64,000 bases of DNA from NCBI RefSeq assembly GCF_014196515.1, contig NZ_JACIDV010000006.1, positions 248,001 through 312,000 on the forward strand. Direction: 5' to 3'. Every line of letters starts with the position of its first letter. Position 1 is the first letter of the stretch. Below the pieces are notes generated by a model that saw nothing but the letters and a program-made list of their open reading frames with translations, was not told where the DNA came from and searched no databases. The translations under genes were made by a program, and so were the position numbers. Source of the stretch: Rhizobium skierniewicense. GTDB lineage: Bacteria > Pseudomonadota > Alphaproteobacteria > Rhizobiales > Rhizobiaceae. Below are positions 1-64,000 of this stretch, one piece after another.

Positions 1-1556
1 TGGTGGATGGCGCGATCGTTCTGGTCGACTCGTCTGAAGGCCCGATGCCACAGACCAAGTTCGTCGTATCAAAGGCTCTCAAGGTCGGTCTTCGCCCAAT
101 CGTTGCGATCAACAAAATCGACCGTCCCGATGGCCGCCACGAAGAAGTCATCAACGAAGTGTTCGACCTTTTCGCGAACCTCGATGCCACTGACGAACAG
201 CTCGATTTCCCGATCCTTTACGGCTCCGGTCGCGATGGCTGGATGAATGTCAACCCGGAAGGTCCGAAGGACGAAGGTCTTGCACCGCTGCTCGATCTCG
301 TGCTCAAGCACGTTCCTGAGCCAACGGTTGAAGAAGGTCCGTTCCGTCTGATCGGCACGATCCTTGAAGCCAACCCCTTCCTCGGTCGCATCATCACCGG
401 TCGTATCGCCTCCGGTTCGATCAAGCCGAACCAGGCCGTCAAGGTGCTGGGCCAGGATGGCAAGACCATCGAAACCGGCCGTATTTCCAAGATCCTCGCG
501 TTCCGCGGTATCGAGCGCACCGCGATCGATGAAGCCCATGCGGGTGACATCGTCGCCATCGCTGGTCTTTCCAAAGGCACCGTTGCCGACACCTTCTGTG
601 ACCCCTCCGTCACCGAAGCCATGACCGCACAGCCGATCGACCCGCCAACGGTTACGATGTCCTTCATCGTTAACGACTCACCGCTTGCCGGTACCGAAGG
701 CGATAAGGTCACATCGCGCGTTATCCGCGATCGTCTGTACAAGGAAGCCGAAGGCAACGTTGCACTGAAGATCGAAGAAGCCGAAGGCAAGGACTCGTTT
801 TTCGTATCAGGCCGTGGCGAATTGCAGCTGGCCGTTCTGATCGAGACCATGCGTCGCGAAGGCTTCGAGCTTGCCGTTTCGCGTCCTCGCGTCGTCATGC
901 AGAAGGATGAAAACGGCCAGACCATCGAGCCGATCGAAGAAGTCGTCATCGACGTCGATGAAGAACATTCCGGTATCGTTGTTCAGAAGATGTCCGAGCG
1001 CAAGGCAGAAATGACCGAGCTTCGCCCATCCGGTGGCAACCGCGTTCGTCTGAAGTTCCTGGCTCCAACGCGTGGCCTCATCGGCTACCAGTCCGAACTG
1101 CTGACGGACACACGCGGCACAGCGATCATGAACCGTCTGTTCCACTCCTACCAGCCGTTCAAGGGTGCCATCGCTGGTCGCGTCCAGGGCGTTCTGCTGT
1201 CGAATGGTTCCGGTGAAGCGGTTGCTTACGCCATGTTCAACCTGGAAGATCGCGGCCCGATGATGATTGAGCCCGGCGAAAAGGTTTACGCTGGCATGAT
1301 CATCGGCATTCATACCCGTGACAACGACCTTGAAGTCAACGTCCTCAAGGGCAAGCAGCTCACCAACATCCGCGCCGCCGGCAAGGATGAAGCCGTGAAG
1401 CTGACACCGCCGATCCGCATGACGCTCGACCGCGCCCTGTCCTGGATCCAGGACGACGAGTTGATGGAAGTGACGCCAAAGTCCATCCGTCTGCGGAAGA
1501 TGTTCCTGGACGCCAACGACCGCAAGCGCTTCGACAAGGCAAAGCTTGCTGGCTGA
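1..1556 (+). CDS. typA: Ribosome-associated GTPase TypA/BipA (5' end missing)
   Basis: C-terminal 517 residues of a BipA/TypA translational GTPase, which binds the ribosome and supports assembly and stress adaptation. The reading frame is already open at the window edge, and about 90 residues are missing compared with the usual ~606. The missing part contains the P-loop and switch I. Visible are the end of the G domain with the NKID guanine-specificity motif (fragment residues 37-40), the EF-Tu-like domain II and EF-G-like domains III and V, and a Lys/Arg-rich C-terminal tail. A strong hairpin terminator follows 28 bp after the stop, so this is the last gene of its transcript. Identity is clear from the conserved motifs and domain order. 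Confidence 0.96.
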   Translation, partial: VDGAIVLVDSSEGPMPQTKFVVSKALKVGLRPIVAINKIDRPDGRHEEVINEVFDLFANLDATDEQLDFPILYGSGRDGWMNVNPEGPKDEGLAPLLDLVLKHVPEPTVEEGPFRLIGTILEANPFLGRIITGRIASGSIKPNQAVKVLGQDGKTIETGRISKILAFRGIERTAIDEAHAGDIVAIAGLSKGTVADTFCDPSVTEAMTAQPIDPPTVTMSFIVNDSPLAGTEGDKVTSRVIRDRLYKEAEGNVALKIEEAEGKDSFFVSGRGELQLAVLIETMRREGFELAVSRPRVVMQKDENGQTIEPIEEVVIDVDEEHSGIVVQKMSERKAEMTELRPSGGNRVRLKFLAPTRGLIGYQSELLTDTRGTAIMNRLFHSYQPFKGAIAGRVQGVLLSNGSGEAVAYAMFNLEDRGPMMIEPGEKVYAGMIIGIHTRDNDLEVNVLKGKQLTNIRAAGKDEAVKLTPPIRMTLDRALSWIQDDELMEVTPKSIRLRKMFLDANDRKRFDKAKLAG

Positions 1557-1584
1557 TTGCCAGCATAGTTTCAAACTCGAAGAG

Positions 1585-1608
1585 CCCGGCCATCGCGCCG
1601 GGTTTTTT
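1585..1608 (+). terminator. Rho-independent terminator after typA
   Basis: The stem CCCGGC (1585-1590) pairs with GCCGGG (1597-1602) across a 6-nt loop and is followed by six T's (1603-1608). It lies directly downstream of the typA stop. Confidence 0.85.
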
Positions 1609-1792
1609 GTTGTCCGGCCTCTTCTATAATTGCCGGACATTTATTCGCGGGACTGAGTCGGACAGCACTTGCCTCAAGGGTAAATATAGCGTTAATTTTT
1701 CGCTATCATCCACATGAATAGGCTGTGGGTAAGCTCAAAGCCGTTAACCTTTATGGCTGGTAAGTTTTCCGCGCCGGGATCAGAATCGCGTT

Positions 1793-2299
1793 ATGAAAAC
1801 GTTATCCATAGACATTCGCCGAGCAGAGCCGGACGATGCGCGCGCCATTTCCGACGCGCATAGATCCTCCTGGCAGCAGGCCTATGGGGGTCTTATTCCC
1901 CATAAACCGCTGCGGCAAATGCTGGATCGTCGCAATGAAATATGGTGGCGCAAGGCGGCGCGCGGTTCGGCCACGATGCTGGTGGTGGAGATAGCAGGCG
2001 TCATCGCGGGTTATGCGACACTCGGCCTCAACCGCGCCCGCGGTCTGCCTTATGACGGCGAAATCTACGAGATCTATCTGCGCCCGGAATATCAGGGCAT
2101 GGGCCTCGGCTCTGTTTTATTTACCGAAGCGCGGCGTCTGCTCAAGTCTCTGGGCTGCAACGGCGCCGTCGTTTGGTGCCTGGAAGACAGCGCTGTCGCC
2201 ACTCATTTCTTCCGTTCTCACGGGGGCAAGGACGTGGCAGAGGGCATGGAGGACTTCGCGGGCGTGCAACTGCGCAAACTCGGTTTCGCCTGGCTCTGA
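1793..2299 (+). CDS. GNAT-family N-acetyltransferase
   Basis: A 168-residue single-domain GNAT acetyltransferase that would transfer an acetyl group from acetyl-CoA to an amine; the substrate cannot be told from sequence. It starts with an IRRAEPDDA-type N-terminal strand. The acetyl-CoA pyrophosphate-binding loop is visible as RPEYQGMGLGSVLF (around residues 98-110), followed by the A-motif helix and a C-terminal strand. The GAVVWCLEDS/FFRSHGG pattern near the end is common in RimI-like and YhbS-like members. It stands alone between the typA terminator and leuD, with about 180 bp upstream that must hold its own promoter. Confidence 0.85.
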   Translation: MKTLSIDIRRAEPDDARAISDAHRSSWQQAYGGLIPHKPLRQMLDRRNEIWWRKAARGSATMLVVEIAGVIAGYATLGLNRARGLPYDGEIYEIYLRPEYQGMGLGSVLFTEARRLLKSLGCNGAVVWCLEDSAVATHFFRSHGGKDVAEGMEDFAGVQLRKLGFAWL

Positions 2300-2354
2300 C
2301 ACCACGCGTTCCGTCCCCTACATGAGCGTACCACCTTCGCACGGAGTGGCCTTC

Positions 2355-2369
2355 AAATCGTACCGATTT
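2355..2369. repeat. Short perfect inverted repeat upstream of leuD
   Basis: AAATCG (2355-2360) and CGATTT (2364-2369) are separated by TAC. It lies about 55 bp before the leuD start, where an operator could sit, but no known regulator motif is recognised. Confidence 0.35.
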
Positions 2370-2423
2370 TGCTCTAATGCAACCAAGAGCAATGTACTGA
2401 CCTGCATAATTTCGGAGTGAGAG

Positions 2424-3029
2424 ATGGAAAAATTCACAAAACTGACGGGTGTTGCCGCCCCTATGCCGGTCGTCAACATCGACACGGACATGATCATTCC
2501 GAAGGACTATCTCAAAACCATCAAGCGCACCGGTCTCGGCAAAGGTCTGTTTGCGGAAGCCCGTTACCTGGAGGACGGTTCAGACAATCCCGATTTCGTG
2601 CTGAACAAACCTGCCTATCGCAACGCCCAAATTCTTGTCGCGGGTGACAATTTCGGCTGCGGTTCCTCGCGAGAACATGCGCCTTGGGCTTTGCTGGATT
2701 TCGGCATTCGCTGCGTGATCTCCACCAGCTTTGCTGATATTTTCTACAGCAACTGTTTCAAGAATGGCATCTTGCCCATCGTCGTCAGCCCTGAGAACCT
2801 GGAAAAGCTGATGGACGACGCGTCACGCGGCTCTAATGCCGTCGTCACTGTCGATCTTGAAAACCTCGAAATCAGCGGCCCGGACGGTGGCACGATCAAG
2901 TTCGAATTGGATGAATTCAAACGCCACTGCATGCTGAACGGTCTCGATGACATAGGCCTGACGCTAGAACATGCCGGTGCGATCGATACGTTCGAAAAGA
3001 CCAACGCCTCCTCGCGGCCCTGGGCATAG
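2424..3029 (+). CDS. leuD: 3-isopropylmalate dehydratase small subunit LeuD
   Basis: Small (swivelling) subunit of isopropylmalate isomerase, 201 residues, the normal length. With LeuC it converts 2-isopropylmalate to 3-isopropylmalate in leucine biosynthesis. It has the family signatures [13 protein letters not shown] (residues 14-26), [17 protein letters not shown] (around 75-91) and [23 protein letters not shown] Shine-Dalgarno lies just before the ATG. leuB follows after 193 bp and leuC is not in the window, a split common in Rhizobiales. The iron-sulfur cluster is carried by LeuC, so no cluster ligands are expected here. Confidence 0.97.
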
Positions 3030-3129
3030 GCGCTTTCGCACGCATTCCAGGCCATCTGGTCTGCAACCCGTACCAAATCGGCGCCAGCCTTCCTTGAAAT
3101 AGGCAATCTCCACCGCTAAGAAGCCCGCA

Positions 3130-3163
3130 CCCCGCAACGTTACGCTGCGGGGTCACGATTTTT
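3130..3163 (+). terminator. Hairpin between leuD and leuB, possible terminator or attenuator
   Basis: CCCCGCA (3130-3136) pairs with TGCGGGG (3146-3152) over a 9-nt loop. A short T-run at 3159-3163 follows after 6 nt. The spacing is loose for a factor-independent terminator, so partial termination or an mRNA-stability element is also possible. Confidence 0.5.
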
Positions 3164-3180
3164 GACGCGCCCGCCGTTTG

Positions 3181-3198
3181 AAAACCATCCATGGTTTT
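3181..3198 (+). repeat. Perfect inverted repeat in the leuB leader
   Basis: AAAACCAT (3181-3188) and ATGGTTTT (3191-3198) are separated by two C's. The element lies 11 nt before the leuB Shine-Dalgarno (AAGGAGG, 3210-3216). It could be a protein operator; the 2-nt spacer is too tight for a stable RNA hairpin unless inner pairs open. Confidence 0.45.
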
Positions 3199-3222
3199 GC
3201 TGCGTGGCCAAGGAGGATTATC

Positions 3223-4335
3223 ATGACAGTGCGCACGCTTTTCCTGCTGCCCGGTGACGGCATCGGCCCTGAAGCCATGGCGGAAGTCCGCAAGCTGATC
3301 GATTATCTCAACAGCGAAAAATCTGCTGGCTTCCAAACCGAAGAAGGCCTTGTCGGCGGCAGTGCCTATGACGCGCACGGCGTGGCGATTTCCGACGCAG
3401 ACATGGAGAAGGCGCTGGCCGCAGACGCCATTCTGTTCGGCGCAGTCGGTGGTCCCAAGTGGGATGGCGTACCGTACGAGGTAAGGCCAGAATCCGGCCT
3501 CTTGCGCCTGCGCAAGGACTTGGAGCTGTTCGCCAATCTGCGCCCGGCGATCTGCTACCCAGCTCTTGCTGCAGCATCGTCGCTAAAGCAGGAACTGGTC
3601 GAGGGCCTCGATATCCTCATCGTTCGTGAATTGACGGGTGGCGTTTATTTCGGCGAGCCGAAGCAGATCATCGACTTGGGCAACGGCCAGAAACGCGGCA
3701 TCGACACGCAGATTTATGACACGTTTGAAATCGAACGCATTGCCAGTGTCGCATTCGAGCTGGCCCGCACCCGTGGCAACCGCGTTTGCTCCATGGAAAA
3801 GCGTAACGTCATGAAATCCGGTGTGTTGTGGAATCAGGTCGTCACAGAAACCCACGCTGCGAAATACAAAGACGTGCAGCTTGAGCACATGCTGGCCGAC
3901 GCGGGTGGCATGCAACTGGTGCGCAAGCCAAAGCAGTTCGATGTCATCGTCACCGACAACCTGTTTGGCGATATGTTGTCCGATGTTGCGGCCATGTTGA
4001 CCGGCTCTCTCGGCATGCTACCGTCCGCCTCGCTCGGCGCCCCCGACGCCAAGACCGGCAAGCGCAAGGCCATGTATGAGCCCGTGCATGGCTCTGCGCC
4101 TGATATCGCAGGCCAGGGCATCGCCAACCCCATCGCCATGATCGCGTCCTTCGCCATGTGCCTGCGCTATTCGTTCAACATGGTGGATGAGGCCACCAAG
4201 CTGGAAACGGCCATCGCCAACGTTCTGGACAAGGGCATCCGTACCGCCGATATCGTGTCGGATGGCAGCCGTCAGGTCAGCACGTCCGAGATGGGGGATG
4301 CGGTTCTGGAAGAGTTCAAGGCGCTTTTTGCGTAA
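3223..4335 (+). CDS. leuB: 3-isopropylmalate dehydrogenase LeuB
   Basis: NAD-dependent oxidative decarboxylation of 3-isopropylmalate to the keto acid in leucine biosynthesis; 370 residues, typical length. The start is the ATG at 3223, preceded by a near-perfect AAGGAGG; the reading frame is open 15 codons further upstream but without a comparable ribosome site. Family signatures include [12 protein letters not shown] near the N-terminus, the substrate-binding Arg region [16 protein letters not shown], the catalytic TGGVYFG region, the metal-binding [25 protein letters not shown] block and the NAD site [18 protein letters not shown]. The last 20 bp overlap the convergent cytochrome c peroxidase gene. 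Confidence 0.97.
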
Positions 4336-5554
4336 GCGCTGTTGGCTGGGCAGGGGGCATCGCGCCTTGCCCAGCATTATCGTTCGATAAGAGGTGCTCA
4401 TATCGCTTGTCCGTCAGCGTTTTTAGAAATGCCACGATAGCATCCACCCGCTTGTCATCCAGAGCAGGTGCCGCCGTCAGCTCCGTTATGGCGATATTTT
4501 CGGGCACCTCGGGTGCTTCCCACGCCTGACCCGTTTCCGGGTTAATCTGACGGCTGGGCTTCTTGCTTTTGTATTTCACGTAGAACAGCACGACCGTGCG
4601 CAGATCCTTGAACACGCCATTGTGCATGTAGGGGCCGGTTACGGCCACATTGCGCAGGGTCGGCACCTTGAATTTGCCACGCTGGGCCGGATCACCCGCC
4701 ACGGCAGGGTTTTGGGCGAGACCCAGATCCACCGCGTCGGGCCTGGAGCCATTCGCCGCTCGTACCGCCTTGTTGGCGGGAACGCCGATATTGAAATATT
4801 TATGGTTGGTGAAGACACCATCGGACAGACCGTTTGCGCCCTTGATCTCATGGCATGTGTTACAGTTTGTGAACTGGCTGGATGACATCAAGACGCGGCC
4901 CAGCTCTTCCTGATCGGTCAGCTTTTCCTCACCACGCAAAAAGCGGTCATATCTGGAATCAAACGCAGAGAACGTATCGGAACGCTCGTAGGCGGCCAGC
5001 GCCTTGGCCATCGCCGCAAAGGCAGCATCATCGCTGGTGAAGACATCGCCACCAAACTGCGTGCCGAAAGCGGTGACGTAATCCGGGTTTTCCTTCAGCC
5101 GCTTTATGAGCGTGAGCTTGTCCGGCATGCCCATTTCAAACGGGTTCAATGGCGGGCCGCCTGCCTGATCTTCCAGCGTGGATGCGCGCCCATCCCAGAA
5201 CTGACCGCCGACATATTCACCGGCAGCATTCTTGCCGAAGGTTGGAGAGAATTTCGCGTAAGCCGCCGTTGGCACGTTGCGGTCGCCCAAGGACGTGCCG
5301 TCATCACCCAGCGAAACATCATGCCCGACCTTGTCGGTCTCGCGCCCATCGGTAAAGCCCAAAGCCTCCATGTGGCAGGTGGAGCAGGACATGGTGCGGT
5401 TTTTGGACAGGTTGGGGTCAACGAACAGCGCCGCGCCCAGTTTTTCCCGCGTCGATAAATCGTCTCCGCCATGCGCAGGATCAACCCTCCCTATGCCGGA
5501 CAGCAGCAAGGTGAGAATGCACAAAGCAAGAATGGAATTCAGATGCCTGATCAT
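4316..5554 (-). CDS. Di-haem cytochrome c peroxidase (periplasmic)
   Basis: A 412-residue protein of the bacterial di-haem cytochrome c peroxidase/MauG family, expected to reduce H2O2 in the periplasm with electrons from cytochrome c. An N-terminal export signal (basic start, hydrophobic stretch around residues 7-22) is followed by two c-type haem sites, CSTCH (57-61) and CNTCH (231-235). The FTDGR and QFWDGRA segments between them and the PYMHNGVF segment near the C-terminus are typical. Methionine ligands and active-site residues cannot be assigned by eye, so a MauG-like maturase cannot be excluded. The gene is alone on its strand and its 3' end overlaps leuB by 20 bp, tail to tail. Confidence 0.88.
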
Positions 5555-5657
5555 GGCTGAGGCCGGATGTCGTGGAACTGGGATGCTCTATAGCACCTCG
5601 TTACGGCAAAGCACAAAAACTTTCTGTGCTCGCTCCACTTTCCCGCAGCAGAGTGCC

Positions 5658-6038
5658 TCAGTCGATCTGGAAGTAGTTCTCGAAGGATTCCGGAAAGTTC
5701 TGCCGTGCCACCCGCTCGTCAATGATGAGCATGGATTCGTAGGACAGAGGGTCAAAATTCTTGTCCGCAGGCAGCACCTCGCGCCCGAAAAGCAGGCTGA
5801 GACGGGCCGCATCGAGGTTTCCTCGCTCGAACGGCTCGTTGCCGAACTGATGCCACAGCGCATGCATGAAGGCCGCGTCCACCTTGTGCTCGGCCGAGTC
5901 GTTGCGGGCACGTCGCGGAATGAATTTAACAGGTGTCACGCCGCGCGGATTGGCGCGGCGTATGGTGAACTGAATGCCCGTGCTCGGCATGCCGGATGGA
6001 AAGCCGCGGTGTTTCGTCATTTCAGGCAGCTTTGCCAT
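5658..6038 (-). CDS. Small conserved-looking protein of unknown function, downstream of yghU
   Basis: A 126-residue protein that I do not recognise. The ATG at 6038 has an AAGGAAC ribosome site and comes 10 bp after the yghU-like stop, so the two are probably co-transcribed; the frame is open further upstream but has no better start. It has no signal peptide or membrane segment. The N-terminal third is basic and Gly/Pro-rich, and the C-terminal two thirds look helical with an acidic, aromatic tail. Composition and codon use look like those of the neighbouring real genes, and the frame is continuous. A function tied to glutathione transferase chemistry is inference from position only. Confidence 0.6.
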   Translation of the reverse strand: MAKLPEMTKHRGFPSGMPSTGIQFTIRRANPRGVTPVKFIPRRARNDSAEHKVDAAFMHALWHQFGNEPFERGNLDAARLSLLFGREVLPADKNFDPLSYESMLIIDERVARQNFPESFENYFQID

Positions 6039-6048
6039 CGTCTGTTCC

Positions 6049-6945
6049 TTATGCTTTGCCGATCTTGTCCTGTGTCTTCGTATCGAAGTCGGACGCATCG
6101 TGGCGTTCGTGCAATTGTTCCGAAGGGTCGCCATTCATCCTGTTGACCATGCGACCGCGCTTCACCGCCGGACGTTCCGCGATCTCGTTTGCCCAGCGCT
6201 GAAGATTCTTATAGCTCTTCACGTCCAGAAAGACATCCGCCTTTGGATAGGACTGCCCACGCGCCAGATTTCCGTACCAAGGCCAAACGGCGATATCGGC
6301 AATCGAATATTCCGAACCGGCGAAATACTGGTTCTCTGCCAGATGACGGTCCAGCACGTCAAGCTGTCGCTTGGCTTCCATCGCAAAACGGTCGATCGCA
6401 TATTTGATATGCACTGGTGCATAAGCGTAGAAGTGCCCGAAACCGCCGCCCAGATAGGGGCCGGATGCCATTTGCCAGAACAGCCAATTGATCGCCTCGG
6501 TGCGGCCCTTGTGATCTGTCGGCAGAAACGCACCGAACTTTTCCGCGAGATAAAGCAGGATCGATCCGCTTTCGAACACACGTGTTGGCTCAGGCGTGGA
6601 ACGATCCACCAGGGCCGGGATTTTCGAATTGGGATTGGCCTTGACGAAATCGGAGCCGAACTGGTCGCCATCGCCGATCTTGATCAGCCAGGCATCATAT
6701 TCCGCGCCCGTGTGGCCTGCTGCCAGCAACTCCTCCAGCATGATACCGACCTTCTGGCCGTTTGGCGTCGCCAGCGAATAGAGCTGCAGCGGATGTCTGC
6801 CCACAGGCAACGCCTTGTCATGTGTCGGACCGGCGATGGGGCGGTTGATATTGGCGAACTGACCGCCATTGCCCTTTTCCCATTCCCAGACTTCCGGTGG
6901 TTCATAACCAGCGGGAAAGTTATTTTCGGGGGATTTCTCGGTCAT
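6049..6945 (-). CDS. yghU: YghU-like glutathione S-transferase family protein
   Basis: A 298-residue glutathione transferase of the YghU/Nu class, which has disulfide-bond reductase activity toward organic hydroperoxides in E. coli. The N-terminal extension (residues 1-45) comes before a thioredoxin-like domain with PLQLYSLATPNGQKVGIMLEE (quoted in part: PNGQKV, around residue 61), NPNSKIPAL and the ESGSILLYLAEK segment that binds glutathione. The C-terminal domain is all-helical and contains the conserved IADIAVWPW motif. Lengths and motifs match YghU well. The unknown gene at 5658-6038 follows after 10 bp. Confidence 0.9.
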   Translation of the reverse strand: MTEKSPENNFPAGYEPPEVWEWEKGNGGQFANINRPIAGPTHDKALPVGRHPLQLYSLATPNGQKVGIMLEELLAAGHTGAEYDAWLIKIGDGDQFGSDFVKANPNSKIPALVDRSTPEPTRVFESGSILLYLAEKFGAFLPTDHKGRTEAINWLFWQMASGPYLGGGFGHFYAYAPVHIKYAIDRFAMEAKRQLDVLDRHLAENQYFAGSEYSIADIAVWPWYGNLARGQSYPKADVFLDVKSYKNLQRWANEIAERPAVKRGRMVNRMNGDPSEQLHERHDASDFDTKTQDKIGKA

Positions 6946-7049
6946 GAAAATTTGTCCTTGTTCAACGGGTCGAGCCTAAGGGTTCAGCACTCACACGACA
7001 ATATAGGAAGACGGCGGAATTCCTCCACCACCATATCGATGAGAAAAAC

Positions 7050-8363
7050 TTAACCTTTGGCAATCGCGTGAAAAAACGTACCGGTCACCAACCCGCGTCT
7101 GCTCCCGGATGGCCCAATCACTTTGCCCTGCCCGTCTGCAATCTCTGCAAAGGCTTCGTCATGCCCCGGATCGATCACGCGTGCGTAATGAAATTCGTGA
7201 CCACGCAACACCTCACCGGCACGCCCAAGGACGCCATCATTGGCAATCATTGCCTGCCGATAGCCGAGGTTCATCTTGCGGCTGGCAAAGCTGGTGGCGT
7301 GGGACAGAAGCCCCGTCATGCTATGCCTGATGCCCTCCGCATCTTCCAACGCCGCGCCCAGAACCATGTAGCCACCGCACTCACCGTGAACCGGCTTTGT
7401 CTGCGAAAACCGGGCTAGCCCCGCTTTGAAAGCATTGGCGGCGGCAAGCCGTCCCGCAAAAAGCTCTGGATATCCCCCCGGCAGCCAGCAGACATCGCAG
7501 GATGCGTCTGGTGCTTCATCCGCCAAGGGTGAAAACGGCAACATTTCTGCACCCGCTTGCCGCCAAAGACGCTGAAGATGCGGATAAAGAAAGGTGAAAG
7601 CCGCATCCTGCGCCAAGGCGATGCGCTGGCCGGGTGGATCAATCGCCGCATCAACCGATCCCTGCGGCACATCCACAGGGCGCGCCAGCGCCAGGAGAGC
7701 ATCGAGGTCGACCGCGTTTTCCATGGCGTCGGCAAGACGTTCGATATGGGCGTCTATCTCCGGGTGTTCGCTGGCCTGCACCAGCCCCAGATGCCGCTCT
7801 GGTAACACCAGCGACGGATCACGCATCACACAACCGGCAACCGGCAGGCCGATCTTTTCGATGGCATTAGAACAAAGCGTGCGATGTCTTTCGCTGCCCA
7901 CACGGTTCAGTATCACTGCGGCCATTTCGACAGCCGGATCGTAATGGGCAAAACCATGTGCCACGGCTGCCGCTGTCTGCGACTGGCCGGAAATATCCAG
8001 CACCAGCAAACAGGGAATACCGAACAGACGTGCCAGATCAGCCGCAGAGCCGGTTCGGTTGTCTGGCACCACGATACCATCAAACAGGCCCATGGCGCTT
8101 TCGATCAATACCAGCTCGGCGTCCTCAGCCTGCTGTGCAAACAGGTGTCGCAGCAAATCCGGCTGCATCGCCCAGCTATCGAGATTAAGTCCCGGCGTTC
8201 CGGCAGCAAAGGCATGGAAACCGGGATCGATATAGTCAGGCCCGGTCTTGATGCCCCGCACTTTGACCCCACGCCGTGCGAAAGCGCGCAACAGACCGAT
8301 TGTGACGCTGGTCTTGCCGGAGCCGGACCGGGGCGCACCAATGATGAGCGCTCGCGCCGTCAT
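7050..8363 (-). CDS. cobB: Hydrogenobyrinic acid a,c-diamide synthase CobB
   Basis: ATP- and glutamine-dependent amidation of the a and c side chains of the corrin ring; 437 residues. An N-terminal P-loop domain of the dethiobiotin-synthetase type (GAPRSGSGKTS, residues 9-19) is followed by a class I glutamine amidotransferase-like domain. Its nucleophile is Cys329 in HGECGGYMVLG. The genes around it belong to the aerobic pathway (CobN, CobG), so the substrate should be cobalt-free hydrogenobyrinic acid. It is divergent from cbiD with 92 bp between the starts and is probably transcribed on its own from that gap. Confidence 0.95.
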   Translation of the reverse strand: MTARALIIGAPRSGSGKTSVTIGLLRAFARRGVKVRGIKTGPDYIDPGFHAFAAGTPGLNLDSWAMQPDLLRHLFAQQAEDAELVLIESAMGLFDGIVVPDNRTGSAADLARLFGIPCLLVLDISGQSQTAAAVAHGFAHYDPAVEMAAVILNRVGSERHRTLCSNAIEKIGLPVAGCVMRDPSLVLPERHLGLVQASEHPEIDAHIERLADAMENAVDLDALLALARPVDVPQGSVDAAIDPPGQRIALAQDAAFTFLYPHLQRLWRQAGAEMLPFSPLADEAPDASCDVCWLPGGYPELFAGRLAAANAFKAGLARFSQTKPVHGECGGYMVLGAALEDAEGIRHSMTGLLSHATSFASRKMNLGYRQAMIANDGVLGRAGEVLRGHEFHYARVIDPGHDEAFAEIADGQGKVIGPSGSRRGLVTGTFFHAIAKG

Positions 8364-8455
8364 GGCTTAGCCTGTTTGAAAATAAGCGGTCTCGACATGC
8401 ACACTGCCTGTTGTTTCCCGATGACGGACAAACCCGTAACCGCTATAGAAACACG

Positions 8456-9586
8456 ATGGAAACGGATGGAAAAAATCTGCGTCGCGGCTGGACGACCGGC
8501 GCTTGCGCCACGGCGGCGGCAAAGGCTGCCTGCACCGCATTGCTGACCGGTGACTTTCCATACCCTGTCGAGATCGAACTTCCAAGCGGCAAGCGCGTCG
8601 GCTTTTCGCTGGCAACCAGTGAAATTGGAGACGGCTACGCACGCGCTGGTGTCATCAAGGATGCAGGCGACGATCCGGACGTGACCCACGGTGCATTGAT
8701 CGAAACGACGATACGGCGCGCACAGACAGGCAAAGGCATCACCTTCAAGGCGGGCAGGGGTGTGGGCACCGTCACCCGTCCCGGCCTGCCTCTCGCCATC
8801 GGCGAACCCGCCATCAACCCCGTACCCCGCAAGATGATTGTCTCTGCAATCCGCGAGGTGGCTGGGGAGAATGCGGATTTCGAAGTCGAGATTGCGGTGG
8901 AAAATGGTGAGGCACTGGCTGAAAAGACGCTGAATGGGCGGCTCGGCATTGTCGGCGGCCTTTCCATTCTCGGCACCACCGGCATCGTCATCCCTTTTTC
9001 CTGCTCGGCCTGGATCCACTCCATCTGGCGCGGCATCGATGTGGCGCGTGCCGAAGGCCTGCCGCATATTCTCGGCGCGACCGGCAACGCCTCGGAAAAA
9101 GCGGGACAGGCCCTGCACGGATTGCCGGAAACGGCGCTGATCGACATGGGCGATTTTATTGGCGGTATGCTGAAATATCTGCGCACGCATCCGGTCGAAA
9201 AATTGACGATCGCAGGTGGTGTCGCCAAGATGACAAAGCTGGCGCAGGGCATGCTCGATGTTCATTCCAAACGAGGCCTGGCCGATCTGCATGCGCTGGC
9301 GAAACTCGCCATGGACGCGGGCGCGGATGAGGCCCTGGCAGACCTGATCCGAAACGCCAACACGGTAGCGCACGCTTTCACGATGGCAGGCAGCGCCGGG
9401 ATCAATCTCGGCAATATCGTTGCAGAGAATGCTTGGAAAACAGCGGCAGACGCGCTCAACCTACCTGAGACGGCGCTCGAAATTCTGGTGTTCGACCGGG
9501 ATGGAGATTTGAAAGGGCGCTTCGGCTTTGCGCCCTCTCATCACGTCTCGGGTTTTCCGTCCGGCGAGCGGAACCGGCGCACATAA
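8456..9586 (+). CDS. cbiD: CbiD-type precorrin-5 C1-methyltransferase
   Basis: A 376-residue CbiD family enzyme. In the anaerobic pathway CbiD methylates C1 of cobalt-precorrin-5A; here it sits among aerobic-pathway genes and no cobF is visible, so it most likely supplies the C1 methylation of the corrin ring. The N-terminal [17 protein letters not shown] motif (positions ~9-25) and [22 protein letters not shown] and GNASEKAG are family hallmarks. The ATG at 8456 is chosen because the homology begins right after it. The frame extends 15 codons upstream without a ribosome site. The gene is alone on the plus strand and its last 46 bp overlap the convergent cobM. Confidence 0.93.
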
Positions 9587-10314
9587 TCCGTGCTGTACAA
9601 CGCGCTCTCGCGAAAATCCTCCGATGCCAGCCCTTTCCCGACGAAGATCAACGCCGTGCGCTCCACCGTCTCTTCGGCAAGCTTGGCCTCTATATCATCA
9701 AGCGTGCCACGTATAACCCGCTCTTCCGGCCATGATGCCCGTACGACGATGACGACCGGGCAATCGGCTCCGTAAAGCGGTGTCAAATCCTCCACCACCT
9801 TGGCAATGGCGTGGATGGCGAGATGAATGGCAAGGGTCGCCCCTGTCGCGCCGAAAGCCTTCAACGTCTCCGTCTCCGGCATTTTAGAGGCACGGCCTGA
9901 AATACGGGTCAGCACAAGGCTTTGCGCCACTTCGGGCACCGTCAGCTCGCGCCGCAAGGTGGCAGCGGCAGCGGCAAAGGAGGGTACACCGGGCGTGACC
10001 GTATAATCCAATCCCAGCCGTTCCAGACGGCGGATCTGCTCGCCCATGGCGCTCCAGACGGAGAGATCACCAGAGTGGAGCCTCGCCACATCCTTGCCCT
10101 CACGCGCCGCCGCCACATATTCCGCCTCGATATCGTCAAGCGAAAGCGCCGCCGTATCGACGATCCGCGCACCACCAGGGCAATAATCCAGCAATGCTTT
10201 CGGCACCAGCGATCCCGCATAGAGGCAGACCGGGCAGGCGGCGATCAGATCGCGCCCACGTACCGTGATGAGATCAGGCGCACCGGGACCGGCACCGATG
10301 AAATGAACCGTCAT
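9541..10314 (-). CDS. cobM: Precorrin-4 C11-methyltransferase CobM
   Basis: SAM-dependent methylation of precorrin-4 at C11 to give precorrin-5; 257 residues. It is a class III (tetrapyrrole) methyltransferase with the N-terminal [16 protein letters not shown] motif, [15 protein letters not shown] (pyrrole/SAM pocket) and [13 protein letters not shown]. The ATG overlaps the cobE stop in an ATGA, so translation is coupled to cobE. The 3' end overlaps convergent cbiD by 46 bp. Confidence 0.96.
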
Positions 10315-10706
10315 TGTTCGTCTCCAGACGTGGCAAACGCCACCGTAATATCGCCGATCACCATACGCGCGGCGATAAGCCTTGAATGGGGTCCCAAAGC
10401 CGCCAGAGCCGCTGCTTCGCTAAGGCTGGGAGAGCCAGCATGTTTCAGGCTCGTTGCCGATTCTGTTATCGTACGGTGGCCTGCCTGTTCAAAATCGGCG
10501 CGCGCCACCACGACGAGCGCCATGCCCAGCCGTGTCGCCGCCTCCATCAAACCCGGCTCATCACCTTTTATGGGTGCCGTCACGATAAAATCGACCTTCG
10601 CGCCGTAGACCCGCGACGCCTCGTTTAGCGCGGCAATGATTGCCTCGGCGCTGGTTCCCCTGCGACATCCGATCCCGGCAACAATCACGGCTTGACCCAA
10701 GCCCAT
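10311..10706 (-). CDS. cobE: CobE/CbiG C-terminal-domain protein
   Basis: A 131-residue protein matching CobE, the stand-alone equivalent of the CbiG C-terminal domain. It is needed for aerobic corrin synthesis, and its biochemical role around precorrin ring contraction is not firmly set. The N-terminal [16 protein letters not shown] strand-turn and SVSEAAAL-like segment near the end ([14 protein letters not shown]) are characteristic. The ATG at 10706 is preferred because it lies close before that strand; an ATG at 10733 and a GTG six codons in are alternatives. It overlaps the cobL 3' end by 22 bp and the cobM start by 4 bp. Confidence 0.85.
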
Positions 10707-11941
10707 TGCGTCACCGGCATAGCCGCCCGCCAACCCTGCATGGAACCAACCGGGGACGCACGCGCAACCTCGAGCCTTATCAACGACCCGCCCAGCCGCG
10801 CCTTTGCACCAAGCAACATGGCTTCCATTTCCAGCGTCACCGCATTGGCCACCAGTCGCCCACCGGGTTTCAGCGCTTCGATCGCACCGTCCAGAACACC
10901 ATGCTCGCTGCCACCGCCACCGATAAAGATTGCATCCGGCGCAGGCAGTCCCTCGAAAGCCTGCGGTGCCGGCCCGATCATCACCTCCAGCCCCGGCACG
11001 CCAAAGGCCTGCGCATTGCGCGTGGCGCGTTCAGCCCGTTCCGGGTGCTGCTCAATGCCGATGGCCCGCAGCGACGGATGCGCCAGCATCCATTCGATGC
11101 CGATGGAACCGGAACCCGCACCGATATCCCACAGCAATTCGCCATGACGCGGAGACAGTGACGACAACGTTACGGCCCGGATTTCCCTTTTGGTCATCTG
11201 GCCATCATGCTCAAACAATGCATCGTCCAGCCCTTGCGAATAGGGCAGGATACGCGCCGTTTCATCGGCAACGACCTCGATTGCCACGACATTCAGCGGA
11301 TCGACATGAGAAGCCAAAAACTCCGCCGCCTTTCCATGCCGAACCTTTTCACGTGGCCCACCCAAAGTCTCCAGCAGCGTGAAATTCGAGGGCCCGAAAC
11401 TGGCGTCGCACAAAAGTTGCGCCAACGGTGCAGGGGCTTTTTCATCCGATGTCAGCACGATAAGCTTCGCGCCCGGGTGCAGACGGGGACGAATGAGATC
11501 GATGGAGCGGCCATGCAGCGACACGCAGTCCACATCCTGCAACGCCCATCCAAGTCGCGAAGCAGCCAAGGAAAACGCCGATGGGGCAGGGTAGGAGACA
11601 ACCTCCTCAGCAGCCACATGTCGAAGCAGTGTCACACCGACACCGTAAAAAAACGGATCTCCAGAGGCCAGTACGCAAACCTTTCGGCCTCGCAATGCCA
11701 CAACCTCGGCTATTTCCACATCGAACGGCACCGGCCATGGCCTAGCTTCACCATGGATCGCATCCGCTGCCAGTGCCAGATGCCGCTTACCACCGAAGAC
11801 GAGGTCAGCGGTTTCTATGGCGCCAAGTGCATTTCGGCCCAACCCTTCCAGTCCATCCTCGCCAATGCCGACGATGGAAAGCCAGGGCGCTATCGCCTTT
11901 TCAGTGGATACGCCATCGATTTCGGCATATTCAGACGCCAT
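10685..11941 (-). CDS. cobL: Precorrin-6Y C5,15-methyltransferase (decarboxylating) CobL
   Basis: A bifunctional CbiE-CbiT fusion, 418 residues, which methylates C5 and C15 and decarboxylates the C12 acetate of precorrin-6B. The N-terminal class III methyltransferase domain begins at PWLSIVGIGEDG, and the C-terminal class I domain has the SAM loop DIGAGSGSIGIEWM (around residue 263). The ATG at 11941 has a GGAG seven bases upstream. This ATG lies in a CATG that also holds the cobK start on the other strand, so the promoter and ribosome site lie inside cobK. It heads a compact cobL-cobE-cobM transcript. Confidence 0.94.
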   Translation of the reverse strand: MASEYAEIDGVSTEKAIAPWLSIVGIGEDGLEGLGRNALGAIETADLVFGGKRHLALAADAIHGEARPWPVPFDVEIAEVVALRGRKVCVLASGDPFFYGVGVTLLRHVAAEEVVSYPAPSAFSLAASRLGWALQDVDCVSLHGRSIDLIRPRLHPGAKLIVLTSDEKAPAPLAQLLCDASFGPSNFTLLETLGGPREKVRHGKAAEFLASHVDPLNVVAIEVVADETARILPYSQGLDDALFEHDGQMTKREIRAVTLSSLSPRHGELLWDIGAGSGSIGIEWMLAHPSLRAIGIEQHPERAERATRNAQAFGVPGLEVMIGPAPQAFEGLPAPDAIFIGGGGSEHGVLDGAIEALKPGGRLVANAVTLEMEAMLLGAKARLGGSLIRLEVARASPVGSMQGWRAAMPVTQWAWVKP

Positions 11942-12707
11942 GACAGGCTCCATACTCATTCTTGGCGGCACGGCGCATGCCCGCATTCTGGCTGGAAAAC
12001 TGGCTGAAGACTCCGGCTACCGTCTTTTGCTCTCTCTGGCTGGCCGCACCCGTGACCCGGTTGTGCAACCGGTGCCGATGCGAAGCGGCGGCTTTGGCGG
12101 TGCCAGCGGACTTGCCGCCTTTATCATGGAACATGACTTCGATCTGCTGGTGGATGCCACCCACCCTTACGCGGCGCGCATATCCGCCAACGCCGTTCAG
12201 GCCGCCGCGATCGCGCAGGTACCGCTGGTGACACTGCAACGTCCCGCATGGGAAAAACAGGCTGATGATAACTGGCAGAGTGTGGCCAATGTCGACAGCG
12301 CCGTAAGCGCTCTCGGGGCCGAGTGCACCAACGCCTTCCTTGCGCTGGGTCGTCAGGAGCTTTTGCCCTTCCAAGCCGCGCCGCAACACAATTACCTCAT
12401 CCGAAGCGTTGATCCTGTCGAGCCGCCGCTCTGCGTGCCGCATGCGCGTTACATTACGGCGCGTGGGCCTTTCGCGGTGGAAGACGAAATCAACCTGCTG
12501 CGTGAAAACCGCATCAGCTTTATTGTCTGCAAGAATTCCGGTGGCACGGCAGCCTATGCGAAGATCGAAGCGGCGCGACAACTTGGCATCAAAGTGCTGA
12601 TGATCGACCGCCCACCGCTCGGCAGCGGCATGACCGTGCCGAATATTGAATCTGCGCTGGCCGCCATCCGCCATCAGCTTTCCCTTTTGGATGAACGCGG
12701 CGAATAG
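11940..12707 (+). CDS. cobK: Precorrin-6A reductase CobK
   Basis: NADPH-dependent reduction of precorrin-6A to the 6B form; 255 residues, normal length. The Rossmann start SILILGGTAHARILAGKL is followed by DLLVDATHPYAARIS and ARYITARGPFAVEDE, as in CobK/CbiJ. The ATG at 11940 shares a CATG with the divergent cobL start, so its upstream signals lie within cobL; no clear Shine-Dalgarno is visible. The last 34 bp overlap the convergent cobJ. Confidence 0.94.
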   Translation: MTGSILILGGTAHARILAGKLAEDSGYRLLLSLAGRTRDPVVQPVPMRSGGFGGASGLAAFIMEHDFDLLVDATHPYAARISANAVQAAAIAQVPLVTLQRPAWEKQADDNWQSVANVDSAVSALGAECTNAFLALGRQELLPFQAAPQHNYLIRSVDPVEPPLCVPHARYITARGPFAVEDEINLLRENRISFIVCKNSGGTAAYAKIEAARQLGIKVLMIDRPPLGSGMTVPNIESALAAIRHQLSLLDERGE

Positions 12708-13435
12708 ACGATCGGCATTTGCCCTTCCCGGTCGATCAACCGTGTTTCCACCGAACCAACGATGATGCATGTCGCCATATCCGCCATGTCGCTTCGAGCG
12801 TCAGATAGCGGCACGACGCGCATTCTCTGATCCGCTCGCCCTGCGGCGCGCCCGAATATGACCGGCACTGAGCCGGGAAGATGAGCGCGTAGCACATCGA
12901 ACGCCGTTGCCAACTGGTGGGGTCGCGCTTTGCTGACGGGATTATAGAACGCCATCACGAAACCGGCGTCAGCCGCCGCAATCAACCGCTTTTCGATCAG
13001 CGGCCAGGGTTTCAAATTGTCCGACAGCGAAATGGCGCAAAAATCATGCCCCAGCGGCGCGCCAGCTTTGGCAGCAACCGCTAGCATGGCGGTAACGCCG
13101 GGAACGACACGGAAATCGAGGTCCCGCCACTCGGCAGGGCCGGCTTCGATCGCCTCACACACCGCCGCCGCCATGGCGAAAACACCGGGATCACCGCCCG
13201 ACACGACACAGACCTTGCCGCCACGAGCTGCCAGCGTCAGCGCCGCTTCGGCACGGGAGATTTCCTCGCGATTGTCGGATGCATGGCGGCGTTGATGCGG
13301 AGCAAGCGAGAGGCGATCAAGATAGGGAATGTAGCCGAAAAAATCTTCCGCCTCACGCACGGTATCCAGCGCTTCCGGCGTGATCTGCCCCAGATTGCCC
13401 GGGCCGAGCCCGACGACGGTGAGGCATCCGCTCAT
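12674..13435 (-). CDS. cobJ: Precorrin-3B C17-methyltransferase CobJ
   Basis: SAM-dependent C17 methylation with ring contraction, precorrin-3B to precorrin-4; 253 residues. Class III methyltransferase fold with VVGLGPGNLGQITPEA at the N-terminus, VSGGDPGVFAMA (SAM pocket) and VVPGVTAMLAVAA. It is the last gene of the riboswitch-led operon. The start overlaps the cobI stop (ATGA) and the 3' end overlaps cobK by 34 bp. Confidence 0.96.
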   Translation of the reverse strand: MSGCLTVVGLGPGNLGQITPEALDTVREAEDFFGYIPYLDRLSLAPHQRRHASDNREEISRAEAALTLAARGGKVCVVSGGDPGVFAMAAAVCEAIEAGPAEWRDLDFRVVPGVTAMLAVAAKAGAPLGHDFCAISLSDNLKPWPLIEKRLIAAADAGFVMAFYNPVSKARPHQLATAFDVLRAHLPGSVPVIFGRAAGRADQRMRVVPLSDARSDMADMATCIIVGSVETRLIDREGQMPIVYSPRSSKRES

Positions 13436-14214
13436 AGGGTCTCTCCACCCACTGGCCTATCTTTCCAGCCCGGAACCAGCACCAGCGAAAAATACGGCGC
13501 GGGCGAGCCATCATGCTCCACAAGCCGCATCGCGTGACCGTTTGCCATCGTGCCACGCTCCACATAAAGCGCGCTTTCGAGCTTGCCCGTCTTTTCCAGC
13601 GCGCGGCGGATTTTCGGCAGGTTGCGACCAACCTTCATGATGACAGCGCCATCTGTGCCGGAAAGACGGTCCGTCAGGCTGTCTTCGCCAAGCGTACCGG
13701 GTAGGACACTCAAGATGTCGTCACCCTGCACCAGCGGCAGACCAGCCATCGACCAGCAACCGGACATTGCGGTAATCCCCGCCACCACCTCCGCCGGATA
13801 AGACGGTGCGAGCCGCAAATGCAGGTGCATGTAGGAACCGTAAAACAGCGGATCACCCTCGGAAAGCACCGCAACATTGCGCCCTGCATCCAGATGAACC
13901 GCGATATCCCGCGCCGACTGGTCGAAAAATCCGGCAATCGCGCTGCGATAGTCATCACCGTTTTTATCGCTCTCCACCGTCACGGGATAGACCAGCGGCA
14001 TTTCCAGCGTGCCAGAGCGGATGAAGCCATCGACAATGCCGCGTCCATTGCCCTTGCTGCCCTTCTTGCAGAAGAAGGCAACGACATCGGCAGTCTCGAT
14101 GGCGCGCACCGCCTTCAGCGTCAAAAGTTCGGGATCACCCGGCCCGGTACCAACACCGATCAGCTTTCCCTTCAGCACCTTCTGCGCGTCTGGCTCGAAC
14201 AATGCAGCGCTCAT
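13432..14214 (-). CDS. cobI: Precorrin-2 C20-methyltransferase CobI
   Basis: SAM-dependent methylation of precorrin-2 at C20, the branch point to cobalamin; 260 residues. GVGTGPGDPELLTLKA (from residue 20), LSEGDPLFYGSYMH and VVAGITAMSGC are diagnostic. The ATG at 14214 overlaps the cobH stop by 4 nt; the open frame upstream of it lies inside cobH and is not needed. It is part of the cobG-cobH-cobI-cobJ run in which every junction is an ATGA-type overlap. Confidence 0.96.
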   Translation of the reverse strand: MSAALFEPDAQKVLKGKLIGVGTGPGDPELLTLKAVRAIETADVVAFFCKKGSKGNGRGIVDGFIRSGTLEMPLVYPVTVESDKNGDDYRSAIAGFFDQSARDIAVHLDAGRNVAVLSEGDPLFYGSYMHLHLRLAPSYPAEVVAGITAMSGCWSMAGLPLVQGDDILSVLPGTLGEDSLTDRLSGTDGAVIMKVGRNLPKIRRALEKTGKLESALYVERGTMANGHAMRLVEHDGSPAPYFSLVLVPGWKDRPVGGETL

Positions 14215-14843
14215 AGTCCGGGCCTCGCCACGGCATTTACCGCCGCTGCCGTCATCGCCGAACCACCAAGGCGCCCCTTGACGATAGCGTAAGGAATACA
14301 CAGGGGGCTTTCCTCCAGCGCATCTTTCGATTCCATCGCACCGACAAAACCAACCGGCATGCCAATGATGGCGGCGGGGCGGGGCGCACCACGCTCCAGC
14401 ATTTCCAGAAGGTAAAACAACGCTGTCGGCGCGTTGCCGATAGCGACCACCGCACCATCCAGCTTTTCGGCCCAGAGGTCGAGTGCGGCAGCAGAACGGG
14501 TATTGCCGATCTGCTTTGCCAGTTCAGGCGTGCGCGGATCGCGCAAGGTGCAGATCACCGCGTTGCGGGCGGGTAGACGCGCCCGGGTCACGCCATGCGC
14601 TACCATTTCGGCGTCGCATAAAACAGGCTTGCCCGCCTCAAGCGCACCGCGCGCGGCAGACACGAAATCTGGTGAAAACCGAAAGTGCTGTGCCGCCTCG
14701 ACAAGCCCGCAGGCATGGATCATGCGAATGGCAATCTCGGCCTGGTCAGGCGTGAAGGCAGACAGATCAGCCTCTTCCCGCACCATCGCGAAGGAGCGCT
14801 CATAGATCGCGTTACCATCGCGAATATAGTCGTATTCAGTCAT
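14211..14843 (-). CDS. cobH: Precorrin-8X methylmutase CobH
   Basis: Moves the C11 methyl group to C12, precorrin-8X to hydrogenobyrinic acid, without cofactor; 210 residues. The catalytic histidine is His43 in RMIHACGL, the same position as in the Pseudomonas denitrificans enzyme. GNAPTALFYLLEM and the GMPVGFVGA-xxSK motif follow. Start and stop overlap cobG and cobI by 4 nt each. Confidence 0.97.
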   Translation of the reverse strand: MTEYDYIRDGNAIYERSFAMVREEADLSAFTPDQAEIAIRMIHACGLVEAAQHFRFSPDFVSAARGALEAGKPVLCDAEMVAHGVTRARLPARNAVICTLRDPRTPELAKQIGNTRSAAALDLWAEKLDGAVVAIGNAPTALFYLLEMLERGAPRPAAIIGMPVGFVGAMESKDALEESPLCIPYAIVKGRLGGSAMTAAAVNAVARPGL

Positions 14844-16231
14844 CGATCTTCCTGTCGGAGCGCCGCAACGATCTTCTGCCTGCCAAGACGGGAAAGCAGG
14901 GTGCGGGCATTTTCTCCGGGCTTATGTTCTTTTTCATATAAACGGGCAAGTCGCGAAAGTGCGACCCTTTGCTCCGTAAAGGGTAAAATCACATCTGGGG
15001 CGCCTGAAGCGCGACCGGAATAGGAAAAAGCCAATCCCTCGGAAGAGCCGGAAAAGGCCAAAGTCGCAGCGGTCGGGTGGGCACAACCCTTTCCACATCC
15101 AGAAAGATGGAGCGTGAGGGACCCATCCAGCAACCCGGCAATCTCGATGGCGGCGTCTTCTGCCAGTGCCCGCGTGGCGATGAAGGCTGAAGCACAAGCC
15201 GGTTTCCCGGTACAGGCGGCAATTGCCGAACGTGGATCATCGGCAGTCGTTACGAAACCTAACTCGGCGGCTCGGGCAAGGAGAGCTTGGCAGGCGTCCT
15301 CTGTGCCGATGAAAAAAAGCGTATGCGCTGGACCGGGCCTGACGTTCTTGATACCGAGCGCTGTAGCGTTGCCGCAGAGAGAGGACAGTGCCTCTGCTGA
15401 TATCTGCCCAAAGGCTGGTGCCAGTGCTGCAGCAAAGCGGTTGTTTGTCAGTGGCGATATTGAGGGGCGATGGATGTCGTCTACCAAGCGCATCAAACCA
15501 AAAGGAGAGGAAACCCGTGCAGGTGGCACATCGACAGCATGCTCAATCAACCGATCTCCGCAAATCCGTCGAACCGTCTCAATCTCAAGATCACGCCCCC
15601 GCGCATTCCGCCCCCGTTCCGCCAGACAGGAAAGCAGCTCGATAACGACATCAACAGCATCATCCGCGCGCAGCAGACCCGCCTTCAAACTCTGGTCTTG
15701 CGCCCCACCCAGCATCAAAAACCAGAACAGGCCATCATCAAGCCTAATCGCCTTCAGCCTGATATCAGCGAGCAGTTCGGCCATCTCCACTTGCCCGCCA
15801 CCATCAATGATAACGGACATTTTCGCCGCCAGACAATCATCAAGACCGAGCGTAGCAGCCGTTTCAGATACCCGGCTTACGATTGAGAGCGTCTCTGCAA
15901 TTGCCGTCTCATCCATTCCTGCAAGCGGCGATGTCTCCACCGCCAACCCTTTCCGCAGCGGCAGACCAAGCGCCAGAACATCGACCTCCAGCGCCGCAGC
16001 ACTTCCCGCCGTCAGTCCACGAAACTGCACGCCGCCGCGCGCTGTAAGATCGATCAACCCATTGCCGTAGCGAATGCCGAGAGCGCACAGGCGCTCCAAA
16101 TCCGTAGCCGAAATCGCATCCGTAAACGCCACCCGAGACAGCAATCCGTCCCCTGTCTGCATGGGCGCTGACAAAGCGGGGCACACGCCACGGCGCGTAA
16201 AGGGCGTGATGTCCAGGGGGCGGGCGCTCAT
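14840..16231 (-). CDS. cobG: Precorrin-3B synthase CobG
   Basis: Oxygen-dependent monooxygenase of the sulfite/nitrite-reductase family that makes precorrin-3B, the hallmark of the aerobic pathway; 463 residues. Two ferredoxin-like half domains are visible, and the C-terminal half holds the iron-sulfur cysteines in CTGKPACASA and SGCGKGCAHP. N-terminal RGGVQFRGL matches the siroheme-reductase-like fold. Its presence, with CobN, shows that this organism makes B12 aerobically. The start overlaps the cobN stop by 4 nt. Confidence 0.94.
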   Translation of the reverse strand: MSARPLDITPFTRRGVCPALSAPMQTGDGLLSRVAFTDAISATDLERLCALGIRYGNGLIDLTARGGVQFRGLTAGSAAALEVDVLALGLPLRKGLAVETSPLAGMDETAIAETLSIVSRVSETAATLGLDDCLAAKMSVIIDGGGQVEMAELLADIRLKAIRLDDGLFWFLMLGGAQDQSLKAGLLRADDAVDVVIELLSCLAERGRNARGRDLEIETVRRICGDRLIEHAVDVPPARVSSPFGLMRLVDDIHRPSISPLTNNRFAAALAPAFGQISAEALSSLCGNATALGIKNVRPGPAHTLFFIGTEDACQALLARAAELGFVTTADDPRSAIAACTGKPACASAFIATRALAEDAAIEIAGLLDGSLTLHLSGCGKGCAHPTAATLAFSGSSEGLAFSYSGRASGAPDVILPFTEQRVALSRLARLYEKEHKPGENARTLLSRLGRQKIVAALRQEDR

Positions 16232-19200
16232 GCGCTTTCCCTCGTCTGTTTCGGGGCGATCAGCATTTCCAACTCCGCATCCACCGCATTGCGGCGACTG
16301 TGCCAGAGGCCACGACGACGGGCGGAGAGAAACCGTTGCGCCATAACCTCGGCTGCCTGCGGGTTTTCGCGCAGAATGAAATCGCGCACCTCTTCATCGC
16401 CGAAATAGGCGTCGTAAAGTGCTTCGATGAGGGACGACGACACCGCATGGGTCGTCTCGGCAAAACCGATCAGACGATCGACTGTCTCGGCAAATTCAGA
16501 GGCACCACGCGGGCCATGCCGCATCTGCCCGGCAATAAAGCGTGGATTGACAGCCCGAGCACGCACCACACGGGTGATGGCCTGCGCAATGGAGCGAGCC
16601 CGTGGCCGTGCCGGATCGGTCGTATCCAACGCAACGACATCTGCCGATTGGCCAAGCGCTGCCTTGGCCGCTGCAAAACCACCAATGAAAGCAACGTCCG
16701 AAGACCCATCCAGCAGGTCACGTCCCGGATCGTCCCCCGTATGAACCAGCAGGTCGGCTTTTTCGATCTGAGCGGCAAAACCAGCGTCGGTGAACACGCC
16801 AAGCCCATCCGCCCCGCCAAAAGCATGGCTTGCGGCATCGAGATAGATCTGGCCCAGCTCCTCGCGCCCATCCCAGCGGCCATTGGCCAGCTTTTCTTCG
16901 ATACCCGCACCATACGTGCCGGGCGCTGAACCAAAGATGCGCGGGGGAATGTGGCCAAGGGCCGCCGCCTCTTCGCCCAATGGATTGTCACCCGGCGATT
17001 CTTCGCGCCGTGCAATCGCCTTTGCGGCAGCGTCGAGCAAAGCGATCAATGCCGGAAACATATCGCGAAACAGACCGGAAATGCGGAATGTCACATCCAC
17101 GCGGGGACGTCCCAGCACCGCTGGCGGTAGCACTTCAATGCCGGTGACGCGACCTGTAGCCTGATCGTAGATCGGCCGCGCACCCATCAGATGCAGCGCC
17201 TGGCCCACATCTTCGCCGCCATTGCGCAGAGACGCCGACCCCCAGAGATCGAACACGATATGCTTCGGCCAATCACCATGGCGTTGCAGATGATGCCGCA
17301 ACACCTCTTCGCCCGCCATACGGCCAAGGTCGAAAGCGGTTGGGGTCGGCATGGTCCGCGGGTCGGCAGCGTAGAGGTTACGGCCTGTGGGCAGCACGTC
17401 CAGTCGTCCGCGCGCCGGTGCGCCGGAAGGGCCGGGCCTGATATGCTGGCCATCGAGCGCTGCCAGCAACGCCGCTTTTTCAGTCTTCGCACTGTCTCGC
17501 CTCAGGGCATCAGGCTCATCATCCACACATCGACCAAACACATGCTGGCCATCCTTGATGGCGAAATCTTTCAGGTCGCAGAGAAACGCGTCAATGCGCG
17601 ACAGCGCCGTATCGGCATCGTCCTGCGAGCCAACACCGGCATCTGCCGCAAGGCCGGTTTCCCGCGCTTTCTCGACAATAAGCGTCGCCAGCCGGTCGCG
17701 GCGGCGGCGATCCAGCCCATCGGCCTGAGCATATTCATCGACGAGCTGTTCCAGTACCATCTGTTCGCTCGAAAGCCCGGCATTCACCAGCACTGGCGGA
17801 ATATGGCCGATGGTCACCGCAGCGATCCGGCGCTTGGCGACCGCCGCTTCGCCGGGATTGGAGACGATAAAGGGATAGATCACCGGCAGCGCACCGGTGA
17901 CGATTTCAGGGAAACAGGTTTGCGACAGCGCCACTGTCTTGCCGGGCAACCATTCCAGCGTACCATGCGCGCCGACATGAATGATCGCATGCGCATCAAG
18001 GGTCTGCCGCATCCATGCGCCAAAAGCGATCAGCGCATGCCGGGGTGGTAGAGCAGGGTCGTGATAATCCGCCCGCCGGTCTTCGTTGCGGCCACGATCC
18101 GGCGCCAGTGCAACTGTTACGGAGCCGAATCGAGCGGCCCGGAAGTGGAAGATGCCGCCTTCAAAAGCATCATCCGCCTCGGCATCGTCCCACGTCTCAT
18201 CCATGGCCACATTGGCAGTTCGGGGCATGGCGCGGCGAAAGGCTGAATACTCGGCCAACCCAAACGAAGCCGTCTCGTTTTCGACGCGGTCGAGCAAGGC
18301 CCGCGGCGTCTCGGGAATATCGTCCACCGTGTAGCCCGCGTCGCGAAGATCGCGCAGCATCTCCAGCACACTCTGGGGAACATCCAGACCCACCGCATAA
18401 CCCGTGCGTCCCGGTGCGGCACCGGGATAATCCGGCATCAGGATGACAATTCGACGCTGCGATGGCGCCGTATGCTTCAGCCGCAGGAAAGCTGAAATGC
18501 GGTCCGCAACCTGGTTGACGCGATCGGCTTCTGGACAATGGACGAGCCCGCGACCCCCGTCAGGGTCGGGCTGCTTGAAGGAGATGGCGCCGGCCAGAAT
18601 CCGGCCATCCAGCTCTGGCAGCACCACATGCATGGCGAGATCAGACGGATTGAGGCCCCGCACATTGTCCGCCCAGCCATCGCGACGCGTGGTGGCCATG
18701 ATAACCTGAAACGTCGCTACGCCCAGCCGGTCGAACAGGCTATGGCCCTCTCTATCGACATGGCTGGCAAAGGCAGTCGCCGCAATCATCGCCGCCGGTT
18801 TCAGTGGCACGAGTGTCTCTTCCAGAAACCGGATCGTTTCCACATCCTTCAAACCGCCGACGAGGATCGGAAGCGGGGCGAATCCACGCTGACGTAAGGT
18901 CCCATATAGCGCGTCAATGGGAGCGACGTCAGCGGCCATCAGCATGGAACGATAGAACAGGATCGGCAGCAGAGGCGCGTCGTCTGAAAATCCACTCAGC
19001 GCCTCTGAAAGATCGACAACACCCTCGCCGGGTCGGTAGAACCCGGTTTTCGGCAGGGGCTCCGCTTCGATGTCTGGCCAGGTGGCGCCTTGCGCAAAAG
19101 CCGCAAGTCCTTTCGCCACGCGGTCCATATTCTGAGGCCCACCTTGGCGAAAGAACGACAGGATCTTGGCCTGCGTCGGCAGATCGACCGTGGATGCCGC

Positions 19201-19578
19201 TTCCAGTTTATCGTCACGCTCGCTGCATTCTCCCGGCAGAAGCACCAGCTTGATACCGCGTCGTCTCGCCATTCTGGCAAGCTCATCGACGCCATAACGC
19301 CAACGGTCGGCACCACCGAGAATCCGGATAAGGATCAACTTTGCATGTTCTGCGGTCTTCTCGAGCCACAGATCGACAGACATGGGATGCCGCAGCTCGA
19401 AAAGATTTTCGGACACGAATGACACCGAACCATCCGTGCTTCGCTGCCACGCACGCTCCAGACCTCCAAGATCGCTGGCCGAAAAGGACATCACCACCAC
19501 ATCAGCCTTGCCCTGATTGAGATCAACCGGCTCGATCAGGTCGTCCAGAGACGAAGATGTGGTGGCGAGGATGTGCAT
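16228..19578 (-). CDS. cobN: Aerobic cobaltochelatase subunit CobN
   Basis: Large subunit of the ATP-dependent CobNST complex, which inserts Co2+ into hydrogenobyrinic acid a,c-diamide; 1116 residues. The frame is uninterrupted. Family motifs include DYPGAAPGRTGYAVGLDVP, HVGAHGTLEWLPGK, SVSNPGEA-like IVSNPGEAAVAKRR and a C-terminal MRHGPRGASEFAETVDRL block. This is shorter than the roughly 1250-1275 residues of the best-known CobN proteins, the difference being spread over the N-terminal half. cobS and cobT are not in the window. Three bases separate it from cobW upstream, and it overlaps cobG by 4 nt downstream. Confidence 0.95.
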   Translation of the reverse strand: MHILATTSSSLDDLIEPVDLNQGKADVVVMSFSASDLGGLERAWQRSTDGSVSFVSENLFELRHPMSVDLWLEKTAEHAKLILIRILGGADRWRYGVDELARMARRRGIKLVLLPGECSERDDKLEAASTVDLPTQAKILSFFRQGGPQNMDRVAKGLAAFAQGATWPDIEAEPLPKTGFYRPGEGVVDLSEALSGFSDDAPLLPILFYRSMLMAADVAPIDALYGTLRQRGFAPLPILVGGLKDVETIRFLEETLVPLKPAAMIAATAFASHVDREGHSLFDRLGVATFQVIMATTRRDGWADNVRGLNPSDLAMHVVLPELDGRILAGAISFKQPDPDGGRGLVHCPEADRVNQVADRISAFLRLKHTAPSQRRIVILMPDYPGAAPGRTGYAVGLDVPQSVLEMLRDLRDAGYTVDDIPETPRALLDRVENETASFGLAEYSAFRRAMPRTANVAMDETWDDAEADDAFEGGIFHFRAARFGSVTVALAPDRGRNEDRRADYHDPALPPRHALIAFGAWMRQTLDAHAIIHVGAHGTLEWLPGKTVALSQTCFPEIVTGALPVIYPFIVSNPGEAAVAKRRIAAVTIGHIPPVLVNAGLSSEQMVLEQLVDEYAQADGLDRRRRDRLATLIVEKARETGLAADAGVGSQDDADTALSRIDAFLCDLKDFAIKDGQHVFGRCVDDEPDALRRDSAKTEKAALLAALDGQHIRPGPSGAPARGRLDVLPTGRNLYAADPRTMPTPTAFDLGRMAGEEVLRHHLQRHGDWPKHIVFDLWGSASLRNGGEDVGQALHLMGARPIYDQATGRVTGIEVLPPAVLGRPRVDVTFRISGLFRDMFPALIALLDAAAKAIARREESPGDNPLGEEAAALGHIPPRIFGSAPGTYGAGIEEKLANGRWDGREELGQIYLDAASHAFGGADGLGVFTDAGFAAQIEKADLLVHTGDDPGRDLLDGSSDVAFIGGFAAAKAALGQSADVVALDTTDPARPRARSIAQAITRVVRARAVNPRFIAGQMRHGPRGASEFAETVDRLIGFAETTHAVSSSLIEALYDAYFGDEEVRDFILRENPQAAEVMAQRFLSARRRGLWHSRRNAVDAELEMLIAPKQTRESA

Positions 19579-19581
19579 GGA

Positions 19582-20616
19582 TCAGGCAGCCAGCATCCGC
19601 TCGATTTTCGCGCGGTCGAGACCCTTTTCACCAATCACGACCAGACGGCTGCGGCGCACTTCTCCCGTTGCCCACGGACGGTCGAAATAATGATTGACGC
19701 GTGAGCCGACCGCCTGCACCTGCAACCGCATCGGCTTGGCAGACACCTCGACAAACCCTTTTATGCGCAGAACATTTTCAGAGGCCGCTGTTTCGGAAAT
19801 ACGCGCAGCAAGCGCGTCTGCGTCCGTTACCGCATCCAGTTCCACAACAAAGCTGTCGAACTCGTCATGATCGTGGTCTTCTTCATCGTCGTGATGGGTG
19901 TGTCGGTTGTCGATATCTTCTTCCACCGCGAGTCCAAGACCGATCAGCACAGCCGGATCAATCACACCATTGGCGGCCACGATAATCTTGGCGGCCTTGG
20001 AAAGATGCGCGTTGATATGCGCCTTGGCCCGCTCCAACCCGGCGGCATCGAGCAGATCACCCTTGGTGAGAACAATCAGATCGGCGCAGGCAATCTGGTC
20101 CTCAAACACCTCTTCGACAGGATCGTCGTGGTCCAGCGCCTCATCATTCTGGCGCTGAGCAGCCAGTGCTTCCAGATCATGCGATACCATGCCGTCTGCA
20201 AGGGCGGCACCATCGGCCACGGCCACGACCGCATCCACCGTCACCCGGCTTTTGATCGCTGGCCACTGAAAAGCCTGCACCAACGGCTTGGGCAGCGCGA
20301 GACCTGATGTTTCGATCAGAATATGCTCGACGCGTGGCTCGCGGCTGAGAATCTGCTCGATGGCAGGCTGGAAGTCATCGGCTACCGTGCAGCAGATGCA
20401 GCCATTGGCCAGTTCCACGATGTTGTCTTCCGGGCAGCTTTCGATGCCGCAACCTTTGAGGATTTCACCATCAATGCCGACATCGCCGAACTCATTGACA
20501 ATGATGGCGAGACGCTTGCCATCCAGCTTTTCGAGAAGGCCCCGCAGCAAGGTGGTTTTTCCAGCGCCCAGAAATCCGGTGATGATGGTGCAGGGAACGC
20601 GGTTGAGCGTGGTCAT
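19582..20616 (-). CDS. cobW: CobW GTPase, metal chaperone of cobalamin synthesis
   Basis: A COG0523 G3E-family GTPase, 344 residues, thought to deliver Co2+ to the CobNST chelatase. The P-loop is GFLGAGKT (residues 14-21), the metal-binding CxCC lies in NGCICCTV (C73, C75, C76), and the guanine motif is TKGD (184-187). A His/Asp-rich stretch with six histidines (238-250) fits metal handling. The C-terminal CobW_C domain ends the protein. A GAGGAG site precedes the ATG, which overlaps the DUF1636 stop (ATGA). cobN follows after 3 bp. Confidence 0.95.
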   Translation of the reverse strand: MTTLNRVPCTIITGFLGAGKTTLLRGLLEKLDGKRLAIIVNEFGDVGIDGEILKGCGIESCPEDNIVELANGCICCTVADDFQPAIEQILSREPRVEHILIETSGLALPKPLVQAFQWPAIKSRVTVDAVVAVADGAALADGMVSHDLEALAAQRQNDEALDHDDPVEEVFEDQIACADLIVLTKGDLLDAAGLERAKAHINAHLSKAAKIIVAANGVIDPAVLIGLGLAVEEDIDNRHTHHDDEEDHDHDEFDSFVVELDAVTDADALAARISETAASENVLRIKGFVEVSAKPMRLQVQAVGSRVNHYFDRPWATGEVRRSRLVVIGEKGLDRAKIERMLAA

Positions 20617-21038
20617 GATGTCTCCTCGGTGAAATGCAAAGGGGGAATGCGGGCAACAAGGCCGCGCTTCAAACTATCGGGTCGCCCACGCCACGGCATC
20701 AGGCCATCTGTTGCCTGCGACAAAAGACGCGCACCAACCACAAGATCGGCGGCATCGTCTTCACCGAGCGATCCGAACATATACGACCAGCCATCGGCGC
20801 TGCGCATGGCGGCACTCAGACCGCGCTTGCAATTGGCAAGGCAATTGACGCTGCGGATATCGACACCCTCTGCCCGCCCCAGATCAATGGCCGCCTGCGC
20901 AAGTGTCGCACCGGGACGCGGGTCCGCATTCGGATCGGCTTCGGACCGGCAGCTGCGGCAGACGTACACAACGACACCGGGCGCGGTCTCGCGATCTGCT
21001 CTGTCATTCACGCTGGGCGATGTTGATGTAATATCCAA
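20613..21038 (-). CDS. DUF1636 cysteine-rich protein, first gene of the riboswitch operon
   Basis: About 141 residues with the DUF1636 pattern: a CxxC motif (VCRSCRSE) and a second cysteine pair in VNCLANCKRGLSAAM, resembling a thioredoxin-like [2Fe-2S] ferredoxin fold. Biochemical function is unknown. Its place between the B12 riboswitch and cobW suggests a role in cobalt or electron supply for corrin synthesis. There is no ATG: TTG at 21038 has GGAAAG seven bases upstream and is chosen here, while GTG at 21011 is the alternative. Longer versions of the frame would run into the riboswitch. Confidence 0.75.
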   Translation of the reverse strand: MDITSTSPSVNDRADRETAPGVVVYVCRSCRSEADPNADPRPGATLAQAAIDLGRAEGVDIRSVNCLANCKRGLSAAMRSADGWSYMFGSLGEDDAADLVVGARLLSQATDGLMPWRGRPDSLKRGLVARIPPLHFTEETS

Positions 21039-21169
21039 AATTCTGCTTTCCGCGCCTTCAAAATAGTCCTGGGGTGCGGATATCGAAAAACAGCATGCGG
21101 CGACACGCACAGCCCTTGTTCGAACAACCGACTGACCGGAGCACCCCGCCCGGCAGACGTTTTTCCTGA

Positions 21170-21355
21170 AACGGCAGGTCTCCTGGCTCGCGGTTTGTAC
21201 GCCCTTGCGCCGCCTTCCCGGACTGTGATGTCCAGTGGCTTTCCGGCGCGGGCTCACCGCTTACAGTTGCGGGGGCAGCCACGGATTGGTTTGCATAGCA
21301 AACTGTACCGTGTTCCCTCTTAGCTTTTCCCGTTGCCGGAAAAAGACCGTCAGTC
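21170..21355 (-). promoter_or_regulatory. Cobalamin (AdoCbl) riboswitch upstream of DUF1636-cobWNGHIJ
   Basis: Read on the minus strand, the conserved elements appear in the right order. GGGAACACGGT is at 21317-21307, CCCCGCAACTGTAAGCGG within 21274-21257, the B12 box AGCCACTGGA at 21240-21231, and GAGCCAGGAGACCTGCC at 21189-21173. This is a complete cobalamin riboswitch aptamer. About 130 nt separate it from the first start codon, and no obvious terminator hairpin with a U-run is seen there, so control of translation start is likely. It should switch off the whole seven-gene operon when adenosylcobalamin is plentiful. The 5' limit is approximate. Confidence 0.95.
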
Positions 21356-21471
21356 CCTAACCCTTAGGCCCTGCGATGCTTGAGTGTCAATGCCACGCAT
21401 CATTGCTCGCGCATGCGTTTTGGCTATAGTCGCCGCTTCGAAAAGCACGATACCCGGAAGGATGAACCGCC

Positions 21472-22089
21472 ATGACCCGTGACATCAGCGACAGCGAAGC
21501 AGAACGCCACCGGGCCAAAATGGTCAATCGAAAGGTAGTTCAGGATGCTGAGGTCTCGGAAAAGACGATCGAAAAAGGCCTGCTGATGATCAACACCGGC
21601 CCCGGAAAAGGCAAGTCCACCGCCGCTTTCGGGCTTGCTCTGCGTATGCTCGGCACCGGCAGACGTGTCGGCATCGTGCAATTCATCAAGGGCGCATGGT
21701 CCACCGGAGAGCAGGGCGCTTTGGCTCTGTTCGGAGATCGCGTCGAATGGCGGACCATGGGCGAAGGTTTCACGTGGGACACTCAAGATCTGAAACGGGA
21801 CATCGCTGCCGCATCCAAGGCATGGGAAGAAGCCAAGGTGCTGATGGCCGACGAAACCATCGGTCTTGTGGTTCTCGATGAACTCAACATCGCGTTGCGT
21901 TATGATTATCTGCCGCTGGAAGAGGTTCTAGAGACCCTCCAGAACCGGCGCGAAGGCTTGCATGTCATCGTCACCGGGCGCAATGCCAAGCAACCCCTGA
22001 TCGATGCCGCCGATATGGTGACCGAAATGACGCTGGTAAAACACCATTTCAAGGCAGGCGTGAAGGCACAGTCGGGCATAGAGTTCTAA
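21472..22089 (+). CDS. cobO: Cob(I)yrinic acid a,c-diamide adenosyltransferase CobO
   Basis: ATP:corrinoid adenosyltransferase of the CobA/CobO/BtuR type, 205 residues, which attaches the 5'-deoxyadenosyl group to reduced corrinoids. The modified P-loop GPGKGKST (residues 43-50), QFIKGAWSTGE, LDELNIALRYDYL and VTGRNA are conserved. It is divergent from the riboswitch operon; no second riboswitch is seen on its own strand. cobQ follows 3 bp after the stop. Confidence 0.96.
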   Translation: MTRDISDSEAERHRAKMVNRKVVQDAEVSEKTIEKGLLMINTGPGKGKSTAAFGLALRMLGTGRRVGIVQFIKGAWSTGEQGALALFGDRVEWRTMGEGFTWDTQDLKRDIAAASKAWEEAKVLMADETIGLVVLDELNIALRYDYLPLEEVLETLQNRREGLHVIVTGRNAKQPLIDAADMVTEMTLVKHHFKAGVKAQSGIEF

Positions 22090-22092
22090 TCC

Positions 22093-23550
22093 ATGACAGC
22101 ACGCGTCTTGATGTTCCAGGGAACCGGCTCGGATGTCGGCAAGTCGCTGATGGTGGCGGGTCTGGCCCGTGCCTTCGTGCGCCGTGGCCTATCCGTCATG
22201 CCGTTCAAACCGCAAAACATGTCCAACAACGCCGCAGTCACCGCGGATGGCGGCGAAATCGGCCGCGCACAAGCCTTGCAAGCGCGTGCCGCAGGCGTTC
22301 CGCTTTCGGTCCACATGAACCCGGTGCTGCTGAAGCCACAGAGTGAAACCGGTGCGCAGATCGTCGTGCAGGGTAAGGTCATCGGCAACGCCAAGGCGGC
22401 GGATTACCAGCACATGAAGGCGGGGCTGATGCCGCGTGTGCTGGAAAGTTTCGAGCACCTGAAATCTCAGGCCGACCTCATTCTGGTCGAAGGTGCAGGC
22501 AGTGCGTCGGAGGTCAATCTTCGCGCAAACGACATCGCCAATATGGGCTTTGCCCGCGCAGCCGACGTTCCGGTCATCCTGATCGGCGATATAGATCGCG
22601 GCGGCGTCATCGCCAGCCTCGTTGGGACGAAAACGGTTCTGGATGCAGACGATGCCGCGATGATCCAAGGCTTTATCGTCAACCGTTTCAGAGGCGACCC
22701 AAGCCTGTTTGATGACGGCATGCGCATCATTGCAGACAAAACCGGTTGGCACGGCATAGGCCTTCTGCCGCATTTTGCCGATGCCTGCCGCCTGCCTGCC
22801 GAAGATGCGCTGGGGTTGACCGCACCCGGACAGCGCAAACCCGACGCAAAAATCCGCATCGCGGTTCCCATCCTGCCGCACATCTCCAACTTCGATGATC
22901 TTGATCCTCTGGAAGCGGAACCGGATGTGGAGCTTTTGCGCATACGCCCCGGCCAGGCCATTCCCGGCAATGCCAGGCTGGTGCTGCTCTGCGGCTCAAA
23001 ATCCACCATCGCTGACCTCGACACGCTGAAAAATGCGGGCTTCGATGTGGATATCAAGGCCCATCTGCGCCGGGGCGGTTACGTACTGGGCCTCTGTGGT
23101 GGTTATCAGATGCTGGGCAAAACGGTCGCAGATCCGCAGGGCATAGAGGGTAAGCCTCTTAGGGTGGAAGGATTGAACCTGCTCGATGTCGATACCGTTC
23201 TGACAGGCGATAAACGGCTGATCGCCGTCACAGGCAAAAGTTTCGACGGAATATCTTTCTCCGGCTATGAAATGCATGTCGGCGTGACCGAGGGGCAAGA
23301 TGCAGCTCGCCCATTTTCCCGCATCGGCAACCATACCGAAGGCGCGATATCAGCGGATGGTCGCGTCTATGGCACTTACATTCACGGCCTGTTTGCAGAT
23401 GACAACCAGCGGAGCGCCTGGCTACAACGGCTCGGCAGCGAAAGCTCGAAGTTCAATTATGAGAAGCAGATGGATCAGGTGCTGGACCGGCTGGCCGCTC
23501 ACATGGAGCGCCACCTTGATCTCGATGCCCTCTTGGCTATAGCGCGATAA
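22093..23550 (+). CDS. cobQ: Cobyric acid synthase CobQ
   Basis: Glutamine- and ATP-dependent amidation of the b, d, e and g side chains of adenosylcobyrinic a,c-diamide; 485 residues. The N-terminal P-loop GTGSDVGKS (residues 10-18) and [11 protein letters not shown] come before a C-terminal amidotransferase domain with nucleophile Cys335 ([11 protein letters not shown]) and His431 (GTYIHGLF). It is co-transcribed with cobO. The 3' end overlaps the convergent cobD by 14 bp. Confidence 0.97.
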
Positions 23551-24502
23551 GAGCGGCGATTACGCCAAACAGGCCAATCAGCATCGCATCGGCTATGCGC
23601 GCCAGCTTCAAGGCCTTCCGAATGTCGGCAGCGGTCAAATCCCGCCGCCCACCTTCGCCCATAAACCGCGCTTCGATCATCTGCCCACCATATGAGCGTG
23701 GACCAGCCAATGCAAAACCAAGTGTGCCAGCCATAGCCGCTTCCGGCCATCCGGCATTGGGCGACCGGTGATGATGGGCATCGCGGAATATGGCGCGCAA
23801 GCCTTCCCCCGGCGAAGCACCTTTCACGAAAAAGGCGGCGAAAACAAACAGCAGGCCGGTCAGTCGGGACGCAGGCAGGTTGACCAGATCGTCCAGCCGC
23901 GCAGACGCCCAGCCAAATGCCTCATGGCGGGCAGAGCGATGACCGATCATGCTGTCTGCGGTGTTGATGGCTTTATAACCGGCACCTCCGGCCAAGCCCA
24001 AGAACCCGAGCCAAAGCGAAGGTGCGACGATGCCATCGGAAAAATTCTCCGCCAGGCTTTCAATCGCCGCGCGGCACACGGCGGCTTCATCCAGATTTTC
24101 AGGATCCCGCCCGACGATCATCGAAACCGCCTTGCGGCCACCTTCGATACCGTCGCGCTCCAAAGCCGAGGCCACAGCCGAGACATGATCTTCCAGACTT
24201 TTTTGCGCCGGCAGTGAAGCACCCAACACGGCCACAAAAAACAGTCCGAAAGGCAGAGCCAGAAGAATGGATTGCGACATCAGTGCAAGAAGCACGGTCA
24301 AGCCGAGGAAAAAGACCAGCGCCACGACACCCATGGCGATGCGGCGTAAAAATGTGTCACCTTCCCGGTTCCATTTTCTATCGAGGAGCGCGATAAGCGA
24401 GCCGATCCATGTCACGGGATGGCCGATGCGCTGGAACAACCAGTCGGGGTAACCGACAAGGCGTTCGATCAACAGGGACAGGAAAGCGAGAGCGAAAAAC
24501 AT
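23537..24502 (-). CDS. cobD: Adenosylcobinamide-phosphate synthase CobD (CbiB)
   Basis: Membrane protein that joins adenosylcobyric acid to (R)-1-amino-2-propanol phosphate; 321 residues with several hydrophobic helices (residues 1-18, ~50-90, C-terminal end). [33 protein letters not shown] and [14 protein letters not shown] are CbiB signatures. The ATG at 24502 shares a CATG with the divergent cobC start. No clear ribosome site is visible upstream, and a TTG 17 codons earlier is the only other in-frame option nearby. Confidence 0.93.
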
Positions 24503-25529
24503 GGGCGAGAAGATACCAGAGAAAGCGCAACCGGCGATCCGCCATGGCGGCAATCTGGGTCAGGCGCGTCTGCTTTTTCCACAAGCACCCGAACCCTGGA
24601 TCGATCTTTCCACGGGGATCAATCCACACTCCTATCCGCATTCGCCCGTTCCCGCCAGCGCCTTTGCCCGCCTGCCGGAACCGCGCGCCGTGGAAACGCT
24701 GAAGGAGATCGCCGCAACGGCCTTCGGCGCGTCTTCCGCCGCACACATCGCCGCATCCCCGGGGACACAAATGTTGATGCCACTGCTTGCCCAGACCGCC
24801 GTTCAGCGCGGTGCGAGAACCTGTGGCGTCTTATCGCCCGCCTACGCCGAACACGCCCGCACTGCCCGCATCGCCGGACTCACTATTACCGAGGTATCAG
24901 ATATCGAGGCCTTGGCCGCCTTCGATCATGCCGTCATCATCAACCCCAACAATCCCGATGGACGCGCGTGGAAGCGGCCAGAACTTCTCACACTGGCCGA
25001 CGCCATGCGCCAAAAGGGCGGCATGCTTGTTGTGGACGAGGCCTTCATTGAGACGGGCTATGCCGAAAGCGTTGCGGATGTGGCGACCTCAGACAGCCTC
25101 GTCGTCTTGCGCTCCTTCGGCAAGTTTTACGGCATGGCAGGCATCCGCCTTGGCTTCGCCATTGGGCATCCAGATATTGCAGAACGTCTCGAATCCTGGT
25201 TGGGACCATGGGCCATCTCCGGTCCGGCTCTGCATATTGCGACTGAAGCTCTAGTAGATCAGGTTTGGCGAGATGAAATTCGACTCCGGCTAAGAGCTGA
25301 ATCAGAGCGACTAAATGACCTATTGGGGGCAGCGGATCTTTCGATTGTTGGGGGAACATCGCTTTTCACGCTTATCCGCGACGATCGGGCGCCCACCGTC
25401 TGCACTCATCTCATGGAAAACGGCATTCTCACACGCAGCTTTGATGAAAGGTCAACCGAACTACGCTTTGGCCTTCCGGGTGAAGAGGCGGAATGGACGA
25501 GATTGGAAGCGGCGTTGTCTAACGTTTAG
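24501..25529 (+). CDS. cobC: L-threonine-O-3-phosphate decarboxylase CobC
   Basis: A PLP-dependent aminotransferase-fold enzyme (342 residues) that makes aminopropanol phosphate for the nucleotide loop. It is related to histidinol-phosphate aminotransferase, but its position beside cobD supports CobC. The PLP lysine is Lys208 in SFGKFYGMAGIRLGF, and NPNNPDGRAW and a DEAFIE segment bind the cofactor. The start overlaps the cobD start in CATG, with only a weak GAGAG upstream. Confidence 0.92.
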   Translation: MGEKIPEKAQPAIRHGGNLGQARLLFPQAPEPWIDLSTGINPHSYPHSPVPASAFARLPEPRAVETLKEIAATAFGASSAAHIAASPGTQMLMPLLAQTAVQRGARTCGVLSPAYAEHARTARIAGLTITEVSDIEALAAFDHAVIINPNNPDGRAWKRPELLTLADAMRQKGGMLVVDEAFIETGYAESVADVATSDSLVVLRSFGKFYGMAGIRLGFAIGHPDIAERLESWLGPWAISGPALHIATEALVDQVWRDEIRLRLRAESERLNDLLGAADLSIVGGTSLFTLIRDDRAPTVCTHLMENGILTRSFDERSTELRFGLPGEEAEWTRLEAALSNV

Positions 25530-25550
25530 AGTCAAGTGACAGCCAACATT

Positions 25551-25633
25551 CGTCATCCTCGGGCTTGACCGAGGATTTAACGAACCCAGACGTCAAACGT
25601 GGTTAGATCCTCGCCACAAGGGCGAGGATGACG
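25551..25633. repeat. Intergenic palindromic repeat of the alphaproteobacterial GTCATCCTCG type
   Basis: CGTCATCCTCG (from 25551) and its complement CGAGGATGACG (25623-25633) enclose internal GAGGAT/ATCCTC copies. This gives a mosaic that can fold into one long hairpin or two short ones. It lies between the convergent cobC and fuconate dehydratase genes. Such elements are frequent between genes in Rhizobium-like genomes. No other copy was noticed in the window. Confidence 0.65.
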
Positions 25634-25659
25634 ATGGAGAGGGCAACAAGTTGGCAAGG

Positions 25660-26937
25660 TTAGCCCTTGAACGTATAGGCCTCGATCGACTCCGGCTTCA
25701 TCTCGACAGAGAATCCTGGCATCTTGGGGGGCATATAGGCCGCGTTCCTGATATCGCAGGGATCGATGAAATGCTCATGCAGATGATCGACATATTCAAT
25801 AACTCGGCCTTCCTTCGTGCCGGAAACAACCAGATAATCGATCATCGACAGGTGCTGAACATATTCACACAGCCCGACGCCGCCTGCATGTGGCCAGACC
25901 GGCAGATCGTATTTCGCGGCGATCAGCAGGACAGCCAGCACTTCGTTCAGCCCGCCCATGCGGCAACTGTCGATCTGCACGATATCGATGGCACCTTCGG
26001 CGATGAACTGTTTGAACATGATGCGGTTCTGGCACATCTCGCCAGTCGCGACCTTCACAGAACCGATCGCCTGCCGTATTTTGCGGTGACCTGCAATATC
26101 GTCGGGGCTTGTCGGTTCCTCGATGAAAAACGGGTTGGCGAAGGCAAGCTTATTGACCCATTCGATGGCCTGATCGACCTCCCAGACCTGATTGGCGTCG
26201 ATCATCAGGTAACGGTCGGGGCCAATCACCTCGCGGGCAATCGTCAGGCGGCGAATGTCGTCTTCCAGATCGCGGCCAACCTTCATCTTCACATGGTTGA
26301 ACCCGGCATCGATGGCTTCCTGGCATAGCCGGCGCAACTTCTCATCACCGTAACCCAGCCAACCGGCGGATGTCGTGTAGCAGGCATAACCATCCCGTTT
26401 GAGAAGTTCGACGCGTTCTGCCTTGCCGGCCTGCGCTTTCTTCAGGATCGACAGCGCATCCTCGCGCGTCAGCACATCGGTCAGATAGCGGTAATCGACG
26501 ATATCGGCGATTTGCTCCGGGCTCATATCGGCCACCAGTTGCCAGACGGGCTTGCCCGCCTGTTTCGCCAGCAGATCCCACACGGCATTGACGACAGCAC
26601 CGGTGGCCAGATGCATGGCACCCTTGTCCGGCCCGATCCAGCGCAACTGGCTATCGCCGGTCAGATGCCGCCAGTATGTGCCGGGATTTTCCGAAACAGT
26701 GGAAAGATCGGTGCCGACGACCAGATGCCGCATTGCCTCGATGGCCATGCAGCATATGTCATTACCGCGGCCGATGGTGAAGGTCAGTCCGTGACCTTTC
26801 AAAGCTTCGTGATCGGTATCGAGAATGATGTAAGCTGCGGAATAATCCGGGTCCGGGTTCATCGCATCGGAGCCATCGAGGCTTTGCGATGTTGGAAAGC
26901 GTAAATCGAACACACGCAGATCAGTAATCTTGGTCAT
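25660..26937 (-). CDS. L-fuconate dehydratase
   Basis: Enolase-superfamily acid-sugar dehydratase, 425 residues, converting L-fuconate to 2-keto-3-deoxy-L-fuconate in the non-phosphorylating L-fucose pathway. All catalytic residues of the characterised Xanthomonas enzyme are present, shifted by one: Lys217 and Lys219 (VKMKV), metal ligands Asp247 (MIDANQ), Glu273 (IEEPT) and Glu300 (ATGEM), and His350 (WPHAGG). The start at 26937 has only a weak ribosome site and lies 24 bp after a short ORF. The other fucose-pathway genes are not adjacent. Confidence 0.92.
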   Translation of the reverse strand: MTKITDLRVFDLRFPTSQSLDGSDAMNPDPDYSAAYIILDTDHEALKGHGLTFTIGRGNDICCMAIEAMRHLVVGTDLSTVSENPGTYWRHLTGDSQLRWIGPDKGAMHLATGAVVNAVWDLLAKQAGKPVWQLVADMSPEQIADIVDYRYLTDVLTREDALSILKKAQAGKAERVELLKRDGYACYTTSAGWLGYGDEKLRRLCQEAIDAGFNHVKMKVGRDLEDDIRRLTIAREVIGPDRYLMIDANQVWEVDQAIEWVNKLAFANPFFIEEPTSPDDIAGHRKIRQAIGSVKVATGEMCQNRIMFKQFIAEGAIDIVQIDSCRMGGLNEVLAVLLIAAKYDLPVWPHAGGVGLCEYVQHLSMIDYLVVSGTKEGRVIEYVDHLHEHFIDPCDIRNAAYMPPKMPGFSVEMKPESIEAYTFKG

Positions 26938-26961
26938 CGGCCATTCACTCGCAGTCAGGGA

Positions 26962-27039
26962 TCAGAGAACGGGTTCATGCTGGAAAGGTCCAACCGCATA
27001 GCTCCGCCATCGCCCGGCGTTCAGCGCATCCGATGTCAT
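26962..27039 (-). other. Possible 25-residue ORF before fuconate dehydratase
   Basis: An ATG at 27039 follows a strong GGAGGAG site and opens a frame of 25 residues with no recognisable domain. It begins 4 bp after the stop of the permease-like remnant and ends 24 bp before the fuconate dehydratase start. It may be a coupling peptide, or the surviving first codons of a deleted gene. Too short to assign. Confidence 0.25.
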
Positions 27040-27043
27040 TGTC

Positions 27044-27205
27044 TCAACTCCTCCAGCGTCGCTGCACGAATGCATCTGCGACGATGAAAAAAAGCACAGA
27101 TAGGCTGCAAACACCAGCAATCAAAGCGGGCGTCAATATCGCAGGAAACAGGGGAGGGGCAATGAGCCTTGGCGAACGCGATCGATGCGCGTCAGCCAAA
27201 GCTTG
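27044..27205 (-). pseudogene. Possible remnant of a membrane-transport permease (C-terminal end)
   Basis: An open frame of 53 codons without a start encodes a hydrophobic stretch of about 28 residues (PPLFPAILTPALIAG and following) and ends in the basic tail VQRRWRS. That is how many ABC sugar-transporter permeases end. The frame is closed upstream by a TGA at 27206-27208, next to the purH stop. I read it as the tail of a lost permease gene of the fuconate operon; it could also be chance coding potential. Confidence 0.3.
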
Positions 27206-27217
27206 TCAGTGAGGGCC

Positions 27218-28834
27218 TTAGTGGCGGAAGTGGCGCATGCCAGTGAACACCATCGCAACATTGTGCTCATTGGCTGCATCGATCACGTCCTGATCGCGCA
27301 TGGAACCGCCCGGCTGGATAACCGCTGTCGCACCGGCAGCAATGGCAGCCAGCAGTCCGTCTGCAAATGGATAGAAGGCTTCAGAAGCCACGGCGGACCC
27401 CTTTGTCAAAGGTTCGGAAAGCCCCATGGCTTTCGCGGCATCCTCAGCCTTTTGAGCGGCAATGCGCGCCGAATCGATGCGGCTCATCTGACCGGCGCCG
27501 ATACCCGCTGTCTGACCATCCTTGGCGTAGATGACGGCGTTGGATTTGACGTGCTTGGCAATCTTGAAGGCAAATTTCATGTCTTCGAGTTCCTGCGCTG
27601 TCGGCGCACGCTTGGTCACCACCTTCAGATCGAGGTCCTCGACCATGCCGTTGTCGCGGCTTTGCACCAGAAGACCACCGGAGACGGTTTTAGCGGTAAT
27701 GCCTGGCGCACGCGCATCCGGCAGGCCGCCAGCAGACAACAGACGCAAGTTCGGCTTGCGGGCAATGATCTGCCTCGCCTCTTCGGTCACATCCGGCGCG
27801 ATAATGACTTCGGTGAAAAGCTGAATGATCTCTTCGGCCGTTTCGGCATCCAGCGTGCGGTTGAGCGCAATCACGCCGCCGAAGGCGGAGACGGGATCGC
27901 AGGCCAGTGCGCGCTTGTAGGCATCCAGCATAGTGGTGCCGGTTGCCACACCGCAGGGGTTGGCATGTTTGATAATGGCAACAGCGGGTGCCGTCTCCGG
28001 CAGAAACTCGGACACGAGCTCATAGGCTGCGTCCGTATCGTTGATGTTGTTGTAGGAAAGCTGTTTGCCCTGCAAAAGCTTGGCTGTGGCCACGCCGGGG
28101 CGCTTGTCGCCCGTGAGGTAGAAGCCCGCGCTCTGGTGCGGGTTTTCGCCATAGCGCATCTTCTCCTTCAGCACACCACCAATCGCCCGATAGTGGGGGG
28201 CTTCTATCGAAAGTGCTTCGGCAAACCAGTTGGAAATGACCGCATCGTAAGCCGCGGTGCGGGCATAGGCCTTGGCGGCAAAACGCTGGCGAAGCGCATA
28301 GGTCGTTTGCCCGTCATCTGCCTGCAAGGCTTCCAGCAGTTCTGGATAGTCGCTCGGATCGGTCAACACCGTCACATAGGCATGGTTCTTGGCAGAGGCA
28401 CGGATCATCGCCGGGCCGCCAATATCGATGTTCTCGACGGTTGTCGGATAATCACCGCCCTTGGCGCGAACCTCTTCGAACGGATAAAGATTGATCACGG
28501 AAAGATCGATCGCCTCGATACCATGGGCGCGCATGGCTTCTACGTGGTCGGCATCGTCGCGAATGGCAAGCAGACCACCATGAACATTCGGGTGCAACGT
28601 CTTGACGCGGCCATCCATGATTTCGGGAAATTGGGTGATATCGGAAACATCGGTCACCGGCAGACCCGCATCTGCAATCGCCTTGGATGTTCCACCTGTC
28701 GACAGAAGCTTGACGCCCATGTTGACGAGGGCACCGCCCAGCTCGATGATATCCGTCTTGTCGGAAACCGACAGCAGGGCTGTGCGGATCTTGACCTTGT
28801 CGGGAGCGGGAATTTTTTTGGAAACGACAGCCAT
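27218..28834 (-). CDS. purH: Bifunctional AICAR transformylase/IMP cyclohydrolase PurH
   Basis: Catalyses the last two steps of de novo purine synthesis, formylation of AICAR and closure to IMP; 538 residues, the standard length. The N-terminal methylglyoxal-synthase-like cyclohydrolase domain ([36 protein letters not shown]) is followed by the transformylase domain ([41 protein letters not shown]). The ATG at 28834 follows a GGAG by 8 bases; the longer upstream frame lacks family similarity. It is followed, after a short gap, by the permease remnant. Confidence 0.97.
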
Positions 28835-28989
28835 CGGGAGAACTCCGTGATGCGTGGAGGACAGGCCGGAGAGCAATCCATCCGGCGGTTGCCGCCGCGT
28901 TAGCACAGCTTTGCGCATTAATAAACAGAGCCGGGCATCGGCTTGGGCCGCCAATGGTCGTTTTTAGGCCGGCACAATGCCATTGACCG

Positions 28990-30609
28990 CTAGAGTTTCT
29001 TTTCGATGATCCAGCGAATGTCCGTCATATCGGGAAGGTGAAACGGGATTTCGATCTGCTGCGACGGTCGGATGCCCGAGGCATCCGCCATGAAGACGTC
29101 TTCCGCAATCGTCACGGTCTGGCCAGGCGCGGAAAACACCCAGCTTGTGCCATCGCCTGCGCGCATCATGACGGATTCGTCATCCAGCCGGACAAGTTCG
29201 ATAGACGGATGAATATGAAAGCGCGACACGGCATCAGCAGAGACGGGCGGGCGTTTAACGTCCTGTTCCGGCTGGACGCTATCGCGCCCCTTGATCTTGC
29301 TGCCAGCAGCGTTCATTTCCAGCTCGCGCTCGTAAAAATAGCCAAACGCGCTTCGGTAGCCGTCATGCGACGCGCGCAGCACATCGGCACCTTTCTGATC
29401 CGTCTCCCGCTCGACCACGACATCGGTGATACCCGATATCATGACCGGGCCGAGCAGGCGTGAGCGCGACAGACGCGACGACGAGGTGTCATTGATCGTC
29501 ACGGTCGAATGCGCCGCAGTCGAGCGGCTTGCACGCTTGAAGGCATCGACGGCAAATGGCGGAAATCCGGAATTGACGATGAAGCGGTTTCGAGACGACG
29601 ACATCTCGAACGACAGACAACCGCAATGCGCGCCTCTGGATAGCGCCATGGACTTCGGAATGCCCGCATCGACCACGACCACCGTATCTGCCGCAGACAG
29701 GCGTTGATAGGCGATGTCGGACAGCGCGCGAGAAGGGCGCCCGGAGGTCTCGTCATAGCGCAATACCGAGGCCAGCTCATTGGCAAGCGTGACAGTCGCA
29801 CCGTTAAACAACGCCAGATCGCCATCCTGATGACGGAAGAAGCGAATGGCGGGAAACATGCGGTCGATGGCGGGTACAAGCCCTGGCGGCACGTCATGGC
29901 CGAGATTGATGTAGCTTTGACGCAGCGGGAGAAGGTCGAGCATCAAATCCAGTATCACGCGAGGGTTTCGTGATACATGGCCGCCATCCGGCATGATCTG
30001 CCGCTCGAGTTCCCGATCGAGCCTGAACCCATGGCGGGCTATTCTGGCAGCACGGTTGGGAAGCGAAATCGAAGCGATCGCTAGGGCGATCCGAATCTTA
30101 AGGCGTGTTTCTCCATCCGGTGCGTGTTTCGCGATGAGGTTGAGATAACGCACATGGTAGCCAAGGCTTTTAAGAAAGCGACGGTAAAAGCCAGCATCGG
30201 CGTTTTGCAAAATCACGGGCGAATGCGACAGCCAGGCAATCAGCCGCTGCGCTGCGGTTTCCGGCGCCCAAGCCGCGCCGCTGATCTTGCGCCCATGCGT
30301 CGAAATCCAGTCGGAGACCAGAATACGCGCTCGCGCGCAGGCCTCGTCGGCTTTGCTTGCACGCACATGCCGCAGCCAACGAAACGCATGCAGCCTTTCT
30401 TCAAAGGCGGGCGAGGGCATCTCCAGCACGAAGGGAGAGACGCCACCCGTCTCCAATATCCGCCCTGCCAGCGCGATACGGCCCAGAACCAGTTCCTGAG
30501 CAACATAGGGATCGACGGCACGCAGGTCGGTCGGCGCTGCCACGAGACCGTTTGGCACACGATCGGCGACACGCAGGAACTGCAGACGCACAGGTGCACT
30601 AAAGATCAT
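28990..30609 (-). CDS. Heparinase II/III-like protein
   Basis: A 539-residue protein of the heparinase II/III-like family. The N-terminal half is an alpha-toroid-like helical region, including a RYLNLIAKHAPDGETRLK segment. The C-terminal part is a beta-sandwich with DGGHVSRNPR (around residue 200), the SFEMSSSRNRFIVNSG loop and HSTVTINDTSSSR, which is the common metal/substrate region. No signal peptide is seen. The family is often found next to purH and rsmB in Rhizobiales, but its substrate there is unknown. The ATG at 30609 is preferred over an in-frame TTG at 30678. Confidence 0.82.
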   Translation of the reverse strand: MIFSAPVRLQFLRVADRVPNGLVAAPTDLRAVDPYVAQELVLGRIALAGRILETGGVSPFVLEMPSPAFEERLHAFRWLRHVRASKADEACARARILVSDWISTHGRKISGAAWAPETAAQRLIAWLSHSPVILQNADAGFYRRFLKSLGYHVRYLNLIAKHAPDGETRLKIRIALAIASISLPNRAARIARHGFRLDRELERQIMPDGGHVSRNPRVILDLMLDLLPLRQSYINLGHDVPPGLVPAIDRMFPAIRFFRHQDGDLALFNGATVTLANELASVLRYDETSGRPSRALSDIAYQRLSAADTVVVVDAGIPKSMALSRGAHCGCLSFEMSSSRNRFIVNSGFPPFAVDAFKRASRSTAAHSTVTINDTSSSRLSRSRLLGPVMISGITDVVVERETDQKGADVLRASHDGYRSAFGYFYERELEMNAAGSKIKGRDSVQPEQDVKRPPVSADAVSRFHIHPSIELVRLDDESVMMRAGDGTSWVFSAPGQTVTIAEDVFMADASGIRPSQQIEIPFHLPDMTDIRWIIEKKL

Positions 30610-30924
30610 GCATCGATCCCACAGGGTACGTATAAAAAACCCTGTTACGCTCAAGCTGCTCTTCAGGGATCCTACCAAACGCGTGTTTCCCGCCTGCGCG
30701 AAGATGACTTATGTTTCAAAAGGTGAGTGTTTTTGGATTGGAACGGAAACATCAGTCAAATTTTCACGAAATACTTCATATTTTGTAAACGAACGGCTTT
30801 TTTACGAATGATTCCAGACCGGACGCCGCATGGAATTACGACATCCGCCCATCAAGCCGTTGTTTAAAATACGCAAACTGCGGCGGACGCAGCACGACGA
30901 TCGGGTGATGAAAACCAAGATACC
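30610..30924. other. Intergenic region between rsmB and the heparinase-like gene
   Basis: This 315-bp stretch is less GC-rich than its surroundings. It holds a 7-bp inverted repeat, ACAGGGT (30621-30627) with ACCCTGT (30639-30645), just before the heparinase-like start; a promoter for that gene is expected here. A weak hairpin CTGCG/CGCAG on the minus strand after the rsmB stop may end that transcript. A 41-codon plus-strand ORF from 30831 is not supported by anything else. Confidence 0.4.
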
Positions 30925-32316
30925 CTATGCATTCACCCGCAGCATCGCAGCATAGAACCCATCTACACCACCGAACATATCAGGGGTCGTGCGAAGCTCG
31001 CCCTTGGTGTTCATGGCAGCCTCCATACCTGGGAAATCCGAGATCAAAGCGGGCACACGCTCAAGTCGCCCGTTGTTTGCCAACACGCGCTCGACCATCT
31101 CTTCACCCTCTGAAGGATCGAGCGAGCAATTGGAAAACACGACAATACCGCCCGGTTTGACCAGGTTTATGGCATGACGCAGCATCTGCTCCTGCAAGGT
31201 AGCGAGCTTGGCAATATCGTTTTTATCCTTCGTCCAGCACACATCGGGATGCTTGCGCAAGGTGCCTGTGGACGAGCAGGGCGCATCCAGAAGAACCGCA
31301 TCGAAAAGCTCATCCGGCTGATATTTCAGCATATTGCTTTCGATGGTCGTCGCCTTTAGTTTCAACCGACCAAGATTTTCACGTAGCCGTTTTAGACGAT
31401 TGCCGGATTGGTCGAGCGCCGTCACGTCGGCACCCGCCAGCACCAGTTGCGCCGTCTTTCCGCCAGGTGCCGCACACAGATCGGCAACACGCTTGCCGGT
31501 GAGATCGCCCATCAACCGCACCGGCATGCTGGCTGAAAAGTCCTGCACCCACCATTCACCCTCATCGAACCCATCCAGGGCGGAAACAGACCCCTCGAAA
31601 GACGCTAGCCGGACGCTGCCATTGGGCATGACCGTGCCGTTCAGCCTTTGCGCCCACTGATCGGGGTCTGACTTGACGGTGACATCGATCACGGAAGGTA
31701 TGAGCTGCGCTTCTGCCATCTTATGGGCCGCATCGCCGCCGTAGACGGAATTCAGACGGTCGAAAAACCACTCCGGCAGCACAGGGACAGACGAGATTGC
31801 CTGGATGATCTCTTCCTTTTCACGCCCCAGTCGCCGCAACACTGCGTTAACCAGTTTCACGAACCGCCGGTTTCGCGGATCACGATGCGCCTGTTCGACC
31901 GCCAGATCGACCGCAGAATGATCGGGAACATCGAGATAGATCATCTGCGTCGCACCGACCACCAGAACATGATGAAGTGAGCGCGCACCTTGAGGCAGAG
32001 GTCCATCCAGCAGCATGGAAAGAGCAGCCTCGATCCGAGGAAGGTGCCGTAAGGCTGTGTTGACGATAGCTCGTACGAGTGCTCGGTCGGCCAGGCTGAG
32101 CGCCCGATAGGCCGGATTGCCATTCTCGGCGTCCAGCATTCCATCGAGCGAGGTTTTCTTGTCCAGAACCGCCGACAGAATTTTAACGGCAGCCGTGCGA
32201 GCGCCCAGTCCGGGCTTCCAGCCATCATTGCCGGCTTCGTCGTCACGTCCTCCGCCAGACAGTTTGCGTGTATGCTGCTTTGCAGACTTGGCAGAAGAAT
32301 TCGATGTCAAGACCAA
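30925..32316 (-). CDS. rsmB: 16S rRNA (cytosine-967-C5)-methyltransferase RsmB
   Basis: SAM-dependent m5C methyltransferase of the Sun/Fmu family, 463 residues. An N-terminal NusB-like RNA-binding domain (about 38-170) is followed by a Rossmann methyltransferase domain. Visible are the SAM loop CAAPGGKT (281-288), Cys347 in DAPCSSTG and the catalytic Cys397 in [12 protein letters not shown]. The start has no ATG: TTG at 32316 or TTG at 32310, both after AAAGG. The gene overlaps the htpX 3' end by 10 bp, so the two are translationally linked. Other RsmB-like methyltransferases (RsmF) are less likely because of the NusB domain. Confidence 0.9.
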
Positions 32317-33266
32317 GGACCTTTACGCTCATTGTTTTGGCCGCTCGCAGCACCGACATTGGGCACGGAGCGTGATTTGCGGACGGACTTACCACTTGTC
32401 GGCTGATAGGTCGATGCCTGCGCAAACTCCTGCGTCATGCTGCGTAGGGCAGCAATACGGTTGTCGGTATTGGGATGGGTGGAAAAGAGATTGTCCATCC
32501 GCTCTCCCGATAATGGATTGATAATGAACATATGCGCTGTCGCAGGATTGCGCTCGGCGTCTGGATTATGAATCTGCTGAGCCGCGCCTGCGATTTTCTG
32601 CAATGCGGAGGCAAGCCACAAGGGGTTGCCGCAAATCTCCGCGCCACGTCGGTCTGCGGAATACTCACGGGTCCGGCTGATCGCCATCTGCACCAGCATC
32701 GCCGCCAGGGGTGCGACAATCATCGCTGCCAGCACGCCTATGAAACCAAGCGGATTGTTGTTTTCACGGTTTCCGCCAAAAAAGAACGCGAAGTTGCCGA
32801 GCATGGAGATTGCACCGGCAAGCGTCGCTGTGATTGTCATCGTCAGCGTGTCACGGTTCTGGATATGCGCCAGTTCATGTGCCATGACACCGGCCACCTC
32901 TTCCGGCGTCAAGCGTTCCATCAGCCCCGTCGATGCCGCCACCGCAGCGTTTTGCGGGTTGCGCCCCGTTGCAAAGGCGTTGGGCTGCGGGCTGTCGTAG
33001 ACATAGACCTTCGGCATAGGAAGCCCAGCATTGTGGGAGAGGTCGCGGATCATCGCGAAGAAATCAGGCGCGTTGTGCTCGTCCACCTCCTGCGCATTAT
33101 AGGCGCGCAAAACCATTTTGTCGGAGTTCCAATAGGAAAACAGGTTCATGCCAGCCGCGAACAGGAAGGCAATCATCATGCCACCGGCGCCGCCGATGAG
33201 AAATCCAATACCCATGAACAACGCGGTCATGAACGCCAACAACATCGCCGTACGCATCATGTTCAT
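32307..33266 (-). CDS. htpX: Membrane-bound zinc metalloprotease HtpX
   Basis: M48 family protease, 319 residues, involved in quality control of inner-membrane proteins. Two N-terminal membrane segments (about 7-25 and 28-45) come before the HELAH zinc site (130-134). Two more hydrophobic stretches follow around 141-200, and the third ligand region is the SADRRGAE segment. The ATG at 33266 has a GGAG 8 bases upstream; a TTG six codons earlier is less likely. It is divergent from the SdhAF4-like gene with 108 bp between and overlaps rsmB. Confidence 0.95.
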
Positions 33267-33374
33267 CCAAAAATCTCCGTTCAAAGGTAAAATGGCTTAT
33301 CAACGCCACCAGACTTCTATAATCTGGTTATAAGAAAATGCTTTTCAATATCCCGTCATGAGGGCTCACAGATC

Positions 33375-33575
33375 ATGCAGAACCCAGACAACGACAACGG
33401 TGACAATAAAAAGCGGGAGCTATCGCCTGCCGCGCAACGAGCCTTGCAGGAGGCGGAGGAGCGCCGCAAGAAGGCGAAGGCCATGGAGCTGCCGCCCGAG
33501 ATCGGTGGACGCGAAGGGCCGGAGGCTGTTCGCTTTGGAGACTATGAAATCAAGGGCCGTGCCATAGACTTTTGA
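33375..33575 (+). CDS. DUF1674 protein, SdhAF4-like succinate dehydrogenase assembly factor
   Basis: A 66-residue protein whose C-terminal half (PPEIGGREGPEAVRFGDYE, then KGRAIDF) is the DUF1674 signature shared with mitochondrial Sdh8/SDHAF4. That factor binds flavinylated SdhA and aids complex II assembly. The N-terminal half is charged and probably a flexible helix. The bacterial function is inferred from the family. The gene stands alone between htpX and parB. Confidence 0.85.
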   Translation: MQNPDNDNGDNKKRELSPAAQRALQEAEERRKKAKAMELPPEIGGREGPEAVRFGDYEIKGRAIDF

Positions 33576-33632
33576 GCAAGACCCACCGAGCCTTGCTTCG
33601 TTGAAAATACCAATAATATCAAATATTTAGAT

Positions 33633-34517
33633 TTATTTTTGCTCGAGCAGTCGGCAAACGCTCTCCAGCTGCTCGAGTGTCCGGTAATTGATGCGGATAT
33701 GCCCACCGTTTCCCTTGTGGTTGATTTTCACATCCAGGCCCAGTGCATCGGACAGCGTACGCTCCAACGCAACGGTATCGGAGTCCTTCTCGTGCTCTTC
33801 TCTGCGCGGGAGCGTCGGATTGAGCTGCATATGAATATCGGCCTGTGCCATACGTTCTGCGTCACGAACCGACAACCCCTTCGCTACGATCGAGCGGGCG
33901 AGAAAGGTTGGATCCGACGTCGAAACAAGCGCACGCGCATGGCCGGCCGAAAGCGAACCCTCTGCCAGCATACCCCGCACGGCTTCCGGCAGCTTCAAAA
34001 GACGCAGGCTATTCGCGACGTGACTGCGGCTCTTGCCGATAATTTCCCCAAGATCGTTTTGCGTATATCCATGCTCGGCAATCAACTGATCGTAGCCCAT
34101 CGCTTCTTCAAGCGGGTTGAGATCGGAACGCTGAACGTTTTCGACAATAGCGAGCTCCAGCGCCGTGCGGTCGTCGACGTCACGGACAATGACGGGAACA
34201 TCCGTGAAGCCCGCGAGTTGTGCGGCTCGCCAGCGACGTTCACCGGCAATAATCTCATAGCGGCCTTCGGCCACCGTCCGCACAACGACAGGCTGAACGA
34301 TGCCGTGCTGACGAATAGAGGATGCGAGATCCTGTAACTCGCCTTCATCGAAATGTCTGCGCGGGTTGCGGGCGCTGCGCGCGATAAATTCAATCGGTAT
34401 CGTGCGGTCAGCCGCCACGGCTTTCTGCGGTTCACCGACAGGAAGAGGCTGGTCCATTTCACCGATCAATGCGGCGAGTCCGCGTCCCAGTCGACGCTTG
34501 GAAAGATCATCACTCAT
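33633..34517 (-). CDS. parB: Chromosome partitioning protein ParB
   Basis: ParB/Spo0J CTPase that loads at parS and spreads to segregate the origin; 294 residues. The N-terminal KRRLGRGLAALIG segment contacts ParA. The CTP-binding/catalytic region includes AGERRWRAAQ (91-100) and ENVQR (126-130). A helix-turn-helix lies at about 151-174 and a C-terminal dimerisation domain ends the protein. The ATG at 34517 has a GGAG 7 bases upstream. It is downstream of parA on the same strand. Five parS-like sites lie within 24 kb. Confidence 0.96.
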   Translation of the reverse strand: MSDDLSKRRLGRGLAALIGEMDQPLPVGEPQKAVAADRTIPIEFIARSARNPRRHFDEGELQDLASSIRQHGIVQPVVVRTVAEGRYEIIAGERRWRAAQLAGFTDVPVIVRDVDDRTALELAIVENVQRSDLNPLEEAMGYDQLIAEHGYTQNDLGEIIGKSRSHVANSLRLLKLPEAVRGMLAEGSLSAGHARALVSTSDPTFLARSIVAKGLSVRDAERMAQADIHMQLNPTLPRREEHEKDSDTVALERTLSDALGLDVKINHKGNGGHIRINYRTLEQLESVCRLLEQK

Positions 34518-34627
34518 TTTCAAACTCCGTAAAACCAATGAGGCATCGCACGAGAAAAGCCCGTTCAGACGCATGATGGAATGATAAGCGGTCCAAAGAC
34601 GCCGTTGAGAAAAATTTTTTGGTTGCG

Positions 34628-35419
34628 TCAGGCCGCTTTACGAATACGTTCGCGCTGGATGACTTCGGATGCCAATTGCAAATAGGCTTGGCTACCGGCG
34701 CATTTGAGGTCGTAGAGGATGGCAGGTTTACCATAGGACGGCGCTTCGGACACACGCACGTTGCGCGGAATGAGCGTGTGGTACACCTTTTCACCAAGAT
34801 GAGTGCGCACATCGGTGACGACCTGCTGCGCAAGATTATTGCGCGAATCGAACATCGTGAGGACGATGCCCTGGATATCGAGCCCTGGATTGACCGTCGC
34901 TCTGATTTGATTGACCGTATCCAGCAATTGACTCAGTCCTTCGAGAGCGAAGAATTCGCATTGCAACGGTACGAGCACCGAATGCGCAGCCGCCATCGCG
35001 TTCATCGTCAGCAAATTGAAGGAAGGCGGGCAATCCACGAGAATGTAGGAATAGGCTCGTGCTTCATCCGATTGAAGGGCATTCTTCAGCAGGAAAACAC
35101 GGTTCGCAGCATTAGCGACCTCCATCTCGAACCCCAGCAGGTCCATCGTGGACGCGATGATATCGAGGTTTGGAACCGCGGTCGGCACGACGACCTCCGA
35201 TACGGTATTCGTGCCAATCAATAGATCATAGGAGGACAGCGTGCGAGAACGCCTGTCGATGCCGAGACCTGTGCTGGCGTTGCCCTGTGGATCGAGGTCG
35301 ACCACCAGCACGCGCTCGCCTATGGCCGCCAGCGCGGTTGCCAGATTGATGGCAGTTGTCGTCTTACCGACCCCGCCTTTCTGGTTTGCAATCGTGATGA
35401 TCCGGTTTTTATCAAACAT
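34628..35419 (-). CDS. parA: Chromosome partitioning ATPase ParA
   Basis: Walker-type ATPase that drives origin movement with ParB; 263 residues. The deviant Walker A is KGGVGKTT (14-21), with LDPQGNAS (Walker A') and LVDCPPSFN (Walker B) following. The ATG at 35419 follows AGGTG; an in-frame GTG three codons earlier overlaps that site and is the alternative. It lies 20 bp after rsmG and 110 bp before parB. Confidence 0.96.
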   Translation of the reverse strand: MFDKNRIITIANQKGGVGKTTTAINLATALAAIGERVLVVDLDPQGNASTGLGIDRRSRTLSSYDLLIGTNTVSEVVVPTAVPNLDIIASTMDLLGFEMEVANAANRVFLLKNALQSDEARAYSYILVDCPPSFNLLTMNAMAAAHSVLVPLQCEFFALEGLSQLLDTVNQIRATVNPGLDIQGIVLTMFDSRNNLAQQVVTDVRTHLGEKVYHTLIPRNVRVSEAPSYGKPAILYDLKCAGSQAYLQLASEVIQRERIRKAA

Positions 35420-35439
35420 AGGGTGCACCTGCTGGTCAA

Positions 35440-36057
35440 TCAGCGTTTCGCTGCGAGCTGACTGATTTCAAGCACCACAGAACTCGCTTCAACGCTGCTA
35501 TTATGTATTAACAGATCAAAATCCCAACGACCACGCGCTTTTTCGAGCTCGGCCTCATAATCCCTGCCTTTATTCAGAAAACAGCGCAGGTCAACATTCT
35601 GGGCGGCCCAGGGCTCGATATAATCCAGGAGAAGATCAAGCTCGGCGAGAGCACGCGCGGAAATCACGTCACAGGGGCCGACGATGCCGTGCGCAGATTC
35701 GATCCGAACAGGATGCACCGAGCCACGAGCACCCGTTTCCTTGAGGGCAACTCGCAGGAAAGCAGCCTTTTTATTGTTGCTTTCGATGAGATTGACCCAT
35801 CCTTCCTTCAATTCAGCGAGAAAAATAGCAGTAATGATACCTGGAAATCCACCACCACTACCGAGGTCTGCCCATGTCAAAGGCTTCGGTGCCAACTGAA
35901 AGATTTGAGCACTATCGGCGATATGCCTTGACCAAAGGTCCCCAAGTGTAGACGGCGCCACGAGATTGGTCGTGGCATTCCATTTCCTGAAAAGTTCAAC
36001 GAAGTGTTCAAGACGATCCAATGTTTCACGTGAAACACTTCGGCCGTTTATGTTCAT
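35440..36057 (-). CDS. rsmG: 16S rRNA (guanine-527-N7)-methyltransferase RsmG
   Basis: SAM-dependent m7G527 methyltransferase (GidB), 205 residues. The SAM-binding loop [11 protein letters not shown] (around 65-75) and [14 protein letters not shown] are conserved. Codons 8-12 (VSRET) are encoded by a perfect parS palindrome. It is in the order mnmG-rsmG-parA-parB, 11 bp after mnmG. Confidence 0.96.
36022..36037. promoter_or_regulatory. parS site (perfect 16-bp palindrome) inside rsmG
   Basis: TGTTTCACGTGAAACA is a perfect palindrome and matches the bacterial ParB-binding consensus. It encodes residues 8-12 of RsmG and lies 1.5 kb upstream of parB. Confidence 0.93.
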
Positions 36058-36068
36058 ATTGGGACTCG

Positions 36069-37949
36069 TTATGGCTGTGCACGCAACTTTGAAGTTTGGC
36101 TATATGAGCCTTTTTTGACCAACGCAAGAATCAACGACACGGCCGCAGGTGTCATTCCATCCACTCGTGCCGCCTGGGCGATATTCATGGGTCTGGCGCG
36201 TTGAAGCTTCTGCTTGAGCTCGTTAGACAATCCTGAGAGAATTGAGAAGTCAAAGTCTTCAGGAATCTTGCGATCTTCATCGCGTTTGATATCGACAATA
36301 TCCGCACTTTGACGCTGCATGTAGACAGCGTAACTGGCCTCGATCTCGAGGACCTCTGCCACCTTGCGATTCATAGTCGACAGCTCCGGCCACTCCGCCT
36401 CCAGCGTCTTTAGCGTAATGTCGGGATAAGCGAGTAATTCGTATGCCGTTCTTCGCTTACCATCATTGTTCAGCTTTATGTCGTGTTTTGCCGCCTGCGT
36501 TGGCGTGATCGACAAAGCATTCAACCGTGCTCGTTCCTGATCAATATTATTGAGAAAGGCAGCAAAGCGGCTGGAGCGATCCCGCGCGACGATGCCCGCC
36601 TTGATACCGAGTGGTGTGAGGCGCAAATCAGCATTATCGACACGGAGCGACAGACGGTATTCAGCCCGTGACGTGAACATACGGTAGGGCTCGGTCACAC
36701 CCTTTGACGTCAGATCATCGATCATGACACCGATGTAAGATTCAGTCCGGCTGAAATGAATGGCATCACTGCCGCCTGCGAACAGGGAGGCATTGAGGCC
36801 GGCGACAAGACCTTGCGCCGCAGCCTCCTCATAGCCCGTCGTGCCATTGATCTGACCAGCCAAAAATAGCCCCGGGACCTTACGACATTCCAACGAGGGT
36901 TTCAGCTCCCGGGGATCGACATAGTCATATTCGATCGCATATCCAGGCTGAAGGATCTGAACGTGTTCCAGTCCGGGTATTGTCTTGATGAACATCTCCT
37001 GCACGAAGGCTGGCAGAGACGTGGAGATACCGTTGGGATAGATTGTGTCGTCATCCAGTCCTTCCGGCTCCAAAAAAATCTGGTGGCCATCACGCTCTCC
37101 AAAGCGGACGATCTTGTCTTCGATGGATGGGCAATAGCGAGGTCCGACACCTTCGATTTGCCCTGAATACATGGCCGACAGATGAATATTGTCTTGAATG
37201 ATCTTGTGACCAGCGGGGGTGGTCCTGGTAACTCCACATTCGATCTGAGGATTTGTGATTCTGTCGGTCATGAAGGAGAAAGGAACAGGTTCTTCATCCG
37301 CACCCTGACGCTCAACTGCGTCCCAATCGATTGTCTTACTGCTCAGGCGAGCAGGTGTTCCGGTTTTGAGCCGACCCATCGCAAGTCCCGCACGCACAAG
37401 GGTATCCGATAATCCTAAGGATGGTTTCTCACCCACGCGCCCCGCTGGAATCTTTTCGGAACCGATATGAATGAGACCGCGCAGAAACGTTCCACTGGTC
37501 AGAACGACTGCCCGGCACGCAATCTTTCGACCATCCGACAGAGTGACTGAGGTTATGATGCCGGTTTTCATGTCGATATCGAAAGCGTCACCCTCGATGA
37601 TCGTCAGATTCTCGATAGCGTTGATTTCCGCTTGCATCGCCTCTCGGTAAAGACGACGGTCTGCCTGTGTACGGGGACCACGCACAGCAGGCCCTTTCTT
37701 ACGATTCAGCATGCGAAACTGAATGCCGCCCTGATCAGCGACACGCCCCATAAGGCCATCGAGCGCATCAATTTCCCTGACGAGATGGCCTTTTCCGAGA
37801 CCGCCAATGGCCGGATTGCACGACATAACGCCGATCGTCATTTTGTTATGGGTCAACAGCGCCGTGTTGGCACCATGTCGGGCCGCTGCAGCAGCAGCTT
37901 CACTGCCAGCATGGCCACCACCAATTACAACGACATCATATGTCATCAT
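36069..37949 (-). CDS. mnmG: tRNA uridine 5-carboxymethylaminomethyl modification enzyme MnmG
   Basis: FAD-dependent partner of MnmE (GidA), which modifies U34 of certain tRNAs; 626 residues. The FAD-binding loop GGGHAG (residues 10-15), the [22 protein letters not shown] segment (conserved catalytic Cys at the start), [11 protein letters not shown] and [17 protein letters not shown] are conserved. Two adjacent ATGs (37949 and 37946) follow a weak GAG; the frame is open 9 codons upstream. It forms a minus-strand series with mnmE and rsmG. Confidence 0.96.
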
Positions 37950-37987
37950 AAATCTCTTTATCCCTGTCGCGCCCATGGGCTACGAGA

Positions 37988-38003
37988 TGTTTCACGTGAA
38001 TCA
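37988..38003. promoter_or_regulatory. parS-like site between mnmG and mnmE
   Basis: TGTTTCACGTGAATCA, one mismatch to the 16-bp palindrome. Its last three bases are the TGA stop of mnmE on the minus strand. Confidence 0.85.
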
Positions 38004-39323
38004 TTTGCCGACACAGAACTCGGAGAATATCACACCGAGCAAATCTTCGACATCGACACGCCCGGTGATACGACCGAGAGCCGTAGCGGCAAGACGCAGA
38101 TATTCCGATCGGATCGCCAGATCCATGCCGTCTGATGCCAAAGCATCACTAACATAGTTGCGCGTCTCTTCAAGTCGTTTCTTGTGGCGTGCCCTAACAG
38201 GTCCCAGTGTGAACGACGCGCCAACGCGCTCTTCAATTGCCGCTGCGATGGCGGAGCGAAGATGATCCAGCCCTGTTCCGGTTCTGGCAGACAGCGCAAT
38301 ATCGCACTGGCTAGTGACGGTTTCGATCATATCACATTTGGTTGCGATCTTGAGAATTCTCTTATTGGCGTCGATCGGGAATTGTTGCGGAACCGAATCG
38401 ATATCGGATAGAAACAAAATGAGGTCGGCATTCTCGGCAGTGAGACGCGCACGCCTTATACCTTCTTGCTCCACAACATCATCGCTTTCTCGCAGTCCGG
38501 CTGTGTCGAACAGCGTCACCAGGTATCCGCCGACGTTGAGATCGACGCTGAGAACGTCACGCGTCGTTCCGGCGATATCCGTGACAATTGCCACGTCACG
38601 TCCGCTCAACGCGTTCATAAGAGTCGATTTGCCGACATTAGGAGCGCCGACGAGGGCCACTTTAAACCCGTCGCGGATGATTTCACCACTCGAACCTGCG
38701 TTTAAATGGAGATGCAATTCATCCTGGAAAGCCGAAACATCTCTCCAAACCTGGGCCGATACCGAATCTGGAACGTCTTCTTCGTCCGAAAAGTCCAACT
38801 CGGCCTCAATCAAGGCCCGGCACCGCGTCAGACGTTGCGCCCACCCATCATAAAGTTCAGACAGCCTGCCACTCGTTTGCTCAACAGCCAGACGCCGCTG
38901 CATCTCTGTTTCTGCTGTGAGAAGATCCGCAAGCCCCTCGACTTCGAGAAGGTCCATCTTGCCATTATCGTAAGCGCGCTTGGAAAATTCACCCGCCTCC
39001 GCTGGACGCACTGCCGGTATGGCGTCCAGCTCTGAAAAGACCGCTGCAACAACCGCTTTACTACCATGGACATGCAATTCGACACAGTCTTCGCCCGTGA
39101 AAGAGTTCGGAGCAGGAAAATTGAAGACAAGCGCCTGGTCTATCGGATCATCGTTGCGGTTCCGAATCGTTTTCAGAGCGGCTCTGCGGGGCAGGGGTAA
39201 ATCACCTCGGATCAATCTCTCCAACGCATGATGTGCCTGTGGACCGCTGATACGCAAGATCGCCACACCGGCGGGTAGTGAGCCGCTGGAGAGAGCGTAA
39301 ATCGTATCATTGGATGGCAACAT
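38001..39323 (-). CDS. mnmE: tRNA modification GTPase MnmE
   Basis: Dimeric GTPase acting with MnmG in cmnm5U34 formation; 440 residues. The N-terminal tetrahydrofolate-binding domain (1-120) is followed by a helical domain that contains an inserted G domain with GAPNVGKS (226-233), DIAGTTRD and DTAG. The C-terminal catalytic-type motif CVGK (437-440) is intact. A hairpin terminator lies between rho and this gene, so mnmE probably starts its own transcript. Confidence 0.96.
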   Translation of the reverse strand: MLPSNDTIYALSSGSLPAGVAILRISGPQAHHALERLIRGDLPLPRRAALKTIRNRNDDPIDQALVFNFPAPNSFTGEDCVELHVHGSKAVVAAVFSELDAIPAVRPAEAGEFSKRAYDNGKMDLLEVEGLADLLTAETEMQRRLAVEQTSGRLSELYDGWAQRLTRCRALIEAELDFSDEEDVPDSVSAQVWRDVSAFQDELHLHLNAGSSGEIIRDGFKVALVGAPNVGKSTLMNALSGRDVAIVTDIAGTTRDVLSVDLNVGGYLVTLFDTAGLRESDDVVEQEGIRRARLTAENADLILFLSDIDSVPQQFPIDANKRILKIATKCDMIETVTSQCDIALSARTGTGLDHLRSAIAAAIEERVGASFTLGPVRARHKKRLEETRNYVSDALASDGMDLAIRSEYLRLAATALGRITGRVDVEDLLGVIFSEFCVGK

Positions 39324-39393
39324 TGGTTTTCAGTCCTTCAAACGCTGGAAGTCAGGCTGTCATCACGGTTATACTAATCCCGTTCAAAAGAAT

Positions 39394-39421
39394 GGCCGCG
39401 CCCGTTTGATCGGACGCGGCC
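39394..39421 (-). terminator. Terminator after rho
   Basis: GGCCGCG and CGCGGCC (39415-39421 and 39394-39400 on the minus strand) form a 7-bp stem with a 14-nt loop, followed by ATTCTTTTG. The U-run is short, so strength is uncertain. Confidence 0.65.
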
Positions 39422-39448
39422 TTATAGCCTTACAGGAAGAATCCCGCT

Positions 39449-40714
39449 TTAAGTGTTCATCGAATCGAAGAAGTCGCCATTGTTCTTGGTCTGCTTCAAC
39501 TTGTCGATCAGGAACTCGATGGCATCTGTCGTCCCCATCGGCGCCAAGATACGACGCAGAACGAAGATTTTCTGAAGATCCTGACGCGGAACGAGGAGGT
39601 CTTCCTTACGGGTGCCGGATTTGAGGATGTCCATGGATGGGAAGATACGCTTGTCGGCGACCTTGCGGTCCAGCACAATTTCCGAGTTGCCGGTTCCCTT
39701 GAACTCTTCGAAGATTACTTCGTCCATGCGGCTACCCGTATCGATCAGAGCCGTCGCTATGATCGTCAGCGAGCCGCCTTCCTCGATATTTCGGGCGGCA
39801 CCGAAGAAGCGCTTTGGACGCTGCAAGGCATTGGCATCTACACCACCCGTCAAGACCTTGCCGGAAGACGGAACGACGGTGTTGTAAGCACGGCCGAGGC
39901 GTGTGATCGAATCGAGCAGGATGACGACGTCACGGCCATGTTCGACAAGACGCTTGGCCTTTTCGATAACCATTTCGGCAACCTGAACATGGCGAACGGC
40001 AGGCTCGTCGAAGGTAGAGGAGACGACCTCACCCTTCACGGAACGCTGCATATCCGTCACTTCTTCTGGCCGTTCGTCGATGAGAAGAACGATCAGGTAA
40101 CATTCTGGATGATTGGCCGTAATCGAGTGGGCAATATTTTGGAGAAGTACAGTCTTACCGGTACGTGGTGGGGCAACGATGAGGCCACGCTGACCTTTAC
40201 CGAGCGGTGTAACGAGATCCATCACCCGGGCGGACAGATCCTTGGATGTCGGTATTTCGAGTTCCAACTTGAAGCGCTCATTCGGATAAAGCGGCGTCAG
40301 ATTGTCGAAATGCACCTTATGGCGGATTTTCTCTGGATCGTCGAAGTTGATGGTATTGACCTTGAGAAGGGCGAAATAACGCTCACCTTCCTTGGGTCCA
40401 CGAATCGGTCCTTCGACGGTATCGCCCGTTTTCAGCGAAAATCGGCGGATCTGTGATGGCGAGATATAAATATCATCCGGGCCTGGCAGATAGTTGGCAT
40501 TGGCAGATCGCAAAAAACCGAAGCCATCCTGAAGGACTTCAACGACACCTTCGCCGATGATTTCAACATCCTGACTGGCAAGAACCTTGAGGATTGCAAA
40601 CATGAGCTCCTGCTTGCGCATCGTGCTCGCATTTTCGACTTCCAGGGATTCGGCAAACGTCAGCAAATCGGTAGGGGATTTGCTCTTGAGTTCCTGAAGC
40701 TTCATTTCAGCCAT
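39449..40714 (-). CDS. rho: Transcription termination factor Rho
   Basis: Hexameric RNA helicase, 421 residues. The N-terminal Rho_N and cold-shock-like RNA-binding domains (about 5-125, with [10 protein letters not shown]) come before the ATPase domain with Walker A APPRTGKT (181-188) and the Walker B region [14 protein letters not shown] 187-bp leader separates it from hemJ upstream, where autoregulation of rho is often located. hemE-hemJ-rho is the usual origin-proximal order. Confidence 0.97.
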
Positions 40715-40901
40715 GAAGAGAAAGACCGTCTTTAAAATATGTGTGTGGGGGAAGGCTTGTTCGCGAATCAGGTACTGTGGGTGGCCCGCAGACGGCTGAA
40801 TAATTCACATGCCATTGAGATAAGTGACCGGAAAATAGCGTTTCAGCCTTCAAGCTGCAAGAGGAAAGCACCAATTCCGAGAAATTTATCGTGAACGGCC
40901 A

Positions 40902-41447
40902 TTATCCGAATGGTTTCACAACCACCAGTATGACAATGGCGATCATCAGAAGCGTTGGAGCCTCATTCATCAACCGCCAGTGACGGGCGGTACGCGTGTT
41001 CTCATCACGGGCAAAACGCTTGGCGCTGCGGCTGAAATAGACATGGGTCGCGGTCATCAGCACCACCAGCGCGATCTTCGCATGCAGCCAGCCACCCTGG
41101 AAACCATAAACCGACCAGGCGAGATAAAGCCCCAACACCCAGGAAATCATCATGGCAGGGTTCATGATGATCTTAATCAGACGTTGCTCCATCACCTTGA
41201 AGGTCTCGGACTTGTCCGAACCCGTCTCCGCATCGGTGTGGTATATGAAAAGCCGCGGCAAGTAGAACAACCCGGCCATCCAGGAGATGACGGCGATGAT
41301 ATGCAGCGCCTTGATCCAGAGATAGGCATCCGCGGGATCGGCATGCAGGACAGCGGCAATCAGTCCCACAAAAACTACAAGAGCGGCGCCCGCGCGCAAA
41401 CGCGCCTTGCGACCTGATGTGTCGGACGTCGCTTTTTCCCGTGTCAT
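40902..41447 (-). CDS. hemJ: HemJ-like protoporphyrinogen oxidase
   Basis: A 181-residue UPF0093/HemJ-type membrane protein, expected to oxidise protoporphyrinogen IX to protoporphyrin IX. Four hydrophobic helices are visible. The conserved His lies in [20 protein letters not shown] (His49) with the Arg of LPRLF following. Its ATG overlaps the hemE stop in an ATGA, which strongly supports a role in haem synthesis. Confidence 0.88.
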
Positions 41448-42478
41448 CGCCGCGCCTCATGAGATCGCACCCGCGCCACCAGTTTCGCTACATTTTCCGG
41501 ATCGGCCTGCGGCGTGATGCCATGGCCCAGATTAAAGATCAGTGGACCATTGCCAAGCTGTTCCAGGATCGTATCGATCCCGTCTTCCAGCGCCTTACCG
41601 CCAGCCACCATGCGCATCGGGTCCAGATTGCCCTGCACAGGCCCGTCTTTTTGAAGGTCACGGGCGAAGGAAAGCGGGATGCTCCAATCGAGGCCAATGG
41701 CATCAGCCTTGGTTTTCTGACGGTAATCTTTCAGCATAATACCGGCACCCTTGGCAAATGCGATGATCTTGGCGTCCGGCCGGCGAGCCCGAACGGACTG
41801 GATGATGCGCGCGACCGGCTTGATCGCATAATCTTCGAATTCCTTCTCACCCAGAACACCCGCCCAGGAGTCGAAAATCTGCACCGCATCGGCACCCGCA
41901 TCCAGCTGGGCTACGAGATAGTCGGCAGACACCTCCGCGAGAAACGCCAGCAGATGTTCCATAGCCTGCGGATGTTGGTAGCCAAACAGGCGCGCGGGCG
42001 CCTGGTCGGGTGTTCCGTGTCCGGCAATCATGTAGGTGGCGACCGTCCAGGGAGCGCCACAGAAGCCGAGCAGTGTGGTCTTGGACGGAAGTTCCGCCCT
42101 CAATCGTCTCACCGCCTCAAACACCGGTGCAAGATGCGGCAAGATATTATCGGCCTTCAGTGCCGAAATCTCATCCGTAGTAATCGGGTCCATTGCCGGA
42201 CCCCGCCCTTCGGTGAAGGTGACATTGCGATGGAGCGCGTCCGGGATCACGAGAATATCAGAAAACAGGATAGCCGCATCGAGTTCAAAGCGACGGATAG
42301 GCTGAAGCGTGACCTCCGTTGCCAGCGCAGGATTATAGCATAGGTCGAGGAAACTTCCCGCCACCTTCCGCGTTTCTCGATACTCCGGGAGATACCGACC
42401 CGCCTGCCTCATGAGCCAGATCGGAGGAGGGGTGAGTGTCTCCCCGCTCAATACCTTCAAAACGTTCCGTTCAGCCAT
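41444..42478 (-). CDS. hemE: Uroporphyrinogen decarboxylase HemE
   Basis: Decarboxylates the four acetate chains of uroporphyrinogen III to coproporphyrinogen III; 344 residues. The N-terminal [12 protein letters not shown] signature (residues 23-34), the second [14 protein letters not shown] motif and the C-terminal NLGHGI motif are present. It is next to the origin spacer, as in Caulobacter and other alphaproteobacteria, and is co-translated with hemJ. Confidence 0.97.
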
Positions 42479-42703
42479 CAGCCCATCTTTTCTAAAATAT
42501 AATAAAAGAGATTCTTAGAGATTTTCTATTTCTTAGAGTCTGTGAGTAGCAAGGATTAAATCCTGTCCGGCGGATATGCCGCATCCAGACAAAACCGGTC
42601 ACGGCGGTGGAATGATCAAACATAAGCTTGTCAACGATCGGGGGTAAAGACAAATTCACCAAATTTTTCAGTTTGTTAGATATTGATGGTGTCATCAACT
42701 TCC

Positions 42704-42712
42704 TGTGGATAA
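42704..42712 (-). promoter_or_regulatory. DnaA box in oriC
   Basis: TGTGGATAA, the complement of the consensus TTATCCACA. Confidence 0.85.
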
Positions 42713-42791
42713 ACGGTGCATGATTTTTAAGAGCTTTCCGTTCTCCTCACAATTCACAAGTCGCCTTCCGCTTGCTACACAAAAACCCGAT

Positions 42792-42800
42792 TGTGGATAA
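42792..42800 (-). promoter_or_regulatory. DnaA box in oriC
   Basis: A second perfect TGTGGATAA, 88 bp from the first and in the same orientation. Confidence 0.85.
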
Positions 42801-42859
42801 ACCGGCAGTTTTACACCGGCCGGTCCGCGGGCAAGGCTAACGCCACAGCTTGTCCAGTG

Positions 42860-42868
42860 TTATCAACA
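42860..42868 (+). promoter_or_regulatory. Near-consensus DnaA box in oriC
   Basis: TTATCAACA, one mismatch to TTATCCACA, in the opposite orientation to the two perfect boxes and 17 bp before the DUF299 start. Confidence 0.6.
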
Positions 42869-42884
42869 GGGAGCGGAAAACAGC

Positions 42885-43706
42885 GTGGAGAACACAAAAA
42901 GCTTCTTCCATCTTCATCTGATTTCTGACTCCACGGGCGAGACTCTCATGTCGGCGGGCAGGGCGGTGTCGGCCCAGTTTCACGCTGCCATGCCGCTGGA
43001 ACACGTTTATCCGATGATCAGAAACCAGAAACAGCTTCAGCAGGTGATAGACAGCATCGATAAAGAACCGGGTATCGTGCTCTACACAATCGTCGATGAG
43101 CATTTGGCGCAGTTCCTGGATCTCCAATGCCACGCGATCGGCGTTCCCTGCGTCAACGTGCTAGAACCGGTCATAGGCATTTTTCAGACCTATCTCGGCA
43201 CCACATCCAGGCGAAGGGTCGGAGCACAACATGCCCTGAATGCAGATTATTTTGCCCGTATAGAGGCCCTGAACTTCGCGATGGATCACGATGACGGGCA
43301 GATGCCGGAAAGTTATGAGGAGGCGGATGTCGTCCTTATCGGTATCAGCCGCACGTCGAAAACGCCCACCAGTATCTATCTCGCCAATCGTGGCGTCAAA
43401 ACCGCCAATATTCCCGTCGTGCCTGGCGTGCCTTTGCCGGAAAGTCTTTACAAGGCCACAAGGCCGCTGATCGTCGGACTGGTCGCGACGTCCGATCGAA
43501 TATCTCAGGTTCGCGAAAACCGCGAATTGGGGACAACAGGTGGTTTTGACCGCAGACAATATACAGACCGGGCGACCATCATGGAGGAGCTGAAATATGC
43601 CCGTGCGCTTTGCGCTCGCAATGATTGGCCACTGATTGACGTCACGCGCCGGTCTATCGAAGAGACAGCTGCCGCCATTCTTGCCCTTCGGCAAAGGACA
43701 CGTTAA
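42885..43706 (+). CDS. ppsR: DUF299 kinase/pyrophosphorylase (PPDK/PEP synthase regulator)
   Basis: A 273-residue bifunctional Ser/Thr kinase and Pi-dependent pyrophosphorylase that switches pyruvate phosphate dikinase or PEP synthase off and on. The N-terminal [12 protein letters not shown] and the P-loop-like [18 protein letters not shown] (around residues 152-169) are diagnostic. The start is a GTG with GGGAG upstream. Its position beside oriC opposite hemE is the conserved alphaproteobacterial one (RP001-type gene). Confidence 0.93.
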
Positions 43707-43738
43707 TCCCTTCGCTTCCTTCTTCGGAGACTGGGTTG

Positions 43739-44338
43739 ATGAAACCGGACCTTATCCTTGCATCCACGAGTGCGTCCCGGCAGATGCTGATGCGCAATGC
43801 CGGTCTGACCTTCACGGCCCAGCCGGCCGATATCGACGAACGCGCCATAGACACGCGGTTGGTCAAAGACGGCGCTACGCCTGACCGTATCGCGGTGGAG
43901 CTGGCCAGGGCCAAGGCCCTTGCGGTCAGCGCAGCGCGACCGGACGCTTTCGTGCTTGGCTGTGACCAGACCATGTCGCTTGGATCACGCATTTATCACA
44001 AGCCGAAGGATATGACCGAGGCTCATGCCAATCTCATGTCCTTGTCTGGAAAAACGCATCGCCTGAACTGCGGTGCAGCGTTAGCGCATAAGGGAGCAGT
44101 CATCTGGGAAACCGTGACCTTTGCAGACTTGACCGTTCGCGCTTTGAGCAACGATTTCGTTGCGCGTCATCTCGAGCGCGTCGGATCGAACGTGCTATCG
44201 AGCGTTGGCGCCTATCAGCTGGAAGGGGAAGGCGTTCAGTTGTTCAGTGCGATAGAGGGCGACTATTTCACCATTCTCGGACTACCGCTTTTGCCTCTCT
44301 TAACAAAACTCCGCGACTTGGGCCTGATCGATGGTTGA
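43739..44338 (+). CDS. maf: Maf-family nucleoside triphosphate pyrophosphatase
   Basis: A 199-residue Maf/HAM1-type house-cleaning pyrophosphatase acting on non-canonical or canonical NTPs. The N-terminal [14 protein letters not shown] motif, DEAxx-type Asp/Glu region, VLGCDQTM and [15 protein letters not shown] match the YceF/Maf-1-like group. The ATG at 43739 follows a GGAG by 9 bases and is preferred over the TTG directly before it. It overlaps aroE by 8 bp. Confidence 0.93.
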
Positions 44339-45191
44339 TTCACGTGAAACATTAACCATCAAGGCCTTCGTTACAGGCTACCCGATTAAACATTCCCGAT
44401 CTCCGCTCATTCATCGCTATTGGCTCGAAGCTTTCGGTATCGGCGGTTCCTATGATGCGATAGCCGTTGCGCCTGAGATGTTTGAACATTTCATGACCGA
44501 TTTGAAGTCTGGCAAGAGCACATTTGTCGGTGGCAATGTCACAATACCCCACAAGGAATCCGCCTACCGATTGGCCGATAAGCCTGATGACGTCGCGCAA
44601 GAGCTGGGTGCCGCAAACACCCTGTGGTTGGAAGACGGTCAGCTTCACGCGACCAATACCGATGGCTATGGCTTCCTGTCCAATTTAGACGCCCGCTGCC
44701 CAGGCTGGGATAAGACGGACAGGGCAGTGGTTCTGGGCGCAGGCGGTGCCAGTCGTTCGGTTATTCAGGCGCTCTGCAATCGCGATATCGGTGAAATCAA
44801 TGTCGTCAACCGCACGATTGGTCGCGCAAAAGAATTGCGTAGCCGGTTTGGCGTGCGTGTCTTTGCCCATCCACTGGAAGCACTGCCGGAGGTTCTGGCC
44901 GGCGCAGGCCTGTTCGTCAACACGACCTCATTGGGAATGGATGGCGCAGAAGCACCGCAGATCGATTTTTCTGCCCTCCTGTCAAGTGCGATCGTGACGG
45001 ATGTGGTCTACGTTCCCTTGAACACACCGATCCTCAAAGCGGCGCAGAGCCACGGTTTCACAACCGTCGACGGCCTCGGTATGCTGCTCTATCAGGCAAA
45101 ACCTGGCTTTGAAAAATGGTTCGGCGAAGCACCTGACGTGAACGAAGAATTGCGAGCGATCATCATCGCCGACATGGACAAACACGCATGA
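44331..45191 (+). CDS. aroE: Shikimate dehydrogenase AroE
   Basis: NADPH-dependent reduction of 3-dehydroshikimate, 286 residues. The substrate site has [13 protein letters not shown] (16-28), the catalytic-Lys region NVTIPHKE, and the cofactor loop GAGGASRSV. Codons 3-7 (DSRET) are encoded by a parS-like site. It is in the maf-aroE-coaE-dnaQ series; the 3' end overlaps coaE by 4 nt. Confidence 0.96.
44336..44351. promoter_or_regulatory. parS-like site inside the aroE start
   Basis: TGATTCACGTGAAACA, one mismatch to the palindrome. It spans the end of maf and codons 2-7 of aroE, about 1.5 kb from oriC. Confidence 0.85.
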
Positions 45192-45787
45192 TCACCATTG
45201 GCCTGACGGGCTCCATCGGAATGGGGAAATCGACAACGGCAGCACTGTTCGCCAAAGAGGGCGTAGCTGTTTGCGATTCCGATGCGCTGGTGCATGATCT
45301 CTACGGCAATGAGGCGGTTCCGTTGATCGAAAATGCGTTCCCTGGCACCACGCAGAACGGGCGCGTGGATCGCGAAAGGCTGGCTGGGAAATTGCGTGAC
45401 AATCCGGCTCACTTTAAGGTGCTGGAACAGTTGGTTCACCCGCTTGTCCAAAAAAAGCAAAAGCAGTTTTTGGATGCGCAGCGCTTGAGAGGTGTCGAAT
45501 TCGGCCTTCTGGATATTCCTTTGCTGTACGAAACCGGCGCGCAGGCGCGCGTTGACACCGTGGTGGTGGTGTCTTGTCCGCCCGATATCCAACGGCAGCG
45601 TGTTCTTTCACGACCGGGGATGAGCGAGGAAAAATTTCAGATGATCCTTGCGCGGCAGATGCCGGATGAGGAAAAGAGAAAGCGTGCCGATTTCGTGATC
45701 GATACGGGCAAAAGCCTGGATGATGCGAGGGAGCAGGTGCTGGCAGTGTTGGCCGCCTTGCGGTCAGATCAACACGGGAACATGTGA
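45188..45787 (+). CDS. coaE: Dephospho-CoA kinase CoaE
   Basis: Last step of coenzyme A synthesis, 199 residues. The P-loop GSIGMGKST is at residues 8-16, and D-S-D-x-hV-HDL and the [10 protein letters not shown] segment follow. The ATG overlaps the aroE stop (ATGA), and dnaQ begins 2 bp after the stop. Confidence 0.96.
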
Positions 45788-45789
45788 TC

Positions 45790-46491
45790 ATGCGCGAAAT
45801 CATCTTCGATACGGAAACGACGGGTCTGGAATCCAAGGCCGACCGCATCATCGAAATCGGCGGCATCGAGCTGTTCAACCATTTTCCAACCGGTCGTACG
45901 CTTCATCTCTACATCAATCCGGGGGATCGCAAGGTCCATCCCGACGCTTTAGCCGTGCACGGTATTACCGACGAGTTCTTGAAGGACAAACCGAAATTCG
46001 AGGATGTCGTTCAGGAGATCAGGGATTTTTTTGAGGGCGCGCGCTGGGTCGCCCATAATGCGACATTCGATATGGGTTTCATCAACGCCGAGTTTGCCCG
46101 CATTGGTATCGAGCCAGTCCCACCTGAAGTCGTCACCGACACCTTGTCGATGGCGCGGCGCAAACACCCGATGGGCCCGAACTCGCTGGATGCGCTTTGC
46201 CGTCGATATGGCATCGACAATTCACACCGCACCAAGCATGGCGCCTTGCTCGACTCCGAACTTCTGGCGGAAGTCTATATCGAGATGATCGGCGGACGGC
46301 AGACCGCGCTCGGTTTTGGAAGTGCTGTGAAGACGCAGTCGACCGGGATCGTGGAGGACGTACCGGTTGATGTGATCGTGCGGGAGAAAACATTGCCACA
46401 AAGATTGGATGCAGAAGCAGCGGCGGCGCATGGCAAGCTCGTTCTGTCGATGGGCACCAAGGCGATCTGGAACAAATATCAGCAGAACTGA
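45790..46491 (+). CDS. dnaQ: DNA polymerase III epsilon subunit (3'-5' exonuclease) DnaQ
   Basis: Proofreading subunit, 233 residues, DEDDh exonuclease. Exo I is FDTETTGL with Asp7 and Glu9, Exo II is the AHNATFDMGFINAE region, and Exo III is HGALLDSELLAEVYIEM. A C-terminal tail that contacts the polymerase ends the protein. The ATG at 45790 is preferred; a GTG two codons earlier overlaps the coaE stop. A bidirectional terminator follows. Confidence 0.95.
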   Translation: MREIIFDTETTGLESKADRIIEIGGIELFNHFPTGRTLHLYINPGDRKVHPDALAVHGITDEFLKDKPKFEDVVQEIRDFFEGARWVAHNATFDMGFINAEFARIGIEPVPPEVVTDTLSMARRKHPMGPNSLDALCRRYGIDNSHRTKHGALLDSELLAEVYIEMIGGRQTALGFGSAVKTQSTGIVEDVPVDVIVREKTLPQRLDAEAAAAHGKLVLSMGTKAIWNKYQQN

Positions 46492-46523
46492 GCGTGGCGA
46501 AATGCCGTCAGGAATTTGCGCAT

Positions 46524-46559
46524 TAAAAAACCCGGGCTTTTGACCCGGGTTGTTTTTTT
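46524..46559. terminator. Bidirectional terminator between dnaQ and secB
   Basis: AACCCGGG (46529-46536) pairs with CCCGGGTT (46544-46551) over a 7-nt loop. It is flanked by an A-run at 46525-46530 and a T-run at 46553-46559, so it can serve both convergent genes. Confidence 0.92.
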
Positions 46560-46576
46560 GATCGATGGTTGGACGA

Positions 46577-47059
46577 TCAGTTCGGAACGGCCTGAACCTT
46601 GGCGCGGGCCTGTTCTTCTGCAACGCGCTGCGCAAACATCTGGGAAAAATCGATTGGATCGATCATCAATGGTGGGAAGCCACCATTGCGCGTGACGTCT
46701 GCGATGATTTGGCGCGCGAATGGGAAGAGAAGACGCGGGCACTCGATAAAGAGAACCGGCAGCATATGTTCCTGCGGAAAACCGGTGATGCGGAAGACGC
46801 CGCCATAGACCAGCTCGGCCACGAACAGAACCTTGTCACCATCCTTGGCTTCGGCGTTCAGCGTCAGCACCACGTCGAAGTCAGAACCGGAAATAGGGTT
46901 CGCATTGACGTTGACATTGATGTTGATTGCAGGGGCCCCCTCGCGGGCCTGAAGCGAACGAGGAGCGCCCGGATTTTCGAAAGACAGGTCTTTCGTGTAC
47001 TGGGTCAGAATGTTGAGGGAGGGGTTTGCACCGTCCTGCGCACCGTTTTCAGTGGTCAT
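46577..47059 (-). CDS. secB: Protein-export chaperone SecB
   Basis: Tetrameric export chaperone, 160 residues, which keeps precursor proteins unfolded and hands them to Sec[14 protein letters not shown] (23-35 region), INVNVNANP and the [26 protein letters not shown] segment are conserved. It is convergent with dnaQ across the bidirectional terminator. Confidence 0.96.
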
Positions 47060-47143
47060 ATTATGTCCTCGCGGATTGAATTCTTGGAAGCCCGTCTATC
47101 ATCTCGACTATGGCCTTACAACCCTTTGATATGAGGGTTGGTC

Positions 47144-47656
47144 TCAGGGTTTGGGCAAGTCTCGGTCATCCCGCTTCTGTGACCAAGGAGATTGCCCGGG
47201 ACCGTCGCGGTGGAAGTCGTCTTCATCCAGGTCGACCACCTTCGCCGATGGTTCGCCCTTCGCACCGGGACGAAATCCCCTGCCTTTGAACGAACTTGCC
47301 ACGACAATGCGCGGACCGAACGATGTCCAGATCAGCGACCGGAAGCCGGGGATGAGAAGAAGAAGGCCGATCGTATCGGTGATGAAACCGGGCAGGAAAA
47401 GCAGAATACCCGCGATCACACGCATGCCGCCATTGACGATGGCTTGCGCTGGCTCACCGCCGGTGCGGCTAGCATTTTGAAGATTGCGAATCATCCCAAG
47501 GCCGCCCGACCTCAAGATAACGAGACCGAGGAACGAGGTGAACAGAATGAGCGCCAGGGTGAGCCAGACACCGAGCGCCTTGCCCACGACAATGAAGCCG
47601 GCAATTTCCAGGATCGGCATCAACAGGACGACGATGGGTACCAAAGAGAAACGCAT
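47144..47656 (-). CDS. fxsA: FxsA-family membrane protein
   Basis: A 170-residue inner-membrane protein of the FxsA family; E. coli FxsA affects phage T7 exclusion, but the general function is unknown. Hydrophobic helices lie at about 4-25, 28-48 and 78-100. The ILEIAGFIVVGKALG and LLFLPGFITDTIGLLLLIPG segments are the family signature. The C-terminal 60 residues are charged and cytoplasmic. It is divergent from the Tim44-like gene with 252 bp between. Confidence 0.9.
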   Translation of the reverse strand: MRFSLVPIVVLLMPILEIAGFIVVGKALGVWLTLALILFTSFLGLVILRSGGLGMIRNLQNASRTGGEPAQAIVNGGMRVIAGILLFLPGFITDTIGLLLLIPGFRSLIWTSFGPRIVVASSFKGRGFRPGAKGEPSAKVVDLDEDDFHRDGPGQSPWSQKRDDRDLPKP

Positions 47657-47908
47657 AATCCGAGCCTTGCGTGTTGTTGGAACCCGTGCGCCTCATCCGA
47701 ACGCAGACGAACATGTCCCAACGAAATGAACCTACGCACCGGACGTAACTGAGAAGCGTTTCACGTTCCTCCGATGCCTGAACCTCACCCTATCGACAAA
47801 TTGCCCGCCTTGGGAGACCAACGCTTGAATCTGTATATTTGAATGATGAACAGATGCAGACTATATGATGTGTAGAAATTTGAATTTAAATGGTGGTGTC
47901 GGTAAAAG

Positions 47909-48607
47909 ATGAACGCAAGCGACCTTATAACATTGTTTTTTCTTGTGGTTGCGGTGCTGGTTTTCTTCCAGCTTCGCAGTGTCCTTGGTCGTCGTACCGG
48001 CAATGAAAAGCCGCCTGTTGATCCCTATTCTCCACGCGATGCAGTCAAATCGTCCTCTGCCGACGATAACAAGGTCGTGACCTTGCCGAAACGAGGCGAC
48101 GAGGAAGAGGAAAACCGCTTCGCCGAGATCGACGCCGTCGCACCTGTCGGGTCTGCGCTGAATGACGCTCTGCGGGATCTCAACAAGACCGATCCGACCT
48201 TCCGCCCGAAGGAATTCCTGAACGGCGCGCGCATGGCCTACGAGATGATCGTCATGGCATTTGCCGAAGGCGACAGAAAAATCCTCAAGGATCTCTTGTC
48301 GAAAGAGGTCTATGAGGGTTTCAACGCAGCGATTTCCGAGCGGGAAAGCAGTGGTGAGGTGGTGAAATCCACATTCGTCGGCATCCAACGGATCGAGATC
48401 ACCCAAGCCAGCATCCGCGATTCCGAAGAGCAGATCACCCTGCGCATCGTCAGTCAGCTGATTTCCGCCACGTATGACAAGGATGGCAAGCTGATCGATG
48501 GCGATCCCGAAAGTGTATCGGATGTCGACGACATCTGGACCTTCTCGCGCGATATCCGCTCACGCGATCCGAACTGGAAGCTGATTGCGACCGAATCCGA
48601 ACAATGA
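47909..48607 (+). CDS. timA: Tim44-like (TimA) lipoprotein-family/membrane-anchored protein
   Basis: A 232-residue protein with one N-terminal membrane anchor (about 5-22), a Pro/Glu-rich linker and a C-terminal Tim44/TimA-like domain (about 80-229). The domain contains FLNGARMAYEMIVMAFAEGD and the DDIWTFSRDIRSRDPNWKL end motif. Mitochondrial Tim44 is a presequence-translocase subunit; the bacterial protein is a membrane-associated relative of unclear function. It starts a four-gene operon with mltA, smr-like and xre genes; the stop overlaps mltA (ATGA). Confidence 0.88.
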   Translation: MNASDLITLFFLVVAVLVFFQLRSVLGRRTGNEKPPVDPYSPRDAVKSSSADDNKVVTLPKRGDEEEENRFAEIDAVAPVGSALNDALRDLNKTDPTFRPKEFLNGARMAYEMIVMAFAEGDRKILKDLLSKEVYEGFNAAISERESSGEVVKSTFVGIQRIEITQASIRDSEEQITLRIVSQLISATYDKDGKLIDGDPESVSDVDDIWTFSRDIRSRDPNWKLIATESEQ

Positions 48608-49722
48608 GCAGCACTGGCCGGGCTTTCCGTTTAGAAGAGGTATCGTTCGAACAACTGCCCGGTTGGCAGACGGACGATCCTTCTTCGCTGCTTCCGGCCA
48701 TGCAATCCGTCCTCTCGCACCTGCGTCGTGCCAAACCCTACCGGACAGGCGCGCTGGGACTGAGCGCGCAGGAGCTTTCTGCGCTGCTGGAAAAAGCTGA
48801 CGAAACCAGCTTCAAGGGCGCAGGCTCGGCTCGGCTGTTTTTCGAAAACCATTGCGTAGCCTTCAAGATAGCGCCGTCCCACGGCAAAAGCGGCTTCGTA
48901 ACCGCGTTTTACGAGCCGGAACTCGCCGTAGCGGCAAAGCCCGATGCGACCTTCAGATATCCGATTTATCGCCGCCCCTCTGATCTTGTCGATCTGGATG
49001 ATGCCAACAGGCCGTCCGATATGGATTCTTCCTACGTCTTCGGGTTGCAGCACAACGCAAAAATTTCCCCCTACCCCGACAGGGGCGAGATCGACAGGGG
49101 TTATCTGGATGGACGCGGTCTGGAAATCGCCTGGGCGAAATCGAAGGTCGATCTGTTCTTCGTGCATGTTCAAGGCGCAGCCCGTCTTGTCTACGGGGAC
49201 GGCACGATCCGGCGTATCACCTATGCGGCAAAGGCGGGACATCCGTTTTCCGCCGTTGGTCGTCTTTTGCTGGATAGGGGTGAACTCGACCCCGCCACCA
49301 TCTCCATGCAGACCATCCGTCAATGGCTGAATGATCATCCCGACAAGGTGGATGAGGTACTTTGGCACAATCGCTCTTACATATTCTTCCGTGACGCGGA
49401 TGTGGAGGGCTTGGAGCTTGGTCCGATTGCGGCAGCCAAGGTTCCGTTGATTGCGGGCAGGGCTCTTGCGGTGGACCGCCTGATCCACACCTTCGGCTTT
49501 CCGTTTTACATCCATTCGCAAAGCCTGACACACCTGGATGATGGGCGCCCTTTTGCGCGGCTGATGCTGGCTCTCGATACGGGCTCTGCCATTGTCGGTC
49601 CTGCGCGTGGCGATATTTTCACCGGCTCCGGCGATGAGGCGGGCGAACGTGCCGGGACGGTGCGCAACAACGCGGATTTCTATATCCTTATTCCGCGTGA
49701 GGCGGCGGAAAGGTATCGCTGA
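48604..49722 (+). CDS. mltA: Membrane-bound lytic murein transglycosylase A (MltA)
   Basis: Cleaves the glycan strands of peptidoglycan with 1,6-anhydro product formation; 372 residues. The GFVTAFYEPEL segment (around 97-107), FFVHVQGAARL and the C-terminal 3D domain (LDTGSAIVGPARGDIF, around 322-337) with the catalytic Asp region are visible. No lipobox or clear export signal is seen at the N-terminus, which is unusual for a periplasmic enzyme. The start overlaps the Tim44-like stop. Confidence 0.92.
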   Translation: MSSTGRAFRLEEVSFEQLPGWQTDDPSSLLPAMQSVLSHLRRAKPYRTGALGLSAQELSALLEKADETSFKGAGSARLFFENHCVAFKIAPSHGKSGFVTAFYEPELAVAAKPDATFRYPIYRRPSDLVDLDDANRPSDMDSSYVFGLQHNAKISPYPDRGEIDRGYLDGRGLEIAWAKSKVDLFFVHVQGAARLVYGDGTIRRITYAAKAGHPFSAVGRLLLDRGELDPATISMQTIRQWLNDHPDKVDEVLWHNRSYIFFRDADVEGLELGPIAAAKVPLIAGRALAVDRLIHTFGFPFYIHSQSLTHLDDGRPFARLMLALDTGSAIVGPARGDIFTGSGDEAGERAGTVRNNADFYILIPREAAERYR

Positions 49723-50301
49723 ATGAAGGGCGGGCGCAAACTCGGGCGGGACGAACGGATTTTATGGGGCAAGGTCGCCAAGACGACGCGGCTGATTTCC
49801 GGCCGCGTTGAGGATCTGATCGCCTTCGAGGCACTCGAAGCCGAGGTCGAACCCGCTCCCCCGACAACACCCGCAAAGACGTCCAGTCCTCCGTTTCCAA
49901 AGATGATCATCGAGCCGGTGCCGCAACCGGCCGCGATGGCCTCGGACAAAAAACGCATCCACAGCCCGCTGGAAAAACCTGTAAAGCGTAAACTCACCCG
50001 TGGGCGATTGCCGCTCGAAGCGCGGATCGATCTTCACGGCATGTTCCAGAGCGAAGCCCATGCGGTTCTTCTCGATTTTCTCGTTCGTGCCCATGAGCGC
50101 GGCCTGCGCCACGTTCTCGTCATCACTGGCAAGGGCCGCTCGATGGGCAGCGATGGGGCTCTTAAACGGGCAGTGCCGATGTGGTTTTCCAAACCGGAGT
50201 ACCGGCATCTCATCTCGTCCTATCAAGACGCCTCGATGAACCATGGCGGCGATGGCGCGCTCTATGTTCGTCTTGCCCGCCGACGCGGAGACACGTCATG
50301 A
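49723..50301 (+). CDS. Smr-domain protein
   Basis: A 192-residue protein with a basic, Pro-rich N-terminal half and a C-terminal Smr domain (about 98-188). The Smr motifs are IDLHGM (DLHG at 103-106) and ITGKGRS (TGKG at 135-138). Smr domains are nucleic-acid-binding and often nick DNA or RNA; the actual substrate here is unknown. The ATG follows the mltA stop directly, and the stop overlaps the XRE start. Confidence 0.9.
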   Translation: MKGGRKLGRDERILWGKVAKTTRLISGRVEDLIAFEALEAEVEPAPPTTPAKTSSPPFPKMIIEPVPQPAAMASDKKRIHSPLEKPVKRKLTRGRLPLEARIDLHGMFQSEAHAVLLDFLVRAHERGLRHVLVITGKGRSMGSDGALKRAVPMWFSKPEYRHLISSYQDASMNHGGDGALYVRLARRRGDTS

Positions 50302-50663
50302 CGCCCTTTGCGCAAGCGGTCCGCGGTCTTCGCGAAAAGAAGGGTGTGACGCAAAGGCAGATGGCATTGTCGATCGGCGTATCGCCTGCCTATCTCTCGG
50401 CGCTGGAACACGGCAGGCGCGGCAAGCCGAGCTTCGATCTGCTGCAACGCATTGCCGGATATTTCAACATCATCTGGGATGAGGCAGACGAGCTCTTCTC
50501 GCTGGCTGGTACGTCCGACCCGCGTGTCGTCATCGACACCGCCGGTTTGCCGCAGGAATATACCGCTTTTGCCAACGGATTGGCGCGGAATATTCGCAAG
50601 CTGCCGCCAACTGTGATAGAGGAATTGACAGAGGTGCTGCAAAAAAGCCGTTCTTGCGATTGA
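50298..50663 (+). CDS. XRE-family helix-turn-helix regulator
   Basis: A 121-residue protein with an XRE-type helix-turn-helix at about 5-62 (FAQAVRGLREKKGVTQRQMA, then VSPAYLSALEHGRRGKPSF). The C-terminal half is about 55 residues of unknown function. The ATG overlaps the Smr stop by 4 nt, so its protein is made with MltA and Smr; this suggests feedback on the operon or on gyrB, but no operator is visible. The longer upstream frame is not needed. Confidence 0.85.
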   Translation: MTPFAQAVRGLREKKGVTQRQMALSIGVSPAYLSALEHGRRGKPSFDLLQRIAGYFNIIWDEADELFSLAGTSDPRVVIDTAGLPQEYTAFANGLARNIRKLPPTVIEELTEVLQKSRSCD

Positions 50664-50759
50664 AACCCACGCTATCCCCTGCTTTCTAGCGGGTTTGATG
50701 CTTGTGGACTTTGGATATCGGGGCGGAATTTCTATAGTCACACGTCAGATTTAAAGTGA

Positions 50760-53258
<2,499 letters not shown>

Positions 53259-53282
53259 TTCATGGTGGATCGTCGTTTCGGA

Positions 53283-53298
53283 CGATTCACGTGAAACC
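53283..53298. promoter_or_regulatory. parS-like site after gyrB
   Basis: CGATTCACGTGAAACC contains the core TTCACGTGAAAC. There are three mismatches to the full 16-bp palindrome. It lies 24 bp after the gyrB stop, before the terminator. Confidence 0.7.
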
Positions 53299-53310
53299 CA
53301 ATCTTAACAA

Positions 53311-53345
53311 AAGGCCCGATGGAAATTCTCCGTCGGGCCTTTTTG
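53311..53345 (+). terminator. Rho-independent terminator of gyrB
   Basis: AGGCCCGA (53312-53319) pairs with TCGGGCCT (53333-53340), extended by GGA/TCC pairs inside, and is followed by TTTTT. The same hairpin has an A-run on its left side and may also serve the convergent nitroreductase gene. Confidence 0.92.
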
Positions 53346-53374
53346 CTGGAGATCTTAAGAATAAGGCGCAAGGC

Positions 53375-53977
53375 CTATTCGGCGCTGCCGGTAAACCTGC
53401 CCTCGAAGGCTACTTCGGAAAGCGGCATTCTGGCGCTGGGGATTTCCCGTTCAGCAAGCTCCGGCGGAAGCGTCTCCTTATCGGCCATCGTGCCGATGGC
53501 GACTGCGGCCTCCACGACGAAGCCTTCAGGAATGCTAAGAGTCTCGACAATCTTGTCTTTGAAGATCCCGGCCATGGCGTGGGCGTGGTAGCCGAGCATG
53601 TGCGACTGCATGGCAAGCGACAGCCAGGCCGCGCCGGCATCGAAGGAATGGGTCGTTGCGGGCTTCTTTTCTCCATCGCGAGAAATTGTATGGTCGCGGG
53701 ATAGAACGAACAGCAGAACCGCTGCATTTTTCGCCCAGCGCTGATTGCCTTCCATTAGCAGGCTGACGAAGGTCTCGAAGTTTTCCGTGCCGTTATGAGC
53801 AAAGACGAAACGCCAGGGCTGCTGGTTGGACGAGGATGGCGCCCAATGCGCGGCATCGAGGATCGTCAGCAGATGTTCTCTCGGCATTCCCTTTCCGTCG
53901 AACGCGCGTGGCGACCAGCGATCTAGAAATATGGGATCGACCGGATACTCGGACTGGCGTGAATTGCTGTAAGTCAT
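53375..53977 (-). CDS. Nitroreductase-family FMN oxidoreductase
   Basis: A 200-residue nitroreductase family protein that would use FMN and NAD(P)H to reduce nitro compounds, quinones or similar substrates. RWSPRAFD (residues 19-26, FMN phosphate contact), HWAPSSSNQQPWRF (around 43-56) and a C-terminal AIGTMADKETLP segment are typical. The ATG at 53977 has a GAGGAG 5-6 bases upstream. It is divergent from the FAH-type gene with 199 bp between, so shared regulation is possible. Confidence 0.88.
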   Translation of the reverse strand: MTYSNSRQSEYPVDPIFLDRWSPRAFDGKGMPREHLLTILDAAHWAPSSSNQQPWRFVFAHNGTENFETFVSLLMEGNQRWAKNAAVLLFVLSRDHTISRDGEKKPATTHSFDAGAAWLSLAMQSHMLGYHAHAMAGIFKDKIVETLSIPEGFVVEAAVAIGTMADKETLPPELAEREIPSARMPLSEVAFEGRFTGSAE

Positions 53978-54176
53978 ATCATCTCCTCGACAATGTTTGA
54001 CGTTATGGTGGACGAGCGCTGACGTCAGGCGCTTGAGAACCGTCATACACCCCTGACGCGGAAAATGCGTCCCACAATCCGAAAAGCGATGCTTTTAGAC
54101 GCGGACGAAGGGGGGTGACACGAATAAATACTTCGTTCATATATGCAAGAACTTGTCAGACAACAGGAGAGATACC

Positions 54177-55019
54177 ATGAAATTGTTGCGCGTCGGCCAA
54201 CCCGGTCAGGAAAAGCCAGCCATCCTCGATGCTGACGGAAAGGTGCGGGATCTATCTGCGCATGTGACGGACATTGCCGGTGACGCTATCTCTCCTGAGG
54301 GGCTCAAACAGATCGCAGCCATCGATCTGTCTACGCTTCCGCTCCTCGGCGATGAGCGGATCGGCGCCTGCGTTTCCGGCACCGGCAAATTCATCTGCAT
54401 CGGTCTCAACTTCTCAGACCACGCCGCCGAAACAGGCGCGAAAGTGCCATCAGAGCCGGTGATCTTCATGAAGGCCACATCTGCCATCGTCGGTCCAAAC
54501 GATAATGTCGTTATCCCGCGCGGCTCGGAAAAAACCGACTGGGAAGTGGAACTCGGAGTCGTCATTGGCAAGACCGCTAAATATGTCTCCGAGGCAGACG
54601 CGCTGGACTACGTTGCCGGCTATTGCGTCTCGCATGATGTGTCGGAACGCGCCTTCCAGTCGGAGCGCCAGGGGCAGTGGACCAAGGGCAAGTCCTGCGA
54701 CACCTTCGGTCCGGTGGGGCCCTGGCTCGTAACCAAGGATGAAGTGGCTGACCCGCAAAACCTCGGAATGTGGCTGAAGGTCAATGGCGAGACGATGCAG
54801 AACGGCTCTAGTAAAACCATGGTCTATGGCGTGGCTCATGTCGTCTCCTATCTCAGCCAGTTCATGTCGCTGCATCCGGGCGACATCATCTCCACCGGCA
54901 CACCGCCCGGCGTAGGCCTAGGCATGAAGCCGCAGCGTTTTCTCAAAGCAGGCGATGTCGTCGAGCTCGGCATCGAAGGTCTCGGTACGCAGAAGCAGAT
55001 ATTCGTGGCCGATATCTGA
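54177..55019 (+). CDS. Fumarylacetoacetate hydrolase-family protein (likely acylpyruvase/diketo-acid hydrolase)
   Basis: A 280-residue FAH-fold hydrolase. The metal site is in FICIGLNFSDHAAE and the KTDWEVELGVVIGK segment, with SHDVSERAFQ and GDIISTGTPPGVGLGMKP following. The sequence has the pattern of the group often named ureidoglycolate lyase or 2,4-diketo-3-deoxy-L-fuconate/rhamnonate hydrolase. In the window L-fuconate dehydratase is the only other fucose-pathway candidate and is 27 kb away. The ATG at 54177 follows a GGAG by 7 bases; a TTG at 54153 is unlikely. Confidence 0.85.
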   Translation: MKLLRVGQPGQEKPAILDADGKVRDLSAHVTDIAGDAISPEGLKQIAAIDLSTLPLLGDERIGACVSGTGKFICIGLNFSDHAAETGAKVPSEPVIFMKATSAIVGPNDNVVIPRGSEKTDWEVELGVVIGKTAKYVSEADALDYVAGYCVSHDVSERAFQSERQGQWTKGKSCDTFGPVGPWLVTKDEVADPQNLGMWLKVNGETMQNGSSKTMVYGVAHVVSYLSQFMSLHPGDIISTGTPPGVGLGMKPQRFLKAGDVVELGIEGLGTQKQIFVADI

Positions 55020-55152
55020 GCGGTCTTTATCCTAGAATACGACCTCTGTAAGCGCTGGTGGGAAACTGCTGGCGCTTTAGGCGTTTTGTGCATGTGCGAA
55101 AAGATGCTATGATGACAGAAAGACGACGGTAAACGACGGGAGGCGTTCATCC

Positions 55153-56388
55153 ATGTTCTACCAGTTTTATGAAATGAACCACGCGGCCATGATGCCGCTG
55201 CGGGCCAGCGCCGATATGATGCGACAGGCCTGCAACAATCCCATGAACCCTTTTTCCAATACAGCTTTTGGACGAAGCCTTGACGCAGGCTTTGAAGTGT
55301 TCGAGCGGTTGACGCGTCGTTATGGCAAGCCGCAGTTCGAGCTGCAGAACACTGTGATAGGGGGGCAGTCCATCGGCGTCAGCGAAGAGATCGTCTGGGC
55401 GCAGCCATTCTGCAATTTGCTGCATTTCAAACGCGAGCTGCCTGTTGGTCACGCTCCAGATCCCAAAGTGCTGCTGGTCGCACCCATGTCCGGTCACTAT
55501 GCAACGCTGCTGCGCGGAACGGTCGAGGCACTGCTGCCATCTGCAGATCTCTATATTACAGACTGGATCGACGCGCGCACCGTAGCCCCTGATGATGGCC
55601 ACTTCGATCTTGATGATTACATAGACTATCTGATCGACATGCTTCACCATCTTGGGCCGGGCGTGCATATTGTTGCTGTCTGTCAGCCCTCCGTCCCGGT
55701 GCTGGCCGCGGTATCGCTAATGGAAGCAAACGACGATAACCACTCCCCAGCTTCCATGACGCTGATGGGGGGGCCGATTGACACGCGGATCAACCCGACG
55801 GCGGTCAACGAGATGGCCAAGGGCAAGCCGATCGAGTGGTTCAGGAATAATGTCGTGATGCAGGTGCCCTGGCCACAACCCGGTTTTGGCCGCGCGGTCT
55901 ATCCGGGCTTCCTGCAACTGACCGGTTTCATGTCGATGAACCTCGACAAACACATGACGGCACACAGGGATTTCTACATGAACCTTGTGAAGAACGACGG
56001 CGATTCCACGGAAAAGCATCGTGAGTTTTACGATGAATATCTGGCGGTGATGGATCTGACCGCCGAATTTTATCTTCAGACGGTCGAAACCGTGTTCATC
56101 GAACACGCTTTGCCCAAGGGCACCATGTTGCATCGGGGCAGGCGGGTCGAGCCATCCTCTGTCCGACGCACGGCACTGTTCACCGTTGAGGGCGAAAACG
56201 ACGATATTTCCGGTGTCGGCCAGACAAAGGCAGCCCATGATCTCTGCGTCAACATTCCCGATGACAGGCGGGCGCATTACATGCAGCCGGATGTGGGTCA
56301 TTACGGCGTCTTCAACGGTTCACGCTTCCGTCGCGATATCGCGCCGCGCATGCTCGATTTCATCCGTAGACACGACCCGGCGGCTTAA
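55153..56388 (+). CDS. phaZ: Intracellular polyhydroxybutyrate depolymerase PhaZ
   Basis: Releases hydroxybutyrate from intracellular PHB granules; 411 residues. It is the intracellular short-chain type with an alpha/beta-hydrolase fold whose lipase-like box has Cys in place of Ser: Cys177 in VAVCQPSVP. The DYIDYL, DWIDARTV and QPDVGHYGVFNG segments (the last with the catalytic His) are conserved. There is no signal peptide, as expected for a cytoplasmic enzyme. It stands alone with 133 bp upstream. Confidence 0.92.
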   Translation: MFYQFYEMNHAAMMPLRASADMMRQACNNPMNPFSNTAFGRSLDAGFEVFERLTRRYGKPQFELQNTVIGGQSIGVSEEIVWAQPFCNLLHFKRELPVGHAPDPKVLLVAPMSGHYATLLRGTVEALLPSADLYITDWIDARTVAPDDGHFDLDDYIDYLIDMLHHLGPGVHIVAVCQPSVPVLAAVSLMEANDDNHSPASMTLMGGPIDTRINPTAVNEMAKGKPIEWFRNNVVMQVPWPQPGFGRAVYPGFLQLTGFMSMNLDKHMTAHRDFYMNLVKNDGDSTEKHREFYDEYLAVMDLTAEFYLQTVETVFIEHALPKGTMLHRGRRVEPSSVRRTALFTVEGENDDISGVGQTKAAHDLCVNIPDDRRAHYMQPDVGHYGVFNGSRFRRDIAPRMLDFIRRHDPAA

Positions 56389-56433
56389 CGCGGAGCGGAT
56401 GGCTTTTTCATGCGCGAATCGCTATGAAAGGCG

Positions 56434-57201
56434 ATGTTTTCGCTTCTCCGTAAGTCTCCGAAATCCACCGTGTCAGCCAAGGCTGCGCCATCTCCACGCA
56501 TGGTGGAGGTTGGTGGTCGCAGCGTGCCCATCACGATCAAGGAAAATCAGCGCGCCACCCGCATCACCCTTCGTATAGAGCCGGGCGGCAAGGCGCTAAA
56601 GATGACGATCCCTTACGGCCTTCACCACCGCGACGTGGATGACTTTCTGAACCGTCACAATGGCTGGCTGAAAACCCGGCTTTCGAAGTTCTCCGACGAT
56701 GGACGCGTACAGAACGGTGGTATTATTTCCATTCGCGGTGTGCCACATCGCATCGAACATACCGGCACATTGCGTGGCGTCACGCATATCGTCAAACCTG
56801 CCGAGGGCGAGCCGGTGCTGAAGGTCAGCGGCCTGCCGGAACATCTCGGCCGTCGCGTCGCAACATTTTTGAAGAAAGAGGCTCGGGCAGATCTGGAGAG
56901 GCTGGTCGCGCTCCACGCCAGAGCCGTCGGCAGACCGGCTCGCTCGATTTCCATGAAGGACACTCGCAGCCGCTGGGGCTCGTGCTCGCATGAAGGCAAT
57001 CTGAGCTTCTCCTGGCGGATCGTCATGGCGCCGGACAGCGTCATCGACTATCTCGCTGCTCACGAGGTTGCCCATTTGCGGGAAATGAACCACGGCCCGA
57101 AATTCTGGGCTTTGTGCGAAAAACTCTGCCCCACAACCGAAGTCTCGAAAGCTTGGCTGAAGCGCAACGGTTCGCAGCTGCACGCCATCGATTTCGAGTA
57201 G
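56434..57201 (+). CDS. YgjP-like (DUF45) M48-family metallopeptidase
   Basis: A 255-residue YgjP/DUF45 protein. The zinc site is HEVAHLREMNH (His210, Glu211, His214 and a later His), preceded by the conserved RWGSCS box, here SRWGSCSHEGNLSFSWR. The N-terminal region contains VGGRSVPITIKENQRAT. No membrane segment or signal is visible, so a cytoplasmic protease role is likely; substrates are unknown. It is 45 bp after phaZ. A parS-like site lies 20 bp after its stop. Confidence 0.88.
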   Translation: MFSLLRKSPKSTVSAKAAPSPRMVEVGGRSVPITIKENQRATRITLRIEPGGKALKMTIPYGLHHRDVDDFLNRHNGWLKTRLSKFSDDGRVQNGGIISIRGVPHRIEHTGTLRGVTHIVKPAEGEPVLKVSGLPEHLGRRVATFLKKEARADLERLVALHARAVGRPARSISMKDTRSRWGSCSHEGNLSFSWRIVMAPDSVIDYLAAHEVAHLREMNHGPKFWALCEKLCPTTEVSKAWLKRNGSQLHAIDFE

Positions 57202-57220
57202 CGCGTTTCGAAATCGGTTT

Positions 57221-57236
57221 GGATTCACGTGAAACA
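57221..57236. promoter_or_regulatory. parS-like site between the YgjP-like gene and trpF
   Basis: GGATTCACGTGAAACA, two mismatches to the 16-bp palindrome and core TTCACGTGAAAC intact. It lies in the 103-bp spacer that must also carry the trpF promoter. Confidence 0.8.
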
Positions 57237-57304
57237 TTTACCTCTATCAGACTTCTCTTCGATTTGCCTCGACTCCACCGTTATTTCATGGCACCTCCCA
57301 AGCC

Positions 57305-57961
57305 ATGAAACCGGATATCAAGATTTGCGGATTGAAGTCGGCCGATGCTATCGAGCGCGCCGTGCGATGCGGTGCGAGCCATATCGGCTTCATCTTCTTT
57401 GAAAAAAGCCCGCGCAATATCGAGCCCGATATTGCCGGTCAGCTGGCGGACGCTGTTCGCGGTAGCGTCAAGATTGTCGCTGTCACGGTGGACGCCGACA
57501 ATGACGAGCTGGACGAGATCATCGATCTCTTGAAGCCAGATATGCTGCAGCTGCATGGCCATGAAAGCCCGGAGCGGGTGCTGAACGTCAAGGCTGTCTA
57601 CGGCTTGCCCATCATCAAGGCTTTTTCCATCCGCGATGCCGATGATCTTGCCCGGATTGATCCCTATATAGGCATAGCCGACAAGTTTCTGTTCGATGCC
57701 AAACCGCCTGCGGGTTCCGATCTTCCTGGCGGCAACGGCGTGTCCTTTGACTGGACCTTGCTGCGCACTCTTGACGCGGGCGTGGATTACATGCTTTCCG
57801 GGGGATTGAACAAAGACAATGTTGCCGAGGCCTTGGATCAAACCGGGGCTTCGGGAATAGATACATCGTCCGGTGTGGAGAGCGCACCGGGTGTCAAGGA
57901 TTTGGCCATGATCGACGCGTTTTTCGATGCGGTACGATCGGCAAGGTCGCAGGGAGTTTGA
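57305..57961 (+). CDS. trpF: Phosphoribosylanthranilate isomerase TrpF
   Basis: Amadori rearrangement of phosphoribosylanthranilate in tryptophan synthesis; 218 residues. The TIM-barrel start [11 protein letters not shown] has the catalytic Cys at residue 8; [17 protein letters not shown] and the phosphate site SGGLN with SSGVES follow. It heads trpF-trpB-trpA; trpB starts 2 bp after the stop. Confidence 0.96.
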
Positions 57962-57963
57962 GA

Positions 57964-59184
57964 GTGAACGAAACGGTGAAACCCAACTCTTTCCGCGCTG
58001 GTCCCGATGAGGACGGTCGCTTCGGTATTTACGGAGGCCGCTTCGTTGCCGAAACGCTGATGCCGCTGATCCTCGATCTTCAGGCAGAGTGGAACAAGGC
58101 GAAGACAGACCCGGAGTTCCAGGCGGAGCTTTCCCATCTCAACACCCATTACACCGGCCGTCCAAGCCCGCTCTATTTCGCGGAGCGTTTGACGCAGGAT
58201 TTGGGTGGCGCAAAAATCTATTTCAAGCGTGATGAGCTGAACCACACCGGCTCGCACAAGATCAACAATTGCCTCGGACAGATCCTGCTTGCCAAGCGCA
58301 TGGGCAAGACCCGTATCATCGCCGAAACCGGCGCAGGCCAGCATGGCGTTGCGTCGGCAACCGTTGCCGCCCGTTTCGGGATTCCCTGCGTCGTGTACAT
58401 GGGCGCGACCGATGTGGAGCGTCAGGCGCCGAACGTTTTTCGCATGAAGCTGCTGGGCGCGGAGATCATTCCGGTGACCGCTGGTCATGGAACGTTGAAA
58501 GATGCCATGAACGAAGCGTTGCGCGATTGGGTCACCAATGTCGACGACACCTATTACATGATCGGCACCGCAGCCGGCCCGCATCCATACCCGGAAATGG
58601 TTCGTGACTTCCAGTCGGTCATCGGCCATGAGGTGCGTGAACAGATGATGGCAGCGGAAGGCCGCCTTCCGGACATGCTGATCGCGGCTGTGGGCGGCGG
58701 CTCGAATGCCATCGGCCTGTTCCATCCGTTCCTGGATGATGCCAGCGTCAAGATCGTCGGCGTCGAAGCGGGCGGCAAAGGTCTCGAAGGGGAAGAGCAT
58801 TGCGCATCTCTGACGGCAGGTTCGCCGGGCGTGCTGCATGGCAATCGTACCTATCTCTTGCAGGACGGCGACGGTCAGATCAAGGAAGGTCATTCGATCT
58901 CCGCTGGTCTCGATTATCCCGGCATCGGCCCAGAGCATTCCTGGCTGAGAGATACAGGCCGCGTCGAATATGTTCCGATCAAGGACACGGAGGCGCTGGA
59001 TGCATTCCAGCTGCTGACACGCACCGAAGGCATCATTCCAGCGCTTGAGCCTGCACATGCGCTGGCTGAAGTCGTCAAGCGCGCACCCAAGATGGACAAG
59101 GATCAGATCATCGTCATGAACCTGTGTGGTCGTGGCGACAAGGACATCTTTACCGTAGCGAAACTTCTGGAAATGGGTGCGTAA
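57964..59184 (+). CDS. trpB: Tryptophan synthase beta chain TrpB
   Basis: PLP-dependent condensation of indole and serine; 406 residues. PLP is held by Lys99 in HTGSHKINN (94-102), and the phosphate site is GGGSNAIG. The GTG at 57964 lies 7 bases after GGAG and gives the usual N-terminus; the TTG two codons earlier overlaps the trpF stop. trpA begins 2 bp after the stop. Confidence 0.97.
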
Positions 59185-59186
59185 TC

Positions 59187-60026
59187 ATGACTGCACGTAT
59201 GGACAAACGCTTTGCTGATCTGCGCGCTGAAAACCGCCCGGCCTTGATCACCTATTTCATGGGTGGCGACCCGGATTTCGACACCTCGCTCGGCATCATG
59301 AAATCGCTGCCGGAAGCCGGCGCCGACGTGATCGAGCTCGGCATGCCGTTTTCCGATCCCATGGCTGATGGGCCGGCGATCCAGATGGCCGCCCAGCGTG
59401 CCTTAAAGGGCGGACAGACGTTGAAGACGACGCTGTCTCTTTCCCGCGAATTCCGCAGGGGCGACGACGACACCCCGATCGTCCTGATGGGCTACTACAA
59501 CCCTATTTATATCTATGGGGTCGAAAAGTTTCTCGACGATGCGATCGAAGCCGGGATCGACGGTTTGATCGTTGTCGATCTACCGCCGGAGATGGATGAC
59601 GAACTCTGCGTTCCCGCGCTTGCCCGGGGCATCAATTTCATTCGTCTCGCGACGCCCACGACCGACGATAAACGTCTGCCTGCGGTTCTCAAAAACACCT
59701 CCGGCTTCGTCTATTACGTCTCGATGAATGGTATTACCGGTTCGGCCCTGCCAGATCCCTCGACGATTTCGGGTGCGGTCGGTCGCATCAAGTCGCACAC
59801 CGGTCTCCCGGTCTGCGTCGGTTTCGGCGTGAAGACGGCTGACCACGCCCGCGCAATCGGTGCCGTGGCCGATGGCGTCGTGGTGGGTTCCGCCATCGTC
59901 AATCAGATTGCCGGAAGCCTGACCAAGGACGGCCGGGCGACAAATGATACTGTTCCTTCTGTCACAACGCTGGTAAAGGGACTTTCAACGGGCGTGCGTG
60001 CATCGCGCCTTGCCGCTGCCGAATAA
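59187..60026 (+). CDS. trpA: Tryptophan synthase alpha chain TrpA
   Basis: Cleaves indole-3-glycerol phosphate to indole; 279 residues. The catalytic residues are Glu50 ([11 protein letters not shown]) and Asp61 (MADGPAIQ), and [10 protein letters not shown] is the phosphate loop. The ATG at 59187 is 2 bp after trpB; the longer open frame runs into trpB and is rejected. Confidence 0.97.
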
Positions 60027-60063
60027 CCCTACGGTCCAGCGCAGATAGTCAGGAGTATTAGAC

Positions 60064-60957
60064 GTGAATTGGATCACCAACTACGTACGGCCTCGGATCA
60101 ACTCCATGCTTGGCCGCCGCGAGACGCCGGAAAACCTTTGGATCAAATGCCCCGAAACGGGCGAGATGGTCTTTCACAAGGATCTGGAAGAAAACAAATG
60201 GGTTATTCCCGCTTCCGGTTTTCACATGAAGATGCCGGCCAAAGCCCGGCTTGAAGACCTGTTCGACGGCGGTGTTTTCGAAGCGTTGCCGCAGCCCAAG
60301 GTCGCGCAGGATCCGTTGAAGTTTCGCGATTCCAAGAAATATGCAGACCGCCTGCGCGACAGCCGTGTGAAGACCGAACAGGAAGACACGATTCTGGCTG
60401 GCGTCGGCAAGCTCAAGGGCCTGAAGATCGTTGCCATCGTGCACGAGTTCCAGTTCATGGGTGGTTCGCTTGGCATTGCTGCCGGTGAAGCCATCGTCAA
60501 GGCGTTTGAGCGGGCGATTTCCGAGCGGTGCCCTGTGGTCATGTTCCCGGCCTCTGGTGGCGCGCGCATGCAGGAAGGCATTCTGTCGTTGATGCAGCTG
60601 CCGCGCACCACGGTCGTGGTCAACATGCTCAAGGAAGCGGGCATGCCTTACATCGTCGTGCTCACCAACCCGACAACGGGTGGCGTGACTGCATCTTACG
60701 CAATGCTGGGCGACGTCCACATTGCCGAGCCCGGCGCTGAAATCTGCTTTGCCGGCAAGCGCGTGATCGAACAGACTATCCGTGAAAAACTGCCTGAAGG
60801 CTTCCAGACGTCGGAATATCTGCTGGATCACGGCATGGTCGATATGGTCGTGGATCGGCGCGAAATTGTCGATACGCTCGCCAGCCTGTTGAAGATCATG
60901 ACGAAGGCGCCAGCCGATACGTCGAGCGAAGTCCTGCCTCTGGCAGCTTCGGCCTGA
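60064..60957 (+). CDS. accD: Acetyl-CoA carboxylase carboxyltransferase subunit beta AccD
   Basis: Carboxyltransferase beta subunit of acetyl-CoA carboxylase, 297 residues; it works with AccA in the first step of fatty acid synthesis. The crotonase-fold part is typical ([49 protein letters not shown]). The N-terminal zinc ribbon is degenerate: only Cys29 remains of the four expected cysteines, the others being Thr32, Ile48 and Ser51. This variant is usual in Rhizobiales. The GTG start is preceded by GGAG at 9 bases. The trp-accD-folC order is conserved. Confidence 0.95.
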
Positions 60958-60985
60958 CGCCAGTCGCTGGGCTCCGGAGGAGCCG

Positions 60986-62338
60986 ATGACGGATATGACG
61001 ACGCCCGCCCGGAGCGAGGCAGAGCGCATCATCGAGAGGCTTTTGGGGTTACATCCAAAGGGCTTCGATCTGTCGCTCGACAGGATCACCATTCTCCTGG
61101 AAAAGCTCGGCAATCCTCACAAGAGATTGCCGCCGGTGATCCATGTTGCCGGCACCAATGGCAAGGGCTCCGTGACTGCCTTCAGCCGCTCGCTTCTCGA
61201 AGCTGCAGGCCTTGCGGTTCACGTCCACACCTCTCCGCATCTGGTCAATTGGTACGAGCGTTATCGTCTCGGTCGTCGTGGTGAGAAAGGGCGTTACGTT
61301 GAGGACGCGGTTCTAGCAGACGCGCTGGAGCGTGTTGCCAGGGCCAATGACGGCCAGATGATCACCGTCTTTGAAATCCTGACGGCTGTGACTTTTGTCC
61401 TTTTTGCCGAACATCCTGCCGATGCCGCCATCATCGAAGTCGGACTGGGCGGCCGTTTCGATGCGACCAATGTGATCGCCAGCCCTGCCGTTACGGTGGT
61501 CATGCCGATCTCGCTGGATCATCAGGCCTATCTCGGTGACAGCGTCGAACTGATCGCAGCTGAAAAAGCCGGGATCATGAAAACGGGATCTCCCGTCGTC
61601 ATCGGCCATCAGGAATATGATGCAGCGCTCGATGTGCTCGTCCAGACGGCGGAACGGCTGAAATGTCCAACCGCGGTCTATGGGCAGGATTATTCCGCCC
61701 ATGAGGAGTTTGGGCGCATGGTCTATCAGGATGAATTCAGCCTGGTGGATGCGTCACTGCCGCGTCTTCCCGGCCGTCACCAGCTTTCAAATGCCGCAGC
61801 CGCCATCCGCGCCGTCAAGGCGGCGGGTTTCGAGGTATCGGACAAGATGATCGAAACGGCGATGGCTTCGGTTGAGTGGCCGGGGCGCCTGCAACGCATC
61901 AAGGCCGGGCACATCGTCGATCTTGCCCCTGCTGGCTCTGAAATATGGATCGACGGTGGTCATAACCCAGGTGCCGGTGAAGTCATTGCCGAGGCCATGG
62001 CCGGTTTTGAGGAGAAGCAGGCCCGCCCGCTGTTTCTCATCGCTGGCATGATCAACACCAAGGATCAGGTCGGCTATTTCAAGGCCTTCGCCGATATCGC
62101 CCAATACGTGTTTACGGTGCCGATCCATGGCACGGATGCCGCGATTGACCCGGTGGTGCTGGCCCATGCTGTCTTCGACGCCGGGCTGGTGGCAGCACCA
62201 ACGTCATCGATCGAAGAAGCGTTGGAAGAATTGTCGAAGCGGCTTTTGCCCGGAAAACCTGCGCCACGCATATTGATCGGGGGTTCGCTGTATCTGGCGG
62301 GCAATGCACTGGCTTTGAACGGCACGGTGCCAAAGTAA
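60986..62338 (+). CDS. folC: Bifunctional folylpolyglutamate/dihydrofolate synthase FolC
   Basis: Adds glutamate to dihydropteroate and to folates; 450 residues. The ATP-binding P-loop is AGTNGKGS (55-62), followed by HTSPHLVNWYER, EVGLGGRFDATN and the C-terminal Mur ligase-like domain (WIDGGHNPGAGE). The ATG at 60986 follows CCGGAGGAG. A strong bidirectional terminator follows the stop. Confidence 0.96.
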   Translation: MTDMTTPARSEAERIIERLLGLHPKGFDLSLDRITILLEKLGNPHKRLPPVIHVAGTNGKGSVTAFSRSLLEAAGLAVHVHTSPHLVNWYERYRLGRRGEKGRYVEDAVLADALERVARANDGQMITVFEILTAVTFVLFAEHPADAAIIEVGLGGRFDATNVIASPAVTVVMPISLDHQAYLGDSVELIAAEKAGIMKTGSPVVIGHQEYDAALDVLVQTAERLKCPTAVYGQDYSAHEEFGRMVYQDEFSLVDASLPRLPGRHQLSNAAAAIRAVKAAGFEVSDKMIETAMASVEWPGRLQRIKAGHIVDLAPAGSEIWIDGGHNPGAGEVIAEAMAGFEEKQARPLFLIAGMINTKDQVGYFKAFADIAQYVFTVPIHGTDAAIDPVVLAHAVFDAGLVAAPTSSIEEALEELSKRLLPGKPAPRILIGGSLYLAGNALALNGTVPK

Positions 62339-62361
62339 ATAGACGTAACGTATCAAAAGAG

Positions 62362-62389
62362 AAAGCCCCGGATCGCTCCGGGGCTTTTT
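62362..62389. terminator. Bidirectional terminator between folC and trxA
   Basis: AAAGCCCCGGA (62362-62372) and TCCGGGGCTTT (62377-62387) form a perfect 11-bp stem with a TCGC loop and a T-run at 62385-62389. The A-rich left arm gives a U-run for the convergent trxA transcript. Confidence 0.95.
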
Positions 62390-62404
62390 GATATCCGTAT
62401 CAGA

Positions 62405-62725
62405 TCAGGCGGCGCTGGAAATCCAGGCGGACAGCGCGGTCTTCGGTGCTGCACCAACCTTGATGTCGGCGACTTCGCCACCCTTGAACATGGCCAGTGT
62501 CGGGATCGAGCGGACGCCGAACTGTGCTGCCAGTTCCGGGTTCTCATCGATGTTGAGCTTGACGACCTTGACCTTGCCTGCAAGCTCGGTGGCGATTTCC
62601 TCGAGGCTCGGCGCAATCATCTTGCACGGACCGCACCATTCAGCCCAGAAATCAACGACAACGGGTTCGGCAGAATCAAGAACTTCAGCCTGGAAATTGG
62701 ACGTATCGACTTTCACGGTAGCCAT
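62405..62725 (-). CDS. trxA: Thioredoxin TrxA
   Basis: A 106-residue thioredoxin, cytoplasmic disulfide reductant. The active site is WCGPC (Cys31 and Cys34); the cis-Pro lies in [10 protein letters not shown], and Asp25 in VDFWAEW is conserved. It is on the same strand as addA, 75 bp after it, and ends at the shared terminator with folC. Confidence 0.98.
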
Positions 62726-62800
62726 GGAAGGCTCTCCTTTCGGTGTCTCTTGGTGATTAGAATGTGATGCTGATGGCAGGCATTTTCAATGTCCGGTATC

Positions 62801-64000
62801 TCACTTTGTCTCGATTGCAGCAAGGGCAGCTGATAGCGCATTGTCGCTCAGGGTCATAAACGAGGCGTTTTCGGTGTAGACCAGCGCGCAGGTGAAGGTC
62901 TTATCTGGGTAAAGCGGCTCTAGAATGCTTTTGTAGATCGCAAGCTGCGCCCTATGCGCGAGAGGTATGTCGACGTCCTTGACGGGCGGCACCCGGTTGG
63001 TCTTGTAATCAACCAGAATAACCCTGTCGTCTTCTACGGCCAGCCTGTCGATACGGCCAGACACGGCAAAGTCCTTATCCCTAAGGCGTAGGGTTCCCAT
63101 GATCGAGATCTCCGCACGACTATTGGCAGAGAAGGCGGACTGGAGTGCGGGTTCCGACAGGACCGCCAGAGTCGAGCGAATGAGCTTCTCACGCTCGTTG
63201 TCGGGCCAGAAGCGAGCGGCGCGTTCCGCATAACGGCGTGCTGCTTCTTCGCGCTGGTCGCTCGGATATTCCGGCAAGGTTTGAAGCATGCGGTGCACGA
63301 GGCGTCCCCGTTGCAGGGCGAGACCGGATGACACGTCCTGTTTGGCAAACAGGGGAGATGTGACGAGCAAATCTTCCGAACCGTCATCGATGATGGTTCC
63401 GGCACCCGACGGGCTCAGCGGGCGCGGCAGGACGGGTGGCGGCGGCAGGGGTTGCATCAGCGATGGTGGTAGCACCTCCCGCACTGGAGCGGGCGGAGGC
63501 TCGGTCTTGGTAACGGCTTTGGCATCTCGCGGGGTCGAGTGCCACAAAAGGCCGTCCCATTCTTCGCCGCTTGCGGAAAATGCCTGCCGTTTGCAGCGGT
63601 TTTCGTCTGCTGCCAGCGAGCGCGCAATCATCGCATGCCAGCAGTCGGGGTTTTCGCGAGGGCCACGATAACCGCAGACGATCAGATGATCGGCGGCGCG
63701 TGTCATCGCCACATAAAGAAGGCGACGATATTCCTGCTCGGCTGAAAGCTTGAGGCGGTCCTCGTCTTTGGACACCAGCGCATTGTCGAAGCCCTTGCCG
63801 GGCAGCCAGATGGGTAACGGTTCCTTGTCGGTCTCGATAAAGCGCAATTTTGGCAGGTGGCTGTGAATGAACGCCTTTGAACCGCCATCCACCAGAAAGA
63901 CGACGGGTGCTTCCAGACCCTTGGACGCGTGCACGGTCATGATGCGGACTTCGCCGCGCTCCTTGTCCTGCTCACGCTTGATTTCAGGCGCGTCGGTTTC
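62801..64000 (-). CDS. addA: Double-strand-break repair helicase-nuclease AddA, C-terminal part
   Basis: The last 399 residues of AddA, the helicase/nuclease subunit of the alphaproteobacterial AddAB system; the 5' end lies outside the window. UvrD-type helicase motif V/VI sequences are seen: MTVHASKGLEAPVVFLVDGG and YRRLLYVAMTRAADHLIVCG. A C-terminal nuclease domain follows, with VSGRIDRLAVEDDRVILVDYKTN in which Asp and Lys are catalytic. A Pro-rich linker lies between. trxA follows downstream. Confidence 0.94.
   Translation of the reverse strand, partial: ETDAPEIKREQDKERGEVRIMTVHASKGLEAPVVFLVDGGSKAFIHSHLPKLRFIETDKEPLPIWLPGKGFDNALVSKDEDRLKLSAEQEYRRLLYVAMTRAADHLIVCGYRGPRENPDCWHAMIARSLAADENRCKRQAFSASGEEWDGLLWHSTPRDAKAVTKTEPPPAPVREVLPPSLMQPLPPPPVLPRPLSPSGAGTIIDDGSEDLLVTSPLFAKQDVSSGLALQRGRLVHRMLQTLPEYPSDQREEAARRYAERAARFWPDNEREKLIRSTLAVLSEPALQSAFSANSRAEISIMGTLRLRDKDFAVSGRIDRLAVEDDRVILVDYKTNRVPPVKDVDIPLAHRAQLAIYKSILEPLYPDKTFTCALVYTENASFMTLSDNALSAALAAIETK

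Follow-up and report, generated by a model that had tools for sequence, protein, structure and literature searches.

A probable DnaA-dependent main-chromosome origin in the hemE/DUF299 spacer of a Rhizobiaceae genome

Locus, strand asymmetry, and partition genes

Does replication of the main chromosome begin in the short spacer between hemE and DUF299 in this Rhizobiaceae genome? The genome comprises 4.80 Mb in 33 contigs, and the window, the whole stretch of DNA analyzed here, is 64,000 nucleotides of the 348-kb contig C6 (C6:248001-312000). Because the HemE encoded there shares 92% identity with the protein of Agrobacterium rubi NBRC 13261, the genome was taken as an Agrobacterium near A. 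rubi. An earlier note had proposed the spacer as a chromosomal origin bordered by the same genes as Caulobacter Cori. The 406-bp spacer lies where it was described, at 42479-42884 between hemE and DUF299, and Pfam matches confirm both flanking genes at what is reported to be the Cori locus in Caulobacter (PMC1914354).

Features of the surrounding locus (window positions):
33633-34574, minus strand: parB (Pfam ParB_N, HTH_ParB, ParB_C)
34628-35428, minus strand: parA (Pfam AAA_31/CbiA)
36022-36037, no strand: perfect parS-like 16-mer, by consensus match
37988 and 44336: parS-like copies, one mismatch each, by consensus match
41444-42478, minus strand: hemE (Pfam URO-D)
42479-42884, no strand: proposed oriC, the 406-bp hemE/DUF299 spacer (skew minimum 1.8 kb off, DnaA-box cluster, near-fixed length)
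42885-43706, plus strand: DUF299 (COG1806), GTG start (Pfam Kinase-PPPase)
57221-57236: parS-like site with two mismatches, by consensus match, isolated, 14 kb right of the spacer

Left of the spacer the order is hemE, UPF0093, rho, mnmE, mnmG, rsmG (so named from a reading of its sequence only), parA, and parB; right of DUF299 are maf, aroE, coaE, and a dnaQ-like exonuclease gene. The hemE/DUF299 synteny is kept in 103 of 110 loci examined; among the usable upstream regions taken from other families and orders, 33 of 38 show it as well. The dnaA gene is on contig C7, away from the spacer. Four RepC-family matches on contigs C10, C15, and C18 fit secondary replicons with repABC origins, and the spacer would therefore serve the DnaA-dependent main chromosome. 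Two RepC-family genes lie less than 5 kb apart (C10:146205-146726 and C10:150911-151432). Contig ends recur ~57-58 kb past the DUF299 side of hemE in this genome and in many congeners; the shared assembly break suggests a common repeat, perhaps an rRNA operon at a guess.

GC skew changes sign near the spacer, as the earlier note had anticipated, and no refuting inflection was seen elsewhere on the sequences covered, which are our 348-kb contig (one of 33) and a contig of the congener G016. On the former, mean skew is -0.025 over the 290.5 kb left of the spacer and +0.017 over the 57.2 kb to its right. Its cumulative minimum falls at 44701, outside the spacer and 1.8 kb to the right, and the best single change point (the 44-kb bin) was equally strong in 1 of 2000 block permutations. 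The G016 contig (C1, 3.14 Mb) was sampled as 40 stretches of 20 kb and a contiguous 525 kb. Its cumulative minimum, at 2986610 (hemE is at 2989044-2990063), lies 3.5 kb away from the spacer, on the side opposite to that in our contig. The G016 maximum is near 1.3 Mb, with the exact opposite point at ~1.42 Mb, and a few single bins carry the opposite sign. The parAB genes lie on the same side as hemE, and the four parS-like sites were called with a 16-mer that we take to be the parS consensus.

DnaA boxes and spacer architecture

Spacers were compared across 110 hemE loci (the window, 29 congeners, and 80 named relatives). Of these, 103 yielded a spacer, giving 100 distinct aligned rows (32 from Agrobacterium and 68 from elsewhere, which by their titles belong entirely or almost entirely to Rhizobiaceae) that share ancestry, so that row counts are non-independent. 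The seven loci without DUF299 in the fetched flank were excluded from the alignment. Five of them have a site upstream of hemE (15.3 to 23.1 bits) resembling the conserved block described in the next section; in L086 and L105 neither such a site within 1 kb upstream of hemE nor DUF299 in the fetched flank was seen, and their origin may have parted from hemE.

Elements of the spacer outside the conserved block:
42488-42549, no strand: AT-rich candidate DNA unwinding element (DUE) adjoining the hemE start, low duplex stability
42666-42678, plus strand: IHF-like site TTTCAGTTTGTTA, ≤1 mismatch there in 24/32 Agrobacterium and 28/68 other rows
42704-42712, minus strand: DnaA box A, perfect TTATCCACA, ≤1 mismatch to TTATNCACA in 30/32 Agrobacterium and 34/68 other rows
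42750-42758, plus strand: DnaA box C, CAATTCACA, ≤2 mismatches in 32/32 Agrobacterium and 49/68 other rows
42792-42800, minus strand: DnaA box B, perfect TTATCCACA, ≤1 mismatch in 32/32 Agrobacterium and 65/68 other rows
42860-42868, plus strand: DnaA box D, TTATCAACA, one mismatch; ≤2 mismatches in 32/32 Agrobacterium and 57/68 other rows

Boxes A and B point toward hemE, and C and D point the opposite way. The two perfect boxes in one orientation, the near-box in the other (box D), and the AT-rich block (~42488-42550) that had been read from the sequence are thus all present. The genome holds 21 perfect DnaA boxes, for which ~0.036 pairs within 406 bp would be expected; the spacer pair is the only one, and no other 406-bp window of the 348-kb contig (50-bp steps) matches the box score of the spacer. 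The cluster exceeds chance. By instability, the AT-rich block is the third-ranked segment of the contig in 62-bp windows; its rank is fifth with 40-bp windows and seventh with 100-bp windows.

The IHF-like site was called with what is presumably the IHF consensus. A match with ≤1 mismatch occurs somewhere in 93 of 100 spacers and in 53 of 100 shuffled ones and is weakly informative. At its fixed place the putative site is kept with ≤1 mismatch in 52 of 100 rows, and this fixed position would be the better argument for it than the best match anywhere.

Distances between elements vary little. The spacer has a median length of 408 bp with a median absolute deviation (MAD) of 2 (range 384-521; 73 named relatives). 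The MAD is larger, at 8, 11, and 5, in three control spacers whose medians are 190, 84, and 30 bp; the fxsA/tim control likewise shows a MAD of 2 bp, but from three loci. The IHF-like site and box A are 37-39 bp apart in 94 of 100 rows, boxes C and B 42-43 bp in 83, boxes B and D 68-69 bp in 98, and box D and the DUF299 start 25 bp in 93. In eight rows boxes A and B are closer together by 11 or 13 bp, roughly one turn of the helix. Near-fixed length and spacings, with shifts by a helical turn, therefore suggest a nucleoprotein assembly.

We consider the main chromosome to have its DnaA-dependent origin (oriC, ori1 type) in the spacer, with a probability of about 0.94, because of the skew minima of our contig and of G016, the sole pair of perfect boxes, parAB with four parS-like sites, the fixed spacings, the low duplex stability, and the synteny. 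The proposal of the earlier note is thereby supported. Counting against it are the two skew minima being offset from the spacer (1.8 and 3.5 kb) and the position of dnaA on another contig. Judged by its layout, the spacer would be an ordinary alphaproteobacterial oriC of the hemE/DUF299 type, as expected from relatives.

The hemE-proximal block and its possible roles

All spacer features named in the earlier note were found, but its most constant element had not been singled out. The least variable sequence is a block at 42523-42558, on the hemE-proximal side at the edge of the AT-rich DUE. On the minus strand, from 42558 down to 42523, it reads TAATCCTTG, CTACTCACA, GACTCT, and AAG AAA TAG AAA.

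Elements of the block and the second GANTC:
42510-42514, no strand: second GANTC, inside the DUE, at the same alignment place in 2/32 Agrobacterium rows
42523-42534, minus strand: A-centred triplets AAG AAA TAG AAA, NAN x4 in 100/100 aligned spacers
42536-42540: invariant CcrM-type GANTC (GACTC on the minus strand) at the box/DUE junction, in 100/100 rows (97 GACTC, 3 GAGTC)
42541-42549, minus strand: weak DnaA-box-like CTACTCACA, three mismatches to TTATNCACA (1-4 across 100 rows)
42550-42558, minus strand: conserved TAATCCTTG, identical in 31/32 Agrobacterium and 37/68 other rows

The triplets are identical to the letter in 30/32 Agrobacterium rows and 27/68 others. With four mismatches to a DnaA box, TAATCCTTG is very weakly box-like, and it is IHF-like on the other strand. 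Letter for letter, the perfect boxes are more variable than the block; box B is nearly as constant once one mismatch to TTATNCACA is allowed (97 of 100 rows). When the contig was scanned with a matrix of the block, 42523-42558 alone scored above 12 bits.

Both GANTC sites that had been claimed are present. Their number is at chance level (2 against a shuffle mean of 1.58, P(≥2) 0.47), unlike the retention of the 42536 site in 100/100 rows, which is beyond chance. In the hemE-proximal 90 nt, GANTC occurs 137 times against 19.7 in shuffles in other Rhizobiaceae (~7-fold; 69 without the invariant site) and 40 times against 9.0 in Agrobacterium (4.4-fold). Counts in the rest of the spacer are 144 against 81.8 in other Rhizobiaceae and 13 against 38.7 in Agrobacterium, a depletion. 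Observed/shuffled ratios in controls are 1.45 and 0.18 in two intergenic regions and 0.40 in the hemE coding sequence, and the control pattern GTNAC in the same 90 nt gave 31 against 19.6 in other Rhizobiaceae and 0 against 8.2 in Agrobacterium. Beyond the family, the proximal 140 nt of 21 upstream regions from other families in the order hold 31 against 9.8, and those of 17 regions from other orders hold 13 against 7.7, within the shuffles. As background, GANTC is reported to be over-represented in intergenic DNA generally (above 1.5-fold), with several in the Caulobacter origin (PMC3973325).

The sequence GASTCWWAGAAWNANAA is present once in our genome, within the spacer, and in 15 of 289 other genomes of the class. 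A reversed control was found in 22 class genomes, so the 15 matches look like chance and GASTCWWAGAAWNANAA was dropped as a class-wide motif; in the three of the 15 genomes with a hemE place listed, hemE is elsewhere, and the others have no hemE or no listed place for it. The exact block seems confined to Rhizobiaceae. The literature searched gave no description of an invariant GANTC/triplet block in Rhizobiaceae origins; an earlier study of replication initiation in S. meliloti (Sibley et al. 2006) may describe it. One locus titled Bacillus subtilis SK6B4 (L095, JAHREI010000001.1) has an alphaproteobacterial hemE (69% identical) and the same origin block, and its title therefore looks wrong.

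What the block does is less settled than where it lies, and its GANTC letters may be kept for DnaA binding, for unwinding, or for the hemE promoter. That it is chiefly the hemE promoter, perhaps controlled by GcrA/CcrM through the GANTC and outside an unwinding machinery that works via the DnaA boxes and AT-rich stretch, we regard as unlikely. The block is directly upstream of hemE, a promoter-like match runs on the minus strand from 42528 to 42499 (9/12; shuffles average 0.5), and hemE transcription is described as bearing on replication in Caulobacter (PMC8959179). Against this, all 100 rows keep GACTCT and the A's of the triplets unchanged, unlike a promoter spacer, and the S. meliloti oriC intergenic region is reported to be untranscribed (PMC2245857). 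Promoter and terminator scans of the spacer were near chance.

More doubtful still is that the junction GANTC is a switch read by CcrM, its methylation state setting how easily DnaA opens the DNA and limiting firing to once per cycle. The 100/100 conservation and the proximal enrichment over control intergenic regions favor a switch; the GANTC-poor remainder of the Agrobacterium spacers, the rise of GTNAC in other Rhizobiaceae, and the other possible reasons for keeping these letters argue against it. A RAMA domain, the mark of CcrM, is encoded in our genome and in 61 of 61 relatives, which is consistent with a switch; no group without a RAMA match remains for a contrast by CcrM presence. Over-expression of CcrM is reported to give extra chromosome copies in Caulobacter, but cells without CcrM are described there as wild-type-like in DNA content (PMC3973325). 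In A. tumefaciens, CcrM depletion is reported to leave ori1 essentially unchanged and to delay ori2, with ~39% against 43% and 52% against 58% of cells having two ori1 foci (PMC11514494). Because published depletion or absence of CcrM left ori1 and DNA content nearly unchanged, the methylation switch is a hypothesis that runs against current data. Equally doubtful is the wider idea of a specialized melting module in the main-chromosome origins of Rhizobiaceae: a CcrM site would sit where the final weak DnaA box joins a strand with triplet phasing and anti-Bacillus polarity, and its methylation state would tune DnaA-driven melting after each round, a counterpart of Dam/SeqA control for origins that have no CtrA sites.

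It is very improbable that the conserved spacer encodes a small RNA like CcnA, which is transcribed from the Caulobacter origin (PMC8959179): no Rfam match was found up to E 1, the authors did not clearly detect a CcnA homologue in S. meliloti, and the S. meliloti region gave no transcript in the study cited above (PMC2245857). A flanking origin, such as one in the maf-aroE segment close to the skew minimum (44701) and the parS-like site at 44336, is hardly credible: that segment is coding and has no DnaA-box cluster, and in G016 the minimum is found on the opposite side of the spacer.

Proposed opening and comparison with known origins

An origin in the spacer would fix the replication start of the main chromosome and give Rhizobiaceae origins a comparative anatomy of near-fixed DnaA-site spacing, no CtrA sites, and one most constant element. 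By analogy with known origins, DnaA would fill the stronger boxes, IHF or HU would bend the DNA between the boxes and the unwinding element, and ATP-DnaA would then reach the weak hemE-proximal box. The DNA would open within about 42488-42540, one strand would be held in triplet register, and helicases would load for both directions; the order of these steps is likewise taken by analogy. CtrA would have no direct action on the spacer, and CcrM would be predicted to methylate the junction GANTC. Should this invariant site have a part in opening, it would be relevant to how origins free of CtrA sites in Alphaproteobacteria are kept from firing twice.

The block resembles the basal unwinding system of Bacillus subtilis in having a box-like sequence, a short spacer, and A-centred triplets, with each middle A invariant here; against a threshold of three or more such triplets, four are present in 100/100 rows. 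It differs in polarity and in its box. The Bacillus trio strand is described as running 3' to 5' from the DnaA boxes (PMC6669920, PMC8235120, PMC10316083), the direction in which the filament extends on it, whereas the triplet strand here leaves the adjacent box in the 5' to 3' direction, and that box has three mismatches, above the limit of two set for a box beside the trios. Because the published polarity is opposite to that of the block, membership of the Bacillus type does not hold, and this candidate was dropped.

Box and triplet arrangements were also scanned outside the family, in 38 of 40 upstream regions fetched from other families and orders (L215 and L233, under 500 nt, were left out). 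Ten of the 38 regions (1.5 expected) have a box (≤2 mismatches) directed toward hemE together with four or more NAN on that strand, six at 92-135 nt and four at 226-342 nt from hemE; in 3 of 38 (0.9 expected) the NAN are on the opposite strand. The window's own box, with three mismatches, fails this two-mismatch test; with three allowed, the same-strand arrangement rises to 15 of 38 against 8.3, a weak excess. Canonical polarity in the 38 regions gave 3 (1.3 expected) and 3 (0.6) toward hemE and 1 (0.8) and 3 (1.0) away from it. Among 19 Rhizobiaceae representatives, several arrangements top expectation, including the favored one (5 against 0.5) and canonical polarity away from hemE (4 against 0.7).

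In E. coli oriC, a DUE lies by a box, with an IHF site and a methylation site. The spacer is alike in its DUE beside a box, an IHF-like site between boxes, and a methylation site in the DUE region, as in ssDUE recruitment and Dam/SeqA control (PMC10316083). The conserved methylation site in the opening region is here the GANTC at 42536-42540, and the methylase is of the CcrM rather than the Dam type. By reading, no TT[G/A]T(T), the motif of E. coli, lies on the plus strand of 42479-42540; the minus strand carries a TTATT at 42501-42505.

A. tumefaciens ori1 and S. meliloti oriC (SMc04880) are likewise DnaA-dependent main-chromosome origins (PMC11514494, PMC4433202), likened here by published description, with no difference known. 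As the earlier note had it, the spacer holds no TTAA-N7-TTAA, and even a loose TTWW-N7-TTWW is lacking, so that it differs in sequence from the Caulobacter control; TTAA-N7-TTAA is present in 2 of 100 aligned spacers. Missing CtrA control is not new, being already known for Sinorhizobium: the S. meliloti origin is described as without CtrA motifs and not bound by CtrA (PMC4433202), and abortus CtrA is reported not to bind the origin (PMC2877005). Caulobacter crescentus Cori is described with five CtrA sites and G-boxes TGATCCACA, where the spacer has no CtrA site and TTATCCACA boxes (PMC1914354, PMC4285127). Shared between the two are the hemE/DUF299 place, DnaA boxes, an AT-rich region, an IHF site (IHF-like here), and GANTC sites (PMC1914354, PMC4285127, PMC3973325).
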